A stretch of DNA of 25,767 nt from a virus. The position numbers were made by a program, and so were the translations under genes. The DNA is taken from positions 1 through 25,767 of IMG/VR virus record IMGVR_UViG_3300048044_000024. One strand, given 5' to 3'. Shown here piece after piece: positions 1-25,767 of this stretch. Numbering within the stretch: the first letter of the stretch is position 1; every line of letters begins with the position of its first letter. Under the pieces are notes generated by a model that saw nothing but the letters and a program-made list of their open reading frames with translations, did no database searches and was not told the DNA's origin.

Positions 1-1642
1 ACTGCGCACCGTCCCTGCCATCTTTTAGTTTTGTGACCTCAACGCAACGGTTGTTGTCAAAGCGCGTTACCTCCAGCTCCACGTCCGCCGCAGCCCGCAG
101 CCCAGACCAACCGCGCGCGCCCTTGCTAGCATCTTTGCCCGAGTGGTGCACCAGCAGCACCAGCGCGCCGCCAGCGGCCTTGCCGATGTGTTTGCAATGC
201 CCGAGCGCGCGGCCGATGTCCTCGCCTGCATTTTCGTTGGCGCCAGGGGTCACTTGAGCGAAAGTGTCCATGACGATCAGATCGTAGGCGCCTGCGGCTT
301 TGATATCGGCGACCAGCGCCTTGACGCTGGCCGGGTCGATGAGATTTGGCGTCACGTCGCTGATAATGTTTATATTGAGCTCCGACGGCGGTATCGCGTA
401 TTGATGGCAATACGCTTGCATCCGCAAGTTGAAGCCCCCCACGCCCTCCGCCACTACATAAAGCACCCTGATAGCGCGAGGCACTTTGTGCCCGTTCCAA
501 TCCTGCCCCATGGATAGCGCGGCGCACATGTCGAAAGCCAAAAACGACTTGCCGGAGCCGGATTCCCCAAATAGCACCCCGAGTTGCGCATGGGGCAACA
601 CGCCTTTGATAAGCCAGGATACGGCACGCACCTGCGCCATAAAATCCGCCGCAGAACGGATTTTGAAATGCCCTCCGGTGGGAGTGGCCGGTTCAGGAAT
701 GATTTCGAAGTCGTCAGCACGTGCGACGTCTAGTCCTAGATCTACGCCGTGCGACGCCGCCTGACGCACTAATGCACGCGCAGTAATAGGACGGCCCCCC
801 GACTGGCCAAACGACGTCCAGCGGGCCTCCAGCGCCTCACGGCCAGGGTACTTACCGGACAAGGCGGACCACGCGTCCCAAAGGGCAAAGCCATCGCCCA
901 GCGTCTCGTGGTGCAGCGCCATGCCAATGTGTAGCCAATCATCGTGCCCACACTCGGGGTCAAGTACGGCCAGGCACTGGTTAATCTGGTCCTCAGACAA
1001 ACCGATAATGGGTTCCGATTCGGCGGCATACCCGTCATGCGAGAGTGCGCGGGCAAAGCGGGTGCCATGGAGTTGCATCAGTGCAGTGGACGGCGGCGCG
1101 ATAACGTTCTCGCATGCGGTCAGCTCGGTAATATCCAGCGCGTTACCAGTAACCGTCACAAAACCGCGAGACGAAAACGTTTCGAAGCCGATAGGCTGCT
1201 CGCGAGTGCCGTGCGACTTGCGATTGCCGAGTTCGCCTGTGATAAAGGCCCGGATGCCGGTGCCGGACGGGCTGTACTCCGCGTAGGTGCCCGCGATGGC
1301 CGCTTCGACCTCCGGCGCAATACCTGACGCAGTAACGCAATCATCGAAGTCCAATGCGGTGACGTTGCCGCCGTCTAGCAGCGCCACGCCCACGCCGCTA
1401 TAGCCCCGGCGGATCGCCGCTTGCAGCGCCGCTTCGAAGGTGGTGAGCTGTGCTCTGTCTTGGGACGCCCCGTTGACACCGAAACGCCTGGAGCCGTTGG
1501 CGTAGTACGGGATTTTTCTCGGCTTCTTTTCGCCCTCGATGGATTCGTAGCGCCAGATCAGCCAGGATTGTAAAGCGCGGAGCGGGGCCGGAACATGCAT
1601 GCCCGCCAGGTGGGGAGTGATGTGATTGACGGCGGCGCCCAT
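1..1642 (-). CDS. Phage primase-helicase (PrimPol + PriCT_2 + RecA-like ATPase), C-terminus beyond window
   Basis: About 547 residues are visible and the reading frame is still open at base 1, so the C-terminus lies outside. The N-terminus looks like a bifunctional primase/polymerase: an acidic DxD motif (LDFDDC, residues 97-102) followed by SPSGTGIR, which resembles the PrimPol nucleotide-binding motif. A PriCT_2-like segment follows (DPECGHDDWLHIGMALHHE, then a WSALSGKY stretch). The C-terminal part is a RecA-fold ATPase with Walker A GESGSGKS (residues 359-366), a Walker B-like LIVMDTFA near residue 456, and VLLVHHSGKD. Such fusions lay primers and unwind DNA at the phage origin. The ATG at 1642 sits 4 nt beyond the stop of the upstream regulator gene, with GAGGG as a ribosome site, so the two are cotranscribed. 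It is the only replication gene here on the minus strand. The assignment rests on motifs; the exact helicase subfamily is less sure. Confidence 0.9.
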   Translation of the reverse strand, partial: MGAAVNHITPHLAGMHVPAPLRALQSWLIWRYESIEGEKKPRKIPYYANGSRRFGVNGASQDRAQLTTFEAALQAAIRRGYSGVGVALLDGGNVTALDFDDCVTASGIAPEVEAAIAGTYAEYSPSGTGIRAFITGELGNRKSHGTREQPIGFETFSSRGFVTVTGNALDITELTACENVIAPPSTALMQLHGTRFARALSHDGYAAESEPIIGLSEDQINQCLAVLDPECGHDDWLHIGMALHHETLGDGFALWDAWSALSGKYPGREALEARWTSFGQSGGRPITARALVRQAASHGVDLGLDVARADDFEIIPEPATPTGGHFKIRSAADFMAQVRAVSWLIKGVLPHAQLGVLFGESGSGKSFLAFDMCAALSMGQDWNGHKVPRAIRVLYVVAEGVGGFNLRMQAYCHQYAIPPSELNINIISDVTPNLIDPASVKALVADIKAAGAYDLIVMDTFAQVTPGANENAGEDIGRALGHCKHIGKAAGGALVLLVHHSGKDASKGARGWSGLRAAADVELEVTRFDNNRCVEVTKLKDGRDGAQ

Positions 1643-1645
1643 GCG

Positions 1646-1879
1646 TCAGCCCTCGCCGAATTGCGCGGGCAACACCACCAGGTACTTAGGCGGCGCAAGC
1701 CTGGCGCGCGGCACTCCGTAGATGGCTTCGATCTCTGCGACCCGGCCAATGGGCACGTAACCTTGCAGCGCCCACTGCTGAACGGCCTGGTATGAAACGC
1801 CCAATTCACGGGCGACGGCAGAGATTGATCCGGCGAGCGCGATGGCCTCAGCAATGCCGGAAAGATTCGGGTTGTGCAT
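1646..1879 (-). CDS. YdaS/Cro-like helix-turn-helix repressor
   Basis: A 77-residue protein that is almost entirely one DNA-binding domain. Residues 8-40 read as a helix-turn-helix: IAEAIALAGSISAVARELG, then VSYQAVQQWALQGYVPIGR. This resembles YdaS-type putative antitoxins and Cro repressors of phages and prophages. The start at 1879 has a perfect AGGAGGA ribosome site (complement of 1883-1889) 3 to 4 nt upstream. It is the first gene of the leftward early transcript and lies next to a divergent control region with palindromic CTTG/CAAG elements, so it is the natural candidate to bind those elements. No YdaT-like or toxin partner is next to it. The regulatory role is inferred from position and fold. 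It could instead be a Cro-type early switch protein in a temperate phage. Confidence 0.8.
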   Translation of the reverse strand: MHNPNLSGIAEAIALAGSISAVARELGVSYQAVQQWALQGYVPIGRVAEIEAIYGVPRARLAPPKYLVVLPAQFGEG

Positions 1880-1927
1880 ATATCCTCCTGTAGATGTCCG
1901 AAGGATAGCGCGATAGGGGAGTTGACC

Positions 1928-1985
1928 ACAAGCAAATTAAAGTACAAGTATTTACTTGCATTTGCTTGTGGGGGGTGTGTATGAT
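1928..1985 (+). promoter_or_regulatory. Early promoter with overlapping operator (site A)
   Basis: The region between the repressor and the first rightward gene holds nested inverted repeats. The outer arms are ACAAGCAAAT (1928-1937) and ATTTGCTTGT (1960-1969). The inner arms are ACAAG (1944-1948) and CTTGC (1955-1959). Two CTTG words at 1955 and 1965 are exactly 10 bp apart. A sigma-70-like promoter overlaps: TTGCAT (1956-1961), an 18 bp spacer and TATGAT (1980-1985), leading into the gene at 2023. A protein bound here would cover the -35 box and could also block leftward transcription of the repressor gene. Operator function is inferred; the repeats are directly visible. Confidence 0.7.
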
Positions 1986-2022
1986 GACTCATCGAAACGA
2001 ACAACGCACCGGGAGAATCAAA

Positions 2023-2214
2023 ATGAGCTACGCAATCACCCACGGGTATGATCTAAAAGATGAGTTTAAGGCCGACGGTGCTGTATTTGACAAGGATGCT
2101 AAGGCGTGGATTGTGTCGGATGAGATGTTTGCGAAGTATGACGCCAGAACATCAGCATGGTCGGGGAGGTGGTGGTCCGCATGGCAAAAATGCGGAAAAA
2201 CAAAAATCGCATGA
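2023..2214 (+). CDS. Small early protein, DUF5710-like motif
   Basis: A 63-residue protein starting at an ATG preceded by GGGAGAA (2011-2017), which decides against the upstream in-frame start at 1966. The core reads DLKDEFKADGAVFDKDAKAW, followed by IVSDEMFAKYDA. It resembles the short modules (DUF5710-like) in which a Lys/Glu helix precedes a GAxWDxxxKxW strand and which occur in plasmid and phage DNA-processing proteins. The last 20 residues (from SGRWW) look unlike the rest and are rich in Trp, Lys and Cys. The tail could be genuine, or could reflect a frame change near 2160. First gene behind promoter A. Function unknown. Confidence 0.6.
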   Translation: MSYAITHGYDLKDEFKADGAVFDKDAKAWIVSDEMFAKYDARTSAWSGRWWSAWQKCGKTKIA

Positions 2215-2237
2215 GCCACGCAATGCGCGCCAAGTGA
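2181..2237 (+). CDS. Possible 18-residue basic leader peptide
   Basis: A very short ATG frame encoding MAKMRKNKNRMSHAMRAK. A strong GGGGAGG purine run lies upstream, about 12 nt from the ATG, which is longer than ideal. The stop TGA overlaps the GTG start of the next frame as GTGA. The peptide is highly basic and could be a nucleic-acid-binding miniprotein, or simply a coupling leader that delivers ribosomes to the following gene. It overlaps the 3' end of the 2023-2214 gene. Length and overlap make this a weak call. Confidence 0.25.
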   Translation: MAKMRKNKNRMSHAMRAK

Positions 2238-2389
2238 ATGACGAAATGCATTGCTCGGCGTGTGGGCTGGTGTCCGATTATCCCGAGCTTGATAAGCACT
2301 TGCCAGAACCAGTCGTCAAAATGGGTCTACCTATACCAATCCCGCAGGAAGTGCGGGACGGGCTGCAGAGGCTTGGCGTTCTGGTTTAA
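2234..2389 (+). CDS. Small CxxC protein
   Basis: A 51-residue frame starting at a GTG that overlaps the stop of the preceding 18-residue frame; an internal ATG at 2246 is an alternative start. The beginning contains MHCSACGLVSDYPELD, with a CxxC pair that could hold metal if dimeric or combined with other ligands, followed by a proline-rich stretch (GLPIPIPQEV). There is no convincing free-standing ribosome site, so expression would rely on translational coupling. The same frame is open upstream into the 3' end of the 2023 gene, so a +1 frame change there would fuse the two. Function unknown. Confidence 0.4.
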   Translation: MNDEMHCSACGLVSDYPELDKHLPEPVVKMGLPIPIPQEVRDGLQRLGVLV

Positions 2390-2464
2390 TTTTACCCGCC
2401 GACGCCTGGCGGACCATCCAGGCCATTATTTACAGCACTGCGCACAAACTAAGGAGTACCGGAA

Positions 2465-2797
2465 ATGGCGATAGACCCTAAGTGGTATCAGAGCGACATG
2501 TCGCTATTTGAGTTCGCGGAGATGATATCCGCGTTTCGCGCGTCGAAGGATGCAAGCCTACAGAAGGGGGAACGCAAACTTGCGGAAGCTAAGTTTAAGC
2601 CGCGTATCAAAAAGCAAGCCGCTGCCAGAAAACGCAAGCTCGCGAGCGACGCACGCAAGTTTCCGAAGTTTTCGGAAAAGTACACAGCGTCGCTCGCGAC
2701 GTACCAGAACGCCGAGGGCGAGCGCAGTAGCCCGCTGCTTACACAAGAGTACATTAGGGCGTACTACGCGCTTAACAGCTTACATTTTAAGGAGTAG
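2465..2797 (+). CDS. Hypothetical early protein, lysine-rich
   Basis: A 110-residue protein with a clear AAGGAG ribosome site (2451-2456), 8 nt before the ATG. Residues 35-65 are strongly basic and predicted helical (KFKPRIKKQAAARKRKLASD). The flanks are more acidic or aromatic, ending in YIRAYYALNSLHFKE. There is no signal peptide, membrane segment or recognised domain. It lies in the run of small early genes behind promoter A, 8 nt upstream of the next gene. The basic central helix would fit nucleic acid binding, but this is only inference from composition. Confidence 0.65.
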   Translation: MAIDPKWYQSDMSLFEFAEMISAFRASKDASLQKGERKLAEAKFKPRIKKQAAARKRKLASDARKFPKFSEKYTASLATYQNAEGERSSPLLTQEYIRAYYALNSLHFKE

Positions 2798-2805
2798 CGG
2801 AAACG

Positions 2806-3216
2806 ATGGGACCGATCAAATTTAAAGACATGACGCCTGAACAGCGTAGCGAGATTGTCGAGGCGCTGGTTGCTGATCCGGTAAGCGTGGAGTTTTATCA
2901 GCCGGACGGGGTGTGGCTGATAAAACGCAACTCGTCTACCCACTTTATTCACCCGAGCAGCTGCTACCGCATCAAGCCCCGCCAGCTCGTCATTCCTTGG
3001 GACGTTCTGCGGTCCGATATTGTGGCGGTGGCGATGGACGCGGATGGCTGGGTGCACGCATATACCTCGGTGCCCACGCCAGACCATAGTGCGTGGTCGA
3101 GCATGAGCGCCGAGGCATGCAGCCTCCGATGTCTCAACATCAACACGATCGGAGTCAACTGGCGCGAATCGCTGGTGATGCGTCCGGGGTATGAATCCGC
3201 TGCGAAAGGGGAATGA
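2806..3216 (+). CDS. Hypothetical early phage protein
   Basis: A 136-residue protein starting at ATG 2806 behind AAGGAG (2789-2794). It begins with a helix typical of small phage proteins (KFKDMTPEQRSEIVEALVA). Two strand-rich segments follow: one with FYQPDGVWLIKRN and one with WDVLRSDIVAVAMDADGWVH. The repeated pattern of a strand, a D/N-G turn and a tryptophan suggests a small beta domain. The end overlaps the ribosome site of the next gene at 3218. No enzymatic motif is visible and I do not recognise a named family. Confidence 0.65.
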   Translation: MGPIKFKDMTPEQRSEIVEALVADPVSVEFYQPDGVWLIKRNSSTHFIHPSSCYRIKPRQLVIPWDVLRSDIVAVAMDADGWVHAYTSVPTPDHSAWSSMSAEACSLRCLNINTIGVNWRESLVMRPGYESAAKGE

Positions 3217-3217
3217 C

Positions 3218-3892
3218 ATGTACACAACAACAACACTAAAAGCCCTCCGAGATGCTGGCGCTTGTTTTGAAGGCTACAACCGAGTTGTGCGCATGCTACA
3301 AAACGCATCCTTTACAAGAGGGGACGCAGCGCGAGAGTCATACATCATCTTCGCGCATAAAGAGCCAATCAGTTTGGTTGATATTTGTAATAGCAACGGT
3401 TTAGATAATGCGCTGTGGGCACTCCGTTCCGTGCCTGATATCGAACGCGATTGCCGGTTATTTGCAGTTTGGTGCGCTCGACAAGTCGAACATCTGAGCA
3501 CCGATCCACGCGTAAAAGCATGCAATGATGAGGCTGAAAAGTTTGCTAACAACCAGGCAACGCAGGCGGAGGCTAGGGATGCCGGGGATGCTGCTGGGGC
3601 TGCTCAGGCTGCTGCTCGGGCTGCTGCTGCGGCTGCTGCTGAGGCTGCTGATGCTGCGTATACTGCGTGTGCTGCTGAGTATGCTGCTGCTGATGCTGCG
3701 TATGCTGCTGCGTATGCTGCTGCTGATGCTGCTGCGCGTGCTGCTGAGGATGCTGAGGCTGCTGCTGATACTGCTGAGGCTGCTGCTGATGCTGCTGATG
3801 TTGCTTATGCTGCTGTTAGGCGCGCGCAATCGGAGATGTTTATTAAGATGTGCAATGGTTTGGCCCCATGGCAAGAGGATGGCGAGAAATGA
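3218..3892 (+). CDS. Imm-5-like protein with long alanine-rich repeat tail
   Basis: A 224-residue protein. The ATG at 3218 is preferred over 3191 because AAAGGGGA (3206-3213) sits at the right distance. Residues 1-105 resemble the conserved part of the putative immunity (Imm-5-like) proteins often found in phages and prophages: LKALRDAGACFEGYNRVV, then SNGLDNALWALRSV, then RLFAVWCARQVEHL and a DPRVKACNDEAEKFAN segment. Residues 120-205 are more than half alanine, arranged as AADAAYAAAYAAADAA-type repeats, probably one long helix or helical solenoid. This matches the AARAAAWAAA tails I associate with that family. The repeat DNA is dominated by GCT codons, unlike neighbouring genes. The stop overlaps the next start as ATGA. 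The immunity name comes from domain resemblance; function in phage is unknown. Confidence 0.65.
   Translation: MYTTTTLKALRDAGACFEGYNRVVRMLQNASFTRGDAARESYIIFAHKEPISLVDICNSNGLDNALWALRSVPDIERDCRLFAVWCARQVEHLSTDPRVKACNDEAEKFANNQATQAEARDAGDAAGAAQAAARAAAAAAAEAADAAYTACAAEYAAADAAYAAAYAAADAAARAAEDAEAAADTAEAAADAADVAYAAVRRAQSEMFIKMCNGLAPWQEDGEK
3580..3822 (+). repeat. GCT-dominated triplet repeat inside the Imm-5-like gene
   Basis: About 240 bp of near-continuous trinucleotide repeat, mainly GCT interspersed with GAT, GAG, TAT, CGT and ACT codons, all in the same frame. Imperfect longer units recur, for example GATGCTGCGTATGCTGCT. All three forward frames and the reverse strand stay open across it, which explains long spurious serine- or leucine-rich frames there. 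Triplet changes would lengthen or shorten the alanine tail without breaking the gene. Confidence 0.85.
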
Positions 3893-4413
3893 CTGATTAC
3901 ATCAAGCAAGTGGCTGAGGCCGATCAAAACCTAGTGGAAGCGCTAGAAGCCCTGATGGAATGGCAGGTGAAGAACGTGCGCGTTTGGCACAACAATGCAT
4001 ACGATCAAGCCTTTGCGGCGCTCGCTAGTTGGAAGGCTACGCGTGCCAGCGTGCCGGGGCCTGAACCTGTGGCTTACGTATCTGAAAAATGTATGATTTG
4101 GCTAAAAGTCAATGCGGAACCCCTGCATACGATACTTTATTTTGACGGGCATACTCACGCATTTGGTGGAGATACAGTACCACTCTACTCCTTCCCACCG
4201 GACGCACAGGCCGAGGTTTACCGGCTTAATACCGAAGCCGAAAAGCGCGAAGAATTCATCGAGCGACTGATTGCGGCCCGGCATGTTGAGTTGATGCGGG
4301 CGTCGGAAGCCACAATTGACGCTTGCCGAAGATTTGCCTATCCATTAACAGATTTATCCGGTGTTTATGCAAAGCCAATCGTAAACAAGGTAGAACAGGA
4401 GCGCGGAGAATGA
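3889..4413 (+). CDS. Hypothetical early phage protein
   Basis: A 174-residue protein whose ATG overlaps the previous stop (ATGA at 3889-3892), so the start is set by coupling. The first 60 residues are helical and include LVEALEALMEWQVKNVRVWH. Residues 62-105 form a strand-rich segment starting PGPEPVAYVSEKCMIWLKV and continuing to FDGHTHAFGGDTVPLYS. The PEPVAYV...VPLYSFPP pattern resembles the common early-gene segment of phage Ea22-like or putative regulatory proteins, in which PVA..VPLY elements recur, but no function is known for it. The C-terminus is a helix rich in Glu and Arg. It overlaps the next gene by 4 nt. Confidence 0.65.
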   Translation: MTDYIKQVAEADQNLVEALEALMEWQVKNVRVWHNNAYDQAFAALASWKATRASVPGPEPVAYVSEKCMIWLKVNAEPLHTILYFDGHTHAFGGDTVPLYSFPPDAQAEVYRLNTEAEKREEFIERLIAARHVELMRASEATIDACRRFAYPLTDLSGVYAKPIVNKVEQERGE

Positions 4414-4838
4414 CCACAAAACATGAAGCGATGCGCGAGGCGCTAGAATTAATCGTAAGCCTATATTGGAAGGATGAATGGGTTTTCGTAGAACGAGAGA
4501 TGCAAATGATCGAAGAGGCGGCAGAATATGCCCTCGCAATGCCAGATGATAAAACCCGAGAGGAATCCTCGTTAGTTGTTCCTGCTGGATGGCGCGATGA
4601 TGTTGAACTGGCAGCGCAAATGCTTACATGGGGGCAAGACGAAGGCTTTACTGCTCAACAGTCGAGAGAAGTTGCAGCACATCAGAAAAAACTGTTTTCT
4701 ATGCTCGCCGCAGCCCCGCAACCAGAGGATCAGTACGGCCCCGACATTGATTACCTCATCGCCAGCGTGCCGAAGTCTGAGCCGGTAGCGCGGTGCCGAA
4801 TGCGTAAGCACAGGGCGCAATCAAAAGTACACAAGTAA
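4410..4838 (+). CDS. Hypothetical early phage protein
   Basis: A 142-residue protein starting at ATG 4410, overlapping the upstream stop; GCGGAG just before acts as the ribosome site. It starts TTKHEAMREALELIVSLYW, a helix often seen at the start of small phage proteins in replication-proximal clusters, and ends with a basic stretch (RCRMRKHRAQSKVHK). The last codons overlap operator B: the stop lies inside ACAAGTAAAA. It is the last gene of the first early block. No domain is recognised. Confidence 0.6.
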   Translation: MTTKHEAMREALELIVSLYWKDEWVFVEREMQMIEEAAEYALAMPDDKTREESSLVVPAGWRDDVELAAQMLTWGQDEGFTAQQSREVAAHQKKLFSMLAAAPQPEDQYGPDIDYLIASVPKSEPVARCRMRKHRAQSKVHK

Positions 4839-4872
4839 AACACTTGCATTTGCTTGTAGCGATGTGTATATT
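4831..4872 (+). promoter_or_regulatory. Early promoter with overlapping operator (site B)
   Basis: This is the second copy of the control pattern. ACAAG (4831-4835) is followed by ACTTGCATTTGCTTGT (4842-4857), a 16 bp string identical to 1954-1969 at site A. Two CTTG words are 10 bp apart (4843, 4853). TTGCAT (4844-4849), a 17 bp spacer and TATATT (4867-4872) make a good sigma-70 promoter, better than site A. It would drive the gene at 4901 and the DUF2800/DUF2815 block. Repressor control is inferred from the shared operator. Confidence 0.75.
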
Positions 4873-4900
4873 GAATGGGCTTAACCAAGAGGACGGACAA

Positions 4901-5359
4901 ATGAGCATCGAAAAACTGATCGCAGATCAAACCGCAGCCCTTGAAGCAAACACCAGCGCGGTTAAAGAACTTACCGCCGTGTGGCTGCAACTGCGGGCGC
5001 GCGCAGGAAGCGTAGCCCTAGACGAAACAGCGGAAGTAACTGCGGGCGGCGTGAAGTTGGAAGGAGCGCGCGCTGCGAAGCCGGAAGCAAAAGAGCAGTC
5101 TACTAATTCGCAAACCTTGCCCCCGGCTTCGAAAATGGTGGATACAGCCCCCCCAGCGGATGATGTTGGGTTCGCCGAAGTGCGGGAGCTGGTGATCTCT
5201 TTAAGTCGTACGCATCGCGACCAGATTAAAGCGATCAACGCGCAACACGGTATCGCCAAGTTGTCAGTTCTGCTGACCGACGAAAATGACTTTGGCAGCG
5301 TAAACGACCGGGCGAAGTTAAACGCGGTGTACGCCGATCTCCTGGCGTTGGAGGTATAA
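4901..5359 (+). CDS. Hypothetical protein, first gene of the recombination/replication block
   Basis: A 152-residue protein with start ATG 4901 behind AAGAGGA (4887-4893). It has three parts: an N-terminal coiled-coil-like helix (LIADQTAALEANTSAVKELT, residues 6-25), a linker rich in Ala, Pro, Glu and Lys (residues 55-95), and a C-terminal helical domain containing FAEVRELVISLSRTHRDQI and an NAQHGIAKLSVLLTDENDF-type stretch. Similar architectures occur next to phage single-strand binding and nuclease genes, with a role in the recombination complex suspected but not shown. It lies directly downstream of promoter B and 3 nt upstream of the nuclease gene, whose ribosome site it contains. Confidence 0.65.
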   Translation: MSIEKLIADQTAALEANTSAVKELTAVWLQLRARAGSVALDETAEVTAGGVKLEGARAAKPEAKEQSTNSQTLPPASKMVDTAPPADDVGFAEVRELVISLSRTHRDQIKAINAQHGIAKLSVLLTDENDFGSVNDRAKLNAVYADLLALEV

Positions 5360-5362
5360 GAC

Positions 5363-6736
5363 ATGGCGCATGCTTTTCTAAGCCCGAGTGGGGCTCCCGC
5401 CTGGCTCCGCTGCCATGCAAAGGTGTGGCGTGAAAAAGAATTCCCCGACACTAGCAGCGCATCGGCGGATGAAGGCACGGCGGCGCACTTCTTGCGTGAC
5501 TTGTGTCTTTGCACGAATGTTGATGCGGGGGCCTATATTGGCCGCGCTATTGGTGTTTGGCCGGATGGCGCTGACTGGTGGACGGACGGATTTCCAGTGC
5601 CCCCGGCTAGATTTACTGTTGACGCCGAAATGGCCAAGTATGTCCAGTCCTCGGCGGATAGCGTGCGCCGGGCCGCCAATGGGGGCGCATTGTACTCCGA
5701 ACAGGAGCTGAGCATTACCAGCATTACCGGCGAGGCGGAGGCGACCGGTACTAGCGATGCGGTGATTGTATCCGATACCGAACTGATTATTGACGACCTG
5801 AAATACGGAAAGGGGCTACAGGTCTTCGCGGAGGAAAATGAGCAGCTCTTGATCTACGGCGCCGCAGCGCTGGAAGAGTTTGACGTGCTCGGCGATATCA
5901 AAACGCTTCGCATGCGCATCAGTCAGCCACGCCTCAATCATGAAGATGAATGGGTGCTGCCGGTGGAAGAAGTGCAGCGGCGCGTGATTGGGATTCGTCA
6001 AGTTGCCGACAAGATCATGTCGGGGCCGGACGGCCTGGAAGCAACGCCAGGTGAAAAGCAATGCCGATTCTGTAAAGCGAAGGCGTCTTGCGAAGAATAT
6101 AGAAATTTCGTACTCGGCGCGGTGGCTGACGACTTTGTTGACCTGAATCGCGGGGAGACTCTGATCAGTCCGCAAGATGTGGAGCGCGTACTAGCCAGCG
6201 CCTACGGCGTAGCACCGGGCGCGGTGACTATCGACAGCGGCGACTTTCCGGTTCGTTTTGCAGTGGCCAAGCCGTCAATCGTTCCGCAGCTCGCCAGCGC
6301 GGAAGAGCGTATCACTAATTCTGACGACCAGCACCTGGCGACGTGCATGGACGCCCTGGACATGGTCGAGGGTTGGTGCAAAGCGGTGCGCGCTGAGGTC
6401 GAGCGCAGGCTGCTGGCGGGTAGCTTTAGCGATAGCCGGTACAAGCTGGTCGAAGGGCGCAAGGGCGCGCGCGGTTGGCTTAATGTCGACGAAGCTGAGG
6501 CAGCGCTAAAAGCAATGCGGCTAAAGGTCGATCAAATGTACGACTTCAAGGTCAAGACGCCGCCAGCGCTTGAAAAGGTCATTGCCGCCGCTAACCCGCG
6601 TAAGTGGGCGAAGTTGCAACCGCTAATCGGCCAGACGCAAGGCAAGCCAAGCGTAGCGCCCGCCAGCGATAAGCGCCCCGCGCTACAACTGGCAATCGCA
6701 GAACAATTTGAAGTAATTACCGACGACTTAATTTAA
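5363..6736 (+). CDS. DUF2800 PD-(D/E)XK nuclease, RecB/Cas4-like
   Basis: A 457-residue protein matching the phage DUF2800 pattern. The N-terminus contains FLSPSGAPAWLRC, with Cys17, followed by a DEGTAAHFLRDLC segment. The nuclease core is visible around residues 128-152: GTSDAVIVSDTELIIDDLKY, with the acidic and lysine residues of a PD-(D/E)XK site. Near residue 234 comes CRFCKAKASCEEY. Together with Cys17 this gives the four cysteines expected for a Cas4/AddB-type iron-sulphur cluster. Such proteins are thought to resect DNA ends for recombination or replication. GGAGG (5350-5354) precedes the ATG. It is followed by the DUF2815 binding protein, the usual partner in this type of phage module. 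Exact biochemical polarity is unknown. Confidence 0.85.
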   Translation: MAHAFLSPSGAPAWLRCHAKVWREKEFPDTSSASADEGTAAHFLRDLCLCTNVDAGAYIGRAIGVWPDGADWWTDGFPVPPARFTVDAEMAKYVQSSADSVRRAANGGALYSEQELSITSITGEAEATGTSDAVIVSDTELIIDDLKYGKGLQVFAEENEQLLIYGAAALEEFDVLGDIKTLRMRISQPRLNHEDEWVLPVEEVQRRVIGIRQVADKIMSGPDGLEATPGEKQCRFCKAKASCEEYRNFVLGAVADDFVDLNRGETLISPQDVERVLASAYGVAPGAVTIDSGDFPVRFAVAKPSIVPQLASAEERITNSDDQHLATCMDALDMVEGWCKAVRAEVERRLLAGSFSDSRYKLVEGRKGARGWLNVDEAEAALKAMRLKVDQMYDFKVKTPPALEKVIAAANPRKWAKLQPLIGQTQGKPSVAPASDKRPALQLAIAEQFEVITDDLI

Positions 6737-6748
6737 AGGGATCACCAA

Positions 6749-7285
6749 ATGAAAACTACCGTAAACAACGTGCGCATCGCATTCCCGGATATCTTCGAGC
6801 CGAACAAAGACGGAAAATTTGCAGCCGGCTTTATCTTGCCGACGGATCATAAAGGCCTGGCAGCTGTGGAAGCTGTGTGCGAAGAAGTTGGTAAGGCGAA
6901 GTGGGGCGCGAAGTGGCCGCAGATGAAAAAGCAACTGGCCGCTGCCGACATGGGCCTGATCCACAACGGCGACGCCAAAGCGACTTATGAGGGCTATGAA
7001 GGCAATCTGTTTTTCAACGCCAGCAACAAAGTTCGTCCGACGGTGGTCAACCGCGACCGCAGTCCGCTGACGGCGCAAGACGGCGTAGTTTACAGCGGTT
7101 GTTTTGTTAACGTGATTATCGACGTGTGGGCGCAAGACAACGAGTACGGCAAGCGGATCAACGCGCAGTTGCAAGGCGTCCAGTTTTTCAAGGACGGCGA
7201 CGCGTTCAGCGGCGGGGGTACGGCGGCGGATGCGGGTGACTTTGATGAAATCGCCGACGGCGCAGACGCGGATGATTTAGTCTAA
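6749..7285 (+). CDS. DUF2815 single-stranded DNA-binding protein
   Basis: A 178-residue protein with AAAGGGA before the ATG. The body has the DUF2815 pattern: VNNVRIAFPDIFEPNKDGKF, FILPTDHKG and VYSGCFVNVIIDVWAQDN, with a GVQFFKDGD stretch near the end. This family belongs to the OB-fold single-strand DNA-binding proteins of phages. The last 25 residues are strongly acidic (DFDEIADGADADDLV), as in many SSBs, where the tail recruits partner proteins. It lies 12 nt after the DUF2800 nuclease and overlaps the next small gene by one base (TAATG at 7283-7287). Confidence 0.85.
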   Translation: MKTTVNNVRIAFPDIFEPNKDGKFAAGFILPTDHKGLAAVEAVCEEVGKAKWGAKWPQMKKQLAAADMGLIHNGDAKATYEGYEGNLFFNASNKVRPTVVNRDRSPLTAQDGVVYSGCFVNVIIDVWAQDNEYGKRINAQLQGVQFFKDGDAFSGGGTAADAGDFDEIADGADADDLV

Positions 7286-7488
7286 TGGCCTTGCTCCTTA
7301 TCACTATTTCAGATCGCCCGGACGGTACGGTTGAAATCGGTTTGAAAGTTGAACCGCCGATGCAACCGGGCCAAAAGGACGCTACGCGCGCTCAAGTGCT
7401 CGCCGCCGCCGCGCTCACCGCGATTGAGATCGAAATGAAAGACGGCCCCGATTTGATTATGCCCCCTGCCGGGCTAATCCTCAATTGA
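7285..7488 (+). CDS. Small hypothetical protein
   Basis: A 67-residue protein whose ATG overlaps the preceding stop by one base (TAATG). The sequence is strand-rich at the start (LLLITISDRPDGTVEIGLKV), followed by an alanine-rich helix and a proline-containing end. There are no cysteines, signal or membrane segments. Translational coupling to the SSB-like gene and its position just before the terminator mark it as the last gene of the promoter B transcript. Small genes of this type often follow phage SSB genes; no function is known to me. Confidence 0.6.
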   Translation: MALLLITISDRPDGTVEIGLKVEPPMQPGQKDATRAQVLAAAALTAIEIEMKDGPDLIMPPAGLILN

Positions 7489-7493
7489 ACCCG

Positions 7494-7516
7494 CGCCCTG
7501 ACGACAGGGCGTTTTT
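7494..7516 (+). terminator. Rho-independent terminator after the SSB-like block
   Basis: A 7 bp GC-rich stem (CGCCCTG, 7494-7500, with CAGGGCG, 7505-7511) closed by a 4-base ACGA loop and followed at once by TTTTT. It lies 6 nt after the stop at 7488. Its T-run is reused as the left arm of the longer inverted repeat at 7510-7549. Confidence 0.8.
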
Positions 7517-7549
7517 CATAGCGTGCTTTGCGGTACGCTATGAAAAACG
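7510..7549. repeat. Perfect 15 bp inverted repeat upstream of the methyltransferase
   Basis: The left arm CGTTTTTCATAGCGT (7510-7524) and right arm ACGCTATGAAAAACG (7535-7549) are perfect complements, separated by a 10-base spacer. It ends 11 nt before the methyltransferase ATG at 7561 and overlaps the terminator's T-run. It could be an mRNA hairpin affecting translation, part of a composite terminator, or an operator for an autoregulating methyltransferase. Confidence 0.8.
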
Positions 7550-7560
7550 AAAGGCTAATA

Positions 7561-8430
7561 ATGACTGCATATTACAACGAGATTGACCCATATGCTGCCC
7601 AATGGCTGCGCAATCTAATCGCTGCCGGGCACATTGCGCCCGGTGTAGTTGATGAACGATCAATTCAGGACATTACCCCCAATGAACTCGAACAATACAC
7701 ACAGTGTCATTTCTTTGCAGGAATCGGGATCTGGTCCCTCGCTTTACGTCGTGCCGGTTGGCCCGATGAGCGCCCCGTCTGGGCCGGCTCATGCCCTTGT
7801 CAACCTTTCAGCGCGGCAGGCGCGGGAGCTGGGTTTGATGACGAGCGGCACCTTTGGCCTGACTGGTTCCACCTCATCGACCAGTGCCGACCTAGCGCAA
7901 TCTTTGGTGAGCAGGTTGAAGCCGCAATTAGACATTCTTGGCTCGACCTTATACAAACTGACTTGGAAGCAATCGGTTACGCCTGCGGGGCGGTCGGTTT
8001 CCCTGCTGCGGGTGTCGGTGCGCCGCACATACGACAACGACTTTATTGGATGGGCAACTCCGGTTGTGAGAGATTACCGAAACAGCGGGGGCGACGGGAC
8101 GAATCCGAGAGATGTGCCGAGACAGACCGGCTTAGTAGGGTGGCCGACTCCGATAGTAAACGACCTAACGGGCAGCACTCACTGTTACAGCGGCAAGCAC
8201 CCGGATGGCACAAACAGGATTTGCTACAAATTGCCAGGGACTACGAAACTAGTGGATGCTGGAGTCCCAGCCCGATTATCGGCAACTGGCCAGTTGAACC
8301 CGGCACATTCCCGTTGGCTCATGGGGCTACCTCAAGAGTGGGACGACTGCGCGCCTACGGTAACGCGATTGTCCCGCAGCAAGCCGAAGCGTTCATAAGA
8401 GCGTACCTCGATGCTAGAACCATGGGCTGA
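7561..8430 (+). CDS. C5-cytosine DNA methyltransferase (Dcm type)
   Basis: A 289-residue enzyme transferring a methyl group from S-adenosylmethionine to cytosine C5. Motif I is CHFFAGIG (residues 49-56). Motif IV is [11 protein letters not shown] with catalytic Cys80. Motif VI appears as FGEQVEA, the glutamate-containing motif with Q in place of the common N. Motif VIII is [11 protein letters not shown], and the C-terminal motif X region reads [13 protein letters not shown]. The target-recognition region between VIII and X is short, and contains [13 protein letters not shown] and [12 protein letters not shown], both typical of phage orphan methyltransferases. ATG 7561 is favoured by AAAGG at 7550-7554; ATG 7540 lies inside the inverted repeat. 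No restriction partner is present, so protection of phage DNA is the likely role. Most of this gene is also read in another frame. Confidence 0.9.
7652..8398 (+). CDS. Overlapping protein of the phage GSTLxKLTWK/GWxTP family, nested in the methyltransferase gene
   Basis: About 248 residues in the +1 frame relative to the methyltransferase, entirely inside it. The start is uncertain: TTG 7649, ATG 7652, 7682 or 7763. The translation shows [20 protein letters not shown], then [20 protein letters not shown], then [13 protein letters not shown], repeated GW(A/P)TP units ([16 protein letters not shown]) and [19 protein letters not shown] near the end. I recognise these as hallmarks of a family found widely in phages and prophages, often near Dcm genes and sometimes loosely annotated as methyltransferase. 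Function is unknown. Such specific agreement would not be expected of a chance frame, so the DNA seems to code twice. No clear ribosome site was found, hence moderate confidence that it is expressed. Confidence 0.6.
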
Positions 8431-8436
8431 TCTAGT

Positions 8437-9507
8437 ATGGCTACCCCCCTATACCTAGATACAGAAACGTTCTGCGAAGTGCCGATAGCGAACGGTACGC
8501 ACCGCTATGCCGAAAGCGCTGAGATCATCATGTGGCAATGGGCTGTCGGTGACGGTCCGGTGATCGTGCGCGACGGCGATGAGAACATTGATGATCTGCT
8601 GGCGTTACTGGCCGATTCGCAATACGAGATCGTGATTCACAACTCAGCGTTCGACCGTACTGTGATGCGCCACAACGGCATTACGATCCCGGTAAACCGC
8701 ATTTTCGATACGATGATCTGCGCACAGGCGCATAGTCTGCCCGGTGCGCTAGGGCTGCTGTGCGAAGTACTGCGTTTGCCGACGGACAAAGCGAAGGACA
8801 AAGAAGGCAAAGCGTGGATTCAGCTTTTCTGCAAGCCCCAGCCGAAGGGCCGCAAGCTGCGCCGCGCGACACGCGAAACGCACCCGATTGAGTGGCAACG
8901 GTTTCGCGAGTACGGAAAGCTGGATATCGTTGCCATGCGCGAGGTGTATAAAAAACTGCCCCGCTGGAACTACAAGATCGGACACGCGGAGCATGATTTG
9001 TGGTGCTTAGACCAGCGCATTAATGATCGCGGCGTACTGATGGACCTAGAGCTTGCGCACTCTGCTATTCGAGCTTGTGCCCGGGCACAGGAGATCCACG
9101 GCGCCGACGTGGCGCGGCTGACGGATGGTGCAGTACAGACGACCGGGCAGCGCGACAAAATGCTTGGATTTATCCTGGAAGCGCATGGGGTGCTGTTGCC
9201 CGACTTAACCGGCAGCACGCTTAAGCGCCTCGTCAACGATCCAGATTTACCTGCTGAACTACGCGAACTGCTAGCGGTGCGCTTGCAGTCCAGCAAGACC
9301 AGCGTCAGCAAGTACAAACGTGTCATTAACGGCGTGTCACCTGATGGCAGGCTGAGGGGGCTGTTAGCGTTTTGCGGCGCGGGCCGTACCGGCCGCTGGT
9401 CGGGGCGACTATTTCAGCCGCAAAATTTACCTGGGCCCACATTGAAAAACGATGCTATAGAGCGCGGTATCGAAGCGCTAAAAGCGAATGCGGAGGACTT
9501 GATCTAA
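8437..9507 (+). CDS. Split family A DNA polymerase, N-terminal part (3'-5' exonuclease and start of polymerase)
   Basis: A 356-residue protein. The proofreading exonuclease is complete in motif terms: Exo I LYLDTETF (Asp8, Glu10), Exo II IVIHNSAFDRT (Asp73) and Exo III REYGKLDIVAM (Tyr159, Asp163). It continues into the polymerase domain and ends just after CGAGRTGRWSGRLFQPQNLP, the counterpart of the TGRL...NLQNIP region of Pol I. The frame then stops at 9505-9507 before motif A. Intact phage relatives continue into motif A in one chain of roughly 700 residues. The start ATG follows the methyltransferase stop by 6 nt with only a weak ribosome site. The second half follows directly with a one-base overlap. 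Proofreading may work alone, but synthesis would need the other half. Confidence 0.9.
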   Translation: MATPLYLDTETFCEVPIANGTHRYAESAEIIMWQWAVGDGPVIVRDGDENIDDLLALLADSQYEIVIHNSAFDRTVMRHNGITIPVNRIFDTMICAQAHSLPGALGLLCEVLRLPTDKAKDKEGKAWIQLFCKPQPKGRKLRRATRETHPIEWQRFREYGKLDIVAMREVYKKLPRWNYKIGHAEHDLWCLDQRINDRGVLMDLELAHSAIRACARAQEIHGADVARLTDGAVQTTGQRDKMLGFILEAHGVLLPDLTGSTLKRLVNDPDLPAELRELLAVRLQSSKTSVSKYKRVINGVSPDGRLRGLLAFCGAGRTGRWSGRLFQPQNLPGPTLKNDAIERGIEALKANAEDLI

Positions 9508-10625
9508 TGCCAACAGTAATGGACTTAACCAGCAGCGCAATTCGCGGCTGCATCACCGCGCCGCCCGGCAAAAAGCTAGTTGTCGCTGACTTGTCGAATA
9601 TCGAGGGCCGCATGCTGGCGTGGCTGGCGGGCGAGGCGTGGAAGCTTGATGCATTCCGTGCTTTCGATATGCAATGGGGGGTGGACGACGCCTGGCACAC
9701 CGGCGGGGACATTACGCGCTTAGCGCTAAAGCGGGATTACTTCAAAGCCGCGCGCACCGACAAGGGGGCTAGGATCACAAAAGGCCACGATCTTTATGCG
9801 CTGGCTTACGCCAAAGCGTTCGGCATATCGCCGGACGCCGTCATGGAAAATAAAAAGCACGGCGACGGCCACATGCGCCAGGTCGGCAAGGTGATGGAGC
9901 TAGCCCTAGGCTACCAGGGCGGCGTAGGCGCGTTCCTGACGTTCGCAGCGGCATATGGCATTGATCTGGAGGCCATGGGCGCAGCGGCGATTGGCGGGCT
10001 GCCCCCAGATGTGCGCGCCGAGGCTGAGAGCTTCCTAGCCTGGCAGCTTGATATGGGCGGTACGCAGCACGGCCTATCTGATACCGCGTACGTGGTGTGC
10101 GAGTCCTTCAAGCGCTTGTGGCGCGCGGCGCACCCCAATGTCGTCGCATACTGGCACGCGCTGGAGCGCACCTGCATTGCTGCGGTGAAGCAACCCGGCG
10201 TTACCTTCGACTGCGCGAAACACAAGATCCGGCGTGATGGGGCCTGGCTGCGCATCCGTTTGCCCAGCGGCCGTTATTTATGTTACCCATCGCCGCAGGT
10301 TACTGATAGCGACAAGCTATCGTACATGGGCATGAACCAGTACACGCGGCAATGGTCCCGGCTCGGCACATACGGCGGGAAACTGGCGGAGAACTGCACC
10401 CAGGCGGCGGCGCGCGACGTGCTCGCGAGTAGCATGCAATCGATTGAGGACGCCGGGTACGAAATCGCGCTGACGGTCCACGATGAGGATATTACCGAAG
10501 CCCCTGATAGTCCGGACTATAACTGCGAGCATCTAGCCGCGCTGATGGCAACGCCCCCCACCTGGGCGCTAGACCTTCCGCTGGCCGCCGCTGGTTTCGA
10601 GGCGTACCGCTACAGAAAAGACTAG
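9507..10625 (+). CDS. Split family A DNA polymerase, C-terminal part (palm and fingers)
   Basis: A 372-residue protein carrying the polymerase catalytic motifs. Motif A is VVADLSNIEGR (Asp28, Glu33). Motif B is MRQVGKVMELALGYQGG (Arg124, Lys128, Tyr136). Motif C is LTVHDEDITE (His325, Asp326, Glu327). The ATG overlaps the previous stop (TAATG, 9505-9509) and has a full GGAGG at 9492-9496, 10 nt upstream, inside the N-terminal gene. The same frame is open upstream to 9372 but does not encode polymerase there. TAATG junctions also occur at other real gene borders in this window, which supports a genuine two-gene arrangement. There is no intein or intron sequence. A single missing base would be the alternative explanation. 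Confidence 0.9.
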   Translation: MPTVMDLTSSAIRGCITAPPGKKLVVADLSNIEGRMLAWLAGEAWKLDAFRAFDMQWGVDDAWHTGGDITRLALKRDYFKAARTDKGARITKGHDLYALAYAKAFGISPDAVMENKKHGDGHMRQVGKVMELALGYQGGVGAFLTFAAAYGIDLEAMGAAAIGGLPPDVRAEAESFLAWQLDMGGTQHGLSDTAYVVCESFKRLWRAAHPNVVAYWHALERTCIAAVKQPGVTFDCAKHKIRRDGAWLRIRLPSGRYLCYPSPQVTDSDKLSYMGMNQYTRQWSRLGTYGGKLAENCTQAAARDVLASSMQSIEDAGYEIALTVHDEDITEAPDSPDYNCEHLAALMATPPTWALDLPLAAAGFEAYRYRKD

Positions 10626-10628
10626 ACT

Positions 10629-10667
10629 ACAAGCGTGCACTTGTATATGCTTGTGTTAATCTAACTA
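10629..10667 (+). promoter_or_regulatory. Operator, probable promoter (site C)
   Basis: This is the third copy of the control pattern: ACAAGCGTGCACTTGT (10629-10644), an ACAAG/CTTGT inverted repeat with a 6 bp centre, followed by GCTTGT (10649-10654). The two CTTG words are again 10 bp apart (10640, 10650). TTGTAT (10641-10646) could be the -35 box; the -10 is poor (TAACTA at 10662-10667, 15 bp spacer). It lies just after the polymerase gene and upstream of the AGGGGGA ribosome site of the gene at 10685. Confidence 0.55.
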
Positions 10668-10684
10668 CGCAGGGGGATTTAATC

Positions 10685-10921
10685 ATGCAAAAGTTTATTG
10701 CCTTTGTTGATGGCCGGAAGATTCGAGTAACTGCGAAGGATATTGTTGAAGCGATGGAACTTGTATCCTGCGCTAACCCGGGCGCGCACATTACGCTGCA
10801 CACCGCACCAACTCGGGCAAAGCTGCGCGGCTGGCTGGCCGGGTTAACGCTGGCGGCCGTAGCGTTTTACCTCGCGCTATTCGCGGCTTACGCGGACGGC
10901 TTGATTAAATTTGGGAGATAA
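10685..10921 (+). CDS. Small single-pass membrane protein
   Basis: A 78-residue protein with AGGGGGA upstream of its ATG. The N-terminal half is a small strand/helix segment (FIAFVDGRKIRVTAKDIVEA) followed by HITLHTAPTRAKLRGW. A single hydrophobic helix follows (LAGLTLAAVAFYLALFAAYA, residues 51-70). Positive charges before the helix predict a cytoplasmic N-terminus. It is the first gene behind operator C, and its last bases contain the ribosome site of the next gene. It could be an early membrane protein such as an exclusion or host-takeover factor, but nothing specific shows that. Confidence 0.65.
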   Translation: MQKFIAFVDGRKIRVTAKDIVEAMELVSCANPGAHITLHTAPTRAKLRGWLAGLTLAAVAFYLALFAAYADGLIKFGR

Positions 10922-10923
10922 AT

Positions 10924-11229
10924 GTGGGCGAGCAATGCTTAGAGCGTGATATCGAAAAGTACCTTGTAGCTAGATGCAAAGAACTTGGCATCCTATGTGA
11001 GAAATTCACTAGCCCCCAGCGGCGCAGCGTGCCAGATCGCATCTTAACCTACGACGGGATCATCCTTTTCTTGGAGCTGAAGGCGACAGGCAAAAAACCA
11101 AGCGCCGCTCAAAACCGCGATCACGCCAATCGCGAAGCGCACGGCGCAAGAGTGCGCTGGGTGGATAGCAAAGACGGCGTTGATAGGGTACTCAGGCTAA
11201 TTACGCAGTGCCTACGGGGCCCAGACTAA
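10924..11229 (+). CDS. VRR-NUC domain nuclease
   Basis: A 101-residue protein that is just the VRR-NUC domain, a stand-alone PD-(D/E)XK nuclease of phages. The GTG start is chosen because GGGAG (10913-10917) lies 6 nt upstream; the ATG two bases earlier is in another frame. Catalytic residues are visible: Glu7 in the first helix, Asp38 in RRSVPDRIL, and Glu51 and Lys53 in FLELKATGKKPSAAQ. Related phage enzymes cut branched DNA such as Holliday junctions, so recombination or replication-fork processing is likely. It precedes the SNF2-like helicase with a one-base stop-start overlap, a common phage pair. Confidence 0.85.
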   Translation: MGEQCLERDIEKYLVARCKELGILCEKFTSPQRRSVPDRILTYDGIILFLELKATGKKPSAAQNRDHANREAHGARVRWVDSKDGVDRVLRLITQCLRGPD

Positions 11230-12605
11230 TGGCGATTGACTTTATACCGCATGGCTACCAGTCCCTAATCATGCCGTTTATCCAGCGCGTGAAGCGTTGT
11301 GCGATCTGGGCGGGCATGGGACTAGGTAAGTCGGTATCGACCGCTACAGCTCTAGATGCCCTGTCCCTTGTAGAGGACATTTACCCGCTGTTGATCGTCG
11401 CACCACTGCGCGTCGCGCGCAGTACCTGGCCGCAGGAGTACCGCAAATGGACGCATCTGCGGCATATCCAGGTGATACCCATTATCGGAGACCGGCAAGC
11501 GCGCATAGCTGCATTGCGAATCAAAGTGCCGGTGTACACCATCAACTTCGAGCAATTGCCCTGGCTGGTGGAATACTTCGGCGAGAAATGGCCATTCCAC
11601 ACTGTCGTCGTAGATGAGTCTACCAAACTTAAGGGCTTTCGCTTACGGCAGGGCACGCAGCGCGCTAAAGCGCTGGCGCGGGTGGCGCACACCAAGATCA
11701 AGCGAATCGTGTTACTGACCGGCACGCCTAGTCCAAACGGCTTAGAGGATTTGTGGGGCCAGCTATGGTTTGTGGATCGGGGCCAACGACTAGGCACTAC
11801 GTATGACGGGTTTAAAAAGCGTTGGTTCAGACCGGCGCATACCGGCTTCGGGGTAGAAGCTATCGAAACCGCACAGGAGCAGATACATGCGGCTTTACGC
11901 GACGTGTGCATCACGATCGACGCGGCGGACTGGTTCGACCTGCAAGCACCTATCATCAATAAGCTGTACGTCGATCTACCCCCGAAGGCGGCAGCGCTTT
12001 ATGCAGACATGGAAAAGCGGCTATTTATGGCGTTGGAGGGCCACGAGGTCGAGGCGCGTAGCGCGGCCGCAAAGACCATGAAATGTTTACAAATTGCAAA
12101 CGGGGCCGCTTACATCGATGACCGCGGCACGTGGAAAACCATACATGATGAGAAACTTGATGCGCTTGAGGAAATCGTGGAGGAAGCAGGCGGGATGCCG
12201 GTACTGGTGGCATATCATTTTAAGAGCGATCTCTCACGACTCTTGGGACGTTTCCCGGCGGCTCGGCGCTTGGACAGTAACCCCGAAACGATTGAGGATT
12301 GGAACGCGGGGCGGATACCGTTATTACTTGCGCATCCGGCCAGCGCTGGCCACGGCTTGAACTTACAGGACGGGGGAAACATTCTCGTGTTTTTCTCGGT
12401 TAACTGGAATTTAGAAGAGCACCAGCAGATCATCGAGCGTATCGGCCCCGTCAGGCAACTGCAGGCCGGGCACAACCGCCCAATGTTTATCCATTTCATT
12501 TTGGCGGCTAAAACCGTGGACGACATGATCTTAGAACGATTGCAAACAAAGCGCGAAGTTCAGGATATTCTGCTTAGCGCGATGAAAGAGAGAGGCTACA
12601 AATGA
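11229..12605 (+). CDS. SNF2-like DEAD/DEAH-box helicase
   Basis: A 458-residue superfamily 2 ATPase. ATG 11229 overlaps the upstream stop (TAATG) and fits the family start (HGYQ, the Q-motif-like entry). Motif I is GMGLGKS (residues 29-35). Motif Ia is LIVAPLRVARSTWPQE. Motif II is VVVDESTKLKG (a DEST variant, residues 129-132). Motif III is VLLTGTPSPNGLEDLW. The second RecA lobe has SAGHGLNLQ and the arginine motif QIIERIGPVRQLQAG. These compact SNF2-type proteins are common beside VRR-NUC genes in phages. They probably translocate on or remodel DNA at forks or recombination intermediates; the substrate is not known. It overlaps the next gene by 4 nt. Confidence 0.88.
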   Translation: MAIDFIPHGYQSLIMPFIQRVKRCAIWAGMGLGKSVSTATALDALSLVEDIYPLLIVAPLRVARSTWPQEYRKWTHLRHIQVIPIIGDRQARIAALRIKVPVYTINFEQLPWLVEYFGEKWPFHTVVVDESTKLKGFRLRQGTQRAKALARVAHTKIKRIVLLTGTPSPNGLEDLWGQLWFVDRGQRLGTTYDGFKKRWFRPAHTGFGVEAIETAQEQIHAALRDVCITIDAADWFDLQAPIINKLYVDLPPKAAALYADMEKRLFMALEGHEVEARSAAAKTMKCLQIANGAAYIDDRGTWKTIHDEKLDALEEIVEEAGGMPVLVAYHFKSDLSRLLGRFPAARRLDSNPETIEDWNAGRIPLLLAHPASAGHGLNLQDGGNILVFFSVNWNLEEHQQIIERIGPVRQLQAGHNRPMFIHFILAAKTVDDMILERLQTKREVQDILLSAMKERGYK

Positions 12606-12844
12606 CGAAGGCCAAACAGGTGGCTAGCGCGCTTGCGATGCAGGAGGGCGGAAGCCACTACAAAGACTTGCCGATTCAACCGGTGGAGTTCTTCTTTAAA
12701 AATGCGATCCCCTATCTGGAGGGCAACGTGATTAAGTACGTGTGCCGTCATCGGCGCAAGGGTGGAATCGAAGACCTACGCAAGGCGCAGCATTATATTG
12801 CGCTGATCCTCGAACTGGAATACGGGGTACTGCCGAATGAGTGA
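12602..12844 (+). CDS. DUF3310 protein (phage SaV/T7 gp1.7-like)
   Basis: An 80-residue protein with the DUF3310 signature: GGSHYKDLPIQPVEFFFKN, then GNVIKYVCRHRRKGGIEDL and RKAQHYIALILELEY. Family members in other phages have been called nucleotide kinase-like after T7 gp1.7, but many have no tested activity. The ATG overlaps the stop of the helicase gene (ATGA). The gene ends with an 8-base overlap with the next. Position among replication genes fits a nucleotide metabolism role. Confidence 0.85.
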   Translation: MTKAKQVASALAMQEGGSHYKDLPIQPVEFFFKNAIPYLEGNVIKYVCRHRRKGGIEDLRKAQHYIALILELEYGVLPNE

Positions 12845-13028
12845 TGAAATCGACCTGGCCAACGACAACGCGGAAACGCTGCTTTCCGCCGGAGTGCGCG
12901 ACGTGATGTCGCGCGCGGCAACGATGCCGGTAGGCGAAGCCGGAGACTGCGAACTCTGCGGCGAACACTACGTGCGCCTTGTGAACTGCACTTGCGCGCG
13001 GTGCCGGGATAAATATAAACTTCCCTAA
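12837..13028 (+). CDS. TraR/DksA-like small zinc-finger protein
   Basis: A 63-residue protein starting at ATG 12837 within the end of the DUF3310 gene. The beginning (MSDEIDLANDNAETLL) resembles the short N-terminal helix of phage TraR/DksA proteins, which enters the RNA polymerase secondary channel. A cysteine cluster follows, CELCGEHYVRLVNCTCARC, giving CxxC and CxCxxC pairs able to bind zinc. By analogy it could change host promoter choice. It is shorter than DksA and close to the size of TraR. No recognisable promoter lies directly in front; it belongs to the preceding operon. Confidence 0.6.
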   Translation: MSDEIDLANDNAETLLSAGVRDVMSRAATMPVGEAGDCELCGEHYVRLVNCTCARCRDKYKLP

Positions 13029-13046
13029 CCATGCAAAGGAGTTCAT

Positions 13047-13178
13047 ATGCTTAAAAAGAGCACGAGCAAAAAGGCCCTTGGTCAGAACATCGCTACCGAG
13101 ATCAAAGCGGGAAAACCGCCCAAACAAGCGGCGGCAATTGCTTATTCAGTCCCGCGAGAAGCTAAAAAGAAGAAGTGA
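13047..13178 (+). CDS. 43-residue basic phage miniprotein
   Basis: A short gene with an excellent AAAGGAG ribosome site (13034-13040), 6 nt before the ATG. The product is lysine- and alanine-rich: [20 protein letters not shown], then [20 protein letters not shown]. The pattern of an N-terminal Lys stretch, a helix with Glu, GKPxKQAxAIAYS and a basic end is familiar from small proteins of many tailed phages. I know of no function for them. It is the last gene of the rightward early transcript and runs directly into a terminator. Confidence 0.7.
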
Positions 13179-13180
13179 TA

Positions 13181-13202
13181 AAAAGCGCCGAAAGGCGCTT
13201 TT
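13181..13202. terminator. Bidirectional Rho-independent terminator
   Basis: AAAAGCGCC (13181-13189), GAAA tetraloop, GGCGCTTTT (13194-13202). Forward transcripts end in the T-run. On the minus strand the same hairpin is followed by TTTTTATC. It closes the rightward early operon 3 nt after its last stop codon. Confidence 0.85.
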
Positions 13203-13203
13203 C

Positions 13204-13433
13204 TCATTGTGTGATTTTCACCACATACGCTTGAAGCGCTGTCAGTTGCTTGATAGCGGAATCGCCATCGGCTGTGATGCCGACGAGAGCGCTTGCAGTC
13301 GCTCCGTCAAGTTGGGCGTACGGGGCGCTAACATCCATGCTGACGGTGCCGGAGGCTTGGGGCAATCGGCCGCAACTACCGGCAGCAGGGAATAAAACTC
13401 GACGATGAATGCCCGGAACTGATCGTTCTGAAT
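13204..13433 (-). pseudogene. Decayed or frameshifted small gene between two terminators
   Basis: On the minus strand an open frame without a normal start reads NDQFRAFIVEFYSLLPVVAA, then DCP. The frame one base over continues QASGTVSMDVSAPYAQLDGA and runs to the stop at 13204, ending SAIKQLTALQAYVVKITQ. Adding one base in the GGGG run at 13359-13362 (CCCC on the coding strand) would join them into about 76 residues. A 44-residue piece with its own ATG (13338) is also possible. There is no ribosome site, and a stop plus terminator lie right upstream. The coding-like look of both halves suggests a remnant, or a sequencing error in a homopolymer. Nothing else was seen in 13203-13437. Confidence 0.4.
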
Positions 13434-13437
13434 TTAA

Positions 13438-13464
13438 TTGAAAACCGGGCCACGTGGCCCGGTT
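13438..13464 (-). terminator. Terminator of the leftward late operon
   Basis: A perfect 22 bp palindrome, AACCGGGCCAC joined directly to GTGGCCCGGTT (13443-13464), followed on the minus strand by TTTTC. It lies 3 nt past the stop of the last late gene at 13468. Since the arms touch, the RNA loop must open the central bases. Confidence 0.85.
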
Positions 13465-13467
13465 CTG

Positions 13468-13677
13468 TTATTGCGACACCACGTCGGTGAGAACCGGGAC
13501 CGGCGGGGCGACAGTGTAGCCCTCTGCAGTCAGTAGCGCCACGGCGTCGGCCACGGTTTGCTTCTTGTCAACGAATTCGACAAATCGGTCCAGTATCTGA
13601 TGCACGTCGCTGTCAACCGCAACGCCGAGTGCTGCGACATGCGATGCCACGTAATTCTTTAGGTCAGCCAGAGTCAT
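13468..13677 (-). CDS. Small hypothetical late protein
   Basis: A 69-residue protein, the last gene of the late operon. It is mainly helical: MTLADLKNYVASHVAALGVA, then HQILDRFVEFVDKKQTVADA, then a short segment ending PVPVLTDVVSQ. There is no signal or membrane segment. The ribosome site is weak (GGGA, about 10 nt before the ATG). It follows the beta-rich protein by 19 nt and precedes the terminator palindrome. I recognise no family. Confidence 0.65.
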   Translation of the reverse strand: MTLADLKNYVASHVAALGVAVDSDVHQILDRFVEFVDKKQTVADAVALLTAEGYTVAPPVPVLTDVVSQ

Positions 13678-13696
13678 GATTTAATTCCCAGTCATT

Positions 13697-14203
13697 TTAT
13701 GAATCGATCGAAGTCGTGCCGCCGTTTATGGCGACACGAATCGAACCAGCGGTCAGCGCTACCGATAATGCCACACTCAACGTGCTGGTGGCGGATTTTG
13801 ATCTGAAAAAGTATCCAGCACCCGACTGGGCCAGGAGCATTTGCACAGGTACGGTTGGTGCGACAAACGCGGCTGGAATCCATGCTCGTGCCTGACCGAT
13901 CACGCCAGCGACCGAATCGGTGAATGTTACTGTCACCATGCCTGCTACAGCCAGCGTGCATGTCGGGTCGAATGAGACCTGCAGGCGCGTGACATAGTAT
14001 CCGGGCGCGCCCGTTTGCAGCGTGACCGGCGACGTGCCGCTTGCGGAACTTAAAACCGTAGATGTGTAGCTATCCCCGACAAAAGCGGGGATCGGCTCGT
14101 CACCGGAACCTGTGCTAGACAGTGAAATGTCGCCGACTGGTGTCGTTATCCACACCGGAATAGCACCGGCGGGATTTGATTGATTATTGGGAAAACCGCT
14201 CAT
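13697..14203 (-). CDS. Hypothetical beta-rich late protein
   Basis: A 168-residue protein whose ATG overlaps the Rz stop (ATGA, 14200-14203). It is rich in Ser, Thr, Val and Ala with few charges, typical of virion surface or beta-sandwich proteins. Visible strands include IPVWITTPVGDISLSSTG, YYVTRLQVSFD and SIRVAINGG. The start (MSGFPNNQSNPAGAIPVW) resembles accessory structural proteins that phages encode near lysis or tail genes. No catalytic motif is seen. It might be a decoration protein, but the location after lysis genes rather than beside the capsid leaves that open. Confidence 0.6.
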   Translation of the reverse strand: MSGFPNNQSNPAGAIPVWITTPVGDISLSSTGSGDEPIPAFVGDSYTSTVLSSASGTSPVTLQTGAPGYYVTRLQVSFDPTCTLAVAGMVTVTFTDSVAGVIGQARAWIPAAFVAPTVPVQMLLAQSGAGYFFRSKSATSTLSVALSVALTAGSIRVAINGGTTSIDS

Positions 14204-14709
14204 TGTGTCGCGCTCCGGGTTGATGGATCATGACTGTCAATCCAGTCGTTGAGGATGAGCGCATAGGCGTGCGCATCTTGCAAGTCTACGGCGTCGGCGT
14301 CGGCACTTGCTGCTCGGGTGCGAAGATGGTCAGCAAGTCCGTCTGGTAATCTGACGCCGGAGGTGCCGTCAGGAGCGATGCTGGCGGACGCGGTGGCATT
14401 GGGCATAGCGTTGACACGTTGGCAACTGGCGCGGACCCACAGGCCGCGAGAGTGGACAACACTAGCAACGTTACTAGTGTGCGTAGCAAGCTGTGCGGCG
14501 CGCTGTTGAGCTGCCAGGTTGAGCTGTTGCGAGAGTTTGGCATTTTTAGCATCCTCGATGATGATCTGACCGTCACGCTTGCTCAGTGCGTCGGATTGTT
14601 CGGCTTGACGCTGCGCGATTCGTTCGCCGTAGGCGTGTTCTTGATACTCCCATGCGCCACCTGCGCCAAGCGCGAGCGACAGCAATGCTGCAATTAAAAT
14701 TTGTTGCAT
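14200..14709 (-). CDS. Rz-like inner-membrane spanin (i-spanin)
   Basis: A 169-residue protein with an N-terminal membrane anchor (LIAALLSLALGAGGAWEYQE) and a long periplasmic coiled coil (ERIAQRQAEQSDALSKRDGQ and on to KLSQQLNLAAQQRAAQLA). The start at 14709 is preferred to 14715 because AAAGGA lies the right distance from it. With the outer-membrane lipoprotein encoded inside it, this forms the spanin complex that fuses inner and outer membranes as the last step of lysis of a Gram-negative host. It overlaps the holin gene at its start and the next gene at its stop. Confidence 0.85.
   Translation of the reverse strand: MQQILIAALLSLALGAGGAWEYQEHAYGERIAQRQAEQSDALSKRDGQIIIEDAKNAKLSQQLNLAAQQRAAQLATHTSNVASVVHSRGLWVRASCQRVNAMPNATASASIAPDGTSGVRLPDGLADHLRTRAASADADAVDLQDAHAYALILNDWIDSHDPSTRSATQ
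14286..14543 (-). CDS. Rz1-like outer-membrane lipoprotein (o-spanin), nested in Rz
   Basis: About 85 residues in a different frame wholly inside the Rz-like gene, the classic nested Rz/Rz1 arrangement. A signal peptide ends in a lipobox (LVTLLVLSTLAAC), where Cys would be lipidated. A proline-rich stretch follows (CPMPPRPPASLLTAPPAS), the hallmark of Rz1. The start is uncertain: ATG 14543 gives a compact signal peptide, while 14552 or 14576 would lengthen it. It is a partner of the i-spanin. Confidence 0.85.
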   Translation of the reverse strand: MPNSRNSSTWQLNSAPHSLLRTLVTLLVLSTLAACGSAPVANVSTLCPMPPRPPASLLTAPPASDYQTDLLTIFAPEQQVPTPTP

Positions 14710-14909
14710 AACCATCCTTTAACTGTGGTTAGCACTCGAAAATCATCAGGCGCGACAGCTTTGATTCCGGCGCTAATGGCATAACCGATTGCGCTGGCCA
14801 CCCCCCATTGTGCATCGTATCCGAAATGGAAAATCGGGGCGATCGCGAAAAACATAATCGCCTGCCAGGTTGTCGGTTCTTCGAGTCGATCAACTACGAA
14901 CTGAGGCAT
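14694..14909 (-). CDS. Holin, pinholin-like
   Basis: A 71-residue protein with two hydrophobic segments, about residues 13-31 (TTWQAIMFFAIAPIFHFGY) and 35-54 (WGVASAIGYAISAGIKAVAP), and a short basic C-terminus. It sits between the endolysin and the spanins and overlaps both neighbours (16 bp each). Small two-TM holins of this size that accompany SAR endolysins, as in phage 21, form small pinholes that depolarise the membrane rather than large holes. The pinholin class is inferred from the endolysin type; membrane topology is predicted by eye. Confidence 0.75.
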   Translation of the reverse strand: MPQFVVDRLEEPTTWQAIMFFAIAPIFHFGYDAQWGVASAIGYAISAGIKAVAPDDFRVLTTVKGWLCNKF

Positions 14910-15343
14910 AATGCATTTTCCCTTCTACGGCGGGCAACCAGCCCGGGCAACAATTTGTGGCCGCCATACACATATCTGAGTAATTCTGTACATGCGGCCA
15001 CGTGTTGTTTTTCTCGCTCAAGCGTCGGAATTCGGCTGGTGCGTAATCTGGCAACACCCGTATTGTATGCGAAATCAGTGTATGCCACCCGAGCATTATC
15101 CGGCAACCCGGGCATCATCTTGTCAACCGGCCCGAGATAATCTTCGATGCGCGATTGCAACATTCGACGACATTGCTCGGGAGTTTTCGTTTCACCAGGG
15201 TAAACACCCTGAGTTTCTCCATCACAAATTGTTAGGATCCCGACCGGATCGTGATACGCATGTAATCGGAGACCTTCATTCGGTGCGATGAATGCGACAC
15301 ACGCACCGATAATTCCACCAGCGATCAAGTGCTTCGCGCTCAT
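14894..15343 (-). CDS. SAR endolysin, GH24-type lysozyme
   Basis: A 149-residue muramidase. The catalytic E-X8-D-X5-T triad is present as Glu23, Asp32 and Thr38 in NEGLRLHAYHDPVGILT. The C-terminus ends GLVARRRRENALCLSS, as in phage 21/P22-type lysozymes. The N-terminus (HLIAGGIIGACVAFIAP) is a weakly hydrophobic Gly/Ala-rich helix without a cleavage site, typical of signal-arrest-release endolysins that wait tethered in the membrane. A cysteine inside that helix (Cys15) recalls P1 Lyz, where such a cysteine swaps disulphides to activate the enzyme. The ATG overlaps the stop of the ParB-like gene (ATGA). It cleaves peptidoglycan after the holin triggers. Confidence 0.9.
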   Translation of the reverse strand: MSAKHLIAGGIIGACVAFIAPNEGLRLHAYHDPVGILTICDGETQGVYPGETKTPEQCRRMLQSRIEDYLGPVDKMMPGLPDNARVAYTDFAYNTGVARLRTSRIPTLEREKQHVAACTELLRYVYGGHKLLPGLVARRRRENALCLSS

Positions 15344-15702
15344 GCTATTTTACACGGGATTGGCGTGTCCTCGTCGTAGCATTCCACGGCACACACTCGG
15401 TGATAACCATCGACAATCTCCACCCGGCACCCGTCGGTTCGGCGCACCAATAGGATTGGAGATAAAGATTTACCGACGGAAATTTTGTTCAAATTTTTGG
15501 CGACATGCGAATTTTCTACCCCGAGAATTGGTAGCCTCGCTGCCCGACAAATGTCTTTGGCCTTAAAGTATGACATGGGTGCCGCGCGCAAGTTGATCAC
15601 CGCAGTTTCAGCGTCAGTCTGGGGTACGAGCAGCATCAGATATGACAACGCCGCCGGGTAATCATGATCTTCGGGCGCCGATAACCACTTGATTGGTTTC
15701 AT
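15340..15702 (-). CDS. ParB/Srx-fold phage protein of unknown function
   Basis: A 120-residue protein. The start at 15702 has AGAAAGG just upstream and begins MKPIKWLSAPEDHDYPAALS, a beginning I know from small phage and prophage proteins. The C-terminal half has the ParB/sulfiredoxin-like pattern: KISVGKSLSPILLVRR, followed by VEIVDGYHRVCAV and DTPIPCKI. The DGYHRVCAV stretch corresponds to the nucleotide-binding GxxR motif of ParB-like folds. No HTH is attached, so it is not a partition protein. It lies directly before the endolysin gene with a 4-base overlap. Function is unknown; an NTP-using enzyme is possible. Confidence 0.65.
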   Translation of the reverse strand: MKPIKWLSAPEDHDYPAALSYLMLLVPQTDAETAVINLRAAPMSYFKAKDICRAARLPILGVENSHVAKNLNKISVGKSLSPILLVRRTDGCRVEIVDGYHRVCAVECYDEDTPIPCKIA

Positions 15703-16159
15703 TGTTACCTTTCTGAATTGTTTGCCACACGGTAGTCCCAGCCCACATGAAAATTGCGGCCAGGATTGTCGCGGCAACTGTGGTTTTAATCTGCCTGGTC
15801 ATTGGGCGGACGTCATCGGCCGCAATACGAGACTCGCGTGCGTGTTCCAGATCGAGCTTAATTGACAGCGCGTCCTCGGCACGTAGGCCGAACGATCTCA
15901 AATGCTCAGGGGTCAGCATATTCACTCTGACGGCTTTTATGTCCTCATTCGCGCGCCGAAGGCCGGATTCCAGGGATTTGAAACTGACATGGGATTCTTG
16001 CACCGACCTGGACAATTCCGCAAGGGCTGTCGTCTGCTGACGCAATGCCTCGCTGGTCATGCGGGACGCCATCGAGAGTTCCCCGAGCAGCATGTGCAAG
16101 TGTTTATCGTCCGCAGCCATTTCGGCCTCATCCGGTTTGTCGTCGCTTGATTTTATCAT
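15662..16159 (-). CDS. Coiled-coil protein with C-terminal membrane anchor
   Basis: A 165-residue protein with an acidic N-terminus (DDKPDEAEMAADDKH) and a long heptad-rich helix (residues 20-110, including QQTTALAELSRSVQESHVSF). One transmembrane segment lies near the C-terminus (TVAATILAAIFMWAGTTVW, about residues 127-145), followed by a polar tail. Topology would put the coiled coil in the cytoplasm and a short tail outside. The ATG overlaps the stop of the upstream membrane protein (ATGA) and its 3' end overlaps the ParB-like gene by 41 bp, so all three are coupled. It could be a lysis timing factor, an exclusion protein or a tail-anchored scaffold. Confidence 0.65.
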   Translation of the reverse strand: MIKSSDDKPDEAEMAADDKHLHMLLGELSMASRMTSEALRQQTTALAELSRSVQESHVSFKSLESGLRRANEDIKAVRVNMLTPEHLRSFGLRAEDALSIKLDLEHARESRIAADDVRPMTRQIKTTVAATILAAIFMWAGTTVWQTIQKGNNETNQVVIGARRS

Positions 16160-16842
16160 AAATTACGCCACCAGAATGCACCGAGGATAGTCAGGCAATT
16201 GTGTCGGATGCCACCCCATTTTAGCCCTACTAGCGCGTTTAGTTCCGACACGTCTATATCTCGCCTTCGCCAGCCACGGGTCATGTGCCAGCCGGAATAC
16301 AGGCGCGGATCGAACGGGGATCGAGTCAGTGCGCCATGCCTGAACCGATACACATCGCCGTTGCAATAAATCGCATATGACCCATACCGACTAAATAGAG
16401 CGATTACAAAATCCTGCGGTGATGTCGGTCGTTTACGCAGACAATAAACGTGGCCGATTTCCGGCGATTGGCCGTCATCATCGTATGATCGGACGATGTA
16501 CCAGATCGCCATTCCGACCATGCATAGGGTCTGTATCAAAATGGCGAGTAGGTAATTACGCCATGCGAGCGCGTACCAGAAGGCATGAATGAATACATCA
16601 GCCACGGCGTACCCCATTACCGCTGCGGCAATACATTTTTCTCGCAATCTAATATATGGGATTACTGACAGGCACCACCCGGCCAAAATTGCAAAATTGA
16701 CCGAGCGTGCCATATCGTTGAGCATCCACTCACTGGGCGTTTCAGGGTGCAGGAGGCGTATTAGGAGTGGGAATGCTAGGGTCAGTATCAGGACGCCTTG
16801 CGGGAACGACTGGCGCATTCCTAAACGGTCGAGGTCTCGCAT
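16156..16842 (-). CDS. Four-TM membrane protein with a C-terminal, possibly papain-like, domain
   Basis: A 228-residue protein. Four hydrophobic helices are evident: about residues 15-33 (GVLILTLAFPLLIRLL), 48-66, 72-94 (CIAAAVMGYAVADVFIHAFW) and 96-118 (LLAILIQTLCMVGMAIWYIV). A soluble domain of about 100 residues follows, with EIGHVYCLRKRPTSPQDFVI, a GSYAIYCNGDVYRFRHG segment and HNCLTILGAFWW near the end. The arrangement of an early His, a strand-rich core and a late Asn-Cys resembles permuted papain-like (NlpC/LRAT-type) domains, but I cannot confirm it by eye. The start follows a weak ACGGA site. It is the first of three coupled genes between tail and lysis modules. Function unknown. Confidence 0.6.
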   Translation of the reverse strand: MRDLDRLGMRQSFPQGVLILTLAFPLLIRLLHPETPSEWMLNDMARSVNFAILAGWCLSVIPYIRLREKCIAAAVMGYAVADVFIHAFWYALAWRNYLLAILIQTLCMVGMAIWYIVRSYDDDGQSPEIGHVYCLRKRPTSPQDFVIALFSRYGSYAIYCNGDVYRFRHGALTRSPFDPRLYSGWHMTRGWRRRDIDVSELNALVGLKWGGIRHNCLTILGAFWWRNL

Positions 16843-16869
16843 TTTTTTTCCGTTTCATGTAACTTTGTT

Positions 16870-17259
16870 TCACGTCATGCCCCCTAGTGACGTTAGCCAC
16901 GCGGGCACTGTCGGCCACACGCAGGTGCTCGGGAACCCCGCTTGCTCGGGCACATTACGCAATGCTTCCATCAGCGTAAGCAGGTCAGTGAATTGCGCTG
17001 ATGTTAAGCTAGTTGTACCACCCAGATCGAGCTGTGACTTGTGTCGCACGTAGAGAGGTTGTAGCTGATCTAGATACGAATTGCGCTGTGTGCGGGCTTG
17101 TACGGCCAATTGAGTAGCGCTCGGCGGAGGGTTTTGCAGCGCTAACGCCTGCTCGTCGGTCAGTTGTGCCATGCCTTGAGGCCATGACGCCAAGGCGAGT
17201 GCCGCGCCATCCATGTCATCATGCAGAGTACCGTCTGCGGGGTTTTGCCAAATTGACAT
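16870..17259 (-). CDS. Tail fibre assembly-like protein
   Basis: A 129-residue protein beginning with MSIWQNPADGTLHDDMDGAA, followed by LASWPQGMAQLTDEQALALQ and a proline-spaced helix (NPPPSATQLAVQARTQRNSY). This N-terminal LTDEQ pattern followed by Gln/Ala helices is common in phage tail fibre assembly or tail-associated proteins encoded just behind tail fibre genes. It follows the SGNH protein by 11 nt. A chaperone role for fibre folding is inferred from position and pattern; it could be a minor structural protein. Confidence 0.6.
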   Translation of the reverse strand: MSIWQNPADGTLHDDMDGAALALASWPQGMAQLTDEQALALQNPPPSATQLAVQARTQRNSYLDQLQPLYVRHKSQLDLGGTTSLTSAQFTDLLTLMEALRNVPEQAGFPSTCVWPTVPAWLTSLGGMT

Positions 17260-17270
17260 GATCTGTATCC

Positions 17271-18284
17271 TTAATTGATTAGTTTCAAAGGAGATTCGCC
17301 GCCATATAGATTGCCGTCGCTACCAAGATAAATTGCAGTTTGAATGTAGATAACCGGTGCAGCGTTACCAGTGATCGCCTTGTAAAACAGTGTGCGGATT
17401 TTCATATGTCCATAATCATTCGGATGCACGTTGTCATACATGTCGCCAGGGTTTAACTGGCTGCAACTGTCGATAACGCTGACATCCAGACCATAGCCGG
17501 ACAATTCAGCCGCCAGTGCTGCCAGCGCGGTATTGTATGCGTCAACGTTGGCGTTCGAACCGCCAAAGGTGTAAGCGAGCGCATGCGGGGTATTGCCAAG
17601 CACAACTTTCGATTTTGGCGCACAGCTAGAATACCAATGGAAATATACCGGATTGCTTGCATCGGCATGCGTAACATTGATTGCGACAGCATGCGATCCA
17701 GCACCAAGACCTGTAATGGCGATACCGTATGGACCATAGGCCACGCCAAGCAGGGTAGTTACCGCACCGGCGGTTGCGTAACTGCCCTTAAGCACGCCAT
17801 CGACGGTGACGGTAAATGTCGATGCGTTACCTACCTGACGGAGCGTGCCAAGGATAAACACGTCACCGGTGGTCGTGAATGCCGCTGTCGCCCCAGCTGC
17901 AGACGCGCCATGCATGCTATACGCGTAACCCGTCCCCCAAGCTCCAGAAAACGATACCCCGTTTGCCGGTGTCGCCAAACTGCACTCAGACGCCAGCCAC
18001 ACGGATAGGGCACGCAATCCATCGATGTAGTAAGCCAAACCAGCAGAACCTTGCGCGGCATACTGCGCTTGGTCATTAGTACCAAGCATACTGGTCGATA
18101 CATCACCAGCCACGGTATTTACCCCGTAAACTTTCGGAGCTTGGTCCATCACCATGTTAGTGCTGACCCCACCATTTACAGTCGTCAAGCTAAAATCAGT
18201 ATTCAACCGATTTACGTAGCAATTTGCCTGCAAAGATGCGCCGGTACCTGCCGTGATTGAGTCACCAAATGCATAATGTGTCAT
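17271..18284 (-). CDS. SGNH/GDSL hydrolase associated with the tail fibre
   Basis: A 337-residue protein with the blocks of an SGNH esterase. Block I is FGDSITAG (Ser9 nucleophile). A block II glycine lies in NGGVSTN (38-39). Block III is MLGTND (Asn70). Block V is DNVHPNDYG (Asp284, His287). A beta-rich insertion (roughly 100-230) lies between the catalytic blocks and may bind glycan. Genes of this kind next to phage tail fibres remove acetyl groups from capsule or O-antigen sugars during adsorption. GGGGG before the ATG is a strong ribosome site. No signal peptide is seen, consistent with a virion component. The substrate cannot be read from sequence. Confidence 0.85.
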   Translation of the reverse strand: MTHYAFGDSITAGTGASLQANCYVNRLNTDFSLTTVNGGVSTNMVMDQAPKVYGVNTVAGDVSTSMLGTNDQAQYAAQGSAGLAYYIDGLRALSVWLASECSLATPANGVSFSGAWGTGYAYSMHGASAAGATAAFTTTGDVFILGTLRQVGNASTFTVTVDGVLKGSYATAGAVTTLLGVAYGPYGIAITGLGAGSHAVAINVTHADASNPVYFHWYSSCAPKSKVVLGNTPHALAYTFGGSNANVDAYNTALAALAAELSGYGLDVSVIDSCSQLNPGDMYDNVHPNDYGHMKIRTLFYKAITGNAAPVIYIQTAIYLGSDGNLYGGESPLKLIN

Positions 18285-18296
18285 TGTATGACCCCC

Positions 18297-20018
18297 TTAC
18301 GTTAGCAAAGAATAAATCGAGCTAACGCCCGCGTTGGTAATCGTCAAGCTGAAACTGCAGTACGGCGGTAACGGCACTGTGGCCGATGATCCTTGTCCAG
18401 TAACATCTGCAATTGCTGTGACCTGAGATCCATTAACATACACACCAGGAATTGTGCCCCCTTGTATATAAATTACCAATGTCCCTGTTCTAGGTTTAAC
18501 GTTGTAATAAGTTGTTCCTGATACTGGACTGAATGTGGAGTATGATTGCCCGTAACCGTAGCTCATCAATGCGGCTAGCGATTCACCGCCCATGCCTTGG
18601 ACGAATGTCGGATTAACCCATGTTCCCAGAGTTGCCTGGGTCGCTAGGATGTATCCGACAATACGGTACGGGCTTGCTGTAACTGCCGCTGTGGAGTACC
18701 AAACAGCGTTGGATGTTGAGCCAGTGCTAATTGCCGTTGAAGTGATTGTCCCCGTTTCTGACATGTCTAAACCACCAGCAATGCTAGCCACCGCAAGCGC
18801 CGGACTGCCACCATTGTATAAAACGGCCAGCACAAACATGCCCTGATTTGTGGCAGGTTGGCCAAAGGTCGAACCGCTTGGAGCAACCAACGATAATGCC
18901 GAGAAATTTACCGTTGAAATAACACCGCTATTACCCGTTGCGCTACGAAATTGCAATGTAGTGGCTGCAATCCCAAAAGTCATAGCGCCGCTTGCAGCTG
19001 ATGCGCTGATCTGCTGGATCGGTTCAATTGCAATGGCGCTACTCACTGTATTGCCATTTACGACGTTTGTCCCATCACTATAAATCGTAGCAGTATTGGC
19101 ACCCACGGTATTCGGTACGACAAATACACTACCCGGCGTGCCGACAACGGCGAATGTCACGCTGAAGGCCCCGGTCGTCGAGTTGCGCACCTGCCATGTC
19201 GCCGTAGTAGCGGGTAGGAATATGACGACATTGCCAGTCAGCGCGCCCGTCAGCGCCAGGATGTATTGGCCGTATTGTGCAGCTGTCAGCGTGACATTGG
19301 CATTCGTCAGCGCAATATTGGTCTGGCCATTCAGCAGATTATTTGCCCAGGCCGTCGTTGCCACGCTCGTGCTGCTATCACCCGCCGGCGGCGTGACTGT
19401 CTGACCGATACCCCCCGTGGCGAACAGCAGGTTGAATGTCGTACCATTGAACTGCGCCGCGCAGAACGAACCTGCGGCAATAGCATTTGGGACCAGCGCT
19501 CCACCTGGACCTGCGTTGAGCGCGTATCCTGTGCTGCCGTTCAGCGCCAACGTTGACGCGCCGGTATTTGCGTTAAGCGCCTTAAAATACACGATTGCGC
19601 CCGTTTTCGGCACGGGGGAGGCCGGGGAAAGCGCCACCGCGTAACTGTTTGCCGTGCCGGTGTCGGCGGCGTAGGTGTTCGCGTTGGCTTGAATCTGCGG
19701 CGTTTGCGCCATCAGATTCATTGAGCCTGCGGTCAGCAGGTTGGCGGCGATGTCCCCGGCATTCCACGCAAGCGCGGTTGTGCCTTCCTGCGCCCGGGTC
19801 ATAGTGATGACATCACCCGTCACGCCGGTCACGTACACGATCTCGCGCAGCAAGCCGGTTGCGGCGTCAACGAACGTCATTGGAAAATACTGACCGGTCA
19901 CGGGCGACGGGAACAGCACGCCGGAGCCGGGTGACAGGTTGGCGGTTAGCGCCACCGATGTGATTGCCCCAGCAAGCGTGGTCTGGTCGTTGTTGGCGAA
20001 TAAAACGATGTTGGCCAT
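18297..20018 (-). CDS. Tail fibre protein
   Basis: A 573-residue protein, low in charge and rich in Gly, Ala, Ser, Thr and Asn. The N-terminal part (MANIVLFANNDQTTLAGAIT, then a GDVITMTRAQEGTTALAWNA segment) matches the virion-attachment head of phage tail fibres. A PPAGDSSTSVATTAWANNLL segment, frequent in the shaft of such fibres, follows near residue 210. The rest is beta-rich, with a distal domain containing GTLVIYIQGGTIPGVYVNG and a C-terminal strand. It probably trimerises and binds the host surface. The ATG overlaps the preceding stop (TAATG, 20016-20020). Baseplate genes upstream and the SGNH hydrolase downstream complete the adsorption module. Confidence 0.88.
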   Translation of the reverse strand: MANIVLFANNDQTTLAGAITSVALTANLSPGSGVLFPSPVTGQYFPMTFVDAATGLLREIVYVTGVTGDVITMTRAQEGTTALAWNAGDIAANLLTAGSMNLMAQTPQIQANANTYAADTGTANSYAVALSPASPVPKTGAIVYFKALNANTGASTLALNGSTGYALNAGPGGALVPNAIAAGSFCAAQFNGTTFNLLFATGGIGQTVTPPAGDSSTSVATTAWANNLLNGQTNIALTNANVTLTAAQYGQYILALTGALTGNVVIFLPATTATWQVRNSTTGAFSVTFAVVGTPGSVFVVPNTVGANTATIYSDGTNVVNGNTVSSAIAIEPIQQISASAASGAMTFGIAATTLQFRSATGNSGVISTVNFSALSLVAPSGSTFGQPATNQGMFVLAVLYNGGSPALAVASIAGGLDMSETGTITSTAISTGSTSNAVWYSTAAVTASPYRIVGYILATQATLGTWVNPTFVQGMGGESLAALMSYGYGQSYSTFSPVSGTTYYNVKPRTGTLVIYIQGGTIPGVYVNGSQVTAIADVTGQGSSATVPLPPYCSFSLTITNAGVSSIYSLLT

Positions 20019-20179
20019 TATTTTTTCTTCCTGTCCATATAGCGTGTCTTAGCTGGCGCGCTATCATGCGCGACCATTTCCTTTCCCACAGACTGCGGGA
20101 TACCAGTGCTTTTTGCAATCTTAGGCTCGTGAGCCACCGCTTCCATGAGCCGGTGCTGTTTTTCCGAGGTCGTCGGCAT
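20018..20179 (-). CDS. 53-residue basic phage miniprotein
   Basis: Starts at ATG 20179, 11 nt after the upstream stop. The product begins MPTTSEKQHRLMEAVAHEPK and has IPQSVGKEMVAHD, then a basic end (RYMDRKKK). Small proteins with the pattern S-K/EKQ-RLM-A-A and GIP--VG-E- occur in many phages, but their function is unknown. It sits between the gpI-like baseplate gene and the tail fibre gene, with a one-base overlap with the latter. Confidence 0.7.
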   Translation of the reverse strand: MPTTSEKQHRLMEAVAHEPKIAKSTGIPQSVGKEMVAHDSAPAKTRYMDRKKK

Positions 20180-20189
20180 GGATTTTACC

Positions 20190-20894
20190 TCATTCGATTG
20201 CAACGTTATACGTGAATTGGAACGGCAACTGAACAGCACCCGCATTTATCGCAGCTTGCAAAACGGGCGCCATAGCCAACGGGGCATTGGCGGTAAGCGT
20301 ACTTTGTATCGTATTCAGTGCCACGGTATTGAGGGTGAAAGCATTGAGTATCGCTCCGCCGGTCACGCGGCGCATACCGTTCAATATCGTGATGTTGACC
20401 TGATTTCCTGCGCCGAAAGTGACGCTTACTTGATACGTCTGGTCGATGCCTGGATCAGTGCCGTTCACCCCGAGCAAGAATCGCATTACCCGGCGCTTCA
20501 ACCATTTGATGGTGAACGCCTGACCATCGCCCTTGTAAAAGAACCATGTCAGAATTCGTTTGTACACGTCATCATTAGTTGCATAATACGATGCCGGACC
20601 AATCCGTTCCAACGTGTTAAGCGCAAGGGTGTTTAGCGCCCACGTATTCAATACCCCTACGCTCTGATTCGTTCCGCTCGGTAGCACTGGCCTCGGCAAT
20701 CCGTATAGCCCGGTCCCGACCCAGTCCAGCAGCGGGCCTTGAATCGGAGCGCCGGTGTAAACTGGTAAGCCCACACTGTTGAACCAGTCCACATACTCCT
20801 GCGCTTCGCCGTTAAACGCCGACACGAACGCCTGCAGCGAATCGTCGTCATTATACTGCGTGTAGAGGTATGACGGGATGACTTGCGTTAGCAT
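20190..20894 (-). CDS. Baseplate protein, P2 gpI / Mu gp48-like
   Basis: A 234-residue protein following the J-like gene, where gpI-type proteins sit in P2- and Mu-like phages. It starts with LTQVIPSYLYTQYNDDDSLQ and a helical segment (GEAQEYVDWFNSVGLPVYTG); GAPIQGPLLDWVGTGLYGL is a typical fragment of this class. Two LNT-rich stretches are odd: VLNTWALNTLALNTL (81-95) and ILNAFTLNTVALNTI (182-196). The protein would connect the baseplate wedge to the tail fibre. The function is assigned by gene order plus partial sequence resemblance. Confidence 0.75.
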   Translation of the reverse strand: MLTQVIPSYLYTQYNDDDSLQAFVSAFNGEAQEYVDWFNSVGLPVYTGAPIQGPLLDWVGTGLYGLPRPVLPSGTNQSVGVLNTWALNTLALNTLERIGPASYYATNDDVYKRILTWFFYKGDGQAFTIKWLKRRVMRFLLGVNGTDPGIDQTYQVSVTFGAGNQVNITILNGMRRVTGGAILNAFTLNTVALNTIQSTLTANAPLAMAPVLQAAINAGAVQLPFQFTYNVAIE

Positions 20895-20896
20895 GG

Positions 20897-22309
20897 TTAC
20901 CCCTGATTGACGACGATGTTGTTCGACAGCGCGAAAAAGTACGACTCTGGGTCGCCAGAAATCACGCCTGTTCCGGCGGCAGGCGCGGTGGATATCCCAT
21001 TAATTGACACCGAAAAAATAAGTCGCGTCAGCAAATTAGTCGGCACGATTGACGACACCGCTTGCTGAAACACTTCCTGCATCTGAAACAGATTCACAGG
21101 CTGGCCCGCTGAAATCGAATTCACGTAGCTGGTCAATGCTGGCTGCGCAAGCTGCGCAACTGCGGTGCTCGAAATAAAATTCGTTGCACTCGTATTCCAC
21201 GTCACCGTCACGGCCACGGTTTGCTGCGGCGGATTAACGAATGGAATCAGGTATGTGTCGGGATAGTCCTTGATGCTCACGGAAATATTACGCAGATTCG
21301 GCGTGACGACCCCGCCTGACACATACGCGCCATAACCTGAAGTGTTGACTCCGATGCTGAACGTGGTCTGGGTCAACACGGTGACGGTCAGGGGGGTGTT
21401 GTTTACGGCAGTCATACCGACGACGCCCGCGATATTAATTATCTGGCCTGTCGTGAACCCGTGATTTAAATTCGTGGTTACGACGCCGGGGTTTGCCAGG
21501 GTGATGCCGGTCACTGCCAGCGTTGATCCGGTCAGATCCAGAATGTCGAACAGACTTGTGTAAATTGCATTGGCGACTTGGTACGGGTCGCCCCCTCCGC
21601 AAAGTACCTCCCATGACGCACCCACCTGGCGTGCCGACACAAGGCGCGACTGCACCCCCGGCAAGTTTGCGAGGTTAGTTTTCAGCATTGTGGCCATACC
21701 CTGCGCACCGACGAGGCCCGCTTGCAGCACTAGTGACCTGTAGGTATCGATGCTTTCGGCAGCACCACCTGGCGTACCTGCCGTCGGGTTAGTCACGCTA
21801 AGCGTGATTGTGCTTGGGACCGACGTAATTAATTGCGTCACCGTGCCGGTGGGAACAGCCCACACGCCGCTGACGGTGGCCAGACAGTACACGGGGAGGC
21901 TCTGACCGTTGGATCCGATGATGCCGCCCTCCTGTGCCGTGTACTGATACGTGCCGTCAGACACCGTGAACCCCGGACCAATCGGGAAACCAACCGATCC
22001 CGAGAAAACCACGTACACGCTGGTATTACTGGTTGTACCCTGCGGGATACCGTAAATATTCCCCAGCTGAATCAGCAATTGCTCATTCGCAGCATACGGT
22101 GACAGCGAATTAATCAGATCAACGCGTGCCTGATCGCATACGACAAGCGCCCCCACATCTGTGCTGGCGATATCTTCAATCAGTGAACCGGGCAAATTTG
22201 CAGTGTAACCGGGGTTCTGTGCAGCAACCGACGCAATCAAATTAGCGCGTAACGTCGCGGGTGATTGCGGTTGCAGTCCGGCAGCGGTAATAACAGTCGG
22301 CAGGGTCAT
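20897..22309 (-). CDS. Baseplate J-like protein with inserted FCCH-type domain
   Basis: A 470-residue wedge protein. The N-terminus contains NPGYTANLPGSLIEDIASTD and EQLLIQLGNIYGIPQ, and the middle has GTPGGAAESIDTYRSLVLQA, all characteristic of the baseplate J (P2 gpJ/Mu gp47) family. Between about residues 266 and 337 there is an inserted segment with LNHGFTTGQIINIAGVVGMT and a TTFSIGVNTSGYGAYVSGG stretch. This is the pattern of the ubiquitin-E1 FCCH-like beta domain, found as an accessory module in phage tail proteins. After it the J-like C-terminus resumes (RNISVSIKDYPDTYLIPFV). The ATG overlaps the neighbouring gp25-like gene by 4 nt. Confidence 0.88.
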   Translation of the reverse strand: MTLPTVITAAGLQPQSPATLRANLIASVAAQNPGYTANLPGSLIEDIASTDVGALVVCDQARVDLINSLSPYAANEQLLIQLGNIYGIPQGTTSNTSVYVVFSGSVGFPIGPGFTVSDGTYQYTAQEGGIIGSNGQSLPVYCLATVSGVWAVPTGTVTQLITSVPSTITLSVTNPTAGTPGGAAESIDTYRSLVLQAGLVGAQGMATMLKTNLANLPGVQSRLVSARQVGASWEVLCGGGDPYQVANAIYTSLFDILDLTGSTLAVTGITLANPGVVTTNLNHGFTTGQIINIAGVVGMTAVNNTPLTVTVLTQTTFSIGVNTSGYGAYVSGGVVTPNLRNISVSIKDYPDTYLIPFVNPPQQTVAVTVTWNTSATNFISSTAVAQLAQPALTSYVNSISAGQPVNLFQMQEVFQQAVSSIVPTNLLTRLIFSVSINGISTAPAAGTGVISGDPESYFFALSNNIVVNQG

Positions 22310-22635
22310 GTGGCCACCTGGGTGATAATTCGTGAGCCGCTATTGGTCAGAATGTTGATATTGTATGTCGGGTTGACGTCGGTTGTCTTGGCAATTTGCA
22401 GGCTCGCGAAATAGCCCGAGAATTGAGACTGCGTCCGAGCCACGTAAAACGACGGCAAAATTTGCTGAATCACCGACATCTGAGCCGGGATACCGTACTG
22501 TGCGTAAAACGGCGATTCGCCAGGCGCAAGCGCCAGGCATTGCGCCAGTGTGGTTAGCCACACTGGATCGTTGTACCCATTCGCGTCGGTGTCCACCTCG
22601 ACCCACACGCCATTGATTCGCCCATATGTGCGCAT
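22306..22635 (-). CDS. Baseplate wedge protein, gp25/gpW/Mu gp46-like
   Basis: A 109-residue protein directly before the J-like gene, as in P2 (W then J) and Mu (gp46 then gp47). It reads YGRINGVWVEVDTDANGYND, then WLTTLAQCLALAPGESPFYA and YGIPAQMSVIQQILPSFYVA. These match the short gp25-type wedge proteins encoded before Mu-like gp47. It joins baseplate wedges to the sheath and hub. The ATG overlaps the spike gene's stop (TAATG, 22633-22637). Confidence 0.82.
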   Translation of the reverse strand: MRTYGRINGVWVEVDTDANGYNDPVWLTTLAQCLALAPGESPFYAQYGIPAQMSVIQQILPSFYVARTQSQFSGYFASLQIAKTTDVNPTYNINILTNSGSRIITQVAT

Positions 22636-23351
22636 TATACCGGACCCCCCGTGTTGCCGCTGCCCGTGGTAACGCCACCGTGGTGGTGAGTGCCAAGCGA
22701 CTTGCCCTCGGCGACGACGTCGTTTGTCACGGTGATTGGCCCCAACATAGTCGCAGTGCCGCCGCCAGAGCCTGTGCCTTGTGACAGTGGCCCGTTTAAT
22801 ACCGTGGCCCCATTAACCGTAAACGTCGGCGTGGTGAGTGTTGTTGCGCCAGCGGTGATGTTAAACACGCTGGCGCCTACCTGACAATTTACTCCGGTCG
22901 GCGTTAGGGTGATTACCGCCCCTGAACCGGTGTCGCGCAGCACCACCCCGTTAGGGCCGTATAGCGTCACGGCATTAGGGTCCACCGATACCCAAGCAGT
23001 ATTTGCTATGGGCAGGAACACGAGCGCTGAGAGGTTGGCGGGTTGCGTCAGACCAGCCACGCCGCCGCCCAATCCACTCATGCCGCCTAGGTGCACGTCG
23101 AATGGAATGACAACACCCTTGTCGCCAGCCTTAATCGGGTAGCGCGCATACTCGGGTCCGAACAGCGGGATAGTGACTTGCGGTAACGTGTAATCGGACG
23201 AGACTTCAAATTTGACGGTGACGATTGCGCCGGACACGGAAACGACGGACGCGGGCAAACCCTTACCGAGCAATTGATATGCGTCGATGATTTTGTTTTG
23301 CGCAAACGCGCTCAGCGTCTGCGCAAGCGGGGTTTTTTGTGCGTCGCTCAT
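22635..23351 (-). CDS. Baseplate spike protein, gpV/gp45/Gp138-like
   Basis: A 238-residue protein. An OB-fold-like N-terminal part (LPASVVSVSGAIVTVKFEV, then a GPEYARYPIKAGDKGVVIPF segment) is typical of Gp138/gpV spikes. A beta-helical stalk follows, with repeats such as ITAGATTLTTPTFTVNGAT. The end has GTHHHGGVTTGSGNTGGPV; the His-x-His motif near the tip binds iron in P2 and phi92 spikes and sharpens the point that pierces the outer membrane. It is encoded between hub and wedge proteins, as expected. Confidence 0.88.
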   Translation of the reverse strand: MSDAQKTPLAQTLSAFAQNKIIDAYQLLGKGLPASVVSVSGAIVTVKFEVSSDYTLPQVTIPLFGPEYARYPIKAGDKGVVIPFDVHLGGMSGLGGGVAGLTQPANLSALVFLPIANTAWVSVDPNAVTLYGPNGVVLRDTGSGAVITLTPTGVNCQVGASVFNITAGATTLTTPTFTVNGATVLNGPLSQGTGSGGGTATMLGPITVTNDVVAEGKSLGTHHHGGVTTGSGNTGGPV

Positions 23352-24295
23352 GCCGGTATCACAGCCTCAATTGAAGTCACCCATGAATTTGCGTCAGGCT
23401 GGCGAGAATTGCCAATGTGACGAACTGACATCACCTGGAATACGCCCTGCTGAGCTGACCGATCTCGCGCTTGTGGTTGTGACGCCTGCGTCGTGATTGT
23501 AACAGACCCCTGCGGTAACTTAATATAATCACCCACGCTGATATCACCGCGCAGCACACAGCGTACATTTATCGTCTGCGGAGCAATCCACGTGGGCTGG
23601 CCGATCATGTCAACAAAATTTAATTGCTTTGGTGTCACCGCGGTGGTGCCGTCATAGACGACAATCTGATTATTTTTGACCAGCATCGATACGCCCGAAT
23701 ACGTGCCACCGACGATGGCCTGACTCACCTGCTTGACGTATTGGGCGAATTGTACCAAGGTGCCGTAAAATCCGGGTTCGTCATGCGATAGGACCAGATT
23801 CGGATTGATATTCACGATGGATTTATATTGAGGAAACGCCGCACTCAGCGTGTTGGTAATCGCGGTGCCGAGTTGCATGCCCGCTTTCCAGTTCAACACT
23901 AGATTCGCGGTATCGTTGATTGTGCCCGAGTACGGGTAGCACACAATGTCGAGGCTTTGATTTTCACCCTGCCAATTGCCGTATGCCTGGAAAATCGTAC
24001 CTTCAAGAATCAGTCCCGCCTGCGCTGGGTTAGCCAGCGGCAATCCCTTAGACATGCCCGCCGACACCTGAATGTTTTTCCCGTTGAGGTTGGATCCCTG
24101 CGAAATATCAGCCAGCCCAATGCCCCAGAGCTTAATGTATGCAGCACCCATTGGCGCCGCCATCGCATATAGCGGGATGTCAAGTTCAACAGTCAGCGCG
24201 CCGGGATTGTTTTGCCCGTTGGCCTGCAACGACGAATAAGTTTTAACCGGCATGGCGGTCGTCGGGTCGCTGATGACGATGTTGTAATAGCGCAT
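23348..24295 (-). CDS. Baseplate hub protein, gpD/Mu gp44-like
   Basis: A 315-residue protein in the place of Mu gp44 or P2 gpD. It starts MRYYNIVISDPTTAMPVKTY and includes VELDIPLYAMAAPMGAAYIK, then IQVSAGMSKGLPLANPAQAG and a WIAPQTINVRCVLRGDISVG stretch near the end. The pattern of a strand-rich first domain, a LysM-like or swivel middle and a beta-barrel end fits hub proteins that bind the spike. ATGA with the spike gene and TAATG with the upstream gene show tight coupling. Confidence 0.8.
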   Translation of the reverse strand: MRYYNIVISDPTTAMPVKTYSSLQANGQNNPGALTVELDIPLYAMAAPMGAAYIKLWGIGLADISQGSNLNGKNIQVSAGMSKGLPLANPAQAGLILEGTIFQAYGNWQGENQSLDIVCYPYSGTINDTANLVLNWKAGMQLGTAITNTLSAAFPQYKSIVNINPNLVLSHDEPGFYGTLVQFAQYVKQVSQAIVGGTYSGVSMLVKNNQIVVYDGTTAVTPKQLNFVDMIGQPTWIAPQTINVRCVLRGDISVGDYIKLPQGSVTITTQASQPQARDRSAQQGVFQVMSVRHIGNSRQPDANSWVTSIEAVIPA

Positions 24296-24558
24296 TAGGG
24301 CGACACCTCGATCTGGGCGTTTGCAATCCGATACACCAGGGTGCTAGTGAAATATCCGGCGGTCAGTGAAATATCGTACCCGAGCGGCGAACCGATAAAA
24401 GGCATACACAAAATCAGCGTGCCGCCGAGGTCATAGATGTTGATGTAATACCGCTGGCCGAAAATGTTCCACGTGATGATGACGTTATAGGTCGTCCCGT
24501 CCAGTGTCGGCTGAAACTGGAACGGCGCGGTGGCAGTTGGCGTAAAATCGTAAGTCAT
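24295..24558 (-). CDS. Small baseplate-region protein, DUF6983-like
   Basis: An 87-residue, strand-rich protein: FQFQPTLDGTTYNVIITWNI, FGQRYYINIYDLGGTLILC, and GSPLGYDISLTAGYFTSTLV. The FQPTLDG-Y---I-WN-FGQR-Y--I pattern matches short proteins found before hub genes in several myoviruses (DUF6983-type). It may be part of the tail tube tip or hub. It has a 4-base overlap with the upstream gene and a one-base overlap with the downstream gene. Confidence 0.7.
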   Translation of the reverse strand: MTYDFTPTATAPFQFQPTLDGTTYNVIITWNIFGQRYYINIYDLGGTLILCMPFIGSPLGYDISLTAGYFTSTLVYRIANAQIEVSP

Positions 24559-25271
24559 AGGTCAGCCAGCAGCGCGGACGCCGTCCCGGTTAAACTCGAC
24601 GCACCATTGATCGAAGTCGCGCCGGCAAGCGTGGACCCCGTGGCCACCGCAGCGCCAGACCACGATGGGGTGGTAATCGGCAACCCGCCGTCAATTTTAT
24701 TCATCAGATTGCCTAGTACCTGATCCGCTTGATTTAAAGTGAGCAGTGGCCGCTCAAAATCCCATTGCCATTGGGTCTGAACCTGACGCGTGTCGCCGCC
24801 GCTGATGTCGCGCAGTCCTTTGAGGATTAGACTCTCGTAAATAAAAGCCGGGGTGGCCACGATGTAGGTGCCGCCCGAATTGTTATGCACGTCAAGTGCC
24901 GCTTTGAGCGCGCTAATCGTCACGAATTTTGTCACATAGCTGGACGACCCTTTTACAGGACAACTCATTTTCAGCGAAATGTGAAGCGGTTGCGCGATGA
25001 TGGCGTTTGCCGCCACGGTCTGATTTGCGAACGGATATGAACCAATGCTATTTTCAACTAGGGTACCCCCCGGCAACGGCTCGAAATGACACAGATATTG
25101 GTCCAAATCCAGATCAAAAGATCCAGACAGCAAGCCCGATGTGAAATTGGCAGCCTCGGTGATGGCCACAATGGGCAACATTTGGCCGGGAATATTTTGC
25201 GCAATCCCACCTACCATGATAATGGGTGAAATTTCATTCCCGAGCTGAAACAATGAGCGCGCGATTGTCAT
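24555..25271 (-). CDS. Tail or baseplate structural protein
   Basis: A 238-residue protein between the tape-measure-like gene and the small DUF6983-like gene. It begins MTIARSLFQLGNEISPIIMV and has a PLHISLKMSCPVKGSSSYVT segment. The middle contains LDVHNNSGGTYIVATPAFIY and DTRQVQTQWQWDFERPLLTL, a pattern typical of tail proteins that cap the tube below the tape measure. The C-terminus is a low-complexity Ala/Ser/Thr/Gly linker. By gene order it corresponds to the Mu gp43 position, though I see no firm similarity. No enzyme motif. Confidence 0.65.
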   Translation of the reverse strand: MTIARSLFQLGNEISPIIMVGGIAQNIPGQMLPIVAITEAANFTSGLLSGSFDLDLDQYLCHFEPLPGGTLVENSIGSYPFANQTVAANAIIAQPLHISLKMSCPVKGSSSYVTKFVTISALKAALDVHNNSGGTYIVATPAFIYESLILKGLRDISGGDTRQVQTQWQWDFERPLLTLNQADQVLGNLMNKIDGGLPITTPSWSGAAVATGSTLAGATSINGASSLTGTASALLADL

Positions 25272-25272
25272 G

Positions 25273-25767
25273 TCAGTGGGCCAGTTGGTTTGCCGTGGCG
25301 TATGTGTTGCCGCCGGTATTATTCATTATGGTGATGACGCTCGACGGGGTGAAGTGCGCTTTGCTGCCCTCGTGCTTAGTCATGGCCGCAATCAGATTGG
25401 CAAGCGTCTTGGGGTCATTCATATCCAATTGCGCCCCGGGCGCATATCCAGTCTGCCGCACCACATCGCGGATATACGCCCCGGTGGCGTTATTGTCGCT
25501 CGCTGGCGCGTAGCGATTGATGATCGAATCAATGCTGTTCTCACCGTGCGCACCGTAGCGCCGCAACTGCGCAGCCATGGCGCGCACGCCGGCGGCGTCG
25601 TCCGGGAACACAGCAAAGCCTCCCACGCTTGGATACCCAGGTGCGGTGCGCAGATTGCCGGGGTTGTGTCTGGAGCTACCGCTCCATGCAGCAGCGGCGG
25701 ATGTGGTAGTGGCCCGCTGTGGTGTCGGGCTCACGCCCGGCATGCTAATCCCCAAGCCTCTCAGCAT
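25273..25767 (-). CDS. C-terminal part of a tape-measure or tail protein with a lytic (lysozyme-like) domain
   Basis: The frame is open to the window edge, so the ATG at 25767 is probably internal and this is a fragment of at least 164 residues. After a Pro/Thr/Ala linker it shows the pattern of structural murein-degrading domains in phage tails: SRHNPGNLRTAPGYPSVGGF, then FPDDAAGVRAMAAQLRRYG, then SIINRYAPASDNNATGAYI, and NDPKTLANLIAAMTKHEGS. Such domains open the peptidoglycan during DNA entry. Position right before the baseplate genes makes a tape-measure C-terminus likely, but a separate tail lysozyme is possible. The stop lies 1 bp from the next start. Confidence 0.7.
   Translation of the reverse strand: MLRGLGISMPGVSPTPQRATTTSAAAAWSGSSRHNPGNLRTAPGYPSVGGFAVFPDDAAGVRAMAAQLRRYGAHGENSIDSIINRYAPASDNNATGAYIRDVVRQTGYAPGAQLDMNDPKTLANLIAAMTKHEGSKAHFTPSSVITIMNNTGGNTYATANQLAH

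Follow-up and report, generated by a model that had tools for sequence, protein, structure and literature searches.

A phage C5-cytosine methyltransferase locus open in two frames: evidence for a nested second protein as its probable recognition subunit

Background

A C5-cytosine methyltransferase gene of an uncultivated virus, found in a record of 25,767 bases that was analysed as a whole (hereafter the window), raises the question of why a second, +1 reading frame remains open inside it and what this hidden frame may encode. Long same-strand overlaps with selection shown in both frames have rarely been established in prokaryotic systems, and the present overlap recurs in hundreds of loci, which makes it well suited to the study of DNA shared by two proteins. 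Reading such loci as two-subunit enzymes would also explain the many phage 'dcm' genes that seemingly contain neither a recognition domain nor motif IX, as well as the cases in which annotations call the hidden frame a gene.

The SPbeta-type phage C5 methyltransferases are multispecific and carry tandem recognition domains, and in M.EcoHK31I the small polypeptide is encoded within the gene of the large one, in another frame. M.EcoHK31I (YGGCCR) is a C5 methyltransferase of two polypeptides (Lee, Kam and Shaw 1995, as described in PMC3404938) with motifs I-VIII and X in the large subunit and motif IX in the small one, the recognition domain being predicted in the large subunit; it has also been described as a naturally split methyltransferase (PMC3439449). 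M.AquI alpha/beta is a C5 methyltransferase made of two complementing chains, the small subunit holding half of the variable region together with motifs IX and X (PMC3404938).

Results

Frame 1 encodes a methyltransferase core without motif IX

The frame-1 gene (alpha, annotated here as dcm) starts at ATG 7561, or alternatively at TTG 7528, and ends at 8430 according to the ORF listing. Its product matches PF00145 (2.8e-16, over motifs IV-VIII only) and phrog_363 (1.6e-85), and motifs I, IV, VI (as GEQV), VIII and X were located in the frame 1 of the window, where motif IX was looked for and is absent (Table 1). In the AlphaFold2 model of alpha, the core and the motif X helix are ordered and residues ~167-256, around the expected place of motif IX, are mostly disordered; M.HhaI and M.HaeIII, which match the core, are among its closest solved folds. 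Note that the GEQ of motif VI is invariant across the 96-member alignment of the window class, and that ENV or ENS is found at this place in the other nested classes.

Table 1. Positions of the features of the two overlapping frames in the window
Feature	Position	Strand	Evidence
alpha, C5-cytosine methyltransferase, 289 aa, motifs I-VIII and X, no motif IX	7561..8430	+	PF00145, phrog_363, motif positions, AlphaFold2 core
alpha motif I (FAGIGIW)	7714..7734	+	motif position
alpha motif IV (PCQPFS, catalytic Cys)	7795..7812	+	motif position; invariant in alignment A2
alpha motif VI, GEQV instead of ENV	7906..7917	+	motif position
alpha motif VIII (QRLYW)	8035..8049	+	motif position
alpha motif X (GNAIVP)	8359..8376	+	motif position; helix 272-288 with pLDDT above 90
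beta, nested +1-frame protein, start ATG 7652 or ATG 7682	7652..8398	+	open frame, shuffle test, selection, phrog_1008 (8e-28)
candidate beta ribosome-binding site and start: AGGA 7667-7670, 11 nt, ATG 7682-7684	7667..7684	+	inferred for the window
beta N-terminal part, conserved, over alpha motifs IV-VIII; helix and hairpin (7940-7969; LLRVSV 8003-8020)	7805..8062	+	both frames constrained at codons 82-167; locally confident AlphaFold2
beta cassette 1 (30 residues)	8048..8137	+	cassette comparison, position
beta cassette 2 (39 residues), relatives in L003, L157 and Salmonella phage epsilon15	8138..8254	+	cassette comparison, position
motif IX assigned to beta (20-residue segment)	8291..8350	+	alignment of L353 to M.HhaI 270-318; position

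The +1 frame is open beyond chance and carries its own start signal

The nested frame (beta) runs from TTG 7649/ATG 7652 to 8398, i.e., 249 open codons. Its openness was compared with a null in which synonymous codons were shuffled within each gene, thus keeping the frame-1 protein and its codon usage, and none of 300 such shuffles of the window gene attained a +1 run of this length (null mean of 113 codons). Over 80 loci, comprising the window and homologues picked by frame 1 alone, the median of the longest +1 run was 290 codons, about twice the null mean (140), and the +2 frame did not exceed chance (56 codons against 72). In addition, the codon alignment of 76 homologues is free of +1 stops from dcm codon 44 to codon 262, and its frame-1 third positions hardly change, even at codons whose frame-1 residue differs among homologues; at codon 128, for example, the frame-1 residue is conserved at 49% and the +1 serine at 99%. 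Dual coding is established by this sequence evidence, and the overlap proposed in a sequence-only reading of the window is real: both ORFs are present, and the +1 ORF is longer than the shuffles allow and free of the second-frame stops which, if common among homologues, that reading took as speaking against it.

The beta product has matches in phrog_1008 (8e-28) and phrog_31772 (1e-20), which both bear the label 'DNA methyltransferase', and none in Pfam, NCBIfam or PDB. A tblastn search gave 228 phage records for frame 1 (E below 1e-10) and 216 for the +1 protein (E below 1e-3). Most homologues show an AGGAG-N8-ATG arrangement, slightly upstream of the position of the candidate signal in the window: a +1-frame ATG lies at dcm codon 37 in 124 of 144 homologues, with AGGAG just 5' of it in 69 (e.g., gaaAGGAGtattgaagATG). 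The same signal leaves its trace in frame 1, where the arginine codon 33 is the rare AGG in 71 of 142 homologues because the AGGAG of beta must be spelled there, AGG being used just 3-5 times at three other arginine positions within the first 71 codons. The window itself does not have the consensus signal, and its candidate starts are ATG 7682, with AGGA 11 nt before it, and ATG 7652. The AlphaFold2 model of beta is poor overall, with a helix, a hairpin (7940-7969/LLRVSV) and C-terminal helices that are locally confident, and Foldseek returned only insignificant matches for this low-confidence model.

Beta carries motif IX and an array of exchangeable cassettes

A 13-residue segment of beta and its relatives, LNPxWVEWLMGxPxGW, correspond to methyltransferase motif IX, as can be read from L353, a relative in which this motif stands in frame with the catalytic domain and in which LNPDWVEWLMGYPISW...GNSVVP aligns to M.HhaI 270-318 (LHPRECARVMGYPDSY...GNSVV). 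PF00145 does not recognise motif IX on beta, and a chain assembled on paper from pieces of both proteins scored no higher with this profile (56.8 against 60.3 bits); the assignment therefore rests on the L353-M.HhaI alignment. By this alignment, motif IX lies in beta and is missing from alpha. The motif is variable (its variants include YSPVQAAEFQETMMGFPKGW), and loci were therefore classified by profile.

Upstream of motif IX, the beta proteins of the window class contain one to four tandem units, each of which opens with a GWxTP-like motif. These units have been exchanged between loci: L006 and L121, as well as L073 and L079, have nearly identical catalytic domains and different units, and one unit can recur on backbones that are only 53-66% identical, at differing positions of the array. 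The GWxTP cassettes thus behave as exchangeable units, which their comparison suggests to be recognition units, with a putative role in DNA reading. The +1 motifs that the sequence-only reading had singled out (a 10-residue segment, GWxTP and the motif IX segment) are indeed among the most conserved +1 residues. As a side observation, the nearest relative of the window, L082, shows 100% identity to it in the 1.9 kb compared, apart from one gap: about 41-42 bases (3229-3270 in L082) are absent from the window at 8288-8291, just before motif IX, which leaves both frames open and removes a semi-conserved segment (frame 1 CDADWLPCRDGKWR, frame 2 VMLTGYLAGMESGG).

Selection separates the two frames between motifs VIII and IX

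Substitutions were sorted by their effect in both frames with an approximate OLGenie-style count over independent locus pairs, the main set being 35 pairs with 80-99.5% identity. Under a simple correction model, with some classes near saturation, the N-terminal control outside the overlap gave 0.09 for frame 1 and 0.99 for the +1 frame, and codons 82-167 (motifs IV-VIII) gave 0.16 and 0.38, so that both frames are constrained there. At codons 168-235 (motifs VIII-IX), where the alignment is imperfect because cassettes are exchanged, frame 1 reached 0.99 (0.84-1.22) and the +1 frame 0.34 (0.23-0.44), and codons 236-266 gave 0.33 and 0.28. The prophage and other nested sets showed 0.74-0.78 for frame 1 and 0.40-0.50 for the +1 frame between motifs VIII and IX, and 0.18-0.28 for the +1 frame at motif IX. 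Beta is under purifying selection, and frame 1 between motifs VIII and IX is near neutral but, at 0.74-0.78 in the larger sets, not fully neutral. Frame 1 is therefore constrained up to motif VIII and close to filler between motifs VIII and IX; at this position, where a methyltransferase has its recognition domain, the constraint falls on the +1 frame. The earlier statement that both frames are conserved thus does not hold for the stretch between motifs VIII and IX.

The overlap recurs in several layouts

Among 509 sampled loci classified by profile, 427 have a beta nested at +1; some contigs belong to more than one set, and the total is not a count of independent lineages. This arrangement was found in 77 of 79 loci selected by the window frame 1, in all 80 selected by the window frame 2, in 73 of 80 bacterial genome loci, and in 100 of 120 loci found only through a DNA pattern for LNPxWVEWLMG; it was also found in 48 of 70 loci selected by frame 1 of Lacticaseibacillus phage R9.1 and in 49 of 80 selected by a query with motif IX in frame. 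Most hosts of these phage and prophage loci are Proteobacteria; one Gram-positive genus also occurs, as do a few MAGs with other assignments. Searches with beta fell mostly on dcm genes, the match being nested or overlapping at +1 in 75 of 80 cases in species genomes and 106 of 120 in viral contigs, and, among the loci covered, neither profile A1 in the species-genome collection nor the DNA pattern in viral contigs gave a clear case of beta as a gene of its own.

In a split class (L277, L288, L289 and L325), frame 1 stops 7-28 codons past motif VIII, and the overlapping +1 beta contains PTP units and motif IX, as well as motif X in L277, L288 and L289; alpha is therefore not a complete enzyme without beta there. 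In the L353 class, motifs IX and X are in frame 1, and the +1 ORF (median of 174 codons, with LPTP units) ends near motif IX, the stretch between motifs VIII and IX being again constrained in the +1 frame (0.13). Motif IX is thus found in beta in the nested loci and in alpha in the L353 class, and the cassette region is therefore the element that stays on the second frame. The betas of the window, near-total-overlap (MSWLYSR...), split and L353 classes are all recognised by phrog_1008.

Other arrangements were also noted. A second large class (L262, L263, L267, L274, L281 and L316), whose alpha begins with MNELxLFAGAGGG, has alpha and beta (MSWLYSR and similar) that overlap over nearly the full length of both, with starts a few bases apart. 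L423 and L426 are more distant methyltransferases of about 190-200 aa that end after motif VIII, with motifs IX and X in a downstream +2 ORF and a third, +1 ORF (YFLSSKACEGILRRANRRGK) overlapping the end of alpha. The prophage loci L172 and L218 have an early stop in alpha with beta open, and both frames are broken in L190 and L242.

Discussion

Our results make it quite probable that the locus encodes a two-subunit C5-cytosine methyltransferase, in which alpha would be catalytic and the nested beta would provide target recognition and motif IX, so that both subunits of one phage enzyme would be written on the same DNA. Alpha would bind AdoMet, carry out catalysis with motifs I-VIII and contribute motif X, its stretch from motif VIII to motif X being roughly a filler held open in frame 1. 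Beta would be made from its own internal start codon and pack onto alpha, its tandem exchangeable GWxTP cassettes would choose the DNA sequence, and its motif IX would anchor the recognition domain. The assembled enzyme would methylate the DNA of the phage, in all likelihood as a protection from host restriction, and a swap of cassettes would protect different sites. Counting against this two-subunit reading are the poor beta model, which has no structural match, the motif IX that PF00145 does not see, and the PF00145 score that the joined pieces did not improve. The incomplete neutrality of frame 1 between motifs VIII and IX in the larger sets, the missing consensus start signal of beta in the window and the recognition domain of M.EcoHK31I, which was predicted in the large subunit, also speak against it.

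As the sequence-only reading had suggested among other options, beta is probably a methyltransferase partner, and the content of the two frames supports this well, since the +1 protein holds the motif IX and cassette region that are absent from frame 1 and, in the split class, motif X too. Its two other options fared less well. Nothing points to an anti-restriction factor acting alone, and an origin by overprinting seems plausible over motifs IV-VIII, whereas motif IX and the recognition region resemble parts of a methyltransferase placed in another frame rather than new inventions.

A programmed frameshift would make a separate beta unnecessary, as ribosomes would read frame 1 to about motif VIII and then slip to +1, giving one chain with the cassettes and motif IX. 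The order of the parts (I-VIII in frame 1, then cassettes and IX in +1, with motif X of the split class also in +1) fits such a fused chain. However, the +1 frame is already constrained far upstream, over motifs IV-VIII (0.38), in a stretch that a fusion after motif VIII would leave untranslated; AGGAG and ATG are conserved at codon 37; and the motif X of nested loci lies in frame 1, which would require a second shift. We thus regard a frameshift as unlikely.

It is likewise improbable that beta is an independent protein, such as a regulator or an anti-restriction factor, that merely shares DNA with a self-sufficient methyltransferase. The conserved N-terminal part of beta, which is without known homologues, may indeed have a further role, but the alpha of the nested loci has neither motif IX nor a constrained recognition region, motif IX is carried by beta, the alpha of the split class is also without motif X, and beta was not clearly seen as a free-standing gene in the collections searched. 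Finally, a mirror-translation artefact, i.e., a +1 conservation that merely echoes that of frame 1, can be rejected since, even if frame-1 composition alone opens +1 over +2 (140 against 72 codons in the shuffles), the observed +1 runs are about twice this null, third positions stay constant at codons with varying frame-1 residues (e.g., codon 128) and the near-neutral frame between motifs VIII and IX is frame 1; the matches of the second frame are therefore not only mirror translations of dcm genes, an outcome that the sequence-only reading had held against its own proposal.

The two-subunit reading has a close precedent in M.EcoHK31I. Its large subunit has motifs I-VIII and X without IX, and the small one has IX, as proposed here. 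In both cases the small subunit lies inside the gene of the large one, in another frame. The present enzyme would thus work like M.EcoHK31I, but its recognition region would lie in the nested beta, as judged from cassette swapping and from selection, the stretch between motifs VIII and IX being constrained in beta and near neutral in alpha, and not in the large subunit as predicted for M.EcoHK31I. M.EcoHK31I also belongs to a restriction-modification system, whereas the present locus is found in a phage. Compared to M.AquI, the nested loci differ by having motif X in alpha. The split class (L277 and others), with IX and X in beta, comes nearer to M.AquI, but its beta overlaps the whole catalytic region of alpha in +1. 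Alpha resembles the single-chain C5 methyltransferases (M.HhaI and Dcm; PF00145) in its catalytic motifs and core fold, but its frame has neither motif IX nor a constrained recognition region. As in the SPbeta-type enzymes, a variable number of exchangeable tandem units stands between motifs VIII and IX; here, however, the units are in another frame and on another protein, and the specificity of each unit is putative.

In GenBank, the two overlapping genes are already both annotated, without comment, for Escherichia phage K1ind3 and Xanthomonas phage PhiXhv-18, and the database entries holding beta bear generic labels only (phrog_1008 'DNA methyltransferase', K1ind3 ORF29 'Mte8-like', and the double annotation of PhiXhv-18), with no description of the overlap, the motif partition or the role of beta in these records. 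In open-access full text, we found no description of a phage-wide nested family, a hidden-frame recognition region or cassette exchange, nor of the overlap beyond M.EcoHK31I, although an earlier description outside this literature is possible. M.EcoHK31I is the precedent for the layout, and the phage-wide breadth and the cassette swapping in a hidden frame are apparently new as judged from open-access text.

At a larger scale, we are inclined to see in these loci a phage-wide class of C5 methyltransferases whose specificity would reside in a second, +1-frame protein, in tandem cassettes that recombine between phages and must be open in two frames at once. Living sequences still include all three layouts (motif IX in frame 1, nested, and split), and the route between one-frame and two-frame coding may therefore be readable from them. 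Should the cassettes determine specificity, the +1 frame would be expected to predict the methylation motif of many phages, and frame 1 expressed alone should fail.

Note that a DNA polymerase A-like phage gene of the window also appears as two ORFs, at 8437-9507 and 9507-10625, which meet at TAATG (stop and start with one base in common); this split may be natural or a sequencing frameshift.
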